A model generated the notes under the pieces. The model was given only the letters and a program-made list of their open reading frames with translations, was not told the DNA's origin and did no database searches. A DNA stretch of 64,000 bases from Candidatus Methylopumilus universalis (GTDB taxonomy: Bacteria > Pseudomonadota > Gammaproteobacteria > Burkholderiales > Methylophilaceae), in assembly GCA_945883335.1 (NCBI GenBank), contig CAMCXI010000002.1, positions 124,001 to 188,000 on the forward strand, given 5' to 3'. This document shows positions 1 to 64,000 of this stretch, in pieces (positions within the stretch are counted from its first letter, which is position 1; the number at the start of each line of letters is the position of its first letter). The position numbers and the translations under genes are program-made.

Positions 1-488
1 GCAGTACTTCTGATGATGTAACCGTTATCAAAAGGGTAGATAGATTTAAGAACGCCGTTTGCATTCACAGGGCTTGGGTTGCCGCTAGAGTGCCCCATGC
101 CCATGATTTCTTCACCTTTTTTCATGGTAGTTGCTGAACCAATCTCAATTGCTTCAAATGGCGTTGATTCAGTTTCGATGAGGCACATATCATGGTAACG
201 ATCTGCTTGAACTTGTGTAATGCGATATGTATCCTCACCTTTAGATATATAGGGCTCCGGCGTCTTTCTAAATATATGACAATTGGTCACTACTTTGTTT
301 TTACCCACCACAACGCCTGATCCGTAGGCCATGCTGCCGTCAGTGGTGTACCCCTTGATCATGACAATTGAATAAAAGGACTTTAACAGTTTCGCTCTGT
401 CATAAGCTTGTGCACTGGGGGCACTCATAATAAATGCACATGAAAGCGCAATGACGATTTTTGTTTTTGTATTTTTGACGAAATTCAT
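1..488 (-). CDS. Exported trypsin-like serine protease, 3' end beyond the window
   Basis: The first 162 codons are visible on the minus strand, starting at an ATG at 488 preceded by a GGAG ribosome site. Residues 1-28 form a signal peptide ending AQA, so the product should be exported. The segment GSGVVVGKNKVVTNCHIF (57-74) is the trypsin-fold motif with catalytic His71, and HDMCLIE places a likely catalytic Asp at 100. The serine motif would lie outside the window, so activity cannot be confirmed. The family fits periplasmic S1/S1C-like proteases; I see no PDZ domain in the visible part. It is transcribed away from uvrB. Family call fairly sure, substrate unknown. Confidence 0.75.
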   Translation of the reverse strand, partial: MNFVKNTKTKIVIALSCAFIMSAPSAQAYDRAKLLKSFYSIVMIKGYTTDGSMAYGSGVVVGKNKVVTNCHIFRKTPEPYISKGEDTYRITQVQADRYHDMCLIETESTPFEAIEIGSATTMKKGEEIMGMGHSSGNPSPVNANGVLKSIYPFDNGYIIRST

Positions 489-608
489 TAGCAGGGCTCC
501 AAATGGATGGTTTTTAAATGCAACTCTTTAAGGACATAATGCACTAAATAAAGTTCGTGGTTTTCATGAATGCCTCACTTTGCAATCTTTAATCAGCAAA
601 GTGTCATC

Positions 609-629
609 ACCCTGTTAAAATAACACGGT
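609..629. promoter_or_regulatory. Inverted repeat upstream of uvrB, possible operator
   Basis: The sequence reads ACC-C-TGTTA-AAA-TAACA-C-GGT, a dyad with eight of nine arms matching around an AAA centre. It lies about 45 bases upstream of the uvrB start and just upstream of a TATTAT (652-657) that could be a -10 element. uvrB is SOS-controlled in many bacteria, but this does not match the classical CTG-N10-CAG LexA box, so the binding protein, if any, is unknown. Confidence 0.35.
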
Positions 630-673
630 TTTCGAGCATATTCATCGTTAGTATTATTTCAAGGCTCAAGCAA

Positions 674-2707
674 TTGATCGTTACGTTTCCTAATAGCAAA
701 TATCAGCTTCATCAACCATTTCCACCAGCAGGAGATCAACCACAGGCGATTGATAAGCTGACTGCGGGGATTGAAGCTGGCTTGAAGTATCAAACCCTAC
801 TTGGCGTAACGGGCTCTGGCAAAACCTATACGATGGCTAACGTGATTGCGCGTACCGGTCGCCCAGCGATTGTGATGGCACCAAATAAAACCCTTGCCGC
901 GCAGCTTTACTCCGAGTTCCGCGAGTTCTTCCCGAATAATGCGGTGGAATATTTCGTTTCTTACTATGATTACTATCAGCCTGAAGCCTATGTGCCGTCG
1001 CGTGACTTGTTTATCGAAAAAGACTCAAGCATTAATGAGCACATTGAGCAGATGCGCTTATCTGCAACTAAAGCACTTTTAGAGCGAGATGACGCGATTA
1101 TTGTGGCTTCCGTGTCAGCGATCTACGGGATTGGCGATCCGGTGGATTACCACGGCATGGTCCTTCATCTTCAACAAGGCGAAAAGCTGAGCCAGCGCGA
1201 TGCAATTTTACGCTTGGTTGGCATGCAATATGACCGAAATGACTTTGATTTCTCTCGTGGCTGTTTCCGTGTGCGCGGTGATGTGATTGATGTATTCCCC
1301 GCTGAAAACAGTGAAACGGCGGTGCGTATTTCCTTATTTGATGACGAGGTTGAAACCATTACCTTGTTTGATCCGCTCACAGGGCAGATATTTAATAAAA
1401 TTGCCCGTTACACCATTTACCCTTCAAGCCATTATGTCACGCCGCGTGAGACCACCGTGCGCGCCATGGAAAAGATTAAGCACGAACTTAAATCACGCGT
1501 TGATTTTTACATCAAAGAGGGCAAGTTAGTTGAGGCGCAGCGCATTGAGCAGCGCACCCGCTTTGATTTGGAGATGCTCAACGAGATTGGCTTCTGCAAA
1601 GGCATCGAGAACTACTCCCGCCATTTATCCGGCCGTGGTCCTGGTGACCCACCGCCAACGCTCATTGATTACCTTCCCAAAAATGCCATCATGGTCATGG
1701 ATGAAAGCCATGTCACTGTTCCGCAGATTGGTGCAATGTATAAGGGCGATCGGTCACGTAAAGAAAATCTAGTGGATTACGGCTTCCGCCTGCCTTCGGC
1801 TTTGGATAACCGACCACTCAAGTTTGAAGAGTTTGAGCAAATCATGCGCCAAACTGTGTTTGTGTCTGCGACACCTGCAGAATATGAGGCAAATCATCAG
1901 CAACAAGTGGTTGAACAAGTGGCAAGACCAACGGGCTTGGTGGACCCTGAAATTATTGTGAAGCCCGCGGATACGCAAGTCGATGACTTGCTCTCTGAGA
2001 TTAAACTGCGTGTAGCGGTGGGTGAGCGTGTGTTAGCCACCACCTTAACCAAACGTATGTCTGAGGACTTAACTGACTACCTTAGCGAGCATGGCGTTAA
2101 AGTGCGCTATTTGCACTCTGATATTGATACGGTAGAGCGCGTTGAGATTATTCGTGATTTGCGCTTAGGGGAGTTTGATGTGCTTGTGGGCATTAATTTG
2201 CTTCGTGAGGGCTTAGATATTCCTGAAGTGTCTTTGGTGGCTGTGCTGGATGCTGATAAAGAAGGCTTCTTGCGCTCAGAGCGCTCGCTGATTCAAACCG
2301 CAGGCCGTGCCGCGCGTAACTTAAATGGCAAGGTCATTTTTTACGCTAACAGAATCACTCGCTCAATGAAGCTGGCGATGGACGAAACGGAGCGTCGCCG
2401 CACGAAACAGATTGCTTTCAATCTTGAGCATGGCATCACACCAAAAGGCGTGGTGAAACGTATTAAAGATATTATTGATGGGGTTTACGACAAAGATGAC
2501 GCTGAGCGCGAGCGTAAAGCCGCGCAAGATCAAGCGAACTATGATGTGCTCAGCGAGAAGCAATTACTTAAAGAAATGAAGCGTTTAGAAAAAGCTATGC
2601 ACGATAGCGCTAAAAATCTTGAATTTGAGAAAGCTGCTGATTTTAGAGATCAGCTCAAAAAACTCAAAGAAAAGTTCTATGGCGCCGACGTTCCTGACTT
2701 AGCTTAG
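674..2707 (+). CDS. uvrB: UvrABC excinuclease subunit B
   Basis: UvrB is the helicase-like damage verification subunit of nucleotide excision repair; it receives damaged DNA from UvrA and recruits UvrC. The protein has 677 residues, the usual length. Walker A GVTGSGKT is at 44-51, the damage-probing beta-hairpin [12 protein letters not shown] at 97-108, the DESH box at 343-346, and the C-terminal UVR motif that contacts UvrC near 630-665. The start is TTG with an AAGG about ten bases upstream; no in-frame ATG fits the family start. It is a single-gene unit. The last codons are DLA-stop, and a second copy of the 3' end encoding GADVPDLAE-stop lies 103 bases downstream. Confidence 0.97.
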
Positions 2708-2813
2708 CGATAATGCAATTTTCAGAACAGTTTTTTAAGCTAATTGCTTCCCTTACGGCGGCGGACATGCCAATTACTGGTAGGGCGCCGACGTTCCTGA
2801 CTTGGCTGAGTAA
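2681..2813 (+). repeat. Direct repeat of the uvrB 3' end with a 103-bp offset
   Basis: The 20 bases starting GGCGCCGACG at 2681-2700 recur exactly at 2784-2803. After them copy 1 continues as AGCTTAG (stop) and copy 2 as GGCTGAGTAA. Copy 2 read in frame gives GADVPDLAE-stop, which looks like the ancestral UvrB terminus. The stretch between copies contains a loose inverted repeat (TAATTG near 2740 and CAATTA near 2771). This is what an insertion or aberrant recombination event that duplicated its target would leave; no transposase is present. Confidence 0.75.
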
Positions 2814-2815
2814 TA

Positions 2816-4636
2816 TTAGCTTTGTTCTAGCACTTCCAAGAAGTCATCTCCATAACGCGCTAACTTTGCTTGTCCAACACCGCTGATACTACCCAGCTCG
2901 GTCAAATTGCTAGGTCGCTGGTTCATAATCTCAAGCAAGGTGCTGTCATAGAAAATTAAGTAAGGTGGGACACCTTGCGCTTTTGCTAATTCCATTCGTT
3001 TTGCTTTAAGTGCTATCCATAACGGATCGTCATTTGCCCCGGCATAGGCTTCTTTGGCGCGTGAGGCGCGCTCTGCTGTGCTCGATCGTTTCTCTGGTTC
3101 AGCATCTCGGCGTTGCCATACTTCTAACTCACCTTTTAAAACTGGTTTAGCCATTTCAGTGAGTTTTAAACCACCGTAGGCTTGAAAATCTACATCAAGA
3201 TAACCACTCGCTGCTAATTGCCTATAAACACTGCTCCATTGTGCTTGGGTAAGATTTTTTCCGATGCCATAGGTGCTGAGTTGTTCGTGTTGAAATCGAT
3301 CAATTTGAGCAGTTTTTTTACCAAGCAATACGTCAATTAAGTGACCTGCACCAAAGCGTTGTCCCGTTCGGTATACGCATGAAAGCGCCATTCTTGATGC
3401 TTGAGTTGCATCCCATGTGTCGGCAGGCGTGAGGCAGTTATCGCATTCTCCACAACCTCCTGTATGCTCTTCACCAAAATAATGAAGAATAGCTTGATGT
3501 CGACAGCTGGTTGATTCACAAAAGCCGAGGAGGGCGTCCAGTTTATGTTTCTCTAAACGTTTGCGCTCTTCAGAAGCCTCTCCGCTATCAAGCATTTGAC
3601 GCATAGAAACAACATCGCCTAGGCCGTAGGTCATCCAAGCGTTCGCGGCGAAGCCATCACGTCCAGCGCGACCGGTTTCTTGATAATAACTTTCCATGCT
3701 TTTGGGTAAATCTAAATGGGCGACAAAGCGCACATTGGGTTTGTCGATGCCCATACCAAACGCAATAGTGGCCACCATAATGACTGCCTCTTCACGTAAG
3801 AATTGACGTTGGTTTTTCTCGCGTATTTTGGTGTCCAGGCCAGCATGATAGGGGAGCGCAGTCCAGCCTTTGGAGGCTAACCACTCCGCCGTTTCTTCAA
3901 CCATTTTACGGGATAAGCAATAAATAATCCCAGCCTCGTTTGGATGTTGCGTTTCAATAAAATGGAGCAATTGTTGCCGAGCGTTATTTTTTTGAGTGAC
4001 GTGGTATCGAATGTTAGGGCGATCAAAGCTTGAGACGAACTGTGCGGCTTTCTCTAGCTTAAGCTGATTAATAATTTCAGCCCTTGTTGCGGCATCTGCT
4101 GTAGCGGTCAGGGCGATTCTTGGTACATCAGGAAAGCGTTCATGCAAAATGGTGAGTTGGCGATATTCTGGTCGAAAGTCATGGCCCCATTGAGATACAC
4201 AGTGCGCCTCGTCAATCGCAAATAAGGCTAGTCCTACATGGTTGTTAACTTGATCGAGTAGTTGTAGGAAGCTACTTGCCATCAACCTTTCGGGTGCGAC
4301 ATAAAGAATTTTCAGCTCTCCTCGGAGCGCTTGTCTAGTAATGGTTTGGGTATCTTCAATGCTCAAACTTGAATTTAAATAAGCTGCATTAATGCCAAGC
4401 TGCTGCAGCGCCTCAACTTGGTTTTGCATTAATGCAATCAGTGGTGAAACGATGATCGCAAGACCATCTCTTAAAATGCTTGGAATCTGATAACACAATG
4501 ACTTACCACCGCCTGTTGGCATGAGTACGAGAGCGTCTCCACCTGTCGAAACATGATTCACAATCGTGGCTTGTTGGTCACGGAATGCTTGATAACCAAA
4601 TGTGTTTTGTAGAATTTCTAAAGCGCGTGTCGACAT
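2816..4636 (-). CDS. recQ: ATP-dependent DNA helicase RecQ
   Basis: RecQ is a 3'-5' superfamily 2 helicase acting in recombination and fork repair. The 606-residue protein has Walker A TGGGKS (41-46), DEAH (142-145) followed by the RecQ-specific [13 protein letters not shown] loop, motif [12 protein letters not shown] (319-328), a zinc site with Cys378, Cys395, Cys398 and Cys401, a winged-helix region, and a C-terminal HRDC domain from about 530. The length matches bacterial RecQ. It is convergent with uvrB, with the duplicated uvrB tail filling the gap, and follows the rne terminator, so it probably has its own promoter in the 28 bases after that terminator or depends on read-through. Confidence 0.97.
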
Positions 4637-4663
4637 AGGGACTTTTATCAGCGGACGTAAATG

Positions 4664-4690
4664 AAAAAGCCCCGATGAACTGGGGCTTTT
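4664..4690 (-). terminator. Rho-independent terminator of rne
   Basis: AAAAGCCCC, a 7-base loop and GGGGCTTTTT form a perfect hairpin ending in a T run on the minus strand, 24 bases after the rne stop and 28 bases before the recQ start. Confidence 0.85.
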
Positions 4691-4713
4691 GAGTTTGATG
4701 CTAAAAAACTAAC

Positions 4714-7227
4714 TTATTTCTGCGTTTGCACGATGACTAAAGGCTCATCTTTCGCCGCTTCGTCAGCTTTCTTTTGCCACGCAGCAGTTTTACGTGGTTT
4801 CTTTGGGGTTTCAGCTTCCACAACAACTGCAGCTTTCGTTTCAGCTTTTGTTTCGACTAATTGCAAACCACTTGCAGCTAAATCAACTGGTTTGGCTTTT
4901 GCAGCAGGTTTGCGTGCAGAGCGCGCCTTTTTCTCAGCGGGTGCTTTTGCTGATTTATCTTCACCTGCTTCAGTAGTTGATTCATCTTTAGGCGCCTTTA
5001 CTGCTTTAGCTGGTTTTTCCGTTTGAACAGGGTTTGTTGTAACCACTTCAATTGCCTCAGTCGCAACTTTTTCAACCTTGACCGCTTCAACCTTTGGCGA
5101 CTCCACTTTGATTGATTCAACCGGTTTAGTCATTTCTGTTGAAGGAGCTGTTGCAGCATTGGTCACATCAGCGATTTGCTCATTTTCAACAAATGGACGA
5201 TCGCCAACTGGACGCTCTTGGCGAGGTCCGCGGTCACGACGACCATTGCGGCTACGACGGTTACGACCTTCGCGTGGCTCACGTTGTTCGGCATTTTGCT
5301 CACCTTGCACACCTTCAACTTGGCCGTTTTGTGCCACTGGCTGTGGTCTTGATTGCTGTTGTTGCGGCCTTTGTTGACGTGGTTCTTGACTGCGTTGTAG
5401 ACGTTCACCTTGGTTTTGGTGAGTGGCTTGATTGTTACGTTCTGGACGGTCACCACGTTCATTGCGATTACGGTTGCGATTACGGTTACGATTGTTATCG
5501 CGACGACCATTATTCTCACGTGTTTCAGGTTTTGGTGCTTCTGACTTTGTGAGCGCGCCTAACCAGTTGGTGAGGCGAGTCAATAAAGAAATGCCTTTTT
5601 CAACCTTTTCAACGCTAATTGGCGCTGGTGCTGATGGCGTAATACCGCGAACAGCCGCGACTTGTTTGACTGCTTTTACTTCTGTTGCCGCGTGGTTGTG
5701 CTCTTCTTCAGTAGGCATCTCGACCATTTGGTAGCTGCGTGGACCGTCTTCTGCACTGTCATCGCTCTTAATGCGAGTGATTGTGTAGTTTGGTGTTTCT
5801 AAGTGAATGTTAGGAATTAACACCACTTCAACGCCAGTGCGTTGTTCGATTTTATGAATATCGGCCCGTTTTTCATTGAGCAAGAACGTTGCAGCTTCAA
5901 CAGGTAATTGAACTTGAATTGCCTTGCTATTTTCTTTCATTGCTTCTTCTTGTGTAATACGCAAGATATGAAGGGCTGTTGATTCGATGCCGCGGATATG
6001 GCCTGTGCCATGACAACGTGGGCAAGGGATGTGATTGCTTTCGCCCAAGCTTGGACGTAAGCGTTGACGTGAAAGCTCTAGCAAACCAAAGCGGGAAATC
6101 TTACCAGTTTGAACGCGAGCGCGGTCATAGTGCAAAGCCTCCCGTAAACGGTTTTCAACGTCACGTTGATTGCGTTGGCTTTCCATATCGATAAAGTCGA
6201 TCACCACTAAGCCGCCTAAGTCGCGTAAACGTAATTGGCGAGCTACTTCTTCAGCAGCTTCTAAGTTCGTATTGAATGCTGTGTGCTCGATGTCGCTGCC
6301 TTTAGTAGAGCGGCCTGAGTTCACGTCCACAGAAACCAAAGCTTCGGTGTGGTCAATCACGATAGCGCCGCCAGAAGGTAGGCGAACTTCGCGAGAGAAT
6401 GCGGTTTCGATTTGATGTTCGATTTGGAAACGTGAGAATAACGGCGTTTCGTCTTGATATAGTTTGACGCGTGATACATGACCAGGCATCACATGGTTCA
6501 TGAACTGAATGGCTTGTTCATGAATATCAGGTGTGTCGATGAGGATTTCACCGATGTCTGGTTGGAAGTAATCGCGAATAGCGCGAATCACTAAACTGCC
6601 TTCTTGGTAAATCAGGAAAGGGCCGTTTTGAATGGTTGATGCGCTTTCAACAGCAGTCCAAAGCTGAAGGAGATAGTTTAAATCCCATTGCAGCTCTTCA
6701 AGGTTGCGGCCGATACCAGCGGTGCGTGCAATGATGCTCATGCCGTTAGGCACTTCTAATTGCGCCATGATGTCACGGAGTTCGTTGCGGTCTTCACCTT
6801 CGATACGGCGTGAAACACCACCGCCACGAGGGTTGTTTGGCATTAAGACCAAATAACGACCAGCAAGCGAGATAAATGTTGTGAGGGATGCGCCTTTGTT
6901 GCCACGTTCGTCTTTGTCGACTTGAACGATCAGCTCTTGACCTTCTTTAAGCACGTCTTGAATACGGGCGCGACCACCTTCTGTATCGTTAAGGAAGTAG
7001 CTGCGCGCTACTTCCTTGAACGGCAAGAAGCCGTGTCTATCGGTGCCGTAGTTAACAAAGGCAGCTTCGAGTGATGGCTCAATGCGGGTAATCACGCCTT
7101 TGTAGATATTGCTCTTACGTTGTTCTTGACCAGCAGATTCGATGTCGAGGTCAATGAGTTTTTGACCGTCTACGATTGCAACGCGCAATTCTTCAGATTG
7201 CGTTGCGTTAAATAACATGCGTTTCAT
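4714..7227 (-). CDS. rne: Ribonuclease E
   Basis: RNase E is the single-strand endonuclease that starts mRNA decay and processes rRNA and tRNA at the inner membrane. I place the start at 7227, giving the family N-terminus [10 protein letters not shown] after a GGGAG site; the frame extends 16 codons further upstream without support. The product has 837 residues: S1 RNA-binding domain (about 35-120), the catalytic aspartates in SVDVNSGR and VVIDFIDM, and the zinc-link CPRC with Cys402 and Cys405. From about 510 onward it is disordered and Arg/Asn/Gln-rich, then Lys/Ala/Glu/Pro-rich, as expected for a degradosome scaffold. It diverges from rluC and ends at a terminator. The long structured leader suggests autoregulation. 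Confidence 0.96.
5464..5487 (-). repeat. rne: 12-bp tandem repeat in the rne tail
   Basis: GCGATTACGGTT occurs twice in tandem (plus-strand spelling) and a third, degenerate unit follows. It encodes the alternating Asn-Arg run in the disordered RNA-binding region of RNase E. The 12-bp unit keeps the frame, so copy-number changes would only lengthen or shorten the tail. Confidence 0.7.
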
Positions 7228-7452
7228 TGTGTTGACTCCCGCGCTCAGGGCGGGTTTGCGAATATTGCTATGCAAGTAGCAGTGAGGAAGGGCTAGGGTT
7301 GAATAGGTAGGCTAATGCCAAACATCGGCTTGTTGTTAACGCTACCCCAGCAGTAAATCTGCCAGAAAGTTTGCAGGAGCTTGTTAGAACACTGAATCAT
7401 TACATTGCTAACTTTTACTTTTGTCTATGGCTTTTGTTCTTGCCATCGTCAG

Positions 7453-7485
7453 CGGGTGATACTTTTTATAAAAGTTATTCACCCG
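7453..7485 (-). promoter_or_regulatory. Two-tier hairpin in the rne leader, possible autoregulation element
   Basis: CGGGTGA (7453-7459) pairs with TCACCCG (7479-7485) and, inside it, ACTTTT (7461-7466) pairs with AAAAGT (7470-7475) around a TAT loop. A 1-by-3 internal loop separates the stems. A stem with an asymmetric internal loop resembles in general form the hp2 element through which E. coli RNase E senses its own mRNA. The structure is seen; the function is inferred. Confidence 0.5.
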
Positions 7486-7595
7486 TTAATCCAACGCGCT
7501 TTAACGCGTATCAGATTGAATTTGTTAACGAAGTAACTCGTTTTGTGTCCTGTTAAGCTTTCTTGCTCTTATTCTGTCTTTAAATTTAGATTCGG

Positions 7596-7617
7596 TTTAG
7601 CTGACATATCAGCTAAA
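7596..7617. promoter_or_regulatory. Perfect 9-bp inverted repeat upstream of rne
   Basis: TTTAGCTGA, a CATA loop and TCAGCTAAA form a perfect dyad. It could be a leader hairpin in the rne mRNA or a protein-binding site near the rne or rluC promoter. Its arms are unrelated in sequence to the other hairpins of this gap. Confidence 0.45.
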
Positions 7618-7836
7618 ATTCAAAGTTCTAGCAATTCCAAACCGTACCATCGCTTATACTCTTGAGTATTGCAATTCATCCGCAGCGGCTTGAGCGCTTT
7701 AATTTTTTAGTACATAAAATCGCTACTTATTTTATTTGGCGAGCGAGATTAACCAAGGTATCTTTTAAGACTTTCAATTCATTCGTTGAAGAAGCGCTTA
7801 GCGCATTTACTTCAATAGTTTCGTAGTATAGGTGAG

Positions 7837-8838
7837 ATGACAAATTTAAGCAAAATAAGTAATGAAATTAGTGAATCAAGCGCGGCAATGCTTGAAATTG
7901 ATGAGGCAAGTGAAGGTCAACGGATTGATAATTTCCTCACCAAAACGCTCAAAGGCGTTCCTAAAAGTCATCTTTATCGAATTCTTCGAAGTGGCGAGGT
8001 GCGCGTTAATAAAAAAAGGATTGATGCGACTTACAAGCTTGCAATAGGAGATTTGGTTCGTATCCCACCGATACGTGCCACGGTTACCCAAGTCGATGTC
8101 GAACAACAAAAGCCTGTCACTGCGCGTTTAGAAAAATGCATTGTCTTTGAGGATGATGCGATGCTCGTGCTCGACAAGCCCGCTGGCATGGCCGTCCACG
8201 GCGGCAGTGGTGTGAGTAAGGGTGTGATTGAACAGTTGAGATTAGAGCGCCCACAAGCCAAGTTTTTGGAGCTTGTGCATCGGCTAGACCGCGAAACATC
8301 GGGCGTGCTGATGGTGGGTAAGAAGCGCTCTGCCTTGGTAGCACTTCATGAAGCAATGCGTCGCAATCAAATGGATAAGCGTTATTTTATGTTGGTGAAA
8401 GGGCATTGGATGGAGAAAAAGAAACACGTCACCTTAACATTGCAAAAGTACTTACTTGAAAATGGTGAGCGCCGTGTGAGTGTGGTGACAGGTCGCCCAG
8501 ACCCAAGAGCGGAAGATGAAGGTCAAACTTCAGAGACCATTTTTCATCTAAAAGCCCATTATGGTGATTTTAGCTTGTTAGAGGCGCAGCTCATCACAGG
8601 TCGCACGCATCAACTGCGTGTTCAATTAGCGCATTTGGGCTTCCCCATTGCTGGCGATGACAAGTACGGTGACTTTGCTTTAAATAGAGCGCTACAGAAG
8701 AGTGGTTTGAAACGTATGTTTTTACATTCGGCGGAAACCAATATTCGTCATCCACTCACTGCTGAAAAACTCAAGCTGATTGCTCCATTGCCGCTTGAAT
8801 TAGATAGATTCCTCAAAAAACTTGCTTCAGAAAACTAA
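7837..8838 (+). CDS. rluC: 23S rRNA pseudouridine synthase RluC
   Basis: RluC converts uridines 955, 2504 and 2580 of 23S rRNA to pseudouridine. The 333-residue protein has an N-terminal S4 RNA-binding domain (about 28-75) and the RluA-type catalytic motif HRLDRETSG with Asp151. The start ATG has GGTGAG immediately upstream. The divergent pairing with rne is the usual arrangement in beta- and gammaproteobacteria and supports RluC over RluD. It is the first gene of an operon with a HAD phosphatase, a Rieske protein and sppA, with gaps of 9, 2 and 35 bases. RluA-family specificity is hard to settle from sequence alone, but the context helps. Confidence 0.93.
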   Translation: MTNLSKISNEISESSAAMLEIDEASEGQRIDNFLTKTLKGVPKSHLYRILRSGEVRVNKKRIDATYKLAIGDLVRIPPIRATVTQVDVEQQKPVTARLEKCIVFEDDAMLVLDKPAGMAVHGGSGVSKGVIEQLRLERPQAKFLELVHRLDRETSGVLMVGKKRSALVALHEAMRRNQMDKRYFMLVKGHWMEKKKHVTLTLQKYLLENGERRVSVVTGRPDPRAEDEGQTSETIFHLKAHYGDFSLLEAQLITGRTHQLRVQLAHLGFPIAGDDKYGDFALNRALQKSGLKRMFLHSAETNIRHPLTAEKLKLIAPLPLELDRFLKKLASEN

Positions 8839-8847
8839 AATATTAAG

Positions 8848-9504
8848 ATGCAGAATAATTACGATTTAATCATTTTTGATTGGGATGGCACCTTGGCCAA
8901 CTCAACCCAATTAATTGTGGATGCTATATGCAAGGGTAGTGTGGATGTCGGATTGCCAGAACCCACCCAATCCGCAGCGAGTGGCATTATTGGACTCGGT
9001 TTTCGTGAGGCCACATACGACTTATTCGGTCAAATACCTGATGCGAAATTGGCGGAACTGACTGCCCGTTACACTTATTACTATGGTTTGGGTGAGGATC
9101 ACATTCCTCTATTTGATGGCGTAACTGAAGCCGTTACACATTTGACCGAGAAAGGTGTGCCACTTGCGGTTGCCACTGGAAAGGGGCGTCGCGGCTTAAA
9201 TAAGGCCTTGGCTAATAGCGGTATTGCGCATCACTTCATTGCAACGCGCTGTGTGGATGAGTGTCACTCTAAGCCAAATCCGCAAATGATTTTGGACTTA
9301 ATGGATGAAGTGGCTGCCAAGCCCGAACGTACCTTAATGGTGGGCGATACTAGCTTCGATTTGCAGATGGCCAAAAATGCAAATGTCGCGAGTTTAGGCG
9401 TCACTTATGGCGCGCATCCCTTAGAGCGCTTGTTGCCACATGGGCCTTTGGCACTTTTTGAAAAATTTACGGATTTAAGCGCTTGGCTTAAAGCTAACGT
9501 TTAG
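8848..9504 (+). CDS. HAD-IA phosphatase, phosphoglycolate phosphatase-like
   Basis: A 218-residue haloacid dehalogenase-superfamily hydrolase. Motif I is FDWDGTLANS with nucleophile Asp11 and Asp13, motif III is the lysine in HSKPNPQM, and motif IV is GDTSFDLQMA. The size and helical cap fit subfamily IA enzymes such as Gph. The real substrate is not decided by the sequence; damaged or non-canonical phosphometabolites are possible. In this lineage such a gene commonly sits directly after rluC, and it is probably co-transcribed with it. Confidence 0.85.
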   Translation: MQNNYDLIIFDWDGTLANSTQLIVDAICKGSVDVGLPEPTQSAASGIIGLGFREATYDLFGQIPDAKLAELTARYTYYYGLGEDHIPLFDGVTEAVTHLTEKGVPLAVATGKGRRGLNKALANSGIAHHFIATRCVDECHSKPNPQMILDLMDEVAAKPERTLMVGDTSFDLQMAKNANVASLGVTYGAHPLERLLPHGPLALFEKFTDLSAWLKANV

Positions 9505-9506
9505 AT

Positions 9507-9851
9507 ATGACTCATCAGCGCATTATTTGTAAAAGTGAAGAGTTGATCGAAAAGGGCAAGGGAATTCGTTTTTCTGTTCCAGAACTAGGTGATTGTTTGA
9601 GTGCATTCGTTGTGCGTTTTGAAACCAAGCCCTACGCCTATGTTAATCAGTGTGCGCATTTGCCAATTGAGCTGGATTGGAACGAAGCTGACTTTTTCTT
9701 AAGAGAGCAAGACTCTTTAATTTGCGCGACACATGGAGCTCACTATGAGCCGCAAAGTGGACTATGTATACTTGGCCCATGTCAGGGGAAACGATTGCGG
9801 CCAATTAAGGTCTATGAACATAATGGTGTTATTTCAAATACACTAGATTAG
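9507..9851 (+). CDS. Rieske [2Fe-2S] domain protein
   Basis: A soluble 114-residue single-domain Rieske protein. The cluster ligands are visible as Cys49-x-His51 in NQCAHLP and Cys73-x-x-His76 in CATHGAHY, the two-loop pattern of Rieske ferredoxins. There is no signal peptide or membrane anchor, so it should be a cytoplasmic electron carrier or a redox partner of an oxygenase or reductase encoded elsewhere. It starts two bases after the phosphatase stop without a clear ribosome site, which suggests translational coupling. No oxygenase lies nearby, so its partner is unknown. Confidence 0.88.
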   Translation: MTHQRIICKSEELIEKGKGIRFSVPELGDCLSAFVVRFETKPYAYVNQCAHLPIELDWNEADFFLREQDSLICATHGAHYEPQSGLCILGPCQGKRLRPIKVYEHNGVISNTLD

Positions 9852-9886
9852 ATCTAAATTAAATTCTACTTTTAAGAGAGAACAGT

Positions 9887-10822
9887 ATGTCAGAGAGACA
9901 GCAACCTCATTGGGAGCGTGAAGTATTAGAAAAATTAGCGTTTCAATCGCTAAAAGAACAGAAGCGTCATCGCTTTTGGAGTGTGCTATTTAAATCGCTA
10001 ACACTTGTTTGGCTTTTCTTGATGCTGTTTTATATGCTGAATTGGATAGGTGGTTCGAGTGCTAAGAGCTCTGAAGATCACACAGCACTCATCGATATTC
10101 AAGGCGTAATCGGCGCCCAAGATGAAGTAAATGCAGATTCTGTTGTGTCAAGTTTGCACGATGCTTACGATAACAAACACACCAAGGGTGTAATTTTGCG
10201 CATTAATAGCCCTGGGGGTAGTCCAGTTCAGGCTGGGATCATTAACGATGAGATCAAGCGTCAACGCCAACTTCATCCAAGTATTCCGGTTTACGCAGTG
10301 GTGGAGGATATTTGTGCCTCTGGCGGTTATTACATTGCGGTAGCTGCGGATAAAATTTATGTAGATAAAGCGAGCATTATTGGTTCAATAGGTGTGCTGA
10401 TGGATGGCTTTGGCTTTACAGGTGCAATGGAAAAGTTTGGTGTTGAGCGTCGTTTAATGACGGCTGGCGTTAACAAAGCCATGCTTGATCCTTTTTCTCC
10501 AGTTAATCCAAAACATAAAGTATTAGCACAAGCTATGTTAGATGAAGTACATCAGCAATTTATCAGTGTGGTTCGTGAGGGCCGCGGTAAGCGTTTAAAA
10601 GAAACGCAAGAGACCTTCAGCGGCTTATTTTGGAGTGGTGAGGCTGGTATCAAAATGGGCTTAGCTGATGAGCTGGGTAGCTATGAGTATGTGGCGCGTG
10701 AAGTAATCAAGCAAGAAAACATCGTTGATTTTACAGCTTCTGAAGGCTTGGCTGACCGTGTTGCGAGGAAGTTTGGAGCGTCAATGACGCAGTCCATATT
10801 TAAGGGAATGGGCTTGCACTAA
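9887..10822 (+). CDS. sppA: Signal peptide peptidase SppA, short S49 form
   Basis: This inner membrane protease degrades signal peptides left after secretion. The protein has 311 residues, the short form with a single catalytic domain. A transmembrane helix lies at about 34-53. The catalytic dyad is seen as Ser145 in ICASGGYY and Lys197 in AGVNKAMLDP, and NSPGGSP at 107-113 lines the active site. An AAGAGAG ribosome site precedes the start. It is the last gene of the rluC operon and ends before a strong terminator. Confidence 0.93.
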   Translation: MSERQQPHWEREVLEKLAFQSLKEQKRHRFWSVLFKSLTLVWLFLMLFYMLNWIGGSSAKSSEDHTALIDIQGVIGAQDEVNADSVVSSLHDAYDNKHTKGVILRINSPGGSPVQAGIINDEIKRQRQLHPSIPVYAVVEDICASGGYYIAVAADKIYVDKASIIGSIGVLMDGFGFTGAMEKFGVERRLMTAGVNKAMLDPFSPVNPKHKVLAQAMLDEVHQQFISVVREGRGKRLKETQETFSGLFWSGEAGIKMGLADELGSYEYVAREVIKQENIVDFTASEGLADRVARKFGASMTQSIFKGMGLH

Positions 10823-10858
10823 GTTTTTAAAGATTTTTAAATTTTAAAATTTTTCATT

Positions 10859-10890
10859 AAAAAAAGGGCTGATATGAATCAGCCTTTTTT
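10859..10890. terminator. Bidirectional terminator between sppA and pgi
   Basis: GGCTGAT (10867-10873), an ATGA loop and ATCAGCC (10878-10884) are flanked by an A run on the left and six T on the right. The symmetry lets it end transcripts from both converging genes. Confidence 0.85.
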
Positions 10891-10893
10891 GGT

Positions 10894-12567
10894 CTAGGGG
10901 ATGAAGCCTATTGTTGTGTTTTTTTGTTTAAAGTAATTAATCAAGCTATTGGTTGATCCATCGTGATCTGTGATTGGTAGATTGCTTGATAATTGCGGCA
11001 AGATTTTTTGTGCAATTTGTTTACCAAACTCCACACCCCATTGGTCAAATGAGTTGATGTTCCAGATAATGCCTTGAACAAAAATCTTGTGCTCATAAAG
11101 CGCAATTAACTTACCTAAGGCTTTAGGGGTGAGTTCATCTATTAAAATAGTATTGGTAGGGCGGTTGCCTCCAAACACTCGGTGAGGCATCAACTCCATA
11201 ATCACATGATGATCTAGGCCTTGCTCTTCAAGCTCAGATTTGACTTCTTTAGCAGTCTTGCCTTGCATTAACGCTTTTGTTTGCGCAAAGATGTTTGAGA
11301 CAAGGATTTTGTGATGCTCGTTACCATGTTCGCCAATTTTGTATTGACTGCGAAGCGGCGCTAAAAAGTCGCAAGGAATGAGTTTGTTGCCTTGATGAAT
11401 CAATTGGTAGAAAGCGTGTTGGCCATTAGTGCCAGCTTCACCCCAAATAATTGGGCCTGTGGTGTAGGTAATACGCTCACCAGCGCGGCTGATAAATTTA
11501 CCGTTGCTTTCCATGTCGCCTTGTTGCAAGTACGCGGGGAATCTCGATAAACCTTGATCATAAGGTAAGATTGCTTGAGTTTCGGCTTCAAAGAAGTTGT
11601 TATACCAAATACCTAGCATTGCCAAAATTACAGGCATGTTTTTTTCTAGAGGTGCTGATCTGAAATGGTTGTCCATTTCATGAGCACCTTCAAGTAGTGC
11701 TTCAAAGTTATCCATACCTACGTACAAGGCAATAGATAAGCCAATCGCTGACCATAATGAATAACGGCCACCCACCCAGTCCCAAAATTCGAACATATTC
11801 GATGGGTCAATACCAAACTCTTGCACGGCCATTGCATTGGTTGAAAGCGCAACGAAGTGCTTAGCAATATGTGCGTGATCTTTTGCTGATTTTAAGAACC
11901 AAGTACGCGCTGAACGGGCGTTGGTCATGGTTTCTTGTGTGGTAAATGTCTTTGAAGCAACAATAAATAGCGTTGTTTGTGGATCACAAACCTCTAATGC
12001 CTGCGCCAAGTGTGTGCCATCAATATTAGAAACAAAATGAACATTTAGGTCTTTTTGTGCATAGGATTTGAGCGCGGTGCAGACCATTACAGGGCCTAGG
12101 TCTGAGCCACCAATGCCGATATTCACAATATCGGTAATTCGTTTACCTGTGTAGCCAAGCCACTTGCCATTACGCACGTTATCGCTAAATGTGCGCATTT
12201 GCGCTAAAACGCGATTGACTTCTAGCATTACATCTTTGCCATCCACAATCACTGGTTTGTTGCTGCGATTGCGCAGTGCTGTATGAAGTACGGCTCGATT
12301 CTCAGTGAAATTGATTTTCTCGCCAGAAAACATCTTTTCACGCCAAGCTTCAATATCGCTTTGGCGCGCTAAGTTCGTGAGCAAAATCATTGTCTTTTCA
12401 GAGATTCGTTGCTTCGAGTAATCCAACAAAAAGTCGTTGAATTTTAATGAGAATTTATCGAATCTCTTGGGGTCTTCTGCAAACATATCACGCATTTGCA
12501 AAGGGAAGATTTCTTGAAAGTGTTCGTTAAGTGCTTGCCATGCTGGCGAATTTGTTGGATTAGTCAT
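10894..12567 (-). CDS. pgi: Glucose-6-phosphate isomerase
   Basis: This enzyme interconverts glucose-6-phosphate and fructose-6-phosphate. In ribulose monophosphate methylotrophs that step connects the formaldehyde-fixing cycle to the oxidative pentose branch. The protein has 557 residues, the length of the E. coli-type enzyme, with the signature regions GIGGSDLGP near 150 and the C-terminal [13 protein letters not shown]-like segment (here [13 protein letters not shown]). A perfect TATAAT (12600-12595, minus) lies 28 bases upstream of the start, with a weak -35. It is monocistronic, between a terminator and the hairpin-containing gap before the glucan genes. Confidence 0.97.
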
Positions 12568-12655
12568 GCTTAATTATTCAATTGATTTCACACTATTATA
12601 AATTATTTGAGCCCGTTTGATTTGTAAAATTACATTACTCATTAACCTTACTTGA

Positions 12656-12709
12656 ATTGCCAGCGAACATTCCTGGCAATCAGGCTTATTTTTTTGTAGG
12701 TTAAGCCTG
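12656..12709. other. Two adjacent hairpins between pgi and the glucan gene pair
   Basis: ATTGCCAG/CTGGCAAT (12656-12663 with 12673-12680) and CAGGCTTA/TAAGCCTG (12681-12688 with 12702-12709) are perfect 8-bp inverted repeats placed back to back. They follow the stop of the minus-strand glucan synthase gene. Neither has a classical T run after the stem on the minus strand, so they may protect the 3' end or act as weak terminators. Confidence 0.5.
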
Positions 12710-12721
12710 GTTAATGAGAGC

Positions 12722-15295
12722 CTAATCAGCTTGCGAATCAGGGCGCTGGGCTATTATCTGACAGGCAAGCGCACTCGCATATGGCAATGATTGTAAGGTC
12801 AACATGGTAACCCATAGCTCTGCATCTATGTTTGTAAAGCCACGAGAAATTAACATTGTAAGGCCGCAAATGACGAGCAAGCTGAGTAAGGCGACTTCCT
12901 CAATAATTGGGTTAAGAGTTTGGAGTTTATTGCTCGCGACCTTTCCTTTGGCTGTGACTTTAAACACGCCGTCTTTTTTGATGATCCCCATCATTACTCC
13001 TCGTGCAATAGCATGAGATAAGCCTAAGCTAGCAAGTGATGCACCAAAAATATCTTTCCAACTACAGTTCATGGTTTTGCGGTACAGGACTGGACCAAGC
13101 GCTGCTTTGATCACTAAAAAGAATAATATCGGCATGATCATGATGGTGACCGGAAGACTAAATGCACTTGGCATTAATAACATCGCTGCGGTCCAGGCAA
13201 TAGAGCCAATCGTAAAAATAAGCTGTAGTGCATCACCTAGCCAACCAAACCAACCAGTAAGGAAATGGTAACGTTGACCAAAAGTAAGTGTGGAGTCGCC
13301 AATTAATTTCGGGAGATGGCGTTTGAGAATTTGCATGGCGCCAAATGCCCAGCGGAAGCGCTGTGACTTCAGCGCTTTAAAGTCCGAAGGTGTTAGGCCG
13401 CGACCAAAGGTGTCATCGATATAGCGAAGCTCAAAGCCATTTTCTAATAAACGTAAACCCAACTCCGTGTCTTCACAAATACACCATTCTGACCACTTGC
13501 CCAATTCTACTAATGGGTGATAGCGAACAAGTGTCATCGTGCCATGTTGAATAAGTGCGTTTCGTTCGTGTCTGTGATGCATACCAATTCTGAAGAATCC
13601 TTCAAACTCCCAATTGCTCATACGACGGAAGAAATTATTTTCCCAATCGCGGTGAGCTTGTGGGGCCTGAACTACGGCTACTTTAGGATCAAAAAAATGT
13701 GGGACTAAATCAGAAAGCCAGTCCGGTGTGACTTCATAATCAGCATCAACAACACCAACAACTTCGGCATTTGGACTTGTTTGCTCAAGCGCAAAGTTTA
13801 ATGCGCCAGCTTTGAATCCAGGCCATTGTTGTAAATGGAAGAAGCGGAAGTTATCAGGCATCTTTGCCATATACGCTTCAATTGGTTTCCATTTATCTTC
13901 ATCTTTAGTGTTGTTATCCACAACGATGACTTCGTAGTGGGTATAGTTGAGTTTAGCTAGACTCTCAATCGTTGCAATCACCATTGCAGGCGGTTCGTTA
14001 TAGCAAGCAAGATGAATGGATACAAAGCGCTCTTGGTCGCTTGAAACGGGAATTGCGCGTTTAAAAGTACGATTCCATTTTCTTTTAAACATGACTTCAC
14101 TAAACTCTACCCCATATATCATAAGGACTGCAGAGGTTAGCCCCATGCCGATAACCAGGGCAATCAGCACCACAAAATCACGAACCGTGTAGTAATAATC
14201 ACCGGGTAAATTCCATGCGACGACCAGTGTGGTAATACAAGCTTGAAGCAAGATAGCCATTGAGAATCGTCCGCCTGAGCCCCAATGCCTAAAGCGATAA
14301 GCAATAAACAGAATAGGGAAGAAGGCGATTAAGCTTGCCCACAAAGCCTTCGCTTCCCAGCGATCATCTTTGGCTACTGCACCTTGAAGTGAGTATTTCG
14401 GATTGCGTTCAGCATCAAACATGCCCCAATAAGGACCTGCCCAGCCTTCTAGTTTTTGTTTCCAGGGCTGGTCAAAGGCTTCCATGAGGTAATAGTCATA
14501 ATTTTTACGTGCGGTTTTAGCTAAAAATTCACGTACAAATCTTGCCTGATTTACATCCGAAGCAACTGCGGCGCCAATTGTCGGCCCATGACTAGGCCAG
14601 CCAATTTCAGTGATCACTATCTTTTTACGTGGGAAGGTGTCCATCAGTTCTTGGTAGCGTGTGAATGCATAGTCTACTGCTTCTTCAACAGCCAATCCCT
14701 CATGGTAAGGTAAGAGATGAACGGCAATGTAATCAACGTGCTTCACTAGTTCCGGATTCTTTAACCAGATATGCCAAGGCTCTGCGGTTGAAATTGGTAA
14801 TGTTGTATTGGAGCGAACCTCGTCTAAGTAGCTGATTAACTCTTCTGGGGTAACATCCTCGCGAAGCAATGACTCGTTACCTACAATAGCGCGTTCGATA
14901 TGCGGATAATTCTTAATCTTTGCTTTGAGTGCATCAATCTCTCTTTGATTTGCACGGAGGTCATTATTGATCCAGGCGCCAGCAGTGATTTCAAAATTTA
15001 AGTTAGAGGCAAGAGCAGTCACTTCACTGTTTTCAAGTGCGCCATAAATACGAATACGATTGGTCAGTGTTCTTAGAATTTTTAAGTCTTTTTCTAGCTC
15101 GGCGGTGCTTGGATAGTCCTTCTCAAGCGGACTTTGGTTTTCTTGGAATCCGCTATAGGCAAAGCCATTAACGATGGTTGGTGCGTTCATTGTAGGAATA
15201 GCCCTATTTGAAATGCTCCAAATGCCAAAATGAATGATTGCAATCAAAGTTGCAAACAATAATGGCTTGATATAACGCTTAAAAAATGGATGCAT
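12722..15295 (-). CDS. Membrane beta-glucan synthase: GH17 domain fused to GT2 glycosyltransferase
   Basis: An 857-residue fusion. After an N-terminal membrane helix (10-28) comes a GH17 beta-1,3-glucanase/transglycosylase domain (about 40-300) with acid/base Glu141 in IVGNES and nucleophile Glu230 in VITEIGWPS. Then come membrane helices near 315-335, 345-362 and 370-398. A processive GT2 domain follows with DAD at 517-519, ED at 608-609 and QRFRW at 645-649, and then several more helices. This layout matches NdvB-type proteins that make cyclic beta-(1,3)-linked glucans from UDP-glucose in rhizobia and Pseudomonas. It follows a second GH17 gene by 30 bases, probably one operon. Product linkage and cyclisation are inferred. 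Confidence 0.82.
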   Translation of the reverse strand: MHPFFKRYIKPLLFATLIAIIHFGIWSISNRAIPTMNAPTIVNGFAYSGFQENQSPLEKDYPSTAELEKDLKILRTLTNRIRIYGALENSEVTALASNLNFEITAGAWINNDLRANQREIDALKAKIKNYPHIERAIVGNESLLREDVTPEELISYLDEVRSNTTLPISTAEPWHIWLKNPELVKHVDYIAVHLLPYHEGLAVEEAVDYAFTRYQELMDTFPRKKIVITEIGWPSHGPTIGAAVASDVNQARFVREFLAKTARKNYDYYLMEAFDQPWKQKLEGWAGPYWGMFDAERNPKYSLQGAVAKDDRWEAKALWASLIAFFPILFIAYRFRHWGSGGRFSMAILLQACITTLVVAWNLPGDYYYTVRDFVVLIALVIGMGLTSAVLMIYGVEFSEVMFKRKWNRTFKRAIPVSSDQERFVSIHLACYNEPPAMVIATIESLAKLNYTHYEVIVVDNNTKDEDKWKPIEAYMAKMPDNFRFFHLQQWPGFKAGALNFALEQTSPNAEVVGVVDADYEVTPDWLSDLVPHFFDPKVAVVQAPQAHRDWENNFFRRMSNWEFEGFFRIGMHHRHERNALIQHGTMTLVRYHPLVELGKWSEWCICEDTELGLRLLENGFELRYIDDTFGRGLTPSDFKALKSQRFRWAFGAMQILKRHLPKLIGDSTLTFGQRYHFLTGWFGWLGDALQLIFTIGSIAWTAAMLLMPSAFSLPVTIMIMPILFFLVIKAALGPVLYRKTMNCSWKDIFGASLASLGLSHAIARGVMMGIIKKDGVFKVTAKGKVASNKLQTLNPIIEEVALLSLLVICGLTMLISRGFTNIDAELWVTMLTLQSLPYASALACQIIAQRPDSQAD

Positions 15296-15325
15296 AAAGG
15301 ATTTCTAATGAATTAAAGGCATTTA

Positions 15326-16897
15326 TTAAATTGTAGAAGTAGGTTTGCTTGGCCAATTAGCCCAAGCTATGAGCGTACTTAGTAGTAACCAAACAAATGC
15401 TAAAGCATTGGTCGGCTCTTTGTAGAAACAAAAGATTGCGGTGGCAACCAGAAAGATTCCTAAGAAGCGAAACGCTGAAAAGTTGATGCAGGTGCTTTTA
15501 TTGAGCAATTTTAAGCCAATTGTGAGCTCTAATATCGTTAATCCATACAAGATGATGGCGAAGTCGCGGTAACGTCCGTCAAGGCTTAATAAGTAATTTG
15601 CAATGACAGCCGCTACCAATAAGAAGGTTAAAGATAACTGAATGATCATTTTTGCCGTTTTATTCTCATTGAAGATATAGCTCGGGATGCTTAATAAGCT
15701 GATTAAACTTATCACAGCAATGCTGCCGAGAGATAACCATTCTTGAATTGTTCGACAAGAAATAGCAAGATACTCAATCTGTAATAGTGTGCTTATCCCA
15801 ATCAACGCGCCCAGAAGCGACATGCTTAAAAGCTGGCTTTTGTTGCAATTGTTTAGTTTCAATGACCAAACTAAAAATAGTAGTGCGGTTATCAGGGCTG
15901 TATAGAAAAATAGTTTTCCGTCATGTCTTTCTGCGACCTCGCCAGAAAATGCAAATTTTGGCTCCATGTCAACATTGAATATCCCCCAATATCCCCCTGC
16001 GGTTCCTTCTAAAGATCGTTTCCAAGGCTGGTCAAAGGCTTCAATTAGATTGTAATTCCAATGCTTTTCTTCCGCCATGGTTAAAAAGCCTCGCATATAT
16101 TTGGCTTGATTAATGATACTTGGTTTCGCGCTTTCACGTTGACGGCCAAGCGATGGCCAGCCAGTTTCCCCAATGAGAATTGGTTTTTTGAAGGTGCGCC
16201 CCAATAGGTTCATTACGTTATTTGTATGATCAAGAGCGTGCTCTATCGATTGAGGTTTGTCTTCCCAATAAGGGAGTATATGAACGGTAACGAAATCAAC
16301 AGAGTCTTCAAGTTTAGAGTGTTTGCGCCAAAATTCCCAAACGTCTGCATAAGTAACAGGAACATTTGTCGCAGCTTTTGCTCGAAGAATGTAGGACTTC
16401 ATGGCCGATTCGGTTTGTTCGCCACGTAATAAAACCTCATTACCAATAATAAGTGCTTTTACCGTTTCTGGATGTTTGTTGGTTACTTCGATGGCGAGTT
16501 TTAATTCTTTCTCATTAAGCTTTTTGAACCAGCCTATCCAAGCCCCAACATAAGCTTTCATGCCCAGTTTGGATGCGGCTTCTGGCACATAATCCAAGCC
16601 TTGGCCTACAGAGTAGATGCGAACGCACGCGAATTGTTTAGAGAGATTAGCCAAGTCATGGTCAATTTGTTCGGGTGTAATGCGGGTGTTAATGTTGAGC
16701 GGCGTTTGGCCGTTTTTGTAATAAGGTGAGTAAGAGACGCATTGAAGTTTGCTATCAGCGGCTAAGTTTGGTTCAGGCAGTGCTTGAGGCTGATTCTGTT
16801 GCCAAAGCCATAGAGCAAGAGCGAGCAATAAAATAAAGTTAAATACGCTAAAGCGCCAAATGAAATGATGTTTTTGTGTTGGACTTAAATACGACAT
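15326..16897 (-). CDS. Membrane-anchored GH17 beta-1,3-glucan hydrolase/transglycosylase
   Basis: A 523-residue protein with an N-terminal helix (about 14-32), a periplasmic GH17 domain (about 50-310) with acid/base Glu154 in IIGNEV and nucleophile Glu244 in LIGETGWPS, and a C-terminal half of about six membrane helices (330-515). It resembles the GH17 half of the downstream fusion protein but has no GT2 domain. By analogy with rhizobial NdvC it may branch or cyclise the glucan made by the neighbour. The ATG has AGGA just upstream. Signal and helix calls are by eye. Confidence 0.8.
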   Translation of the reverse strand: MSYLSPTQKHHFIWRFSVFNFILLLALALWLWQQNQPQALPEPNLAADSKLQCVSYSPYYKNGQTPLNINTRITPEQIDHDLANLSKQFACVRIYSVGQGLDYVPEAASKLGMKAYVGAWIGWFKKLNEKELKLAIEVTNKHPETVKALIIGNEVLLRGEQTESAMKSYILRAKAATNVPVTYADVWEFWRKHSKLEDSVDFVTVHILPYWEDKPQSIEHALDHTNNVMNLLGRTFKKPILIGETGWPSLGRQRESAKPSIINQAKYMRGFLTMAEEKHWNYNLIEAFDQPWKRSLEGTAGGYWGIFNVDMEPKFAFSGEVAERHDGKLFFYTALITALLFLVWSLKLNNCNKSQLLSMSLLGALIGISTLLQIEYLAISCRTIQEWLSLGSIAVISLISLLSIPSYIFNENKTAKMIIQLSLTFLLVAAVIANYLLSLDGRYRDFAIILYGLTILELTIGLKLLNKSTCINFSAFRFLGIFLVATAIFCFYKEPTNALAFVWLLLSTLIAWANWPSKPTSTI

Positions 16898-17110
16898 AAT
16901 TTCCTAGGAGTGAAGCATCGCTGAAGCTATTAAAGTAATCGTTCAACCAGCCACTATTATGCTTAACGGCGAAGCGGTTATGATAATCTAGGCCATCATC
17001 AAAAACAAAGTAAAAACATAATTTTTAAAAAGATAGCTAATCGCCTCTACTAAGCAAGGCTGCATCAAGCTACAATAATCGCTTTGTTAAATCTACTTAA
17101 GAAAATTCGC

Positions 17111-17608
17111 ATGAAAAAACTGTTTTTGGTTACTTTGGTATTATTCAGCCTTCATTTAAACAGTGTTCAAGCTAAAGATCAGTTTGTTGGGCCAAACTTT
17201 AGTGGTGTTTATTCATGCAAAGGAACAAATAATAAGGTGGGTGAGTACGAGGTTGTGGCCACTTTAAAGCTAAATCGTATCAGCAGCCATGGCGAATTCG
17301 GCATGTATGACTTTAATACCGAAACGGAAAATTCTCTGGTCTACAGAGGTCAAGCAATTGCAAATGGTAACAGGTTGGCTTTAACGTTTAATCTAACCGA
17401 TGGTCGGAATGCTGACTACAGCACGGGCATTGCTGAAATCCAAAAAATTTCAAGTACGCGCTGGGCTTATACCAATCATTATTATGAGCCGGATGATAAT
17501 GGGGGTGACTATGGCTCTGAGCATTGCGTGATGCAAAAGCCAGTTAAAAAGATAAAAAATACCAAGAAAATTAAAAAATTACCTGCTCTCGTGCCTGCTC
17601 AAGGTTGA
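17111..17608 (+). CDS. Small secreted protein of unknown function
   Basis: I do not recognise this family. From the ATG at 17111 it has 165 residues; an alternative TTG start nine codons upstream would break the signal peptide pattern. Residues 1-20 are a clear signal peptide ending VQA. The mature part is polar with alternating strands and two cysteines (in YSCKGTNN and GSEHCVMQ) that could form a disulfide. It suggests a small beta-barrel or lipocalin-like fold. The C-terminal 25 residues are lysine-rich. It stands alone, convergent with the deacetylase gene two bases away. Confidence 0.7.
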   Translation: MKKLFLVTLVLFSLHLNSVQAKDQFVGPNFSGVYSCKGTNNKVGEYEVVATLKLNRISSHGEFGMYDFNTETENSLVYRGQAIANGNRLALTFNLTDGRNADYSTGIAEIQKISSTRWAYTNHYYEPDDNGGDYGSEHCVMQKPVKKIKNTKKIKKLPALVPAQG

Positions 17609-17610
17609 TT

Positions 17611-18393
17611 TTAAGGCATCTTCACTAGGCTGATGCTCGCGAGGTCTTTGCTAAGACCTTCGCTACTTAGCACAGCAAACTCTCTAACTCTCGCTGGATA
17701 GATGAGGTCATTATTGACTGGAGTTTGATCTATTGCCGGATGACACATTAATACTGGGGTAGCTTCATCGGTATTTACCTCTTTAAGCCATCCTCTGAAA
17801 CGCGCTAAATATGCTGCACTTGAACCATTAAAACCGTAGGCGCCAAGTAAGCTTCCCGAACAAACAAATCCGAGCTTTTTTGCTTTCCTATTCAATGCCC
17901 TCGCGCCTAATAAGCCAATCACTATGCCCTTAAAGCCATCGCTTAAAGGCGGCTTTGCAATGCGCAACCAAGGGAGTTTGATTTGATAGCGTGCTGATAG
18001 TACCTCGAGTAAAGCCTCGCGAATGACTGGCAGTTGATGCACATGCTGATGACCATCAACATAATCAGGCGCAGTGCCAATGCCAGCCTCAAAGGCATCG
18101 AGTTGTTGATGGATGCTTGATTGAAGTTTTTCTTTTGAAAGCTGACGGGTCAAGCTTAAGTACACTAATTTTGGATGTGAAATTGCGCCACCAAAATGGG
18201 TAAAGTCCAAATGCAATCCAATGGCGGCTTTTTTTCTAATGCTTGGCGTTAGTTTTTTTGCAGCTAGAGTCCATCGAGGGCTGAGTGTCATGCAGGAAGT
18301 TGCACTGAGTCTATCCATCTCAATCAGCGCGATAATCGCTTGATCTATCGCTTCGCTTTGCCCAAAGTCATCGGCACACAATATCAGCTTCAT
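17611..18393 (-). CDS. YdjC/ChbG/HpnK-family carbohydrate deacetylase
   Basis: A 260-residue YdjC-fold polysaccharide deacetylase. Visible metal-site elements are CADDFG with Asp8-Asp9 near the N-terminus, GLHLDF with His61, and DGHQHVHQ with Asp113, His115, His117 and His119. The family removes acetyl groups from amino sugars; ChbG acts on chitooligosaccharides and HpnK is linked to hopanoid loci. No hopanoid genes are present here. The gene overlaps the upstream GtrA gene by four bases and is the last of a coupled four-gene set. Deacetylation of a lipid-linked amino sugar is the most economical guess, by analogy with ArnD, which belongs to a different family. Confidence 0.82.
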   Translation of the reverse strand: MKLILCADDFGQSEAIDQAIIALIEMDRLSATSCMTLSPRWTLAAKKLTPSIRKKAAIGLHLDFTHFGGAISHPKLVYLSLTRQLSKEKLQSSIHQQLDAFEAGIGTAPDYVDGHQHVHQLPVIREALLEVLSARYQIKLPWLRIAKPPLSDGFKGIVIGLLGARALNRKAKKLGFVCSGSLLGAYGFNGSSAAYLARFRGWLKEVNTDEATPVLMCHPAIDQTPVNNDLIYPARVREFAVLSSEGLSKDLASISLVKMP

Positions 18394-18797
18394 TGTGTGC
18401 CTTTAAATGCCCAAAACTTACTTAAAAGATAAGTGCTAGCAGCAACCAATACCATCACTACGCCGAGTACAAGCCAAAATGGCAAATTGGTGTATTCAAT
18501 GCCATTTAACAACAAGGTTTGGTTGGCTAAAAAGCCAAGCACTGCAACTGATAGAAAGCGAGGAAACGCTTGAGTGTGGCTTGCATCTTGGCCAGCAAAA
18601 CTGAATTTACGATGCCCAAAATAACTCACAGGAAACGCAGCGATAAAGCCCGCAATGTTGGCATGAGAGGCTGTCAGAAATGCATTATGCTCAAAGCTGA
18701 CTGCAATGATGTAATGCGTTAGCGCGGCAAGTGCACCGATAATCGTGAACCAAGAAACTGACTTCGTATGACTTTCAGACATTGGATTGCTAGACAT
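18390..18797 (-). CDS. GtrA-like membrane protein, putative lipid-linked sugar flippase
   Basis: A 135-residue protein with four predicted helices (about 15-33, 42-60, 82-100 and 108-128) and the family pattern FxxNxxGFxxAFPVSYFGHRKFSF in part (N47 and the HRKFSF segment). GtrA proteins are thought to move undecaprenyl- or dolichyl-phosphate-linked sugars across the inner membrane. It overlaps the upstream GT2 gene by one base and the downstream deacetylase by four, so translation is coupled. The GT2 neighbour is the expected partner, as in gtrA-gtrB pairs. Confidence 0.85.
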   Translation of the reverse strand: MSSNPMSESHTKSVSWFTIIGALAALTHYIIAVSFEHNAFLTASHANIAGFIAAFPVSYFGHRKFSFAGQDASHTQAFPRFLSVAVLGFLANQTLLLNGIEYTNLPFWLVLGVVMVLVAASTYLLSKFWAFKGTQ

Positions 18798-19819
18798 TAG
18801 ATCAATAAATCTTGCTCTGGAGTTACTGATGTTTTTGCTTTTGAGGCGCGCGGTTTTGAAGCTGTTTTTGCGCCATGAGGTTTTGATATCTCAGCCACGA
18901 TGTAAGAAGGGCGTCCTTTGACTTCGTCGTATACGCGCGCCAAGTACTCTCCTAAGATACCGATAAATAATAGCTGCACGCCTGCAAAAAACATCATGCT
19001 AGCAACCACCGTTGGCCAGCCAGGCACGGACTCAGCAAAGAAGAGCCTGTCTACAACAACGTAAATGCCGTAGATGAAGGCTATGAATGCTAAAGATGCC
19101 CCCAACGCGCTTGCTAGGCGAAGTGGCATGACGGAGAAGCTGGTAATGCCTGTCCAAGCGAGTTGGATGAGCTTAAGTTTTGAGAAGGTGCTCTCGCCGT
19201 GGGTTCGTTCTAAAGGGAAGTAGGGGATGCCAATCGACTTGTAACCTACCCAAGCGTAAATCCCTTTCATAAAGCGATTGCGCTCAGGTAAAGATAGTAA
19301 AGCGTTCACAACCTGTCTATCCATGAGGCGGAAGTCACCAGCGTCAGGCGGAATGTTAATTTGCCCACTCAAGCTCATCGCTCGGTAAAAAATCTTAGAG
19401 CCCCAGCGTTTAAATTGCGATTCAACCTCTCGGTCTTGGCGAACGGCGTAAACCATGTCGTAGCCTTCGCGCCATTTTTCAAGCATTTGAGCCAACAATT
19501 CTGATGAGTGTTGGCCGTCAGCATCCATACAAATCACGATGTCGCCAGATGCATTCTCTAAGCCAGCTGTGATGGCATATTCTTTACCGAAGTTGCGTGA
19601 AAACCTTACTAGCGTCGTATTGAGTTCTTTAGCTAATGCTCGCACCACGTTGGCTGTTTGGTCGAGACTGCCATCATCAATGACAACCACATCCCAGTTT
19701 GGGGTGAGTTGCTCTAGGTGATGGGCGATGTTCACAACCGTATTTGAGATCGCGGCGGCCTCATTAAAAGCTGGGACGATGAGGGTAATATGCGGGTTTT
19801 GTGTATAGCGAGCGGTCAT
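18797..19819 (-). CDS. GT2 polyprenyl-phosphate glycosyltransferase (GtrB/ArnC/DPM1-like)
   Basis: A 340-residue family 2 glycosyltransferase. The GT-A domain shows VVIDDGS (46-51) and the metal-binding DADGQ with Asp99 and Asp101. Two C-terminal helices near 232-258 and 268-293 anchor it to the membrane, the topology of GtrB and ArnC. These enzymes load a sugar from a nucleotide donor onto undecaprenyl phosphate at the cytoplasmic face. The Lys/Ala/Ser-rich C-terminal tail (about 315-340) is unusual. It lies 8 bases after the GT39-type transferase gene and overlaps GtrA. The donor sugar is unknown. Confidence 0.88.
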   Translation of the reverse strand: MTARYTQNPHITLIVPAFNEAAAISNTVVNIAHHLEQLTPNWDVVVIDDGSLDQTANVVRALAKELNTTLVRFSRNFGKEYAITAGLENASGDIVICMDADGQHSSELLAQMLEKWREGYDMVYAVRQDREVESQFKRWGSKIFYRAMSLSGQINIPPDAGDFRLMDRQVVNALLSLPERNRFMKGIYAWVGYKSIGIPYFPLERTHGESTFSKLKLIQLAWTGITSFSVMPLRLASALGASLAFIAFIYGIYVVVDRLFFAESVPGWPTVVASMMFFAGVQLLFIGILGEYLARVYDEVKGRPSYIVAEISKPHGAKTASKPRASKAKTSVTPEQDLLI

Positions 19820-19827
19820 TTTTTTCC

Positions 19828-21468
19828 TTAATCAGGCTTTGCTTGGTGTGGGCGACGTTCTTCACCTATTAAATCACGTCTATCTTTCACCACAGCAATT
19901 TTGGCGCCTAGGCGCTCAATCTTACCAATCGTTTTTCCGTTCAGCATGGCATCATTGTTCATGGTGGTAGCCGAAATGTAAAAATCTGCACGTACCCAGT
20001 CTCTTGTGACCACAAATCGCTTGTCTAAATACACCTGCCCTTGAAATGATTCCGCACAAACCGCTACGTAGTATGGTTCGTCAGGTTTCTTTGCCAAATG
20101 TGCTTCCTCATTATTAATATAGTCAGTAAGTATTTTGCTTGACTCGATAATGTTGCTAGACCAGTAATCACTTTCCCAATCATGTTCAGCTTGCTGCATG
20201 CTTTTAGCGGCAAAGTGGTTGTAGTAAAGGTATTGATATGGGTGCAGTTTAAATAATAGGTAACAGGTATTAAATGCCAATAATAGGCAAGCGCTAGTCA
20301 AGATCATTTTCCAGCGCGGATAGGTTTTGAATGCCTGGTAGGCGTTTGATAGGCCAATGCCAGAAAAAATAGCGAGTGGGGGAATAATGAACGTAAAGTG
20401 CCTTACCCCATTGTAGAGCGCAGGCCTGTCATAAAGTACAAATAAAAGAGGGAATAGCAGGGTTATTGCAAGGGTGATTTCAGGTAATTTCTCTGAAAAA
20501 TAAGCCCTAAAGTGATTATTGATGCGCAAGAGACTAGCGCCACACATGATGAGTCCTGCAACCAATCCTAGTAAAAAGACTTCAGGTAAGCGAATGGCCA
20601 AATATTGAAGTAGATAAAAGCGTGAAATATCCCCGATGCTAAACCATTGCCCATTTGCAATACTGCTCATATCAAATTCAAAGTGTGAAAACGATTTTGC
20701 AGCAATCAAAATGTGGTCTGCGCCCATCATTGCCCAAGGCCAAAACAAAGCCATAATCGCAAAAGCGACAATGCCGGCAGGCAATAAGCCAATGAAAGCC
20801 TTGGTGTAAAAGCTTAATTTTTCTTTTAGGCTTGGGGCTTGGATGAGGCAAGCAATGATTACTAAAAGCAGTAAGTAAATCACGGAAAACGCGCCACCAA
20901 TTCTTAAGCCGAGCGCAAAGCCCACAGCAATACCCAGCTTAATGCTGATGTTGCGTGGAATGCGGTCTAACTTGTCTGAGATCAAAGTCGAGTAATAAAG
21001 CGCCCAGGCCATGCAAGCGCCAAATGAAACATCTTTGGTGTGTGTGAACATAGCGCCAGACCAAGCACCTGTCATTGTGAGAAGAAGCGCGGCCAGCAAT
21101 GCGGCACGCTCACCTGCTAATTTTTCGGTAATTTTATAAACCGCAATAATGCCGGCTAAACCAAAAATGGCTGAAAGCAGATGGCGAATATCCCACACCC
21201 AAATCGGTAGGATTTTTTCTAATGATGCGGCGACTAAGTCAAAAAAGCCGCCATATAAATAAAGATTTTTGTAGGTAAACGCTGATTGATCTGCAAAACC
21301 TGAGCTATAAAACTTAAGCAGTAATCGACCATATACATGCTGAACTTCCTCATCATTGCTCACGCCATATTGCTTAAAGGTTAGCAGGATAAAAATGGCA
21401 AGTGCGCCAAATAGTGCGTAAGAAAGCTTTTTGTATATGCTTGAAGTCATTAGATGACGCATTCTCAT
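19828..21468 (-). CDS. GT39/ArnT-type integral membrane glycosyltransferase
   Basis: About 546 residues from the ATG at 21468; starts at 21462 and 21450 are also possible, and a start at 21516 would overlap queG. Roughly ten to eleven membrane helices are spread over the first 430 residues. The first periplasmic loop carries acidic Asp39-Glu40-Glu41 in VSNDEEVQ, the place where GT-C enzymes of the PMT/ArnT group keep their catalytic acid. A soluble C-terminal region follows. It should transfer a sugar from a polyprenyl phosphate donor to lipid A, protein or a glycan in the periplasm. It heads the four-gene cluster. A TATAAT overlaps the queG stop codon (21486-21481), five or so bases before the expected message start. 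Confidence 0.78.
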   Translation of the reverse strand: MRMRHLMTSSIYKKLSYALFGALAIFILLTFKQYGVSNDEEVQHVYGRLLLKFYSSGFADQSAFTYKNLYLYGGFFDLVAASLEKILPIWVWDIRHLLSAIFGLAGIIAVYKITEKLAGERAALLAALLLTMTGAWSGAMFTHTKDVSFGACMAWALYYSTLISDKLDRIPRNISIKLGIAVGFALGLRIGGAFSVIYLLLLVIIACLIQAPSLKEKLSFYTKAFIGLLPAGIVAFAIMALFWPWAMMGADHILIAAKSFSHFEFDMSSIANGQWFSIGDISRFYLLQYLAIRLPEVFLLGLVAGLIMCGASLLRINNHFRAYFSEKLPEITLAITLLFPLLFVLYDRPALYNGVRHFTFIIPPLAIFSGIGLSNAYQAFKTYPRWKMILTSACLLLAFNTCYLLFKLHPYQYLYYNHFAAKSMQQAEHDWESDYWSSNIIESSKILTDYINNEEAHLAKKPDEPYYVAVCAESFQGQVYLDKRFVVTRDWVRADFYISATTMNNDAMLNGKTIGKIERLGAKIAVVKDRRDLIGEERRPHQAKPD

Positions 21469-21482
21469 AATAAGTCGCCCGA

Positions 21483-22604
21483 TTATACAGCGATGTGGTG
21501 CTGTTGTAATGCCCATGCCACATGCTCTCGTACCAAAGCTGAAGGGTCATTAACGCGTGATTGAAGCGCATTAATAATCTCATCTGTGCTTGTTGCATTA
21601 CCTAAGCCAATTGCAAGGTTTCTCAGCCATTGCTCATGACCGATACGATAGATGGCGCTACCAGCCATTTTTTCATTAAAGGTGGCTTCACCCCACGCGA
21701 ATAACTCAACAAGTGAAATAGCGTCCAAACCATGTCTGACATGAAAATCATCCTGCTCGGTGATTTGCCCAAAACGATTCCAAGGGCAGGTGAGTTGGCA
21801 ATCATCGCAACCGTAAATACGATTGCCGATAAGCGTTCTAAACGCTTCAGGAATGCTGGTTTTTAGCTCAATAGTGAGGTAAGAAATACAGCGTCGTGCA
21901 TCTACTTCATAAGGGGCCACAATGGCTTGTGTGGGGCAAGTATCAATACAGGCAGTGCATGTGCCGCAGTGGTTACCTGTCGGTGCGTCGATGGGTAAGG
22001 GTAAGTCAGTGTAAATCTCGCCTAAAAAGAACCAAGAGCCAGCTTCGCGTGAGAGTAATAGGGTGTGCTTGCCGCGCCAACCCAAGCCAGCTTTTTCTGC
22101 TAAAGCGACTTCTAATACTGGTGCGCTATCGGTAAACACGCGATATTGAAAGTCTTTTAATTGGTGTTGAGGTAATTCACTTTGAATCTTGTCACAAAGC
22201 TTCTGTAGGCGCCCCCGAAGGACTTTGTGATAATCGCGACCTAGTGCGTAACGTGAGATAAAAGCTTGGTCATTCTCTTTCAAAACCGCTTCTGCATCCT
22301 TTGCCTGTGGCGGCTGATAATCCATACGCACAGAAATTACCCGTATGGTGCCAGCGACTAATTCGGCAGGTTGGGTACGCTTATTGCCGTGTTTTGCCAT
22401 ATAATCCATAGCACCATGAAAGCCTTTCTCAATCCACGCTTGATAATGCGGTTCAGCGCTCGCCAAATCGGTATCGGTAATACCTACATGGCTGAATCCC
22501 AATGCTTTCCCCCAGTCCTTAATGGCGATGGCAAGGGCTTTAAGATTGTTGGTTTCTAGATGGTTAGTTTCTAGATTATTGGTTTCATCAAACATATGGA
22601 ACAT
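21483..22604 (-). CDS. queG: Epoxyqueuosine reductase
   Basis: QueG performs the last step of queuosine synthesis, reducing epoxyqueuosine in tRNA with a cobalamin and two [4Fe-4S] clusters. The 373-residue protein shows the catalytic Asp159 in FTDSAPVLE, cluster motif C213GTC216TAC219IDTC223P, a second set with Cys239, Cys266, Cys269 and Cys273 (CDDCQLTCPWN), and a C-terminal HEAT-like domain. The N-terminus carries three ETNxL repeats (7-21) that typical QueG proteins lack. The only usable starts are ATG at 22604 or 22595, so the gene overlaps the divergent tsaE start. queF lies 17 kb away in this window. Confidence 0.96.
   Translation of the reverse strand: MFHMFDETNNLETNHLETNNLKALAIAIKDWGKALGFSHVGITDTDLASAEPHYQAWIEKGFHGAMDYMAKHGNKRTQPAELVAGTIRVISVRMDYQPPQAKDAEAVLKENDQAFISRYALGRDYHKVLRGRLQKLCDKIQSELPQHQLKDFQYRVFTDSAPVLEVALAEKAGLGWRGKHTLLLSREAGSWFFLGEIYTDLPLPIDAPTGNHCGTCTACIDTCPTQAIVAPYEVDARRCISYLTIELKTSIPEAFRTLIGNRIYGCDDCQLTCPWNRFGQITEQDDFHVRHGLDAISLVELFAWGEATFNEKMAGSAIYRIGHEQWLRNLAIGLGNATSTDEIINALQSRVNDPSALVREHVAWALQQHHIAV
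22542..22586 (-). repeat. queG: Three 15-bp tandem repeats at the queG 5' end
   Basis: Three in-phase units at 22572-22586, 22557-22571 and 22542-22556 (minus strand: GAAACCAATAATCTA and near copies) encode ETNNL-ETNHL-ETNNL. On the plus strand they are the 54 bases just upstream of tsaE, so they are both coding and 5' leader sequence. Confidence 0.85.
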
Positions 22605-23075
22605 GATATTACACTTAAGCTAGCCGATGAACAGGCAACCCTAAAACTAGGCGCTGATTTTGCCCGCGCTCTTTGTGCGGGGGTCAATATTTATTTGCAT
22701 GGCAATTTAGGCGCTGGCAAAACCACCTTGGTAAGAGGAGTGATTCATGGATTGTGCTTTGTTGGTAAGGTGAAAAGCCCGACCTATACCTTGGTTGAGC
22801 CTTATCAAGTCATGATGAATCAAACTAACACCAATGTTTACCATTTCGATTTGTATCGTTTTATGGATGAGGACGAATGGGATGCGGCAGGCTTTAGAGA
22901 TTACTTCAATCCGCACTCGGTTTGTTTAATTGAGTGGCCAGACAAAGCGGGAAGTTTAATTCCGCAGGCTGATATTGATGTTTATTTGGAATTAGATGGC
23001 GAATGCAGAATTGCTCGCTTAATTGGCAACACAACGGCAGGAAAAGAATGTTTAGAACGCTACCAAGAATTTTAA
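22596..23075 (+). CDS. tsaE: tRNA t6A37 synthesis ATPase TsaE
   Basis: TsaE drives the TsaBDE complex that makes N6-threonylcarbamoyladenosine at position 37 of ANN-decoding tRNAs. The 159-residue protein has Walker A GNLGAGKT (36-43), the switch region SPTYTLVEPY and the HFDLYR motif that is typical of the family. The ATG is the second half of a CATATG that also contains a possible queG start on the other strand, and there is no obvious ribosome site. It leads the run tsaE-amiC-hydrolase-mutL-miaA; E. coli has the similar order nnr-tsaE-amiB-mutL-miaA. The nnr gene is absent here. Confidence 0.95.
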   Translation: MEHDITLKLADEQATLKLGADFARALCAGVNIYLHGNLGAGKTTLVRGVIHGLCFVGKVKSPTYTLVEPYQVMMNQTNTNVYHFDLYRFMDEDEWDAAGFRDYFNPHSVCLIEWPDKAGSLIPQADIDVYLELDGECRIARLIGNTTAGKECLERYQEF

Positions 23076-24394
23076 CGCTAGGTTTTTTAATCCTTACACC
23101 AGCATTGGCAAGCCCCGCAGTTAATGTAACCGCTACGCGTGTTTGGCCAGCGGCTGATTACACGCGTATGACCATTGAAGCATCTAGCGAAATAAGCCAG
23201 AAAATGATGATGCTTAAAGACCCAGATCGCTTGGTGTTGGACTTAGAAGGCGTTGATTTAAATGCCAATCTTAAATCTTTGGCGAATGCGATATCCCCAA
23301 ATGATCCTTATATCAAACAAGTGCGCGTGGCTAACTTCAAGCCTAATGTAGTACGTGTTGTGATTGATTTGAAAACACAAATCAAACCCAACATTTTTAT
23401 GTTGCAACCAGCAGGGCAATACAACCATCGTCTAGTGCTGGATGTTTATCCTCTCCAAGACCCAATCTTGAGTGTCATTGATAAAGCTAATAAACCAGCT
23501 GAGAATTTGCTAATGTCGGAGGCTAAGCCTTCAGAAATTAAACAAGTAGAGTCTGCACCAGTTGTTTCTGAGATTAAACCTGAAGCAAAGCCCGAGCCTA
23601 AGCTAACTGAAGCGCCAGTTGTAACCGAAGTACCAGTTGAAAAGCCGATGACTAATAAACCCGCAAATAATAAAACTGGTCGTTTAATTACAATTGCAAT
23701 TGATGCGGGTCATGGTGGCGAAGATCCAGGCGCAAAAGGCGCGAGCGGCTCTAATGAAAAAGACATTACATTGGGTATCGCAAAGAAGTTAAAAGAGCGT
23801 ATTGATGCCGAGCCCAACATGCGCGGCATTTTAACGCGGGATGGTGATTACTTTATTCCTTTGCATGGTCGTGTAGTCAAAGCTCGCAATATGCAGGCAG
23901 ATTTATTTATTTCAATTCATGCGGATGCATTTATTCGGCCAGATGCGCGCGGTTCGTCTGTATTTGCACTATCTGAAAAAGGCGCAACTAGTGCTTCAGC
24001 ACGTTATTTAGCTAAGAAAGAAAATGAATCTGATTTAATTGGCGGCGTGAGTTTGGATAATAAAGACGTCAACCTTGCGCGCACTTTGCTTGATCTATCG
24101 CAAACCGCGACCATTAACGACAGCTTAAAGCTAGGTAAAAACGTCCTTAAGAACATTGGTGAAATCAATACTTTGCACAAAGGCTCTGTAGAGCAGGCTG
24201 GCTTCGCTGTCCTTAAATCCCCGGACATTCCATCTATTTTGGTGGAGACTGCTTTTATCAGCAATCCTGAAGAAGAGCGGAGGCTAAACGATGATGGTTA
24301 TCGTGAGAAATTAGTTGAGGCTATTATTAACGGCGTTAAAAAGTATTTCTCTACCAATCCTGCGCTAGCTAAAACCAAAGTAGCAACTGAATAA
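23048..24394 (+). CDS. amiC: N-acetylmuramoyl-L-alanine amidase, AmiC type
   Basis: A periplasmic zinc amidase that splits septal peptidoglycan so that daughter cells separate. I choose the ATG at 23048, which has AGGA nearby and gives a signal peptide (1-22, ending ALA); 448 residues result. An AMIN domain (about 26-130) for septal targeting is followed by a Pro/Glu/Lys-rich linker and an Amidase_3 domain (about 215-440) with IDAGHGGEDPG, His222 and Glu225 as zinc ligands. The start overlaps the tsaE end by 28 bases. Whether to call it AmiB or AmiC depends on nomenclature; there is no LysM domain. Confidence 0.92.
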   Translation: MFRTLPRILTLGFLILTPALASPAVNVTATRVWPAADYTRMTIEASSEISQKMMMLKDPDRLVLDLEGVDLNANLKSLANAISPNDPYIKQVRVANFKPNVVRVVIDLKTQIKPNIFMLQPAGQYNHRLVLDVYPLQDPILSVIDKANKPAENLLMSEAKPSEIKQVESAPVVSEIKPEAKPEPKLTEAPVVTEVPVEKPMTNKPANNKTGRLITIAIDAGHGGEDPGAKGASGSNEKDITLGIAKKLKERIDAEPNMRGILTRDGDYFIPLHGRVVKARNMQADLFISIHADAFIRPDARGSSVFALSEKGATSASARYLAKKENESDLIGGVSLDNKDVNLARTLLDLSQTATINDSLKLGKNVLKNIGEINTLHKGSVEQAGFAVLKSPDIPSILVETAFISNPEEERRLNDDGYREKLVEAIINGVKKYFSTNPALAKTKVATE

Positions 24395-24409
24395 GCATAA
24401 GGCTTTAAT

Positions 24410-25768
24410 ATGAAACTCACGTTTTTAGGTGCCACTGGCACAGTCACAGGTTCTAAGTATCTACTTGAAGTAGGCAGCAAGCGCATCTTGATTGATTGCG
24501 GTTTGTTTCAAGGCTTAAAACAGCTTCGCCTCAAAAACCGTGACAAACTATCGATCGATCCTGCTAGCGTTGATGTAGTGATCTTGACCCATGCCCATAT
24601 CGATCATACCGGCTACTTGCCGCTTTTTGTGCGTAATGGCTTTGCAGGAAAAGTGTATTGCAGCTATGGTACCCGAGATTTATGTAAAATTTTGTTACCA
24701 GATTCAGCGCACTTGCAGGAAGAAGAAGCGCGTTTTGCCAATAAGTATGGTTTTTCTAAACATAGCCCTGCATTGCCCCTTTACACCAAAGAGGATGCAA
24801 TAAAAGCTTTAGATTTATTGACACCTGTTGATTTTGAAAAAGACATTGATTTGGGCGATGGCGTGACAATCCGCTTGTCACCAAATGGCCATATTCTTGG
24901 CTCAGCATTTGTGCGTATTCATGATGCGAATACGTCCATCTTGTTCTCAGGTGATATTGGTCGTCCTAATGATGTGCTAATGAAGCCGCCAACCCAAATC
25001 AAACAAGCAGATTACATGGTGCTGGAATCGACATACGGTGATCGTGTGCATGACAAAACAGACCCTAAAATCAAACTAGCCGCAGTCATTAATCGCACGA
25101 TTTCACGTGGCGGAAAGGTCATTATTCCTGTGTTTGCGGTCGGTCGTGCCCAAGAGCTCCTGTATTACATTCATTTGCTTAAGGCTAAAGGCAGTATTCC
25201 CGATGTGCCTGTTTATTTGAATAGCCCAATGGCGGTAGATGCGACTGAGATTTTCAATCGCCATCGTGGCGAGCATCGTTTGTCTTCAAGTGAATGTGAG
25301 GCGATGTTCCATACAGCGTATATGGTGAATACTGTTGAGCAGTCAAAAGCACTCAATGAAAATCGGCATCCTATGATTATTTTAGCCGCCAGCGGAATGG
25401 CCACTGGTGGGCGAGTTATTCATCATTTAAAAGCCTTTGCACCTAATCCCAATAACACCATTTTATTTGCAGGCTTTCAAGCGGCAGGCACCCGCGGTGC
25501 GGCAATGCTAAATGGCGCTGATAGCATCAAAATTCATGGCGAATATGTTCCAGTCAATGCAGAATTGGCGATGATTTCAAATCTCTCTGCTCACGGTGAT
25601 TATTTAGAGATTTTAGATTGGTTGCGTGGTTTTGAATCCGCACCTAAACGTGTCTTTATCACCCATGGCGAGCCAGTTGCCGCTGATGCGATGCGACACC
25701 ACATTGAAGAAACATTGCATTGGAATACTTGCGTGCCAGATTACCTTGAGACGGTAGAGCTTATTTAA
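24410..25768 (+). CDS. Beta-CASP metallo-hydrolase, putative ribonuclease
   Basis: A 452-residue metallo-beta-lactamase of the beta-CASP/RMMBL type seen in CPSF-73-like RNA nucleases. The signature HTHAHIDHTG gives zinc ligands at His61, His63, Asp65 and His66; FSGDIGR provides a further ligand, and a C-terminal RMMBL segment ends with the ITHGEP motif. The fold is known for RNA processing but substrates of such proteobacterial enzymes are poorly defined. Its stop codon overlaps the mutL start (TAATG), so the two are translationally coupled. This gene is an insertion in the otherwise conserved tsaE-amiC-mutL-miaA order. Confidence 0.85.
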   Translation: MKLTFLGATGTVTGSKYLLEVGSKRILIDCGLFQGLKQLRLKNRDKLSIDPASVDVVILTHAHIDHTGYLPLFVRNGFAGKVYCSYGTRDLCKILLPDSAHLQEEEARFANKYGFSKHSPALPLYTKEDAIKALDLLTPVDFEKDIDLGDGVTIRLSPNGHILGSAFVRIHDANTSILFSGDIGRPNDVLMKPPTQIKQADYMVLESTYGDRVHDKTDPKIKLAAVINRTISRGGKVIIPVFAVGRAQELLYYIHLLKAKGSIPDVPVYLNSPMAVDATEIFNRHRGEHRLSSSECEAMFHTAYMVNTVEQSKALNENRHPMIILAASGMATGGRVIHHLKAFAPNPNNTILFAGFQAAGTRGAAMLNGADSIKIHGEYVPVNAELAMISNLSAHGDYLEILDWLRGFESAPKRVFITHGEPVAADAMRHHIEETLHWNTCVPDYLETVELI

Positions 25769-27606
25769 TGGCTGCAATTCGTTTACTTCCAAATCAACTG
25801 ATTAGCCAAATCGCCGCGGGGGAGGTCGTTGAACGTCCTGCTTCAGCGCTAAAAGAATTGCTTGAAAATAGCTTGGATGCAGGTAGTACAGATATTAATG
25901 TGTCGCTATTGCAGGGCGGAGTAAAGCAGCTTCGTGTGGCTGATAATGGTGCTGGTGTGCGATTTGAGGATTTACCGTTGGCTTTAACGCGCCATGCTAC
26001 GAGCAAGATAGGCTCATTAGAGGATTTAGAAAATGTCGCAAGTTTAGGTTTTCGTGGCGAGGCTTTGGCGAGTATTGCGTCTGTTTCTCGTACGCATTTT
26101 ATTAGTCGTCATGCAGATGAGAAACATGCTTGGCGGATTGCTTCAGATGGTAATCATATCGAGGCGCCAGAACCTGCCGCTTTAGATACAGGCACCATTG
26201 TTGAAGTGAATGATTTGTACTTCAACACACCAGCGCGCCGTAAATTCTTAAAAACCGAAGGTACAGAGTTTGGACATTGTGAGGATGCTTTTAAGCGTGT
26301 GGCTTTGTCGCGTCCGGATGTGGGTTTTATGTTGCAGCATAATGGCCGAGCCTTGATGCGTTTAAGTGCCTCTGAGCCACAAAAACGCTTCACTGAGGTC
26401 CTTGGTGCTGACTTCGCTTCTGAAGCCTTGAGTTTGGATGAGTCTGCTGCTGGTTTACGCTTTTGGGGCATGACTGCTAAGCCAACATTTTCACGACATA
26501 CGCGCGATACACAATATGTCTATGTCAATGGTCGTTTCGTAAGAGATAAGCTTATTTCGCACGCTATTCGTCAGGCTTATCAAGACGTGATGCACGGTGA
26601 CCGTCATCCTGCTTTTGTCTTGTTTTTAGAGCTTGATCCAAGCTTGGTGGATGTGAATGTGCATCCAGCAAAAACCGAAGTGCGGGTTAGAGATGGTCAG
26701 GCGATTCACCGCTTTATTTTCCATGCGCTTCATAAGGCCTTGGCGACGCCATCAGGCGCTTCTAACTTAGTCACGGCAAGCCAAGCCCCTAGTAATCCAT
26801 TTTCAAATGCTGGATTTAATCCTATTGGTCAATCCGCGAGGCCTTATCCGACTTTTCAGTCACAAATAGATTTGCGCACTAATCAAGCTAGCGCTGATTT
26901 TTACCAAACGATGTTTGGCGGTATTAAGCAGGAATCTCAAGCCCAAAGCGATGCCCTGCAAGTCAATATTGAAGCGCCTGTTGGCGGTGTTGTTAATCAA
27001 ACCCACCAAGACTTTCCTTTAGGCTTTGCGGTGGCTCAACTTCATGGTGTTTATGTATTAGCCCAAAATAGCCTAGGTTTAGTAGTGGTGGATATGCACG
27101 CTGCCCATGAACGCATCATTTACGAGCGTCTTAAAAATGCCCTCGATGACGAAAATGTAACCATACAGCCGCTATTGATTCCTGTCAGTTTTCAGGCGGA
27201 TAGACTTGAAGTGGCGACTGTGGAAGAGGAGCTGTCAAATGGGCTGGGAAATTTACTTTTATTAGGCTTTGATATCGCGGTGCTTTCCCCGACCACATTG
27301 GCGGTGCGAGCTGTGCCAGTGATGCTTCAAGATGCTGATGCAGTAGCACTTGCACGAGATGTACTAAGGGACTTGCGTGAATATGGCGCTAGTCGCGCAC
27401 TCACAGAACGGCAAAATGAAATGCTTGGCACTATGGCTTGCCATGCCGCTGTAAGAGCGAATCGTAGCTTAAGTATCCCTGAGATGAACGCATTGCTCAG
27501 GGATATGGAAGCCACAGAGCGCTCTGGTCAATGTAATCACGGCCGTCCAACTTGGTTCCAAGTGACCATGGGTGAGCTTGATAAAATGTTTATGCGTGGG
27601 AAGTAA
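25768..27606 (+). CDS. mutL: DNA mismatch repair protein MutL, with endonuclease motifs
   Basis: MutL couples MutS mismatch recognition to strand incision. The 612-residue protein has the GHKL ATPase with ELLENSLDAG, DNGAGV and GFRGEALASI, a linker, and a C-terminal dimerisation domain. That domain holds D442-M-H-A-A-H-E-R-I-I-Y-E, the metal-binding endonuclease motif written DQHAxxExxxxE in other MutLs, plus ACHAAVRAN and CNHGRPTWF. MutLs with these motifs nick DNA themselves, as shown for Neisseria MutL, so no MutH is needed. It overlaps the hydrolase gene by one base, and miaA starts one base after its stop. Confidence 0.96.
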   Translation: MAAIRLLPNQLISQIAAGEVVERPASALKELLENSLDAGSTDINVSLLQGGVKQLRVADNGAGVRFEDLPLALTRHATSKIGSLEDLENVASLGFRGEALASIASVSRTHFISRHADEKHAWRIASDGNHIEAPEPAALDTGTIVEVNDLYFNTPARRKFLKTEGTEFGHCEDAFKRVALSRPDVGFMLQHNGRALMRLSASEPQKRFTEVLGADFASEALSLDESAAGLRFWGMTAKPTFSRHTRDTQYVYVNGRFVRDKLISHAIRQAYQDVMHGDRHPAFVLFLELDPSLVDVNVHPAKTEVRVRDGQAIHRFIFHALHKALATPSGASNLVTASQAPSNPFSNAGFNPIGQSARPYPTFQSQIDLRTNQASADFYQTMFGGIKQESQAQSDALQVNIEAPVGGVVNQTHQDFPLGFAVAQLHGVYVLAQNSLGLVVVDMHAAHERIIYERLKNALDDENVTIQPLLIPVSFQADRLEVATVEEELSNGLGNLLLLGFDIAVLSPTTLAVRAVPVMLQDADAVALARDVLRDLREYGASRALTERQNEMLGTMACHAAVRANRSLSIPEMNALLRDMEATERSGQCNHGRPTWFQVTMGELDKMFMRGK

Positions 27607-27607
27607 C

Positions 27608-28555
27608 ATGTCAGCGTTGCCTCCAGCCATATTTTTAATGGGGCCAACCGCGAGCGGTAAGACTGGGCTTGCAGTTCAGCTTTATCAGCATTTGCCGATG
27701 GAGCTTATTAGTGTTGATTCCGCGCTAGTATTTAAGGGCATGGATATTGGCACAGCGAAGCCTGATGTCGCAACATTAGCCCAAGCGCCGCATCATCTGA
27801 TTGATTTAATCCCACCTACGGAAGTTTATTCGGCTGCGAATTTTCGCAATGATGCTTTGAAGCTTATGGCGGATATTACAGCGCGCGGCAAAGTGCCGCT
27901 GCTAGTGGGTGGCACCATGCTTTATTTTAAAGCGCTTCAGGGCGGATTAAGTAATTTGCCTAAGGCTGATGTTGAAGTGAGAGCTAAAATTGATGATGAT
28001 GCTTTGCAGATTGGTTGGCCTGCGATGCACGCCAAGCTCGCTAAAATAGATCCAGCGACCGCTGCAAGACTAGAACCTGCGGATGCGCAGCGAGTGCAAC
28101 GTGCTTTGGAAGTCTATGAGATTAGCGGTAAAACGATGACGGAATTGCACCAAGCAACGGGTGGTGATTACTTGCCTTATCGATTACTTAAAGTCGCTTT
28201 AGTGCCATCTGACCGAAGTGTTTTACATAGTCGCATCGCCACACGATTTGATGATATGTTGAAACAACGCTTTTTAGACGAGGTGAAAGCCTTGCTAAAA
28301 CAATATCCTGAATTAACTTCGGAAATACCTTCTATGCGCTGTGTGGGTTATCGCCAAGCATTGGAGCATTTGGCAGGTCAGTATGACGAAGCTGAGTTGC
28401 GTGACAGAGGCATTTTTGCCACGCGCCAATTAGCGAAACGTCAGCTTACTTGGCTGCGTGGCATGGATGATACTTTTGAAGTGGACTGCCTAAATCCTAA
28501 AATGTATGATTTAGTATTTAGCGAAATAAATCAATTTATTAAAAACCAATTATAA
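27608..28555 (+). CDS. miaA: tRNA dimethylallyltransferase
   Basis: MiaA adds a dimethylallyl group to A37 of tRNAs reading UNN codons. I start at the ATG at 27608, just after the mutL stop, giving MSALPPAIFLMGPTASGKT with the P-loop at 12-19 and 315 residues in all; the frame is open 12 codons further into mutL. Other family features are DSALVFKGMDIGTAKP and the VGGTMLYFKAL segment. It closes the tsaE operon. No hfq follows; the next gene converges only four bases away and no terminator hairpin is visible. Confidence 0.96.
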   Translation: MSALPPAIFLMGPTASGKTGLAVQLYQHLPMELISVDSALVFKGMDIGTAKPDVATLAQAPHHLIDLIPPTEVYSAANFRNDALKLMADITARGKVPLLVGGTMLYFKALQGGLSNLPKADVEVRAKIDDDALQIGWPAMHAKLAKIDPATAARLEPADAQRVQRALEVYEISGKTMTELHQATGGDYLPYRLLKVALVPSDRSVLHSRIATRFDDMLKQRFLDEVKALLKQYPELTSEIPSMRCVGYRQALEHLAGQYDEAELRDRGIFATRQLAKRQLTWLRGMDDTFEVDCLNPKMYDLVFSEINQFIKNQL

Positions 28556-28559
28556 ATTT

Positions 28560-29759
28560 TTACATGAGGTTTTTAATGCGATTCGCAGCCTCAACACACT
28601 CATCCAAACTTGCCACCAAAGCTAATCGAATGAAATGTTTTCCAGGGTTAATGCCATGTGCTTCACGCGCTAAAAAACTACCTGGCAATACCGTCACATT
28701 AAAGTCGCGATACAATCGAATCGCTGCTTCCGTATCTGGCATCTCTGTTTTTGCCCAAAGATAAAAAGCCGCATCAGGCATCTCAACACCTAAAGTATTT
28801 TCTAGCATAGGTGTAATTACTTTAAACTTTTCTGCGTATAGTCTTCGATTTTCAATGACATGCGCTTCATCATTCCAAGCGGCAATGCTAGCCGCTTGTA
28901 CCGCTGGACTCATTGCGCAGCCATGATAAGTGCGGTAAAGCAAGAATTGCTCAAGGATGTTAGCGTCACCAGCAACAAACCCAGAGCGCATGCCAGGCAC
29001 GTTGGAGCGTTTAGAGAGTGAGCTAAACACTACTAAACGTGAATAATCTCGACCCAGTTTTTTGGCGGCCTCTAATGCACCTAAAGGCTTAATAACCTCA
29101 TCAAAGTAAATCTCGGAGTAGCATTCATCTGCCGCAATGACAAAGCCATATAAATCAGATAGCTCAAAGATCTGTTTCCACTGGTCTAGACTCATCACCT
29201 TTCCAGAGGGGTTGCCAGGTGAGCATACGTAAACTAATTGTGTGCGATTCCAAATCTCAACGGGCACGCTATCAAAGTCCATCGCATGTTGATTTTCAGG
29301 TAGGGTGTTCAGGAAGTAGGGCTCAGCGCCCGCTAAAAAAGCTGCGCCTTCGTATATTTGGTAGAACGGGTTAGGGCAAATCACGATTGGATTTTCCACT
29401 TTTTTGGTATTAATCACGGCTTGTGCGAAAGCAAACAAAGCCTCCCGACTTCCATTTACAGGAGCTATCTCTTTGTCAGCGTTTAATAACGGAATGCTAT
29501 AACGTCGCGTTGCCCAATTTGCAATGGCTTGTCTAAGCTCAGGCACGCCAGCGGTGGTTGGGTAAGTAGCTAAGCCGCTTAGATTGTCAATCAGCGCTTG
29601 TTTGATGAGCGCTGGTGTATCATGCTTAGGTTCACCGATTGAAAGGTTCACAGGCTTGTAAGCAGCGTTCGGCGCAATGCCGCTAAATAAGTCGCGTAAT
29701 CGTTGAAATGGGTATGGCTGTAAATTAGCTAGATTTGGATTCATAGGATTTGAGTTCAT
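28560..29759 (-). CDS. dapC: Succinyldiaminopimelate aminotransferase DapC
   Basis: A fold-type I PLP aminotransferase of 399 residues, typical of the DapC form found in betaproteobacteria, acting in lysine and diaminopimelate synthesis. PLP-site elements are CSPGNPSGK (179-187), the Asp211 region AADECYSEI, and the Schiff-base lysine 250 in SSLSKRSNVPGMRSG. The start can be the ATG at 29759 or the one at 29744. A TATAAT ends six bases before the first ATG, so the message may begin at the start codon. It diverges from the EamA transporter gene. Confidence 0.9.
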   Translation of the reverse strand: MNSNPMNPNLANLQPYPFQRLRDLFSGIAPNAAYKPVNLSIGEPKHDTPALIKQALIDNLSGLATYPTTAGVPELRQAIANWATRRYSIPLLNADKEIAPVNGSREALFAFAQAVINTKKVENPIVICPNPFYQIYEGAAFLAGAEPYFLNTLPENQHAMDFDSVPVEIWNRTQLVYVCSPGNPSGKVMSLDQWKQIFELSDLYGFVIAADECYSEIYFDEVIKPLGALEAAKKLGRDYSRLVVFSSLSKRSNVPGMRSGFVAGDANILEQFLLYRTYHGCAMSPAVQAASIAAWNDEAHVIENRRLYAEKFKVITPMLENTLGVEMPDAAFYLWAKTEMPDTEAAIRLYRDFNVTVLPGSFLAREAHGINPGKHFIRLALVASLDECVEAANRIKNLM

Positions 29760-29765
29760 GTCAGC

Positions 29766-29771
29766 ATTATA
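29766..29771 (-). promoter_or_regulatory. Possible dapC -10 element placed for a leaderless message
   Basis: A perfect TATAAT on the minus strand ends six bases before the dapC ATG at 29759. The matching -35 (TTTAAG, 17-base spacing) is weak. No ribosome site can fit between it and the first ATG; the second ATG, five codons in, also lacks one. Confidence 0.4.
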
Positions 29772-29828
29772 AATGAAGCGGCATCTCGCTTAAACATTCA
29801 AGCAATAATTTCATTGATTAGAAAGCCC

Positions 29829-30719
29829 ATGTTAATTCATTCATTGTTAAAAAAACATCAAGGTCAATTTGCCGTGTTTGGGCTTCTGTTCGGGGCCGTT
29901 TGCTGGGGTGTGATTTGGTATCCTTACCGCATCATGCAAGAGGCTGGGATTTCAGGCGTTGCCTCTAGCTTTTACACTTACGTAATCGCTGTTTGCATTT
30001 TTGCACTCGTTTTGCATAAACAATGGCGCGCTGCGATCAATCAACCCAAAATTATTATTTTGTTAGCGATCGTGGCTGGCTGGACGAACCTGAGTTATGT
30101 TTTAGCCATTATTGATGGTGAAGTGATGAGGGTGATGTTGCTATTTTACCTGTCACCACTTTGGACCTTAGCTTTAGCGCATTTTTGGCTTAAAGAACGC
30201 ACTGATAAGCGCGGTCTTGCAGTCATTATTCTTTCTTTGATTGGCGCGTTTATCATGTTGTGGCAAGAGGGCGCTTTGCCATTACCCAATAACAAAGCTG
30301 AATGGCTTGCTTTATCTGCTGGCATAGGCTTTTCCTTGACTAATGTCATTACACGTTACGCTTCTAACCTATCACTACCAGCAAAATCCATGGCGGTTTG
30401 GATAGGCGTGCTTTTAATGTCGCTTGTTTTTATTGCTTTACAAGACGCTCCATTTCCCAACCCTCAAGATATGAGCATGTCGCAATGCCTGCTAATGTTT
30501 CTTGTTGCCATTTTATTAATGGCGGCTACTTTATTGGTTCAGTACGGAATTACGCATACGCCTGTTAATAAAGCCTCAGTTTTGTTTATGTTTGAGCTGG
30601 TCGTTGCAGCAGTTGCTTCATATTTCTTAACCGATGAAACCTTGTCTGCAAGAGAGTGGTTTGGCGGCGCCTTGATTGTGGTGGCAGCCTTGTTTGCGGC
30701 AGCTAATGAAAAGGCTTAA
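29829..30719 (+). CDS. EamA/DMT-family transporter
   Basis: A 10-helix drug/metabolite transporter of 296 residues made of two EamA repeats (about 15-145 and 160-290). The ATG at 29829 is preferred over an upstream TTG because AGAAAG precedes it. The substrate cannot be told; family members export amino acids, metabolites or drugs. It stands alone, diverging from dapC, and its last codons overlap the end of the convergent TPR/OGT gene by four bases. Confidence 0.85.
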   Translation: MLIHSLLKKHQGQFAVFGLLFGAVCWGVIWYPYRIMQEAGISGVASSFYTYVIAVCIFALVLHKQWRAAINQPKIIILLAIVAGWTNLSYVLAIIDGEVMRVMLLFYLSPLWTLALAHFWLKERTDKRGLAVIILSLIGAFIMLWQEGALPLPNNKAEWLALSAGIGFSLTNVITRYASNLSLPAKSMAVWIGVLLMSLVFIALQDAPFPNPQDMSMSQCLLMFLVAILLMAATLLVQYGITHTPVNKASVLFMFELVVAAVASYFLTDETLSAREWFGGALIVVAALFAAANEKA

Positions 30720-32824
30720 GCTTTATTGTGATCTTTCCACATGCTTTGATAATGCCGTTCCAAATCTGTAGCAAAGTGAGCTGTGTCGAATAATGGCAGC
30801 TTCCTGTTGTGTATCAACAGTGTCGCTTTGATTCGCTTCAATTCATTGGGGTTGTGTGCAAGCGACAAACCCTTGTTTTGATACTCTTCCAATGAGTAGG
30901 TAATAAGTTCTTCTAGATTTGCTGCCTTGAGCAAGCTACCAGCAACGCGGCTGGCAAAAGTATCTCCAGCACAAGTTAGAACAGGCAATCCCATCCAAAG
31001 CGCATCGCTTGTCGTGGTATGAGCGTTATAAGGAAGGGTGTCTAGGAATAAGTCCGCACAAGTTTGCCTTGCCATATGATCTGCCATAGGCACGCGGGGT
31101 GCAAAGATTAATCGGCTTTTGTCGATCCCTTGAGTTTCTGCTTCACGAATTAAATTCGCCTTTGCCCATTTGTTGCATTCTAAAAGCCATAACACGCTAT
31201 TCGGTGTTTGCTTTAATAAGCGCATCCAGCAATTAAATACCTCAGGCAATATTTTGAATGTTTGGTTAAAACAGCAGAACACAAAACCATTCTCTGGTAA
31301 GCCATATTCTATAAGGCTCTTGGCTTTGTTGATTGGCCGCTTTGTATCATTGGGCTGATAGGTGTGGGGCAGTAGGGCTAATTTCTCTGAGTACGCATTT
31401 GCCTCTTTGGGCGGGGTAATAAAAGCATCACTTAGTATGTAATCAAATAGTGGTTCGCCATCTAAATCACCCATGGAGCCTGGGAAGCCAAGCCAGCTTA
31501 CATTGATAGGCGCAGGGCGCAATGCAACGATTTGACTGCGACTTGTTTGAGTAAAGCCTGTTAAATCCACCAAAATATCAATTGCATCTTGGTTAATCTT
31601 TGTTGCGGCATCAAGAGTTGATAGGGCGCGAATATCTACAAATTGATCGAATGCAGCTTCAAGCCGCTTGCGCTCAGTAGTTTCGTCGTTAATCCCATAA
31701 GAATAGGCATGAACCTCAAAAGCATTTTTGTCGTGTAGCTCAATCATCTCTGAGATAAGCGTGGCTAGCGGATGCAATCTAAAATCAGCAGATAAATAGC
31801 CTATGCGTAGCTTTTTATAGCCGTCTTGATTCTTGGTTTGATATTTGAAGGCTAAGGCCTTGCCTTGAGTAAAAGCAAGTGTATAGCGGTTTTTTAACCA
31901 ATGATTAGCGCATTGCTTTTGTTCTTGCGCTGTTGTCTTTGGCATAGATAAAAAAGCAAAGGGCGAAATTTGCGCTTCTGGCGAATTGTTGACCCAAGCA
32001 CGAATCTCGCGGATGTCTTGCTCTAGGTCTTTCCAATCGCAAATATGCTGTTTCTGATGAACCAAATGCACTTTTGCATGATAAAGCTTAGGGTTGATAT
32101 CTAAAGCCTTTTGGTAGGACACGATAGCCGCGGCTAAATCGCCAAGCTCACGTTGAACATTGCCTAAGTTGTTATATGCATCGGCATCGCTGGGGTTCAG
32201 TTGAATGGCCTTTTGATATTGCTGCGCTGCTTCAGCAGCCTTGCCAAGTTCTCGCTGTGCATTCCCTAGATTGTAATAAAGGCTAGCTTCATTGCCGATG
32301 GTTCGAATAGCTTCTTGATAGGTAGATTCAGCCTTGGCGAATTGCCCTGCCAGATGGCACTCATTACCTAAGGCTTGAAGTGAATGGCATAGCGCCCGTT
32401 TTAAGTCATCATCTTGCGGGTGGTCTTGCAAAATACGTCGATAGCATTCCGCTGATTCTTCATATTGCAGTTGTTCAGCATGGGCATTACCAAGGTTGTA
32501 GATGATCTCTAAGTCACTGGGCGCTAAACTTAAGGCATGTCGTAACGTCCTGACAGCATCATCTAGATGACCGGCAGCCTTAAATGCTATCGCTTGGTTA
32601 CTCAAAAAGTCAGAGTTATTAGGATCAATTGCAAGCGCTTTAGCAATCGTGGCAATTGCCAAATCGTGGAGATTGTTTTGATGATAAATCACGCCCAAAT
32701 AATGCAGGGCATCAGCATGTTGCGGTAATGCTTCGAGCACTTTGCGATAAAGGGCTTCTGCTTGCGCTAACTGGCCTTGCTGATGGTGTTGCAGAGCGGT
32801 GCGATAGATTGAATGAATATCCAT
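30716..32824 (-). CDS. TPR-containing O-GlcNAc transferase-like protein (SPINDLY family)
   Basis: A 702-residue protein with about seven TPR repeats (1-265, for example ADAYNNLGNVQRELGDLAAA) followed by the catalytic region of the OGT/SPINDLY GT41 family (about 330-700). Marks of that region are KLRIGYLSADFRLHP, VSWLGFPGSMG and TCAGDTFASRVAGSLL. Such enzymes attach GlcNAc or another sugar to Ser/Thr of proteins in the cytoplasm; bacterial targets include adhesins and flagellar or regulatory proteins but are mostly unknown. It lies 15 bases after mnmC, perhaps read with it, though the two functions are unrelated. Confidence 0.88.
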   Translation of the reverse strand: MDIHSIYRTALQHHQQGQLAQAEALYRKVLEALPQHADALHYLGVIYHQNNLHDLAIATIAKALAIDPNNSDFLSNQAIAFKAAGHLDDAVRTLRHALSLAPSDLEIIYNLGNAHAEQLQYEESAECYRRILQDHPQDDDLKRALCHSLQALGNECHLAGQFAKAESTYQEAIRTIGNEASLYYNLGNAQRELGKAAEAAQQYQKAIQLNPSDADAYNNLGNVQRELGDLAAAIVSYQKALDINPKLYHAKVHLVHQKQHICDWKDLEQDIREIRAWVNNSPEAQISPFAFLSMPKTTAQEQKQCANHWLKNRYTLAFTQGKALAFKYQTKNQDGYKKLRIGYLSADFRLHPLATLISEMIELHDKNAFEVHAYSYGINDETTERKRLEAAFDQFVDIRALSTLDAATKINQDAIDILVDLTGFTQTSRSQIVALRPAPINVSWLGFPGSMGDLDGEPLFDYILSDAFITPPKEANAYSEKLALLPHTYQPNDTKRPINKAKSLIEYGLPENGFVFCCFNQTFKILPEVFNCWMRLLKQTPNSVLWLLECNKWAKANLIREAETQGIDKSRLIFAPRVPMADHMARQTCADLFLDTLPYNAHTTTSDALWMGLPVLTCAGDTFASRVAGSLLKAANLEELITYSLEEYQNKGLSLAHNPNELKRIKATLLIHNRKLPLFDTAHFATDLERHYQSMWKDHNKA

Positions 32825-32839
32825 AAAAGTGATTTTACG

Positions 32840-34759
32840 CTATTTGCTTTGTATCGTTTGCGCTAAGCGCTTTAAGTCTAATTTACGTAAAGCAAATCGA
32901 TTTGGATCTAATGCTGATAAAAGCGAACATTCAACTGGCGCTGGTTCATTGCAAATAAGGCTAGCAATGATTTCAGCACATAATGGTGCATTGACGAGCC
33001 CTTTTGCGCCATGTCCTACATTTACATATAAGCCTTCCAGCCAAGGGAGGCTGTTTGGATGGGCGTTGTATCTTGGCGGATTTTCTTTGAGCTGAGCGGT
33101 ATCTAAAATAGCGCCTGCAAGTGGCAGATAGTCGCTGGTTGTGGCACGAATTGCGGCTCGCCCTTGTAATGTTTGTGGGTTATATCCATCCCACTCGGGC
33201 GCAAGTGATTTGAGCATTTTCAGGTTGCTTTGATGGTCAGTTTCTCTAATTCTAGTGTCGTCGTCGTTGGGTGAGAATGTCGCGCCCAAGCAATGCTGAC
33301 CATGCCTTGCCGGGCTTAGGTAGCCATCAGTGCAAATGACGGTTTTAAGCAATTTCGATTGCTCTGTTGCTGGCAGTAGCGTTATTTGCCCGCGAACTGA
33401 CTGCATTTCGCAATGGCTGGTTTGCTTGAAATGTTGTGCATCAGTTGCATTGGCAATAATGAGCGTTGTCGCCTCTGCAACAAGCTCTTTTTTAGAAAGC
33501 ACCCGCCAGCCCTGCGATGCCTTTTCTAAACGCAATGCTTCGGTATTTGTTAGGCGCGTGATGTTCGGATGTTGAGTAAGTGCTTCACAAAATGAGGCGG
33601 GGTTTAGCCAGCCAGCTTGTGGTATAAACATGCCGCCATGCTCAAGGGAAATGCTTGACAAGTCAGATGCAGTTATTTCATTAACTTCATGAACTAATTT
33701 AGGATATTCTTCAATGACTGCCACTATCCTTTTGCGCTCCCTCTCAGTAAATGCTAATTGCAAAACGCCGCATTGATGATAATTCTCCGCATTAACTTCA
33801 ATATGTTTAAGCAAGTTTAATGTGTACAAAAAGCCCTGGAAGGCTAGAGTATTCAGTGCTGTTTCGCCACCTGTTAGTCTTGGGTAGAGCACCCCAAGTG
33901 GATTGCCAGAGGCTTCTTGTGCAAGAGATGAGTTTCGCTCAATCAGCGTGACTTGATATCCGCGGCGCGCCATGGCCTCAGCGCTTGCTGCCCCAGCAAG
34001 GCCACCACCAATTACAATAACGATTTTGCTTTTGGATTCATATTGCTTGTTGTGCAATGTGCCTTGATATTGCCCCAAAAGCATTTCACGTTTTTTGCCA
34101 AATCCTTGAGCCTTTGTTACCTGAAAGCCCGAATCCTGCAAGCCGCGCCTCACTCCACCAGCGCTGGTGAAGGTGGCAAAGGTTGTCTCTGAATGTGAGT
34201 GTTTTGACATTTCTTCAAATAAGCTAGTCCGCCACATGTCAGGGTTTTTAGCAGGAGAGAAGCCATCTAAAAACCATGCATCCACTGTACCTTTTAGCGT
34301 TGGTAGCATTTCATTGACATCACCAATGAGTAAGGTGAGCGTTACGCGGCCGTCATCAAACATCAGCCTATGCCATGATTTAGAAATAAGAGGATATTGA
34401 TGAATAAGCTGATCACTCAGTACTTTTAGGCTAGGCCAAAGCGAGAGTGCTTTTTGTAAGTCATCAATATTAAGCGGGAATTTCTCAGTACTGATGAAGT
34501 TCAATCTCGAATTAGAAGGAGCAGTTTCTTGCCACATTTTCCAAGCGCAAAGAAAGTTTAAGCCTGTGCCGAAGCCTGTTTCACAGATAGTAAAGTGGTC
34601 TTCGGTGAGGCTTTTCCAACGATGAGGGAGTTGGTTGTGCGTCAAAAATACGTAATCTGTTTCATCTATGCCGCTGTCACTTGAAAAGTAAACGTCGCCG
34701 TACTCGCTAGAGTAGGGCTGATTTTCGTACCATTCAAGTTTTGCGCGAGGCTGTACCAT
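32840..34759 (-). CDS. mnmC: Bifunctional tRNA mnm5s2U34 biosynthesis protein MnmC
   Basis: MnmC finishes the mnm5 modification of the wobble uridine in tRNAs for Glu, Lys, Gln and others. The C-terminal FAD oxidase removes the carboxymethyl group and the N-terminal SAM domain methylates the product. The 639-residue protein has the methyltransferase motif ETGFGTGLNFL (near 60) and VDAWFLDGFSPAKNPDMW, then the dinucleotide-binding VIGGGLAGAA (near 250) and a C-terminal GAKGLVNAPL segment. Both halves are intact. It diverges from the PQQ dehydrogenase gene. Confidence 0.96.
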   Translation of the reverse strand: MVQPRAKLEWYENQPYSSEYGDVYFSSDSGIDETDYVFLTHNQLPHRWKSLTEDHFTICETGFGTGLNFLCAWKMWQETAPSNSRLNFISTEKFPLNIDDLQKALSLWPSLKVLSDQLIHQYPLISKSWHRLMFDDGRVTLTLLIGDVNEMLPTLKGTVDAWFLDGFSPAKNPDMWRTSLFEEMSKHSHSETTFATFTSAGGVRRGLQDSGFQVTKAQGFGKKREMLLGQYQGTLHNKQYESKSKIVIVIGGGLAGAASAEAMARRGYQVTLIERNSSLAQEASGNPLGVLYPRLTGGETALNTLAFQGFLYTLNLLKHIEVNAENYHQCGVLQLAFTERERKRIVAVIEEYPKLVHEVNEITASDLSSISLEHGGMFIPQAGWLNPASFCEALTQHPNITRLTNTEALRLEKASQGWRVLSKKELVAEATTLIIANATDAQHFKQTSHCEMQSVRGQITLLPATEQSKLLKTVICTDGYLSPARHGQHCLGATFSPNDDDTRIRETDHQSNLKMLKSLAPEWDGYNPQTLQGRAAIRATTSDYLPLAGAILDTAQLKENPPRYNAHPNSLPWLEGLYVNVGHGAKGLVNAPLCAEIIASLICNEPAPVECSLLSALDPNRFALRKLDLKRLAQTIQSK

Positions 34760-34856
34760 ATTCTTATTTTAAATGATTTCATAATGTTTTGAGGGTAGTC
34801 ATGCAATATACCAGTCCGTATACTATGGTTTTAATTATCGTCATTGGTGCTTCATC

Positions 34857-36680
34857 ATGCTTCATTTGAATAAGAGTTTTGGGCTGTGTGCTTTGGTTCT
34901 TGGTGCAAGCTTAATTTCAGCTTGTAGCAACATTCAAAAGCATGATGACACCACAAGCAACATCATTAAATCAGCCCATCAGCAGGGTGTTAATCAAGAT
35001 TGGCCTAGCTTTGGGCGTGACTACACCAACAAGCGGTTTTCAGAAAACGCACAAATCAATCGTGAAAACGTTCAAAACCTAATAACAGCTTGGCAATTTA
35101 AAAGTGGTGTGAAAGCGTCCTTTCAAGCCACACCTATTGTTGTGGATGGTGTGATGTATGTTTCTCTTCCGTTTAATCACGTCGTCGCTTTGGATGGTAA
35201 AACTGGCAAAGAACTATGGCGCTACAAGCATGACAGGCGTGCTGATTGGAATTTGTGCTGTGGGCCAGCAAATCGGGGTGTCGCGGTTGGTTACGGCAAA
35301 GTCTTTATTGGTACAGTAGATGCGCGCGTGATAGCGCTTGACGCCAAAACAGGCAAAAAGCTTTGGGATATTAATGCTGTCGATGCTGACGTGATTACAG
35401 AGGGTCAGGATTCGCTTAATAAGAACGACCCAAATAAAACCGCCAAAACCACAGGTGGCACAGGTGTTGGCATGGCGATGGCGCCGGTAGTTTATAAAGG
35501 AAAGGTGATTATTGGCATTACAGGAGTTGGTTATGGATTGCATATTGACAATCCTCGCTCAGATGCGCCGCTTGGGGCTGTGATTGGCGTCACAGGTCGT
35601 TATGGTCGCCCGGGATTTTTAGCGGCGTTTGATGTCAATACAGGTAAGCGAGTTTGGCAGTTCGACACTATCCCAGATAAAGGCTGGGAAGGCACATTTA
35701 AAGAAACAACTGCTGATGGCATTTCGCTTAATCGCAATACAGAAGCTGAAAAAGTAGCGTTACCTAACTTTCCAGACTCAGCCCGTTTCGGCGGTGGTTC
35801 AGCTTGGAGCACGCCAGCAATTGATCCTAACTTAGGACTTTTATACTTCGGCACAGGTAATCCATCACCACAGATGAATGATGTGTCACGCCCAGGGGAT
35901 AACCTCTACACCGTTTCTTTAGTGGCCTTGGATGCAGATACTGGCAAGCTGCGTTGGTACTTCCAACAAGTGCCGCATGATGTTTGGGGTTATGATATTG
36001 CAAGTGCGCCTATTCTTTTCAATTACAAAAAAGATGGAAAAACGATAGAAGCAGTTGGTCAAGCAAGTAAGTTGGGCTGGTTCTTTGTGAATGATCGCAA
36101 AACCGGCGAGCTTTTAATGAAATCTGAAGCCTTCGTTCCACAGAAAAATCTTTTTGGAAAAGCCACTTTTGAAGGCATCACACTTTATCCAGGTATCTTA
36201 GGCGGATCTAATTGGTCTCCTGCCGCGATTGATGAGTCAACACAGCATGCCTTTGTTGCAGCGATACATGCCCCAATTAAATACACGCTTCACGAAACCC
36301 CTGGCAAAGATGGCGCAGCACCTATTCGCTATGCAGCATCAGAGCCAGCTGAAGAGCCACGTTGGGGCGTCTTATCTTCTATTGATTTGGCAACAGGTAA
36401 AATCACGTGGCAAAACAAAACCGAGCAACCACTTGTGGGTGGAGTGCTAACTACTGCTGGCGGCCTAGTGTTTACAGGCGAGGGTAACGGGCACTTTAAT
36501 GCTTACGACTCAAGGAACGGCAAGCTGCTGTGGCAGGCAAGCAATGAGTACGGCGTGAATGCCCCGCCAATTACCTACCAAATCGACGGCGAGCAGTTTA
36601 TTGCGGTGGCCGCTGGCGGTAGCTCGATTTTTGGGTATAAACAAGGTGACCACTTGTTAGTATATAAATTAAAGCATTAA
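34857..36680 (+). CDS. PQQ-dependent alcohol dehydrogenase-like lipoprotein
   Basis: A 607-residue quinoprotein of the eight-bladed propeller type. The N-terminus ends in a lipobox-like LISACSN, so the protein is probably an exported lipoprotein. Cys134-Cys135 form the vicinal disulfide that sits over PQQ in methanol and ethanol dehydrogenases. Where methanol dehydrogenases have W-D-Y-A or W-D-Y-D, this protein has W-G-Y-D (Gly378, Asp380), so the first metal/catalytic aspartate is missing and the second is present. There is no cytochrome c domain and no mxa or xox genes nearby. The substrate is not predictable; a true methanol dehydrogenase is unlikely. The gene runs toward modABC with a 30-base gap. 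Confidence 0.85.
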   Translation: MLHLNKSFGLCALVLGASLISACSNIQKHDDTTSNIIKSAHQQGVNQDWPSFGRDYTNKRFSENAQINRENVQNLITAWQFKSGVKASFQATPIVVDGVMYVSLPFNHVVALDGKTGKELWRYKHDRRADWNLCCGPANRGVAVGYGKVFIGTVDARVIALDAKTGKKLWDINAVDADVITEGQDSLNKNDPNKTAKTTGGTGVGMAMAPVVYKGKVIIGITGVGYGLHIDNPRSDAPLGAVIGVTGRYGRPGFLAAFDVNTGKRVWQFDTIPDKGWEGTFKETTADGISLNRNTEAEKVALPNFPDSARFGGGSAWSTPAIDPNLGLLYFGTGNPSPQMNDVSRPGDNLYTVSLVALDADTGKLRWYFQQVPHDVWGYDIASAPILFNYKKDGKTIEAVGQASKLGWFFVNDRKTGELLMKSEAFVPQKNLFGKATFEGITLYPGILGGSNWSPAAIDESTQHAFVAAIHAPIKYTLHETPGKDGAAPIRYAASEPAEEPRWGVLSSIDLATGKITWQNKTEQPLVGGVLTTAGGLVFTGEGNGHFNAYDSRNGKLLWQASNEYGVNAPPITYQIDGEQFIAVAAGGSSIFGYKQGDHLLVYKLKH

Positions 36681-36710
36681 ATTGATTTTCTATTAAGCTT
36701 GGGATGAGTG

Positions 36711-37469
36711 ATGACGAATAAGATATTCACTTTTGTAGTTGTGCTTTTAATGTCAGCAAATTCTTTTGCAGAAGAAAAGTTAACGGTATTTGCTGCTGCA
36801 AGTTTAACGAATGCTTTAAATGAGGTTGACGCGCAGTTCGAGAAAGTAACTGGTATAAAAGTCATCCATTCTTTTGCTTCTTCATCTGTGCTTGCTAAGC
36901 AGATTGAAAATGGTGCGCCAGCAGATGTATTTATTTCTGCCGACTTAAAGTGGATGAATTATCTCCAAGATAAATCCCTGATCAATAAAAACACAAGAAA
37001 AAATCTCTTGGGCAATACACTGGTGTTGATTGCCCCTAAAACAAAGACTTTTGACGTTAGGTTTGATAATACTTTTGATTTATCAAAAGCCTTCGATGGT
37101 CGCCTGTGTACTGGTGATGTGGAGTCTGTGCCAATTGGGATTTATGCAAAAGAGGCTTTGACTAATCTAGGTTGGTGGAAGGATATGAAATCTAGAATTG
37201 TAGGTACACAGGATGTTAGAGGTGCTTTGGCTTTTGTTGAAAGAGGTGAGTGCTCAGCAGGAATTGTTTATGAGACGGATGCAAAAGTATCATCTAAAGT
37301 AGATTTGTTGGGTGTTTTCCCAGAGACAAGTCATAGCCCTGTTGTTTACCCAGTTGCCGCAATTGCTGGTGGAAAAAATATGCCAAAGTCATACCTAACT
37401 CACCTACAATCTCCTGATGCGCTCAACGTTTTTAAAAAATATGGCTTTAACGTCAATCCAAAACAATAG
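36711..37469 (+). CDS. modA: Molybdate ABC transporter, periplasmic binding protein
   Basis: A 252-residue type II periplasmic binding protein. A signal peptide (about 1-20, ending SFA) is followed by LTVFAAASLTNAL, the conserved oxyanion-binding N-terminus of ModA with its Ser, and VESVPIGIYAKEAL, the second anion-contact segment. The ATG at 36711 with an upstream GGGATGAG is preferred to the adjacent GTG. It binds molybdate (or tungstate) and delivers it to ModBC. The gap to modB is 9 bases. Confidence 0.95.
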   Translation: MTNKIFTFVVVLLMSANSFAEEKLTVFAAASLTNALNEVDAQFEKVTGIKVIHSFASSSVLAKQIENGAPADVFISADLKWMNYLQDKSLINKNTRKNLLGNTLVLIAPKTKTFDVRFDNTFDLSKAFDGRLCTGDVESVPIGIYAKEALTNLGWWKDMKSRIVGTQDVRGALAFVERGECSAGIVYETDAKVSSKVDLLGVFPETSHSPVVYPVAAIAGGKNMPKSYLTHLQSPDALNVFKKYGFNVNPKQ

Positions 37470-37478
37470 GGTCTTGGA

Positions 37479-38189
37479 TTGATAAACAGTGCTTTCTTTG
37501 TGTTAAGTCATTCTGAAGTCGAGGCTTTGACGCTTTCGGTGAAAGTGGCAACATTTTGCACGCTACTCATTTGCATTCCTGCAATTGCTGTTGCTTGGCT
37601 GTTAGCAAAAAAAGCATTTATCGGAAAGTCGCTGCTCGATGGCTTAGTGCATATTCCGTTGATACTCCCTCCAGTAGTGCCAGGCTTTCTGTTATTGATT
37701 TTGTTGGGCAATCAGGGGTTGGTCGGTAAATGGCTTCACGAGACATTTGGTATTACGATTGCATTTACCTGGATGGGTGCAGTCATTGCCTCAGCCGTCA
37801 TGGCATTCCCGCTGATGGTTCGCTCCACAAGGCAGGCAATTAGTCAGGTGGATACTAAGCTTGAAATAGCCGCACAATCACTCGGTGCGAGCCCGATTAA
37901 AGTTTTTTTTAGTGTTACTTTGCCACTGGCTATACCTGGTGTCATTACAGGGCTAATACTCGCATTTAGCCGCAGCCTTGGTGAGTTTGGCGCTACGATT
38001 ACTTTTGTGGGGAATATTGAGGGTGAAACGCGAACCCTACCACTTGCTATCTATTCTTATACACAGACCCCCGATGGTGATTTGGCTGCGATGCGGCTAG
38101 TGATATTAAGCGTGATGATTGCGCTTGCTGCAATTGTCTTTAGTAATTACTTAGAGCGTAAAGCGGCAAAAAAGATGGGGCAATTTTAG
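37479..38189 (+). CDS. modB: Molybdate ABC transporter permease
   Basis: A 236-residue inner membrane permease with about five or six helices and the EAA loop EIAAQSLGASPIKVF near 135, where the ATPase docks. The frame starts at TTG with GGA four bases upstream; no ATG fits. The family signature PLVLPPVVPGF-like segment (here IPLILPPVVPGFLL) is present. It sits between modA and modC in the canonical order, two bases from modC. Confidence 0.95.
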   Translation: MINSAFFVLSHSEVEALTLSVKVATFCTLLICIPAIAVAWLLAKKAFIGKSLLDGLVHIPLILPPVVPGFLLLILLGNQGLVGKWLHETFGITIAFTWMGAVIASAVMAFPLMVRSTRQAISQVDTKLEIAAQSLGASPIKVFFSVTLPLAIPGVITGLILAFSRSLGEFGATITFVGNIEGETRTLPLAIYSYTQTPDGDLAAMRLVILSVMIALAAIVFSNYLERKAAKKMGQF

Positions 38190-38191
38190 GT

Positions 38192-38815
38192 ATGCTCGAG
38201 ATTGATATTCGTTTTAAGCGCGGCGACTTCAAGCTAGATTTTAAACAAAGCTTGAGCGAGCCTGTGACTGGACTGCATGGCGCATCTGGCAGTGGTAAAA
38301 GCACGTTATTAGGGCTGATTGCTGGCTTCATTAGCCCGAATGATGGAGTCATCAAGCTCGATGATGTTGTCTTGTTTGATCGCAACCAGTCTGTAAACTT
38401 AGCCCCGCACAAGCGAAAAGTGGCAACAGTGTTTCAAGATGGAAGATTATTGCCGCATCTCAATATTAAAGATAATTTACTGTTTGGATTCAAATTAACG
38501 CCTGAGCAACATAGGTGCATTGATTTTGAAGTCGTCACAGCTTTACTGGAGATTAAGGGCTTGTTAGCAAAGCGTGTGCATGAACTATCGGGTGGTGAAA
38601 CTCAGCGCGTTGCACTTGGTCGAGCTTTGCTGATGTCGCCAAGTTTACTTTTATTAGATGAGCCATTGTCATCATTGGATGTTAGGTTAAAGCAACAAAT
38701 ATTGCCGTTTCTTAAAAGAATGAAGGATGAGCTAAATATCCCAATGATTTATGTTACTCATGACAAGGCTGAGATTGATTATCTTGCTGACAAATTATTT
38801 GAGCTGACAAACTAA
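38192..38815 (+). CDS. modC: Molybdate ABC transporter ATP-binding protein, short form
   Basis: A 207-residue ABC ATPase with Walker A GASGSGKST (30-38), signature LSGGETQRVALGRAL near 130, and Walker B LLLLDEPLSSLD. It ends soon after the H-loop (YVTHD), so the C-terminal molybdate-binding (TOBE/MOP) domain of typical 350-residue ModC is absent. The stop is followed within 20 bases by a terminator and tRNA genes, so there is no hidden continuation. Without the regulatory domain, inhibition by cytoplasmic molybdate may be lost. Confidence 0.92.
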   Translation: MLEIDIRFKRGDFKLDFKQSLSEPVTGLHGASGSGKSTLLGLIAGFISPNDGVIKLDDVVLFDRNQSVNLAPHKRKVATVFQDGRLLPHLNIKDNLLFGFKLTPEQHRCIDFEVVTALLEIKGLLAKRVHELSGGETQRVALGRALLMSPSLLLLDEPLSSLDVRLKQQILPFLKRMKDELNIPMIYVTHDKAEIDYLADKLFELTN

Positions 38816-38831
38816 CACTAAAGGCAGAAAC

Positions 38832-38865
38832 AAAAAAGCCGCTATCAAACGATAGCGGCTTTTTC
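38832..38865. terminator. Bidirectional terminator between modC and the tRNA operon
   Basis: AAAAAGCCGCTATC, an AAAC loop and GATAGCGGCTTTTT form a perfect stem with A and T runs on either side. It can end both modABC and the leftward tRNA transcript. Confidence 0.9.
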
Positions 38866-38870
38866 TTTTG

Positions 38871-38946
38871 TGGCGTCCCCACGGGGATTCGAACCCCGGT
38901 CGCCTCCGTGAAAGGGAGGTGTCCTAGGCCTCTAGACGATGGGGAC
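38871..38946 (-). tRNA. tRNA-Glu(UUC)
   Basis: A 76-base cloverleaf on the minus strand beginning GTCCCCATCGTCTAGAGG and ending GGGGACGCCA with an encoded CCA. The anticodon stem CCTCC/GGAGG encloses loop CTTTCAC with anticodon TTC. The T arm GGGGTTCGAATCCCC is perfect. tRNA-Glu with U34 is a known target of the MnmE/MnmG/MnmC pathway, and mnmC is 4 kb away. Confidence 0.97.
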
Positions 38947-39035
38947 ATAGAGGTAAAATTATACTTAAAAACACTGCTAATTTAAAGTCTAAATTAGCAA
39001 GAAATCGGTTTCTTTTACTACTGCCGAGGTCTTTT

Positions 39036-39111
<76 letters not shown>

Positions 39112-39150
39112 GACAAACCTTAAACTTCAAGACCCTCGAAAAGAGGCGCC

Positions 39151-39179
39151 ATATTAATGAGGCTGGACTTGCTTGTCAA
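39151..39179 (-). promoter_or_regulatory. Sigma-70 promoter of the tRNA-Ala/tRNA-Glu operon
   Basis: On the minus strand TTGACA (39179-39174), a 17-base spacer and TAATAT (39156-39151) are followed by GGCGCCTC. A consensus -35 and a GC-rich discriminator are the hallmarks of stringently controlled stable-RNA promoters. The expected start is near 39144, about 33 bases before tRNA-Ala. Confidence 0.75.
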
Positions 39180-39214
39180 CGACTTTCGTCTTTTTCCGCT
39201 TACTTTCTTAGTTT

Positions 39215-39664
39215 TTAGCCTCGAATGTTTGAGTTTGTTTCAAATTGCGTCAGGTCAACACGTGGTTGAGGTTGCCAACCCGCTTTTCGGTGTTCTGCAA
39301 CTACATTTGTGAAAACACCTCCACGAACGAAGAACTTAGCAGTCAAACGCATGAATTTAGGATTTGTTGCCGCCACTAAATCATCCAAAATTCGATTGGT
39401 GACAGCTTCATGGAAGCAGCCTTCGTCGCGGAATGACCAGGTATAAAGCTTGAGGCTCTTTAATTCAACACATAATTGATCTGGAATGTAATCAAGGTAG
39501 AGCACCGCAAAGTCGGGCTGACCTGTTTTTGGGCATAAGCAGGTAAATTCTGGAATTTCCATATGAATGTGGAAGTCACGATTCGGATTTGGATTTTCAA
39601 ATGTTTCCAAATCTTTAGTTGGTTGTGCGGTTGGCTTTCCGCCTAATGATTGTGTGTTTGTCAT
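39215..39664 (-). CDS. queF: NADPH-dependent 7-cyano-7-deazaguanine reductase QueF
   Basis: QueF reduces preQ0 to preQ1 in queuosine synthesis. The 149-residue protein is the short YkvM-type form. The nucleophile Cys44 and acid Asp51 lie in CPKTGQPDF, and ELKSLKLY (67-74) is the NADPH-binding motif. It diverges from smc across 76 bases where -10-like elements on both strands overlap. QueG, the last enzyme of the pathway, is encoded at 21.5-22.6 kb. Confidence 0.96.
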
Positions 39665-39698
39665 GTTAGAAATCGGGCTTTTGGCTTGAAAAAACGTT

Positions 39699-39706
39699 AT
39701 TATACT
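39699..39706. promoter_or_regulatory. Overlapping divergent -10 elements for queF and smc
   Basis: TATAAT on the minus strand (39704-39699) and TATACT on the plus strand (39701-39706) overlap in the same eight bases. Neither has a good -35 element. The distances to queF (about 35 bases) and smc (about 35 bases) are plausible for both. Confidence 0.4.
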
Positions 39707-39740
39707 GTTTAATAAAGCTTACTAAAAACTAATCCAAATT

Positions 39741-42700
39741 TTGCGTTTAACTCATCTCAAACTTGCTGGCTTTAAATCGTTTGTTGACCCTACAACACTG
39801 CATATACACGGCCAACGTGTAGGCGTTGTTGGCCCTAATGGATGCGGCAAATCTAATGTGATGGAGTCTGTCAGGTGGGTGCTTGGCGAATCTAGTGCCA
39901 AAGAGTTGCGAGGTGACTCTATGGATGCTGTTATTTTTAATGGGTCGGGTAATCGTAAGGCCATATCAAGAGCTAGTGTTGAGCTGGTTTTTGACAATAG
40001 TTTAGGTGATGCCAGCGGTGCGTGGGCGCAATATGCTGAAATCGCTGTTAAACGCGTCATAGAACGTGACAAGGGCTCGACCTATTTCATTAACAATACA
40101 GCTGTGCGTCGCCGAGATGTTGCGGATTTATTTTTGGGAACGGGTCTTGGCGGTAGAGCTTATGCGATTATTGGCCAAAATACCATTTCTCGTATTGTTG
40201 AAGCCAAGCCTGAAGAGTTGCGTGTGTTTTTGGAGGAGGCTGCAGGCATTTCTAAATACAAAGAGCGTCGCCGTGAAACAGAGCTCCGCTTACGCGACAC
40301 ACGTGAAAACCTGACCCGTATTGAAGATATTCGTCTTGAGATGGATAAGCAAATCACGCGTTTGCAATCCCAAGCGGTCGTAACGGAGCAATATCATCGC
40401 CTCCAGCAATCCCTTAAACACACTCAAGGTCAGCTTTGGCTGTTAAGAAAACGAGATGCCAGCGCATCATGGGAAAAGACGCAACGCACGGTTGAAAAGC
40501 TGGTAAATGACCTTGAAAGCCAAATGGCAACTTTGCGCAAAACAGAGAGCCTCTTGGAAAGCTTGCGCCAACAGCATTACGCCAGCACTGAAGCGGTGCA
40601 AGTAGCTCAAACCCAATATTACGAAACCAATGCAGAAGTTTCTAACCTAGAAACGCAGGTTAAACATACTCAAGAGGCTCGTGACAGACTAAATCTCCAG
40701 CTTGAGCAAACGGTTGAGCAAACACTTAAATCAGATAATTTGCGTATTGATCTTGATGCTCAGTTACAGCAGTTGATGATCGAAGCTCAAGGTGTTGAGG
40801 CACAAGTGACTCAATCCAACGAGGCTTTAACTCGATGCCAAGCAGCCTTCCCTGAAGCTGAACGTGCTTATATTGCTTCACAAAAAAATCATGCTGAAGC
40901 GCAGCGCACGCTAAGCGAAGCAGAACAAAATATCCGATTAGAATCAACCAATATAGAGCATTTAAGTCGATCGCTCGCTGAAGCCTCTCAACGTCTTGAA
41001 AGGCTTATGGCTGAGCAGGCAAGCCTTGTTGTACCTAATGAAGAGGAGTTGAAGGTCAAGCAGGCCCACTTAGTCGCATTGGAAAATGATAGTGAAAAAC
41101 TCAATCTCGAGTTGGTTAGTTTAAAAACATTAGAACAAACACAAGTCGAAACCCTTAAATCCATGCGTGACCAACAGCTCTCGCAAGAGCGTGCTTTAGC
41201 GCAGATGGATGCTCAAATCGCCTCACTCAATAAGATTCAACAATCATTGGGTCATGAAGCCAAGCTTGATGCATGGTTAAGCAATCATCAGTTAAATGGT
41301 TCTGCGCGCATTTGGCAGCAAGTGGAAATCAAAAAAGGCTGGGAAGTGGCGCTTGAGGCGGTATTAGGCTCGCGTTTAAATGGGCTGATCAATAAAAAAA
41401 CAGAAAAATTAATGCCTAATGAGCGACCTCCATCTGCCTTAATTATTGCAGAGGCTTCTGAATCTCGCTTAAGCGGCTTATCAAAAAATTCTTCATGGAA
41501 GGTAATGCGAGAGGTTGTTGAGGTTAAAGATAAGCGCTTAGATGGGCTTTTAGACGCTTGGTTAGATGGTGTTTATTTGTTGGAGGATGGCGAGAATCCT
41601 GACCAGGCACGTCAACAACTAAAATTAAATGAATGTTTAGTGAATACAAAAGGGGATGTCTACGCACGTCACAGCCTGTCTATTTATGCTGCGCAATCAG
41701 CCATGCATGGCGTGTTAGAACGTCAACGCGAGCTTGATGACCTTAATAAGCAGCAGCCTGAATTTCAAGTACAAATTAAATTAGGGTTGGATGCGCTTGT
41801 ATTGCTTGAGCAAGCTTTGCAACAGACAAGGAACGCTCATGCAGAGCAACAGCAGGCATTAAGCAAACTTACCCAAAGCCAACATGCACTTAATATTGAG
41901 TTGCAGAGACTAATTCAGCAACGCCAGCACGTGATTGATAGACAAAATGCAATTCAAGCAGATTTAAGCCAGCTTCAACAACGGTTGGCTAATCTAAAAG
42001 ATGAGCAAAAAACAAAGCAAGGCGCGCTCTCATCAACTAGTGGCTCACTGGTAGATTTGCAAGCTAGGCGAGAGCAAACCTTCAGCGCTAGGCAGCGCGC
42101 GGAATTAGCATTAAATCAATGCCGTAGTGATTTGCAGGAAGCGGAAAAGCTGTCGCAAGAAAAGATATTTAACGGAAAATTAATAGCAAATAATATCAAT
42201 GATTTAAAAAGTAAAATAAATTCACTTTCTGAAGAAAAGCTAGCCTTAATTAATAAGAAAAAAGAGGCGAAAGCACTTTTAGATGCTGCGAAGATGGAGG
42301 GCTTGAAAGCAAATCTTGAGGCAGCGATTGGCTTGAAGCAAGTGCGTGAAACAGCGCTTGCGGCAGCGCGTGATGCAATGGCTGGCGCAGAAAATGAGTT
42401 GCAGTCTAACGAACGCAATAGAATGCAAAATGAACAAGTTTTGCATCCTCTCAGAGATAAACTAGAGCAGGCGCGACTTCAAGAGCAGCAAGCGCGATTG
42501 CATTTTGAGCAGTGCCAAGCTGAATTACTCAATGTTGGTATTGAAGAAGCTACCTTGGCGCATGAGTTAAGTCTTAGCGAGAAAATTTCAGACTTTGAAG
42601 CACGCGTTGAGAGATTTACCGGCGAGGTAGAAGAGCTTGGGCCGGTCAACTTGGCGGCGATACAGGAGCTTAATAGCGAGCGCGAGCGTAAAACGTACTT

Positions 42701-43259
42701 GGATAGCCAAGCCGCAGATTTGGAAGAGGCAATTAACACGCTTGAAGATGCTATTCGCCGTATTGATAAAGAAACTAGAACTCGTTTGCAGCATACTTTT
42801 GATGAGGCAAATCGCCACTTCAGTGAGTTATTTAGAGATTTGTTTGCGGGAGGGCAAGCTAGACTTGAACTATTGGGCGATGAGATTTTGGATACAGGTA
42901 TGCAAGTTTTTGCGCAACCGCCAGGCAAAAAGAACAGCACCATTCACTTACTTTCGGGCGGTGAAAAAGCGCTCACCGCTTTGGCTTTGGTGTTTGCATT
43001 ATTTAAACTTAATCCAGCGCCATTCTGCTTGATGGACGAGGTGGATGCGCCGCTAGATGACAGCAATACGGATAGATTCTGTGCCATGGTGAAAAAAATG
43101 TCTGAGCGAACACAGTTTTTGTTCGTGAGTCATAATAAAATCACCATGGAAATGGCGCAGCAGTTAGTGGGCGTCACCATGCAGGAATCAGGAGTTTCGC
43201 GTGTGGTAGAGGTGGATATGGAAGCCGCCATGCAAATGAATCACGAACTTTTTACTTAA
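39741..43259 (+). CDS. smc: Chromosome segregation/condensin ATPase SMC
   Basis: SMC is the ATPase arm of the SMC-ScpAB condensin. The 1172-residue protein has Walker A GPNGCGKSN (31-39), two long coiled coils (about 170-500 and 680-1020) around a hinge near 510-640, and the C-terminal signature LLSGGEKALTALAL with Walker B FCLMDEVDAPLDD. The start is TTG, giving MRLTHLKLAGFKSF, which matches the family N-terminus; a ribosome site is not obvious. smc-zipA-ligA is a conserved order in beta- and gammaproteobacteria. scpAB are not in the window. Confidence 0.96.
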   Translation: MRLTHLKLAGFKSFVDPTTLHIHGQRVGVVGPNGCGKSNVMESVRWVLGESSAKELRGDSMDAVIFNGSGNRKAISRASVELVFDNSLGDASGAWAQYAEIAVKRVIERDKGSTYFINNTAVRRRDVADLFLGTGLGGRAYAIIGQNTISRIVEAKPEELRVFLEEAAGISKYKERRRETELRLRDTRENLTRIEDIRLEMDKQITRLQSQAVVTEQYHRLQQSLKHTQGQLWLLRKRDASASWEKTQRTVEKLVNDLESQMATLRKTESLLESLRQQHYASTEAVQVAQTQYYETNAEVSNLETQVKHTQEARDRLNLQLEQTVEQTLKSDNLRIDLDAQLQQLMIEAQGVEAQVTQSNEALTRCQAAFPEAERAYIASQKNHAEAQRTLSEAEQNIRLESTNIEHLSRSLAEASQRLERLMAEQASLVVPNEEELKVKQAHLVALENDSEKLNLELVSLKTLEQTQVETLKSMRDQQLSQERALAQMDAQIASLNKIQQSLGHEAKLDAWLSNHQLNGSARIWQQVEIKKGWEVALEAVLGSRLNGLINKKTEKLMPNERPPSALIIAEASESRLSGLSKNSSWKVMREVVEVKDKRLDGLLDAWLDGVYLLEDGENPDQARQQLKLNECLVNTKGDVYARHSLSIYAAQSAMHGVLERQRELDDLNKQQPEFQVQIKLGLDALVLLEQALQQTRNAHAEQQQALSKLTQSQHALNIELQRLIQQRQHVIDRQNAIQADLSQLQQRLANLKDEQKTKQGALSSTSGSLVDLQARREQTFSARQRAELALNQCRSDLQEAEKLSQEKIFNGKLIANNINDLKSKINSLSEEKLALINKKKEAKALLDAAKMEGLKANLEAAIGLKQVRETALAAARDAMAGAENELQSNERNRMQNEQVLHPLRDKLEQARLQEQQARLHFEQCQAELLNVGIEEATLAHELSLSEKISDFEARVERFTGEVEELGPVNLAAIQELNSERERKTYLDSQAADLEEAINTLEDAIRRIDKETRTRLQHTFDEANRHFSELFRDLFAGGQARLELLGDEILDTGMQVFAQPPGKKNSTIHLLSGGEKALTALALVFALFKLNPAPFCLMDEVDAPLDDSNTDRFCAMVKKMSERTQFLFVSHNKITMEMAQQLVGVTMQESGVSRVVEVDMEAAMQMNHELFT

Positions 43260-43292
43260 GGTAAATTGCGTTGCAGTTAATGGGAATATCAA

Positions 43293-46627
<3,335 letters not shown>

Positions 46628-46648
46628 TAACTTTTTAAGGATTTTAGA

Positions 46649-47563
46649 ATGCGAGTTGTCTTAGCTGTTTTTTTATGCCTAGCTTTTTTCTGTCAAGCAT
46701 CAGCTGCTTATGAGGTTGATGTAAATAAAAAAATAGCTGAATGTAACCAGTTTATTAAAAATGAAATGCCAGAGAAGGCTTTAGATTTTTCAAGCCAGTT
46801 ATTAAAGAAAAATGCTAAAAATCGTGATGTTGTTTTATGCAAGGCGCGTGCCCAATTAGCACTGAATCTATTTTCTGAAGCTGTTTCTACCTTAACTATG
46901 GCTGATCTCCTCTCAAACTCACCTAATGAACATATGATGTCATTAGCTATGCTGGGGAATGCTTACAAAGGAGCACAACAATTTGCTGAAGCGATAACCA
47001 GCTACCAGAAGTCTTTAGCTATTGCGAAATCTCAAATGAACAAAAACTTTGAGCGGATTGCCTATGGATTAATCGGTGAGGCGCAGACATTAAATAATCA
47101 ATATGATGATGCAATATTGAGTTATCAATCTGCACTCAAGCTTGGGCTAAACGATAATGAACGTGCTGATTCATTCGAGCATATTGCCAGTATTTACAAT
47201 CTTCAAAAAAAGCATAATCAAGCAATTGAATATCAAGTCAAAGCCACCTTGGCATATACTCATTATGGGGATCTTGATGCGCAAGCAAATGCAGGTCTGG
47301 AATTGGGTCTTTATTACATGAATGCTGGTGAATATGGCCCAGCTGAAAAAGCAATTAATAAGATCTTAAAACTTGCTGTTGACAATGGTGGTGCTTATTG
47401 GGAAGCCAAAAGTTCTCTTTATTTAGCTAATCTAAAGATCGCAAATAATCAAATTGCTGAAGCTAAAACGCTGCTGGAAAGGGCACAGAAGTTAAATTTG
47501 GAAGTAGGGGACGCAATCTTGGCTGAATCGATTTCGACAGTATTAAACAAATTGTCAAAATAG
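46649..47563 (+). CDS. Exported TPR-repeat protein of unknown function
   Basis: A 304-residue protein with a signal peptide (about 1-19, ending ASA) and some six TPR-like helical pairs (about 25-300, for example EAITSYQKSLAIAKSQ and DDAILSYQSALKLGL). It should be periplasmic and act as a protein interaction scaffold. AAGGA precedes the start, 21 bases after ligA, so read-through from ligA is possible. No catalytic motif is visible and its partner is unknown. Confidence 0.75.
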   Translation: MRVVLAVFLCLAFFCQASAAYEVDVNKKIAECNQFIKNEMPEKALDFSSQLLKKNAKNRDVVLCKARAQLALNLFSEAVSTLTMADLLSNSPNEHMMSLAMLGNAYKGAQQFAEAITSYQKSLAIAKSQMNKNFERIAYGLIGEAQTLNNQYDDAILSYQSALKLGLNDNERADSFEHIASIYNLQKKHNQAIEYQVKATLAYTHYGDLDAQANAGLELGLYYMNAGEYGPAEKAINKILKLAVDNGGAYWEAKSSLYLANLKIANNQIAEAKTLLERAQKLNLEVGDAILAESISTVLNKLSK

Positions 47564-47640
47564 CTTCATTTAAATATTGTCATGATTGATGTGATTTTTT
47601 TGTGTTGTTACTACTAATCGTTTATGCATAAGGCATCACA

Positions 47641-48609
47641 ATGTTAATTACTAAAAAATCAGATGTAATTCCCTCGGATATTACCTCCAAAGAAAATTTT
47701 GAAAATCGCCGAACGCTTATTAAAGCAACAGGGGCTTCAATCGTTACAGCTAGTGGGATTTTTACTGGTATGTTAAATCGCACTGCCAATGCCGCATCGA
47801 GTAAGCAAAAAATAAGTAACTTCGTTAAAACGAAGTATGGCGTCGATGAAAAATTAACACCATATGATGATGTCACGAGTTATAACAATTATTACGAGTT
47901 CGGCACTAGCAAGACTGATCCGTCGATAGAGTCGCGACTATTTGAGCCTTCGCCTTGGTCGATTTCTATTGAGGGAGCGGTTAAAAAGAATAAACAAATA
48001 GGGATTGAGGATTTTTTTAGACTCGCGCCATTAGAAGAGCGAATTTACAGAATGCGATGCGTGGAAGGCTGGTCCATGGTGATACCTTGGTTAGGTTTGC
48101 CATTATCGAAACTAATCCAATGGGCCGAGCCCACAGCTAACGCTAAATTTGTTGAATTTATATCATTATCCGATGATCGCATGATGCCAGGGCAAAGGAT
48201 TCCTGTGCTGGATTGGCCCTATGTTGAGGGCTTGCGCATGGATGAGGCGATGAATCCACTTACCATTATGGCGCTGGGCATGTATGGCGAAGTATTACCA
48301 AATCAGAATGGAGCTCCTTTGCGGCTTGTGGTGCCATGGAAGTATGGTTTCAAAGGTGCGAAGGCTATTGTTAAGATACGATTTACAGAGACGATGCCTA
48401 AAACATCATGGGTGAAGGCGGGGCCTAATGAGTATGGTTTTTATGCGAATGTTAATCCTACTGTTGATCATCCTAGATGGACTCAATCATCTGAGCGTCG
48501 TATTGGTGGTGGCTTATTCACGCCACGTATTAAGACACAAATGTTTAATGGTTATACAGAACAAGTTGGACAGCTTTATACAGGTTTGGATTTAAGTAAA
48601 AACTTCTAA
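47641..48609 (+). CDS. msrP: Periplasmic methionine sulfoxide reductase, molybdopterin subunit
   Basis: MsrP (YedY) repairs oxidised methionines in periplasmic proteins using a molybdenum cofactor. The 322-residue protein carries a twin-arginine export signal (NRRTLIK near 24-30 and a hydrophobic stretch ending ANA), needed because the cofactor is inserted before export. The molybdenum ligand is Cys140 in RMRCVEGWSM. The gene is seven bases from msrQ. The modABC molybdate transporter in the same window could supply its metal. Confidence 0.95.
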   Translation: MLITKKSDVIPSDITSKENFENRRTLIKATGASIVTASGIFTGMLNRTANAASSKQKISNFVKTKYGVDEKLTPYDDVTSYNNYYEFGTSKTDPSIESRLFEPSPWSISIEGAVKKNKQIGIEDFFRLAPLEERIYRMRCVEGWSMVIPWLGLPLSKLIQWAEPTANAKFVEFISLSDDRMMPGQRIPVLDWPYVEGLRMDEAMNPLTIMALGMYGEVLPNQNGAPLRLVVPWKYGFKGAKAIVKIRFTETMPKTSWVKAGPNEYGFYANVNPTVDHPRWTQSSERRIGGGLFTPRIKTQMFNGYTEQVGQLYTGLDLSKNF

Positions 48610-48615
48610 TGCAGA

Positions 48616-49233
48616 ATGATAGATAAATTTCTTAACCTGCTGTTTAAAAAAATTAAAATATTAATATTTTTTTTATGCCTTATTCCACTTTTTAGGCTTT
48701 TCTATCTTGGATTAAATTCTCAGCTCGGTGCGAATCCAATTGAATTTATTGAGCGATCGACTGGGACGTGGGCGCTGGTCTTTTTAATGCTTTCTCTCAG
48801 CATGACGCCGCTTAGGCAGCTCACTGGTTCCAACGCTTATATTTTAAATAGACGCATGTTGGGTCTGTTTATGTTTTTTTATGCCTGCCTTCATGTTTTG
48901 ACGTATCTTTGGATTGATCATTATTTTGATTTCGATGAAATATTTAAGGATGTTTATAAGCATCCTTATGTTTTGGTTGGCTTTGCAGCCTTTATGCTAA
49001 CAATTCCTTTAGCCATTACTTCTACTAGGTCAATGATGAAGAGGTTGGGTGGTCGCTGGAAAATCTTACATCGCGCCGTTTACTTGATTGGTCTTTTAGC
49101 TGTTTTGCATTTTCTTTGGCTCGTTAAAAAAGATCACACCGAGCCTTTGATATACGTCGGTGTATTTTTTTTGCTCCTAGTGCTTCGTGTCATATACAAA
49201 TATCGTAGTTATCTTAGAACAAGTAATCTATAG
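48616..49233 (+). CDS. msrQ: Heme-binding membrane subunit MsrQ
   Basis: MsrQ (YedZ) passes electrons from the quinone pool or a flavin reductase to MsrP. The 205-residue protein has about six membrane helices and is of the ferric-reductase-like transmembrane family, with conserved histidines in YACLHVLTY and KILHRAVYL that should bind heme. It follows msrP by six bases, the standard pair. Confidence 0.93.
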   Translation: MIDKFLNLLFKKIKILIFFLCLIPLFRLFYLGLNSQLGANPIEFIERSTGTWALVFLMLSLSMTPLRQLTGSNAYILNRRMLGLFMFFYACLHVLTYLWIDHYFDFDEIFKDVYKHPYVLVGFAAFMLTIPLAITSTRSMMKRLGGRWKILHRAVYLIGLLAVLHFLWLVKKDHTEPLIYVGVFFLLLVLRVIYKYRSYLRTSNL

Positions 49234-49332
49234 CGGTAGGTTAGCGTATTTAGGTATTTGTATTAACGCTAATTGATACCAATATATCATTTAACATAAT
49301 ATACATTATGCGAAGTTAATGATGTATTAAAA

Positions 49333-49353
49333 AGGCCAGCAATTCTGCCAGCC
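49333..49353 (-). terminator. Weak hairpin with T run after the small secreted protein gene
   Basis: On the minus strand GGCTGGCAG, AATTG and CTGGCC precede TTTTT. The stem is interrupted by a three-base bulge, so termination may be inefficient. The 153-base gap around it is AT-rich and otherwise shows only a loose TTAGCGT/ACGCTAA repeat (49241-49272). Confidence 0.35.
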
Positions 49354-49386
49354 TCTTACTTTTAAAACCCTGCTTTAGTCTGCGAA

Positions 49387-49746
49387 CTACTTATTATTGA
49401 AAAATGCAATATTCATACAGCGGCCGTTCACAAATGTAAGTTCTGTGAATTTGTATGTTTTATTTGGCGCATAACTTACTCGGTTATTGTAATACCACAT
49501 CTCAACATTCACTGGCTTAGATGACTCTTTACCTTTCCCAGCAATCATTGCATTGGCATTCGTAGGTTTAACAGATTGTTCTTTTTTATCAGGACTGCCA
49601 AGTTTTTCAACAATGACTTTATTCGATCTACCACTAAAGTTAGATAAAAACTCTTCTTCTTTGAAAGTTGATTTTGCTGCGTACGCATTAATGCTCATAA
49701 ATGCTAATAAAACTGCAGCGATAAAAGATTTTTTATTAAGTGTCAT
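49387..49746 (-). CDS. Small secreted protein of unknown function
   Basis: A 119-residue protein with a signal peptide (1-23, ending AYA). The segment NKVIVEKLGSPDKKE followed by strands ending in LTFVNGRCMNIAFF looks like the helix-plus-sheet pattern of small BamE/SmpA-like periplasmic proteins, but there is no lipobox cysteine and I do not claim membership. It stands alone between msrQ and the end of the leftward envelope operon. Confidence 0.7.
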   Translation of the reverse strand: MTLNKKSFIAAVLLAFMSINAYAAKSTFKEEEFLSNFSGRSNKVIVEKLGSPDKKEQSVKPTNANAMIAGKGKESSKPVNVEMWYYNNRVSYAPNKTYKFTELTFVNGRCMNIAFFNNK

Positions 49747-49805
49747 GGTTGTTCCTAAAATTAATTTACTTGTTAATAATTTCTATTTTATTACACATCA
49801 AGGTA

Positions 49806-50567
49806 CTAAAAACTCAATTTTAACCCATCGTACGCAACATGAATATGATCAGGAAGCGCTTCACTGAGCTTCACGTATTCAATATCATGAGTCATGTGGA
49901 TCATATATGTGTTTAATGCTTCAATACGACAGGCAAAAGCTATACTTTGTTCCACGTTAATATGTGTGTAATGCGGCGTATATCTTAGACAATCCAACAT
50001 AAGTACATCCAAATTATTTAGCAGAGATAACGTGGACTCGGGAATGTCCGATACATCTGTTAAATATGCCATGTTGCCAATGCGATAGCCAAGTATATCG
50101 CTATAGCCATGCTTAACGGGTATTGGGGTTATCTTGATTCCGAACAATTCAAAAGGGGCTGATATTGTATTGAGTCTTAATACTGGTAAATCCCAAAAAT
50201 CCCCTGCCGATCTAATTGCATATCCAAATTTATCTTGGATATGCAGCATGGCGTCTGATTTTCCATATAAAGGAATTTGCTTTTTATGAATTTGGCAAAA
50301 AGCACGTAAATCATCAATGCCATGCAAATGATCTGCATGCGTATGCGTGTATAGCACCGCATCAACTCGGTTAAGGCCTTCTCTTAAAGCTTGCAAACGA
50401 AGGTCTGGACCCGTATCAATCAAAATTATCTGGCCATGATCAGTTGTAATTGCAGCAGAGCATCTAAGGCGTTTATTTTTTGGATTGTCTGACCGACAAG
50501 TTTCACAATGACAGCCTATTACTGGTGTGCCAGCACTAGACCCCACGCCTAGCATCGTCAATTGCAA
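49806..50567 (-). CDS. PhnP-like metallo-beta-lactamase hydrolase
   Basis: A 253-residue MBL-fold enzyme beginning LTMLGVGSSAGTPVIGCHCETCRS, here given only in part as GVGSSAGTPVIGC; the paired cysteines are typical of PhnP-type proteins and bind an extra zinc. The core motif is THTHADHLHGID, and MIHMTHD near the C-terminus completes the site. PhnP cleaves cyclic phosphodiesters, but no phosphonate genes are here, so a general phosphodiesterase role is as likely. It overlaps the upstream TatD gene by 10 bases. Confidence 0.85.
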   Translation of the reverse strand: MQLTMLGVGSSAGTPVIGCHCETCRSDNPKNKRLRCSAAITTDHGQIILIDTGPDLRLQALREGLNRVDAVLYTHTHADHLHGIDDLRAFCQIHKKQIPLYGKSDAMLHIQDKFGYAIRSAGDFWDLPVLRLNTISAPFELFGIKITPIPVKHGYSDILGYRIGNMAYLTDVSDIPESTLSLLNNLDVLMLDCLRYTPHYTHINVEQSIAFACRIEALNTYMIHMTHDIEYVKLSEALPDHIHVAYDGLKLSF

Positions 50568-51334
50568 GGTAATGCCTTCTTGAAAAGAGTGAAGAAGTTT
50601 TCCGTGCTAGCATCCATAATTTCATCTAAAGATGAACCCCGCAGTCTAGCCACCTCCTCCGCTACATGTTTTACATAGGCAGGCTGGTTTGTCTTTCCTC
50701 TAAATGGAATTGGTGCCAAATAAGGTGAGTCTGTCTCAACAAGGATTCTATTCAAGGGAACATGCTGAGCGACCTCTTTTAGTGCGGTCGCATTTTTAAA
50801 TGTAACGATGCCAGAAAATGAAATATAAAATCCTAATTCTATCGACCGCATTGCAACATCTAGGCTTTCAGTGAAGCAGTGCATGACCCCGCCAACCTTT
50901 TGTGCTTCTTCCTCTTTCATAATACGTAAGGTATCTTCAGCTGAAGCCCTGGAATGGATCACTAAAGGAAGATTAACCTCTACGGCCGCTTGAATATGTG
51001 TGCGAAAGCGCTCTCGCTGCCATTCTAAGTCACCAGTAAGCCTAAAATAATCCAGCCCCGTCTCACCAATTGCAATCACTTTTGGGTGTTGCGCGAGGTC
51101 AACTAGGGTTTTACTGGTAAATGGCGGCTCACTTTCATAATCAGGATGAACACCTACAGAGGCGAAGAAATTAGGATACTTGCCTGCAAGCGCCAAGACT
51201 TGCGGGAAATCTTTTAAGGTGACGGATATACAGAGTGCATGCCCTACGCCATTCAACTCCATAGCATTGCGAACTTCGTCAATATTGGCTGCGAGCTCAG
51301 GAAAATTTAGATGACAGTGTGAATCTACTAACAT
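50558..51334 (-). CDS. TatD-family deoxyribonuclease
   Basis: A 258-residue amidohydrolase-fold nuclease of the YcfH type. Metal-site elements are DSHCHLNF (4-11), AIGETGLDYF with its glutamate near 92, VIHSRA, MHCFTES and VETDSPYLAP. Family members are metal-dependent DNases linked to repair or quality control. The gene follows holB by 10 bases, the normal neighbour, but the pilZ gene usually found between holB and tatD in related bacteria is missing. Confidence 0.93.
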   Translation of the reverse strand: MLVDSHCHLNFPELAANIDEVRNAMELNGVGHALCISVTLKDFPQVLALAGKYPNFFASVGVHPDYESEPPFTSKTLVDLAQHPKVIAIGETGLDYFRLTGDLEWQRERFRTHIQAAVEVNLPLVIHSRASAEDTLRIMKEEEAQKVGGVMHCFTESLDVAMRSIELGFYISFSGIVTFKNATALKEVAQHVPLNRILVETDSPYLAPIPFRGKTNQPAYVKHVAEEVARLRGSSLDEIMDASTENFFTLFKKALPCN

Positions 51335-51344
51335 TGAGTAATAC

Positions 51345-52349
51345 TCATTTAAATATTTGTGTGTAATGTAAAAACAGCCGCTCTAATTGCAATTCATTAT
51401 TTAATGGATGATTCGCACTTCTTTTTGCATCACCCAGCATTTTTTGAAAGTCTAAAAGTTGAGCTAAATTGAGTTGCTGAACTAGTTTTTTAACTGCGCC
51501 CTCTTGGCTTTGATGATATCTCACTTTTTGCGTGAAATGACAAACAAGAAGGTCGTAGGACCATTTTTGTAATGCGCTTACTGCATTCTCCATTCCTAAT
51601 GCTAAACATGCTGCGGATAGTTGAAACACGTCTGATTTAGCGCCAAAGGATAATAGCTTGCATATTTCAATAGAGGCTAGCACGCCCTCCTCAGTATCAT
51701 CTATTGCCATTAATGGGGAACCGCCTGCGTAACTCAACAAGGCGTCAGCGTTTTGAATCCCCTCATGTTTCATCCATGCAAGTGCATCTTCAGTAGATGG
51801 CACAGGCATATCTATCTTTTGGCAGCGACTCATTATAGTCGGTAGGATTTTATGAGCTTGATGTGCAACCAATATAAAAACAACGTTAGGTGGTGGTTCC
51901 TCGAGCATTTTCAATAATGCGTTTGCTGCGGCTGCATTGAGGCCTTCTGCAGGGTGGATTACTACAATACGAAGTCCATTGCTTTTGTGGCTTGAAAGGC
52001 TTAAAAAGTCACTTAAACCTCTTATTTGTTCAATCACAATCTGCGTTCTTTTTTTAGTACTTTTTGTGCTGACTTCATCATCCTTACTCACATCTTGTTC
52101 GGGTGAAATCAGTCGAAAATCCGGATGATTGTCTTGTTCAAACCATCCGCAACTTGGGCATACGCCACAGGCTTGATGTGCTGAATTGGTTTGTTCACAT
52201 AACAAAGCTTGTGAAAGTGAAATGGCAAAATCCAGCTTACCTATTCCATTTTGTCCACGTAGCAATAACGCATGAGGCAAGCGCTCTTTGTCGGACATTA
52301 ATCGTTGCCAGATGGACAATTGCCAAGGATAATTTTTTTTAACTATCAT
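51345..52349 (-). CDS. holB: DNA polymerase III subunit delta'
   Basis: The delta' subunit is a fixed part of the clamp loader. The 334-residue protein has an AAA+ fold with a zinc module (CEQTNSAHQACGVCPSCGWF in part: Cys residues in QACGVCPSC), the SRC motif MSRCQKI, and the LEEPPPNVVFI segment. The P-loop region reads RGQNGIGK, which is degenerate enough to doubt ATP hydrolysis, normal for delta'. It overlaps tmk by four bases. Confidence 0.94.
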   Translation of the reverse strand: MIVKKNYPWQLSIWQRLMSDKERLPHALLLRGQNGIGKLDFAISLSQALLCEQTNSAHQACGVCPSCGWFEQDNHPDFRLISPEQDVSKDDEVSTKSTKKRTQIVIEQIRGLSDFLSLSSHKSNGLRIVVIHPAEGLNAAAANALLKMLEEPPPNVVFILVAHQAHKILPTIMSRCQKIDMPVPSTEDALAWMKHEGIQNADALLSYAGGSPLMAIDDTEEGVLASIEICKLLSFGAKSDVFQLSAACLALGMENAVSALQKWSYDLLVCHFTQKVRYHQSQEGAVKKLVQQLNLAQLLDFQKMLGDAKRSANHPLNNELQLERLFLHYTQIFK

Positions 52350-52960
52350 AAGGTTGAAATTACATTCTTAACTTCAACTTTAACATCGTCTAAGGCTTGA
52401 TTTGAATTGATGATGCAGAAGCGATTTGGATTCTTATTTGCTCTATCCAGATAAGCATTACGAATTTTTGTAAAAAAATCTGCAGATTCACGCTCAAATT
52501 TATCCGGTGTTCTAGCGCTCGCGAGGCGTGCCACGCTGACTTCTACAGGCACATCAAATAGTAGCGTCAAATGAGGTTGTAAGTCACCTTGTACCCAAGC
52601 TTCCAAATCAATCACTTTGTTAGCTAAAACGCCTCGTCCACCACATTGATAAGCATAGGTGGCATCAGTAAATCGGTCTGAGAGCACCCAAGCACCTCTG
52701 GCCAAAGCAGGTTCAATAATTTGGGAGATATGCTCTCTACGTGCTGCAAACATCAATAAGGTTTCGGTTTCTGGATGCATAGCCTCGTTAAGGAGTAATG
52801 TTCTTAATTTCTCCCCTAGCACCGTGCCGCCAGGCTCGCGAGTGGAAATGACTTCCACGCCTTTTAATTCAAGCAATTTGATAATGTCTGGAATATGGGT
52901 GCTTTTGCCAGCGCCATCCATGCCTTCTAATGTAATAAATTTACCGCGCACGATTTCCAC
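52346..52960 (-). CDS. tmk: Thymidylate kinase
   Basis: Tmk phosphorylates dTMP to dTDP. The 204-residue protein has P-loop EGMDGAGKST (12-21), the DRF-type motif LSDRFTDATYAYQ that binds dTMP, and the LID-region arginines near 145-155. It overlaps the end of mltG by 20 bases and the start of holB by four, so translation in this stretch is tightly coupled. Confidence 0.97.
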   Translation of the reverse strand: MEIVRGKFITLEGMDGAGKSTHIPDIIKLLELKGVEVISTREPGGTVLGEKLRTLLLNEAMHPETETLLMFAARREHISQIIEPALARGAWVLSDRFTDATYAYQCGGRGVLANKVIDLEAWVQGDLQPHLTLLFDVPVEVSVARLASARTPDKFERESADFFTKIRNAYLDRANKNPNRFCIINSNQALDDVKVEVKNVISTL

Positions 52961-53945
52961 CTAATTGGTACTTAATAACAGCATTGTTATGCTCTGTGAG
53001 GCTTGCCGAGAAGTGATGCGTGCCATTGCCCTTCCCTACAAAATAAAGCGCTTTAGTTTGCGCTGGGTGCAATGCAGCATTGATTGCACCTAACCCCGGC
53101 ATCGCTATTGGGGTTGGCGGCAAGCCATCGCGAGTGTAGGTGTTATAAATCGTATCGCTTATCAAATCTTTTTTATGGATATTCCCATCAAAATGGTCGC
53201 CCATCCCATAAATCACAGTTGGATCTGTTTGTAGTCGCATGCCTATTTTTAAGCGATTAATAAAAACCCCAGCGATTTCTGGTCGTTCAACCGCCCTTCC
53301 TGTCTCCTTTTCTACAATAGAAGCCATAATGAGCGCTTCGTAAGGCGTGCGGTAAGGTAAACCATTTGCTTTAGTTGCCCAAGCGGTTTTTAGCTTGCTT
53401 TGCATGGTCGAATAGGCCCGCTCAAGGATATCTCTATCGCTAGTGTTAGGGCTAATAAAATAAGTATCAGGGAAGAACAGACCTTCTGGCATAGTTTCCG
53501 TTGCGCCGATTTCTTTCAAGATTTGCTGGTCTGTTTCACTCATGGTCATGTGCTTCATTTTTTCTGAGGCGTTTAACGCTTCCCGCATTTGCGCAAAAGT
53601 CCAACCTTCAATAAAAGTAATGCTTGCTTGGCTGCTTGAGCCTGAAGTCATCATATCCAACAGCTCTAGTGATGTGATGCCACTTTTAACTTCATATATG
53701 CCGGCTTTGACATCTGATGCAACCCCTAATGCTCTAGCAAGAATTTCGAAGCTAACAGCATCTTGTATGATGTTTTGCTGGACAAGTTGATGTGTAACAC
53801 CTCTAAAGCGGCTTCCAGCTGCAATATCAAAGCTTTCTGTTTCTGTTTTAAGCTGTATGCTTGAGTTGGCAAAATAAATAAGCCATGCCAGCGCTAAACC
53901 AAAGCAGAGCAAGCCCATTCTGAGGGTTTTTATGATGAATCGCAT
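52941..53945 (-). CDS. mltG: Endolytic murein transglycosylase MltG
   Basis: MltG cuts nascent peptidoglycan strands and probably sets their length. The 334-residue protein has one N-terminal membrane helix (about 8-26), a LysM-like subdomain, and the YceG catalytic domain with the conserved glutamate in ASIVEKETGR and LQTDPTVIYG. It lies 17 bases after pabC and overlaps tmk, the usual order in proteobacteria. Confidence 0.95.
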   Translation of the reverse strand: MRFIIKTLRMGLLCFGLALAWLIYFANSSIQLKTETESFDIAAGSRFRGVTHQLVQQNIIQDAVSFEILARALGVASDVKAGIYEVKSGITSLELLDMMTSGSSSQASITFIEGWTFAQMREALNASEKMKHMTMSETDQQILKEIGATETMPEGLFFPDTYFISPNTSDRDILERAYSTMQSKLKTAWATKANGLPYRTPYEALIMASIVEKETGRAVERPEIAGVFINRLKIGMRLQTDPTVIYGMGDHFDGNIHKKDLISDTIYNTYTRDGLPPTPIAMPGLGAINAALHPAQTKALYFVGKGNGTHHFSASLTEHNNAVIKYQLGGNRAR

Positions 53946-53962
53946 CTTAGTTAGGTCGCATT

Positions 53963-54790
53963 TTAGTTCAGTAGCATGTCACGTAATTGAGTATCTAGGT
54001 CTTGTTTGGGCCATTGTTTATTATTGAAGTTCACCACTTGCCATGCGCCAAACAAGCTGTTGCAAATGATGATTTCATCAGCTTGCATGAGATGGTCGAG
54101 TTTCATCGCTTCTATCTTCATATCCAGTTTAAGGTATTTAGCATGCTCGATGATGCGTTTTCTTGCGATGCCATCTACACCGCATTGATCAAGAGCTGGC
54201 GTAATGAGTTGACTGCCAAATCTTGCGAAAATGTTGCTCATCGTGCATTCAATGACATTATCGTTGCTGTCCAGCAACAAGCCATCAGCAATGTTGACGT
54301 CACTCCATTCCATGCGCGCCAAAACATTTTCTAAGCGATTGAGATGTTTTATCCCTGCCAACTTGGCCTGCAGGCCAAGTTTTAGCTCACAAAGAAGAAG
54401 CTTCACCCCCTGAGTTTGATTGCTTAGTGGGTAAGTTGGCGGTGCTGATTTGGTGACGACTCTGTTGACTTGAATATCAGCAGGTACTGCGTAGCCACGA
54501 GCACTTTCTCCGCGTGTGACAATGATTTTAGCGACAGCATCAGAACCCTCATCAAATAAAGCTTCAATGTCTGATAATAACTCTTCATTGCTCGGGCAAG
54601 CTAATCCCATTGCTAGGCAATCTTGAGTGAGTTTCTGGTACTGCAATTCCCAATGATGCGGAACACCATTTTTAACAAGAAATGTGCGAAAAACACCATC
54701 GCCATAAGCAAGGCCACGATCAAATACAGAAAGACCTGCTGAGGGCTTGCCGTTGATTAAATATTGATTGTTTTTAGCTTCTAGATTCAT
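53963..54790 (-). CDS. pabC: Aminodeoxychorismate lyase
   Basis: PabC releases p-aminobenzoate for folate synthesis. The 275-residue fold-type IV PLP enzyme has the Schiff-base Lys148 in IKHLNRLENVLAR and the family N-terminus ending FDRGLAYGDGVFRT. This position between fabF and mltG is the canonical one. An 89-base gap without an obvious terminator separates it from fabF. Confidence 0.94.
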   Translation of the reverse strand: MNLEAKNNQYLINGKPSAGLSVFDRGLAYGDGVFRTFLVKNGVPHHWELQYQKLTQDCLAMGLACPSNEELLSDIEALFDEGSDAVAKIIVTRGESARGYAVPADIQVNRVVTKSAPPTYPLSNQTQGVKLLLCELKLGLQAKLAGIKHLNRLENVLARMEWSDVNIADGLLLDSNDNVIECTMSNIFARFGSQLITPALDQCGVDGIARKRIIEHAKYLKLDMKIEAMKLDHLMQADEIIICNSLFGAWQVVNFNNKQWPKQDLDTQLRDMLLN

Positions 54791-54879
54791 GCTGTTTAGA
54801 TTGTTCGTCTTTTAGTGCATTCTCATCTTAAGAACAGCCTAAAGCATGTTTTTGAAATCCTGAAAGATTGGTATCGTGC

Positions 54880-56130
54880 TTAAATCTTTCGGAATACGAG
54901 TGATCCGTTTGTGCCGCCAAAACCAAAGTTATTTTTGAGAGCAACATCAATTTTCATATCGCGTGCTGTGTTTGCACAGAAATCCAAATCACACTCTGGA
55001 TCTTGATTGAAGATATTGATAGTTGGCGGTGAAATTTGGTTGTAAATCGAAAGTACTGTAAATACTGATTCTAAACCGCCTGCCCCGCCCAACAAATGCC
55101 CCGTCATGGACTTCGTTGAATTCACAACAATACGTTTTGCATGATCACCGAATGCTGCTTTAATAGCATTGGTTTCGTTTGCATCACCTAATGGTGTTGA
55201 TGTGCCATGCGCATTCACGAATTGAACTTCATCAGGATTCACACCAGCGTTATTCATTGCATTGCGCATTGAACGACGTGGGCCATCCATATTCGGTGCA
55301 GTCATATGATAAGCATCGGCACTCATGCCATAGCCTGTTAGCTCAGCATAGATTTTAGCGCCACGCTTTCTAGCGGACTCATACTCTTCAAGCACCATCA
55401 CGCCAGCACCTTCGCCAATGACAAAACCATCACGGTCTTTGTCCCAAGGTCGACTTGCAGTTGCTGGATCATCATTGCGACTTGATAAAGCACGAGCTGA
55501 GGCAAATCCAGCAACCGAAAGCTCTGTAATAGCAGCTTCTGCACCACCAGCGATCATTGCGTCTGCATCCCCATATTCAATCATACGAGCTGCATCACCA
55601 ATAGAGTGTGTGCCAGTTGTACAAGCTGTCACTATTGATACATTCGGGCCTTTAAAGCCAAACATAATAGATAGATTGCCGGAAATCATATTAATAATTG
55701 TGCCCGGAATGAAGAATGGCGACACTTTACGTGGACCGCCCTCATCATAAATGTCATTGGTTTGTTCAATTAACTGAATACCACCAATACCTGAGCCGAT
55801 AGATACGCCGATACGCTCAGCGTTTTCTTCAGTCGCTTCAATGCCTGAGTCTTTTACTGCTTCAATAGCTGCGGCTAAGCCGAACTGGATAAAAGTATCC
55901 ATGCGACGCGCTTCCTTTGCAGGAAGATATTGCGACACATCGAAATCTTTTACTTCACCTGCAACTTGAGATGAGAAATTACTAGGATCAAACTTAGTGA
56001 TTCTAGTAATGCCAGACTTGCCAGCAATAAGATTAGACCAAGCAGGTTGTACACCAATACCGACTGGTGATACAACCCCTAGACCCGTTACAACGATGCG
56101 TCGTTTAGACGCGTGAATTGGCTTGGACAA
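54880..56130 (-). CDS. fabF: Beta-ketoacyl-ACP synthase II
   Basis: FabF elongates acyl-ACP by condensation with malonyl-ACP. The 416-residue thiolase-fold protein shows nucleophile Cys170 in VTACTTGTHS and catalytic histidines in NAHGTSTPLGD and SMTGHLLGG. The family usually has TACATGTH; Ala-to-Thr next to the cysteine is a mild variation. It follows acpP by 30 bases. Confidence 0.97.
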   Translation of the reverse strand: MSKPIHASKRRIVVTGLGVVSPVGIGVQPAWSNLIAGKSGITRITKFDPSNFSSQVAGEVKDFDVSQYLPAKEARRMDTFIQFGLAAAIEAVKDSGIEATEENAERIGVSIGSGIGGIQLIEQTNDIYDEGGPRKVSPFFIPGTIINMISGNLSIMFGFKGPNVSIVTACTTGTHSIGDAARMIEYGDADAMIAGGAEAAITELSVAGFASARALSSRNDDPATASRPWDKDRDGFVIGEGAGVMVLEEYESARKRGAKIYAELTGYGMSADAYHMTAPNMDGPRRSMRNAMNNAGVNPDEVQFVNAHGTSTPLGDANETNAIKAAFGDHAKRIVVNSTKSMTGHLLGGAGGLESVFTVLSIYNQISPPTINIFNQDPECDLDFCANTARDMKIDVALKNNFGFGGTNGSLVFRKI

Positions 56131-56160
56131 ATCGACTCCAAGAAATAATGAGAAGTTTAA

Positions 56161-56397
56161 TTACTTAAGGTTAGCTGTGACGTAGTCAATAGCTTGTTGA
56201 ACTGTTGTGATTTTTTCAGCTTCTTCATCAGGAATTTCGCAATCAAACTCTTCTTCAAGAGCCATCACCAATTCAACTGTATCTAGAGAGTCAGCGCCCA
56301 AATCATCAACGAATGAAGATGCGTTTTTTACATCTGCTTCGTTAGCACCAAGTTGTTCGATTACAATTTTTTTAACGCGTTGTTCGATGTCAGACAT
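56161..56397 (-). CDS. acpP: Acyl carrier protein
   Basis: A 78-residue acidic four-helix protein; Ser37 in [12 protein letters not shown] receives the phosphopantetheine arm. A GGGGA ribosome site stands nine bases before the ATG. A separate promoter in the 96-base gap after fabG would account for the much higher level at which this protein is normally made. Confidence 0.98.
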
Positions 56398-56444
56398 CTA
56401 AATCCCCTTTTATTATTTAAATTTACTGCTACTTAACTCACGAC

Positions 56445-56472
56445 ATTCTAACAAAAAGCGTGAGGAATTCAA
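56445..56472 (-). promoter_or_regulatory. Likely internal promoter for acpP
   Basis: On the minus strand TTGAAT (56472-56467), a 16-base spacer and TAGAAT (56450-56445) precede acpP by about 47 bases. Both hexamers are close to consensus. The location in the longest gap inside the fab cluster supports it. Confidence 0.6.
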
Positions 56473-56493
56473 AAAACTAAATTGTTAATGGCA

Positions 56494-57234
56494 TTATGCC
56501 ATGTACATTCCACCGTTTACATGTAAGGTTTCGCCTGTAATATAACCTGCTGCAGGCGATGCCAAAAACGCTACCGCGGCAGCAATATCGCTATCTTGGC
56601 CAAGCTTCGCCAAAGGAATGTGCTTCAATAATGCTTCTTTATGCTCATCTGGTAACGAACGAGTCATGTCGGTATCAATAAAGCCTGGCGCAACACAGTT
56701 TACTGTGATGTTACGACTACCCACTTCACTTGCTAATGATTTGGTGAAGCCCGATATGCCTGCTTTTGCTGCTGCATAGTTAGTTTGACCTGCATTGCCC
56801 ATGTGACCAACGACTGATGAAATGCTAATAATGCGGCCTGTTCTTGCCTTCATCATTGGACGTAATACTGCTTTAGACATTCGGAATACAGAGCTTAGGT
56901 TCGTTGAGATGACCGCATCCCAATCACTATCTTCCATGCGCATGAGCAATGTATCTTTAGTGATGCCCGCGTTATTCACAAGGATGCTTACATCGCCAAA
57001 TTGCTCAGCGATTGTTTTTAAAATTGCTTGAATTTGCTCGTTATCATTTACATCTAGCGCTAAGCCACAACCCTTAATGCCAGCATCTTTTAAGGCTGCA
57101 CTAATGACATCAGCGCCATTTTGTGTGGTCGCTGTACCAACAACAATTGCGCACTTCTTGCCTAGTTCTTGAGCAATTGCAGCACCAATGCCACGGCTAG
57201 CGCCTGTTACTAATGCAATTTGACCTTCTAACAT
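56494..57234 (-). CDS. fabG: 3-oxoacyl-ACP reductase
   Basis: An NADPH-dependent short-chain dehydrogenase of 246 residues that reduces beta-ketoacyl-ACP. GASRGIG (11-17) binds the cofactor; NNAG (87-90), Ser140, Tyr153 and Lys157 make the catalytic set. It follows fabD by 19 bases. Confidence 0.97.
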   Translation of the reverse strand: MLEGQIALVTGASRGIGAAIAQELGKKCAIVVGTATTQNGADVISAALKDAGIKGCGLALDVNDNEQIQAILKTIAEQFGDVSILVNNAGITKDTLLMRMEDSDWDAVISTNLSSVFRMSKAVLRPMMKARTGRIISISSVVGHMGNAGQTNYAAAKAGISGFTKSLASEVGSRNITVNCVAPGFIDTDMTRSLPDEHKEALLKHIPLAKLGQDSDIAAAVAFLASPAAGYITGETLHVNGGMYMA

Positions 57235-57253
57235 ATTTTCACTCCCTAAATAT

Positions 57254-58183
57254 TTATGCTGAGAATTGCGCTTGAGCTTCTGCCAAGGATTCTACATTCG
57301 TTAATGCAACACAGGGTAATTCAGCCACAATACGTTTTGCAAGGGCTGCAAGCACTTTGCCTGGGCCGCACTCTGCTGAGTTTGTAATGCCTTGATTGTA
57401 AGTGCTTTGCACAGTCTCAACCCATCTTACTGGGCTATACAATTGGCGCACAAGAGCATCTTTCATTTGATTGACATCGCTATAAGCAAGCACGTCAGCA
57501 TTATGAATCACTGGAACATTGCTAGCTGTCATTGGGACGTTTTGTAAATAGACAGCCAAAGATTCTGCGGCCGGTTTCATCAATGCACAATGCGATGGAA
57601 CGCTTACAGGCAAAGCTAAAGCCCGTTTAGCACCTTTGGCTTTTGCTATTTCCATGCCGCGCTCAACAGCGGCTTTATTACCTGCAATCACTACTTGTCC
57701 AGGTGAGTTTAAGTTAACAGCTTCCAGCACTTCGCCTTGAGCGCCTTCAATACAAATCTGACGCACTGTTTCATCAACAAGGCCTAAAATAGCCGCCATT
57801 GCGCCAACTCCCTCGGCAACAGCGTTTTGCATCACTTCAGCGCGGTATCGCACCAATGGCAATGCATCTTTAAAGGTTAGAGTGCCCGCAGCTACCAGCG
57901 CCGTATACTCGCCCAAGCTGTGACCAGCCATGATAGATGGCGCTAAAGATGATTGCGCCTGCCAGGCACGCCATGTGGCAAAGCCTGCTGTAAGCATTAA
58001 TGGTTGCGTATTGCTTGTTTGGTTAAGCGCTTCGTTAGGTTCTGTCACCATAGACCAAAAATCTTGACCTAATATATCTGACGCCTCATCGAAGGTTTGG
58101 CGAACGACTGCAATGTCAGCCAAACCTTGCATCATGCCGACGGATTGTGAACCTTGACCTGGAAAGAAAAAAGCAAATTTCAT
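57254..58183 (-). CDS. fabD: Malonyl-CoA:ACP transacylase
   Basis: FabD loads malonate onto ACP. The 309-residue protein begins MKFAFFFPGQGSQ and has nucleophile Ser89 in GHSLGEY and the catalytic histidine in VPSHCALM. It is 25 bases after fabH in the standard fabHDG order. Confidence 0.97.
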   Translation of the reverse strand: MKFAFFFPGQGSQSVGMMQGLADIAVVRQTFDEASDILGQDFWSMVTEPNEALNQTSNTQPLMLTAGFATWRAWQAQSSLAPSIMAGHSLGEYTALVAAGTLTFKDALPLVRYRAEVMQNAVAEGVGAMAAILGLVDETVRQICIEGAQGEVLEAVNLNSPGQVVIAGNKAAVERGMEIAKAKGAKRALALPVSVPSHCALMKPAAESLAVYLQNVPMTASNVPVIHNADVLAYSDVNQMKDALVRQLYSPVRWVETVQSTYNQGITNSAECGPGKVLAALAKRIVAELPCVALTNVESLAEAQAQFSA

Positions 58184-58208
58184 GTAAACCTCTTAATATT
58201 TCATTAAC

Positions 58209-59162
58209 TCAATATTTCATCAAAACAGAACCCCAGGTGAACCCACCTCCAAAGGCTTCCATTAAAATTGTTTCGCCACGTTTAATGCGGCCATCGCGAA
58301 CAGCAACATCAAGCGCTAATGGAATTGAAGCTGCAGAAGTGTTGCCATGCTTATCAACGGTTGTCACTACCCTATCCATGCTCATGCCAAGCTTCTTGGC
58401 TGTGGACTGAAGGATGCGAATATTCGCTTGATGTGGCACCAGCCAATCAACATCAGATTTTTCTAGCCCATTTGCCGCCAGGGTGTCGTCAACAATAGCA
58501 TCCAAGGTATTGACAGCCATTTTGAACACAGCGTTACCTTCCATCAAGATAGTCTTGCTTCCTTCTTGATTGGACACGCCTTGAGGCACGGTAAGCATGT
58601 CGGCATAGTTACCATTGGCATGTAAATGAGTAGATAAAATACCTTGTTCATCACTCGCTTGAAGAATAACAGCACCTGCACCATCGCCCCAAAGAATACA
58701 GTTACTTCTGTCTGTCCAGTCAGTAATGCGAGACATCGCGTCAGCACCAACCACAAGCGCACACTTTGCTGCGCCAGCTTTAATAAAGTTGTCTGCTGTT
58801 GCTAATGCGTAAACGAAGCCACTACAAACTGCCTGCAAGTCAAACGCAGGACAATTAATAATGCCTAATTCTTGTTGTAACAAACAAGCCGTGCTTGGGA
58901 AGATGCGATCTGGCGTCGTTGTTGCAAGAACGATGAGATCGATAGATTGGATGTCGATATTCGCAGCTTTAATCGCTTTTTTAGATGCTTCCAAGGCCAT
59001 ATCGCTTGTGTATTGACCTTCGGCGATGATGTGTCGCTCACGGATACCTGTGCGCGTAAATATCCACTCGTCAGTGGTATCAATGGTCCGCTCAAGTTCT
59101 GCGTTGGTAAGTATTCTTTCGGGCAAGTAACTGCCGGTGCCCGCGATACGTGAATGTTTCAT
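58209..59162 (-). CDS. fabH: Beta-ketoacyl-ACP synthase III
   Basis: FabH starts fatty acid synthesis by condensing acetyl-CoA with malonyl-ACP. The 317-residue protein has Cys113 in [11 protein letters not shown], His in VPHQANIRI and Asn in KHGNTSAAS, the full catalytic triad. A 66-base gap separates it from plsX. Confidence 0.97.
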
Positions 59163-59228
59163 GCAAGAACTTTCAATTAAGTTTGATTTTGACAGCGAAT
59201 CATATTTTCAAACATGCCGAAAGACAAG

Positions 59229-60266
59229 TTAATTTGTCGCTGTATTAGATGTTTCAGATTTTGTGTATTCGAGTGCTAACTGCTCTGAGATGTGAGCTAA
59301 CACGCCACTTCTAGCTTCTTCAACGGCTTTAATGATGGCATGTTTAAATGCAAAAGCATCAGCGCCACCGTGACTTTTGACGACGATGCCGCGTAAACCT
59401 AAAAAGCTTGCGCCGTTGTAGCATCTTGGGTCTAAGCGCTTTCTAAATGCTGACAGCACTGGCATGGAAATCAAGGCCATGAGCTTAGTAATTGGGTTCT
59501 TTTTAAACTCTTCTTTTAAAAAGCCGCCCATAAGATTTGCGAGGCCTTCAGAAGTTTTGAGCGCAACATTACCTACAAAGCCGTCACAAACGACTAGGTC
59601 TGTTGTGCCTTTATAGATGTCATCGCCTTCTACGTTGCCGTAAAAGTTCAAATTACTGGCTTTAAGCAACTCAGCAGTTTGTTTGACCACTTCATTGCCT
59701 TTAATGTCTTCAGAGCCTATATTCAGCAAGCCTACTGTTGGTTTTGGTTTATTTCGAACACAAGAAACCAATACTGAACCCATGATGGCAAACTGTAATA
59801 AGTGCTCCGGTGTGCAATCGGCATTGGCACCAAGATCTAGCATATGTGTCATGCCAACTTTGCTCGGCAAAACGCCTGCGATTGCTGGCCTATCAATTCC
59901 TGGGAGTGTTTTTAAAACAAATCGTGCCGTTGCCATTAAAGCACCAGTATTGCCAGCGCTTACGCAAGCGTCAGCCTCGCCATCTTTAACCAGGTTAATG
60001 GCGACGCGCATGGATGAGTCTTTTTTGTTTTTGAGAGCGCTTTGCGGAGATTCATCCATCATCACAAGCTCACTTGTATGATGAATTCGAATTCTAGAAT
60101 TTGTTTTTGCCTTAATTGCGCGGAGCTCAGCTTCAATCTCGTCGCTAAGACCAACTAGGATGACGTTGATATTGCTGTCTTGCTTTAATAGCGCTAAAGC
60201 GGCTGGGACGGTGACACGAGGGCCGTGATCGCCACCCATGGCATCGATAGCAACAGTGATATCCAT
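59229..60266 (-). CDS. plsX: Phosphate acyltransferase PlsX
   Basis: PlsX makes acyl-phosphate from acyl-ACP, the first step toward phosphatidic acid with PlsY. The 345-residue protein has the family N-terminus [11 protein letters not shown]-like (here [12 protein letters not shown]) and [17 protein letters not shown]-type phosphate-binding loops. It lies after rpmF with a 73-base gap that holds a strong hairpin. Confidence 0.96.
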
Positions 60267-60290
60267 GCTTTAAAAATAAACCTTAAAACA

Positions 60291-60324
60291 AGCAATGAAA
60301 TCTTATTCAGTAAGATTTCATGCT
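60291..60324 (-). promoter_or_regulatory. Strong intercistronic hairpin between rpmF and plsX
   Basis: ATGAAATCTTA (60295-60305), loop TTCAG, and TAAGATTTCAT (60311-60321) form a perfect 11-bp stem, extended by AGC/GCT with one bulged base. There is no long T run on the minus strand after the stem, so it is more likely an attenuator, a 3' stabiliser for rpmF mRNA or a processing site than a full terminator. Confidence 0.6.
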
Positions 60325-60339
60325 CGCTTCAATTGTTAA

Positions 60340-60519
60340 TTACTCGCCTTTAGCCGGCAATACTTTACGGCCGCGGTAATAGCCGCTTGGGCTAATATGA
60401 TGACGCAAATGTACCTCACCTGTCGTTGGCTCAACAGCCAAAGGTGGGTTCGTCAAAAAGTCATGTGAGCGATGCATACCACGTTTAGATGGTGATTTTT
60501 TGTTTTGTTGAACAGCCAT
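60340..60519 (-). CDS. rpmF: 50S ribosomal protein L32
   Basis: A 59-residue basic protein starting [20 protein letters not shown], the standard L32 N-terminus, and ending in [11 protein letters not shown]. The ATG at 60519 has a GGAG-like AGGAGTAAG site upstream. The four zinc-binding cysteines found in some L32 proteins are absent, so this is the zinc-free form. It lies between yceD and plsX as in E. coli. Confidence 0.97.
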
Positions 60520-60539
60520 TTCTTACTCCTAAATATAAT

Positions 60540-61040
60540 CTAACTTTTTACCACTTTAAAATCCCGCAGTACCGCAAAAGGATTTGGAGCCTTAAGCTCG
60601 TTAACTTCTGCTTTTACTGCGCAATCATTAATCTCGTGTTTTGGTGCATAAGGTAAAGCGAGCAAAATCTCATCTTCCACCAATTGCAACAAATCCATCT
60701 CTGCCTCAGCTATTAGGTAATCGTGATCCTCAACATCATCCTCTTCAGGAGGAATTTCGGATTCATCATTAACCAAAATAAACTCAGATTTAATATCTAA
60801 AGCCATCATCATCGGCTCTAAACAACGCTGGCAAGGAACAGCGACATTACCGGTTACAATTAAATGTAGTCTTGCTTTTTTATCTAAACCAATCTCGCCA
60901 GTTAACCGCCAATTAAGGCTTTCGGTCTCCTGTTTGAGCAGATCTTTAGCTCGTTGTAAATCTGAGTGCGCGATTGTATCACGAATCTCTAGAGATTTTC
61001 TTGCAAATTCAAGGCTGTTGATGATGTGCTGTGCAGTCAT
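60540..61040 (-). CDS. yceD: YceD/DUF177 protein, 23S rRNA accumulation factor
   Basis: A 166-residue DUF177 protein. The conserved core is GNVAVPCQRCLEPM near 75-88, followed by an acidic stretch (EIPPEEDDVEDHD) and a C-terminal LKAPNPFAVLRDFK that marks the family. In E. coli the homologue is needed for normal 23S rRNA levels and is co-transcribed with rpmF. The ATG at 61040 agrees with the family start but has no ribosome site, and its promoter leaves room for only about three leader bases. Confidence 0.9.
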   Translation of the reverse strand: MTAQHIINSLEFARKSLEIRDTIAHSDLQRAKDLLKQETESLNWRLTGEIGLDKKARLHLIVTGNVAVPCQRCLEPMMMALDIKSEFILVNDESEIPPEEDDVEDHDYLIAEAEMDLLQLVEDEILLALPYAPKHEINDCAVKAEVNELKAPNPFAVLRDFKVVKS

Positions 61041-61049
61041 AAGGCGCGC

Positions 61050-61078
61050 ATGATATAATTAAGCTGTGGTTATGTCAA
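61050..61078 (-). promoter_or_regulatory. Strong sigma-70 promoter of the yceD-rpmF-plsX-fab operon
   Basis: On the minus strand a consensus TTGACA (61078-61073), a 17-base spacer and TATCAT (61055-61050). The expected start point near 61043 lies only about three bases before the yceD ATG. It overlaps the -10 element of the divergent pycA promoter. Confidence 0.75.
61051..61059 (+). promoter_or_regulatory. Extended -10 promoter of the pycA operon
   Basis: TGATATAAT is a perfect extended -10 (TG-N-TATAAT). The -35 region is poor, as tolerated for this class. The start would be near 61066, giving a 76-base leader before the GTG of pycA. Five bases are shared with the opposing yceD -10. Confidence 0.6.
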
Positions 61079-61141
61079 AAAACTAACCGATTTAACCGTT
61101 TATTTTTAACATCTTTAAACTCTTAACATTCAGGTTCAGTA

Positions 61142-62560
61142 GTGATTAAAAAAATTCTAGTCGCTAATCGCGGCGAAATTGCAGTGCGTATCGTTAGAGC
61201 ATGTTCGGAAATGGGCATTAAGTCTGTTGCGATCTATTCTGACGCCGACCGTCACGCATTGCATGTTAAAAAAGCAGATGAAGCTTATAACATTGGATCT
61301 GATCCAGTTATTGGTTATTTAAATGCACACAATATCGTTAACTTGGCTGTCGCATCAGGCTGTGATGCATTGCATCCTGGCTACGGCTTTTTATCTGAAA
61401 ACCCTGAGTTAGCTGAAATCTGTGCACGTCGCGGTATTAAGTTTATTGGCCCTGATGCAAGTTTGATTCGTCAAATGGGCGATAAGATTCAAGCGCGTAA
61501 CGCGATGGTGGCTGCAGGCATTCCTTGCACACCAGGCAGTGATGGCAACTTAGCTGACCTTGAAGAAGCATGTTTTTTGGCGGCTAAGATTGGCTACCCT
61601 GTTATGTTGAAAGCAACTAATGGCGGCGGCGGTCGAGGAATTAGACGTTGTAACGACGAAAAGGAATTGCTCGGAAACTATGACCGGGTAATTTCCGAAG
61701 CAAGCAAAGCGTTCGGCAAACCAGAAGTTTTCTTAGAAAAGTGCGTCGTTAATCCACGCCATATTGAAGTTCAAATTATTGGTGATAGCCACGGCAACGT
61801 GATTCACTTGTTTGAACGTGATTGCTCTATTCAGCGACGCAACCAAAAACTCATTGAGATCGCGCCGTCACCTCAATTAAGTGAAGCGCAACGCGAATAT
61901 ATCGGCAATTTAGCTGTTAAAGCAGCTAAGGCAGTCGGCTATGAAAATGCGGGTACTGTTGAGTTTCTGCTTGATTCAGATAATACCTTCTATTTCATGG
62001 AAATGAATACCCGCTTGCAGGTTGAGCATACTGTGACTGAAACCATCACGGGTATTGATATTGTTCAAGAACAGATTCGCATTGCTGATGGTCAGGAACT
62101 TCAATATAAACAAGATGAAGTGAATTATCGTGGCTTTGCGATGGAATTTCGCATTAATGCCGAAGACCCTAAAAATGATTTTCTGCCGAGTTTTGGTAAA
62201 ATCACACGTTACTATGCACCAGGCGGCCCGGGTGTGCGTATGGATGCCGCGATTTACAGCGGTTACGTTATCCCGCCCTACTATGATTCAATGTGCGCGA
62301 AGCTCACAGTTTGGGCTTTGGATTGGGATAGTTTGATTGAGCGCGGTCGTAGAGCATTAAATGATATGTTAGTGTATGGCGTGAAAACAACCATTCCATA
62401 TTATCAAGAGATTTTAAAGCACCCTGATTTTAGAAGTGGCGAATTTGATACTAGCTTTGTAGAATCACACCCTGAGCTAAACAATTACGCAACTGCGTTC
62501 CCTCCTGAGTTGATTGCTGCAGCGATTTCTGCCGCAATTGCAGCTCACGAAGGCATTTAA
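61142..62560 (+). CDS. pycA: Biotin carboxylase subunit (pyruvate/acetyl-CoA carboxylase type)
   Basis: The ATP-grasp biotin carboxylase carboxylates the biotin on a carrier domain. The 472-residue protein has the family N-terminus KKILVANRGEIAVR, GGGGRGIRR (161-169) as ATP loop, and EMNTRLQVEH in the active site. The start is GTG. Its 35-base gap to a carboxyltransferase gene of the oxaloacetate decarboxylase/pyruvate carboxylase type argues for a split pyruvate carboxylase rather than the accBC pair of fatty acid synthesis. An anaplerotic role suits a methylotroph. Assignment of the substrate is inferred from the neighbour. Confidence 0.88.
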   Translation: MIKKILVANRGEIAVRIVRACSEMGIKSVAIYSDADRHALHVKKADEAYNIGSDPVIGYLNAHNIVNLAVASGCDALHPGYGFLSENPELAEICARRGIKFIGPDASLIRQMGDKIQARNAMVAAGIPCTPGSDGNLADLEEACFLAAKIGYPVMLKATNGGGGRGIRRCNDEKELLGNYDRVISEASKAFGKPEVFLEKCVVNPRHIEVQIIGDSHGNVIHLFERDCSIQRRNQKLIEIAPSPQLSEAQREYIGNLAVKAAKAVGYENAGTVEFLLDSDNTFYFMEMNTRLQVEHTVTETITGIDIVQEQIRIADGQELQYKQDEVNYRGFAMEFRINAEDPKNDFLPSFGKITRYYAPGGPGVRMDAAIYSGYVIPPYYDSMCAKLTVWALDWDSLIERGRRALNDMLVYGVKTTIPYYQEILKHPDFRSGEFDTSFVESHPELNNYATAFPPELIAAAISAAIAAHEGI

Positions 62561-62595
62561 TTCATATCAACCAATAAATAAAATAAGTTAAATAT

Positions 62596-64000
62596 ATGGC
62601 ACAAGTTCATGTTTCTGAATTAGTTTTAAGGGATGGTCATCAATCCCTCATCGCAACCCGTCTACGTACTGAGGACATGTTGCCAATCTGCTCAAAATTA
62701 GATGCCATTGGTTTTTGGTCTCTTGAAGCCTGGGGTGGCGCTACATTTGACACCTGCGTTCGCTATCTAAAAGAAGACCCTTGGGAGCGTTTAAAGAAAC
62801 TACGTGCTGCCCTACCTAATAGCCGCATTCAAATGCTGTTGCGGGGTCAAAACCTACTTGGTTATCGTCATTATTCTGACGATGTTGTGCGTGCCTTTAT
62901 AAAACAATCTGCTGATTCTGGCGTTGATGTGTTTCGTATTTTTGACGCAATGAACGACATTCGAAATTTACGTGTATCTATCGAAGCGGTTAAGAAGCAT
63001 GGCAAACATGCTGAAGGGACTATTGCTTATACAACAAGCCCCGTGCATGACGTCAACTACTTCGTTGCTATGGCTAAAGAATTAGAAGCGATGGGCTCAG
63101 ATACCATTGCAATTAAAGATATGGCAGGATTATTGACGCCTAAGAGCACTGCTGAGATAGTTAAAGCGATCCGTGCTGCAGTCAAGCTACCTATTCACTT
63201 GCATAGTCATGCTACTTCAGGCTTAGCAAGCATGAACTTGTTAAAAGGGGTTGAAAACGGCGCAACCATTATCGATACATGCAATACATCCTTCTCAGAA
63301 GGTGCAAGCCATCCTACAACAGAAAGCTTAGTTGCTGCGCTTCAAGGTACGGAGTACGACACAGGCTTAAGTTTAGCCGCACTTCAAGAAGTTACCGCTT
63401 ATTTCCGTGAGGTTCGTAGAAAGTACTGGCAATTTGAAAGCGAGTTCACAGGCGTTGATACCCGCGTTTTAGTGAATCAAGTGCCAGGCGGCATGATTTC
63501 AAATCTTTCTAACCAACTGAAAGAACAAGGCGCACTAAACCGTATGGATGAGGTGCTGGCTGAAATTCCTCGCGTTCGTGAAGATTTAGGCTTTCCTCCG
63601 CTTGTTACCCCTACATCACAAATTGTTGGCACGCAGGCGGTATTGAATGTAATGACTGGCGCACGTTACAAGTCAGTGGCCAATGAAGTTAAAAACTACT
63701 TCTTAGGACAATATGGTAAAGCGCCTGCAAACGTGAACATTGACATCAGAAACATTGCTGTTGGTTGTGATGCAGAAGTAATTGAGTGCCGTCCTGCTGA
63801 TTTGCTTGACGATGAAATGGATAAGTTGCGCCAAGAGTCTGAAGCATGGGCGATGACTGAAGAGGATGTTTTGACTTACGCGATGTTCCCTGACTTGGCT
63901 AAAACATTCTTGCAAGAACGCAATGCAGGAAGTTTGAAACCTGAACAATTACTGACTAAAGAAGCTGTTTCAACCAATGATGCAAGATATGCGCCTAATG
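62596..64000 (+). CDS. oadA: Pyruvate carboxylase subunit B / oxaloacetate decarboxylase alpha, 3' end beyond the window
   Basis: The first 468 codons are visible from the ATG at 62596. The carboxyltransferase domain begins MAQVHVSELVLRDGHQSL, with the metal-binding Asp13, the DxF-type RIFDAMND segment, the carbamylated Lys174 in AIKDMAGLL and the metal-ligand pair in HLHSH. A conserved C-terminal PYC_OADA region starts near 300 (GGMISNLSNQL). The biotinyl domain would lie past the window edge. No oadB or oadG sodium pump gene is visible, but they could follow, so carboxylase versus decarboxylase stays open; the biotin carboxylase neighbour favours carboxylation. Confidence 0.9.
   Translation, partial: MAQVHVSELVLRDGHQSLIATRLRTEDMLPICSKLDAIGFWSLEAWGGATFDTCVRYLKEDPWERLKKLRAALPNSRIQMLLRGQNLLGYRHYSDDVVRAFIKQSADSGVDVFRIFDAMNDIRNLRVSIEAVKKHGKHAEGTIAYTTSPVHDVNYFVAMAKELEAMGSDTIAIKDMAGLLTPKSTAEIVKAIRAAVKLPIHLHSHATSGLASMNLLKGVENGATIIDTCNTSFSEGASHPTTESLVAALQGTEYDTGLSLAALQEVTAYFREVRRKYWQFESEFTGVDTRVLVNQVPGGMISNLSNQLKEQGALNRMDEVLAEIPRVREDLGFPPLVTPTSQIVGTQAVLNVMTGARYKSVANEVKNYFLGQYGKAPANVNIDIRNIAVGCDAEVIECRPADLLDDEMDKLRQESEAWAMTEEDVLTYAMFPDLAKTFLQERNAGSLKPEQLLTKEAVSTNDARYAPN

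Follow-up and report, generated by a model that had tools for sequence, protein, structure and literature searches.

Does the gene cluster described here prepare and transfer an amino sugar and, if so, which envelope component receives it? The window, as we call the whole 64,000-nucleotide stretch analysed, carries adjoining genes for a GT39 transferase, a GT2 transferase, a GtrA-family protein and a YdjC-type deacetylase. The initial annotation read these genes as an Arn-like pathway built from other parts, in which a sugar is loaded on undecaprenyl phosphate, deacylated, flipped and transferred. It offered lipid A, hopanoids or glycans as the target.

Organization of the gene cluster

The four genes are listed in Table 1. 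In the direction of transcription, their order on the minus strand is GT39, GT2, GtrA, YdjC (17611-21468). GT39 and GT2 are separated by a gap of 8 nt, GT2 and GtrA overlap by 1 nt, and GtrA and YdjC overlap by 4 nt. At its longest possible start the GT39 ORF can be extended to 21516; the starts in relatives suggest that the true start is the Met at 21450. The same-strand gene upstream of the cluster is queG, which overlaps the longer GT39 ORF.

Table 1. Genes of the cluster, in the order of transcription.
Product	Position	Strand	Basis
GT39 / PMT_2 GT-C membrane glycosyltransferase, presumed final transferase	19828..21468	-	Pfam, AF2 fold
GT2, GtrB/ArnC-type undecaprenyl-phosphate sugar transferase (carrier presumed)	18797..19819	-	PDB profile matches
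GtrA-family small membrane protein, possible flippase or GT2 partner	18390..18797	-	PF04138
YdjC-superfamily N-deacetylase, NaxD/LgmC-like	17611..18393	-	PF04794, AF2 fold

All four products matched Pfam models above the cut-offs. The match was weak for GT39 (PMT_2, 3.2e-7, 31.1 bits against a cut-off of 26.1) and stronger for GT2 (Glycos_transf_2, 6.2e-33), GtrA (PF04138, 9.4e-18) and YdjC (PF04794, 9.3e-49). Coordinates and Pfam matches thus confirm the overlapped or nearly overlapped cluster of the initial annotation. The genome (1.6 Mb, 92.8% complete) contains LpxC, which speaks for the pathway proposed below, and its single PF04794 and PF04138 matches are the YdjC and GtrA of the cluster. 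The nearest named loci are from Methylophilaceae, including Candidatus Methylopumilus universalis (83% over YdjC residues 1-136), so that the DNA probably comes from a methylotroph belonging to this family.

Co-occurrence of the genes in the family

We searched 61 relatives, the genome under study counted in. YdjC was found in 19 of them, and GT39 in 20, namely the 19 YdjC carriers and one genome with a 26%-identity match. GT2 matches of any strength occurred in 57 genomes; those of at least 73% identity were confined to the same 19, the next best being 44%. GtrA was present at the cluster in 18 of the 19 carriers, and these 18 share the window's gene order; the exception, G026, has a cluster without GtrA. 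A contig end falls within YdjC in G003 and G013, and GT39 of G007 is broken across two contigs. Fisher's test gave p ~3e-16 for the co-occurrence, a figure that ignores shared ancestry. The initial annotation had proposed this co-occurrence check, which showed that the genes travel together, and had named separation of the genes in relatives as an argument against a common pathway; within the family the cluster genes lie side by side in 19/19 carriers.

Alignments of the 19 family genomes held 18 rows for GT39 (A1, the partial G007 omitted), 17 for YdjC (A2, the two sequences cut by contig ends omitted), 19 in A3, and 17 for GtrA (A4, one absent and one short ORF omitted).

GT2 and GtrA

In the PDB, GT2 matched the glycosyltransferase sll0501 (E 1e-76), which we take to be GtrB, and ArnC (9.5e-47). 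GT2 is 32% identical to E. coli ArnC. When the E. coli arn locus was searched by tblastn with the four cluster proteins, only GT2 gave a match.

A flippase function for GtrA is an assumption, and the protein looks accessory because it is missing from 1/19 family clusters and 2/48 GT39-type loci (two sets that overlap) and because Bordetella lgmD, presumably a GtrA gene, is reportedly non-essential. The data do not support GtrA as an indispensable flippase. G026 has one GtrA elsewhere in its genome, which does not match the profile of the cluster GtrA. Judged by eye, this gene sits among apparent polysaccharide genes.

The deacetylase

The AF2 model of YdjC had a mean pLDDT of 95.2. In a PDB fold search ChbG was the best match (TM 0.73), and Salmonella ArnD was found at rank 8 (E 1.5e-5, TM 0.50), as the first row behind those for ChbG, EF3048, CmCBDA and TTHB029. 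From this rank of ArnD, YdjC and ArnD look like distant fold relatives. The claim that ArnD had been replaced by an unrelated family was thus too strong for the deacetylase.

Residues D8, D9, H61, H115, H117 and H218 were invariant in 36 aligned rows (A7, the window protein with 35 of 78 YdjC ORFs), and a subset of them is presumably metal-binding. With its YdjC domain, ChbG-like fold and conserved Asp and His residues, the protein belongs to the YdjC superfamily. It is 38-41% identical to YdjC proteins of Achromobacter and Bordetella ansorpii and 19-20% identical to ChbG in the fold alignment. The NCBIfam ChbG model gave a partial match of 62.8 bits against a cut-off of 227, and the HpnK model 40.8 bits against 232.6. 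A known role of the deacetylase on unrelated substrates, which the initial annotation had held to count against its reading, is not indicated by these scores, both far under the cut-offs.

The final transferase

Like ArnT, the product of the GT39 gene has a predicted GT-C fold (mean pLDDT 82.3). It was matched to ArnT 5ezm with Z 25.5 over 341 aligned residues (rmsd 3.8). The nearest fold rows were ArnT (Z 25.5 and 25.4) and oligosaccharyltransferases (25.3, 24.7 and 24.7), which is a tie. Since the oligosaccharyltransferase rows lie within 1 Z of 5ezm, the fold match does not single out ArnT.

Four sequence tests failed to identify GT39 as ArnT. The NCBIfam ArnT model (PRK13279) did not match the window protein, a PDB profile search with GT39 did not match ArnT, and hhalign of GT39 against ArnT gave a probability of 17% with E 0.0014 for a single comparison. 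D39, E40, K145 and D146 were invariant in 46 GT39 rows (A6, the window protein and 45 of 46 GT39 ORFs longer than 500 aa), and the invariant motifs SNDE, HTKD and YNGxRHFTF differ from the ArnT-type rows. The motif PDExRY was invariant in E. coli ArnT and 16 ArnT-type rows (A5, 16 of 22 ArnT-type ORFs from the 80 loci described below), whereas the GT39 rows have SNDE instead. The window GT39 thus belongs to another GT-C subfamily than the ArnT-type transferases. As it is not recognisably ArnT, its acceptor may differ.

We say ArnT-type, and not ArnT, for such neighbours because the four that were scanned (L094, L117, L081 and L110) had the NCBIfam ArnT model as their best model with 169-201 bits, under its cut-off of 567.

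An ArnT-like GT-C gene unlinked to the cluster is also present in 14 of the 19 cluster genomes, including our own (L135, 3382-5037, 157 bits against the ArnT profile). It could possibly be the lipid A enzyme, or the real partner of the donor genes; the latter is weakened by the five cluster genomes in which no match was found at E 1e-6.

Apparent exchange of the transferase beside a conserved gene pair

We compared 80 named YdjC loci, the best 80 of 491 relatives, a set that overlaps with the 19 family genomes. The window-type GT39 was present in 48 loci, 46 with GT2 and GtrA and two with GT2 only. An ArnT-type gene was present in 22 (17 with GT2 and GtrA, four with GT2 only, one with GtrA but no strong GT2), and another PMT_2 type with GT2 and GtrA in three. 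Three Vibrio loci consisted of GT2-YdjC with no match to the three GT-C profiles. The contigs of the remaining loci were cut, two of them with GT2 and GtrA and two with none of these genes. The gene order of the window was kept in 40 of the 48 GT39-type loci; GT39 follows YdjC in the other eight, mostly from Methyloversatilis.

Six Achromobacter species (L094, L099, L101, L104-L106) and Bordetella ansorpii (L117) belong to the ArnT-type group; their lgm-like clusters have the arrangement GT2-ArnT-(GtrA, other strand)-YdjC. In an Aquabacterium locus (L081) an ArnT-type gene lies beside window-like GT2, GtrA and YdjC. The third PMT_2 type (L112 and L126) was matched by neither the ArnT nor the GT39 profile, and L103 and L116 carry homologues of it with the same neighbour genes. 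In the best 80 loci, the GT2/YdjC pair thus accompanies at least three GT-C types.

Among 274 genomes of the class, YdjC was found in 22 and GT39 in three. G188 has GT2-GtrA-YdjC and GT39 on separate contigs. G194 has GT39 with no YdjC alongside and a weak YdjC elsewhere only. Twelve strong YdjC stretches were examined from the 21 other genomes; nine weak ones (at most 56 bits) were left out, except for the GT39 stretch of G194. A strong GT2 was present in 11 of the 12 and a GT2 fragment in one. Three carried an ArnT-type GT-C and three another PMT_2 (L126, L130 and L134), one (L132) had fragments only, and five had no GT-C profile match.

A quick tree was built from 92 YdjC rows; its open forks and long branches restrict its use to counting partner changes. 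On it, the window-type label required 5 changes (3 of them forced by well-supported branches) compared with a mean of 30.8 after shuffling. The tree label T takes in three weak matches (L130, L132 and L134, at most 76 bits).

Among 398 genomes of the phylum GT39 was matched in 30, including two genomes of the window's family. We took 20 GT39 stretches, some ending at contig ends, from 19 of the 28 out-of-family genomes. In the two highest-scoring stretches (581 and 480 bits) YdjC and GT2 adjoin GT39, and in one of these, from a distant genome, GT2 and GT39 are fused in a 939-aa ORF next to YdjC. No YdjC was seen in the remaining 18 (at most 388 bits, some contig-cut); two of these, L161 and L163, have a strong GT2 as a neighbour. 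Taken as a whole, this GT-C family is therefore not tied to amino sugars. That one GT39 branch travels with a deacetylase and the rest do not is our strongest indication of an amino-sugar donor for this branch.

We propose, tentatively and at somewhat below even chances, that GT2 and YdjC, usually with GtrA, form an interchangeable undecaprenyl-phosphate-hexosamine donor module serving at least three GT-C subfamilies. The GT39 of Methylophilaceae and Methyloversatilis would then be a new kind of amino-sugar transferase, non-orthologous to the ArnT type and possibly with a new acceptor.

Proposed pathway and alternatives

Loading on a lipid, deacylation, perhaps flipping, and transfer, the sequence of events set out in the initial annotation, is still the best reading of genes that travel together. 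GT2 would make an undecaprenyl-phosphate-bound N-acetylhexosamine, and YdjC, on the cytoplasmic side, would remove the acetyl group. The resulting undecaprenyl-phosphate-hexosamine, probably with glucosamine as its sugar, would be positively charged. GtrA, as an accessory, may help this product to cross the membrane or let it cross. On the periplasmic side the GT-C enzyme would pass the amino sugar on to a component of the envelope, for which a lipid A phosphate is the likeliest candidate. We are confident that the cluster provides an undecaprenyl-phosphate-amino-sugar donor. That it is a pathway of the Lgm/NaxD type, with lipid A as the acceptor and the usual ArnT-type transferase replaced by another GT-C subfamily, we consider only somewhat better than an even bet. 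The lipid A acceptor is held less firmly than the donor pathway because the enzyme that defines the acceptor has been exchanged and because 14/19 cluster genomes have the unlinked ArnT-like GT-C.

The main rival keeps the same donor and differs in the acceptor: the GT-C enzyme would decorate the LPS core or O-chain, an exopolysaccharide or a periplasmic protein. The separate subfamily of GT39, the tie between ArnT and protein oligosaccharyltransferases as its nearest folds, and the occurrence of the GT2/YdjC pair with at least three GT-C types are all consistent with this. However, the related donor genes of Achromobacter and Bordetella lie beside an ArnT-type gene, excerpts of the papers cited below place GlcN on lipid A in these bacteria, and no polysaccharide polymerase or Wzx-type gene is among the four. 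We therefore regard such an acceptor as rather unlikely, though well ahead of the rivals that follow. In one of these, GT2 would glycosylate a phospholipid directly and YdjC would deacetylate the product, as in the gpgSDF system of Pseudomonas aeruginosa, with GT39 incidental or acting later. The published parts of that system give this three-part logic a precedent, and the three Vibrio loci without a GT-C profile match would suit it. Yet the gpgSDF proteins, as described in the same excerpts, are of other families than the window's, GT2 matches ArnC and sll0501, and GT39 is present in all 19 cluster genomes and fused to GT2 elsewhere, which makes this route improbable.

The other two rivals concern the deacetylase and have very little probability. 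An HpnK-like enzyme tailoring hopanoid head groups could account for the weak HpnK match, but that match is far under the cut-off. A hopene cyclase was matched in none of the 19 cluster genomes, the 92.8% complete one included, and the five of 61 relatives with such a match (one weak) all lack the cluster; of the targets first proposed, hopanoids are thus disfavoured. Catabolism of chitooligosaccharides by a ChbG-like deacetylase beside unrelated transferases has in its favour that ChbG is the nearest solved fold and that its model was partially matched. The score of this match disfavours such a role, and all 19 YdjC carriers among the 61 genomes also have GT2 and GT39; we give it as slight a chance as the hopanoid route.

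The Lgm/NaxD-type pathway that we prefer would extend cationic-sugar modification of the envelope, so far mostly a subject of work on pathogens, to free-living methylotrophs. The data suggest that one final transferase can take the place of another without loss of the donor genes. If this is true, GT39 would be a second way in which GT-C enzymes transfer amino sugars and would help to find what fixes the acceptor, and a search for ArnT alone would be an unsafe way to call such clusters present or absent.

Comparison with known systems

Among the literature matches listed, mostly from non-subscription papers, the Methylophilaceae form of the cluster was not named, and none was a paper on Methylophilus lipid A. 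The systems below are described from excerpts of the sources cited.

The closest likeness is to lgmA-D of Bordetella, whose GT2 and YdjC fall in the families seen in the window and which also has a GtrA gene and a GT-C transferase. Glucosamine on Bordetella lipid A requires lgmA, lgmB and lgmC, while lgmD of the same cluster is non-essential (PMC4993483). In Achromobacter, GlcN was identified on lipid A by GC-MS, with no lgm gene named in the excerpt (PMC9927164). The window shares with Achromobacter and B. ansorpii a polyprenyl-phosphate-type GT2 linked to a YdjC-superfamily deacetylase, which is a feature of the Lgm/NaxD type. The clusters of these bacteria are presumably lgm. They differ from the window in that their transferase is ArnT-type and GtrA is on the other strand, whereas the window has a GT-C enzyme of another subfamily and all four genes in one direction.

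Like the putative window enzyme, NaxD of Francisella and Acinetobacter is a YdjC-superfamily deacetylase. It acts on undecaprenyl-P-GalNAc, which it converts to the GalN form that lipid A modification requires (PMC11279074). In Acinetobacter, overexpression of naxD alone gave no colistin resistance in one study (PMC6635527). The Francisella genes flmF2 and flmK are the neighbouring loci FTN0545 and FTN0546 (PMC4688374). Unlike the window GT39, flmK is given there as a locus of the ArnT type in another listing (PMC8149597); this system was compared by description.

With the E. coli arnBCADTEF system the window shares its logic, GT2 resembling ArnC in sequence, YdjC resembling ArnD distantly in fold and GT39 resembling ArnT in the GT-C fold. 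It differs in that GT2 alone matches the arn locus and the transferase is not ArnT by sequence. The excerpts on gpgSDF describe the synthesis of GlcN-phosphatidylglycerol by a transferase, a deacetylase and a predicted flippase. The likeness is an amino-sugar lipid made by these three parts; the difference is that they are of the GT4, COG3233 and AglD2/YbhN families, with no GT-C step.

The suggestion of a different route for amino-sugar decoration went too far, since NaxD and lgmABC are already published, as far as these excerpts go, and since ArnT-type genes stand in related clusters. The pathway logic is known; what is new in the window is a transferase that is not ArnT and donor genes that behave like a module.

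Gene context and GT-C transferases

As shown in the table, queG lies immediately upstream of the GT39-GT2-GtrA-YdjC cluster. A queG match was found inside the fetched locus in 17 of the 19 family stretches and in 18 of the 80 named YdjC loci (the best 80 of 491 relatives), and queG and the cluster may share a common transcript.

A second GT-C of the genome is ArnT-like, and similar matches also occur in relatives without the cluster. At loci L103, L112, L116 and L126 of other genomes, these GT2 and YdjC genes have a PMT_2 transferase of a third type nearby. GT2-YdjC was also present at the Vibrio loci L096, L102 and L119, where three GT-C profiles matched nothing within the locus. GT39 is fused to GT2 in a distant genome (L148). 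In Methylobacillus glycogenes JCM 2850 (L070) it is divided between two ORFs, either because the gene is disrupted or because the sequence contains an error.

Features near the cluster and GT-C genes elsewhere (window positions unless a locus is named)
Feature	Position	Strand	Remarks
GH17-GT2 fusion	12722-15295		Adjoins GH17-domain protein; Pfam and NCBIfam domains
GH17-domain protein	15326-16897		Beside GH17-GT2 fusion; Pfam and NCBIfam domains
queG	21483-22604	Same as cluster	
ArnT-like GT-C (PMT_2, 551 aa) with PAP2 phosphatase	G000:C2 (L135 3382-5668)		Own genome, outside window; GT-C gene first, phosphatase after it
GT2-GT39 fusion ORF (939 aa)	L148 5286-8105	−	YdjC gene alongside
GT39 as two ORFs	L070 2995-4500		

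Within the window, the two GH17 genes presumably resemble a beta-glucan synthase pair.
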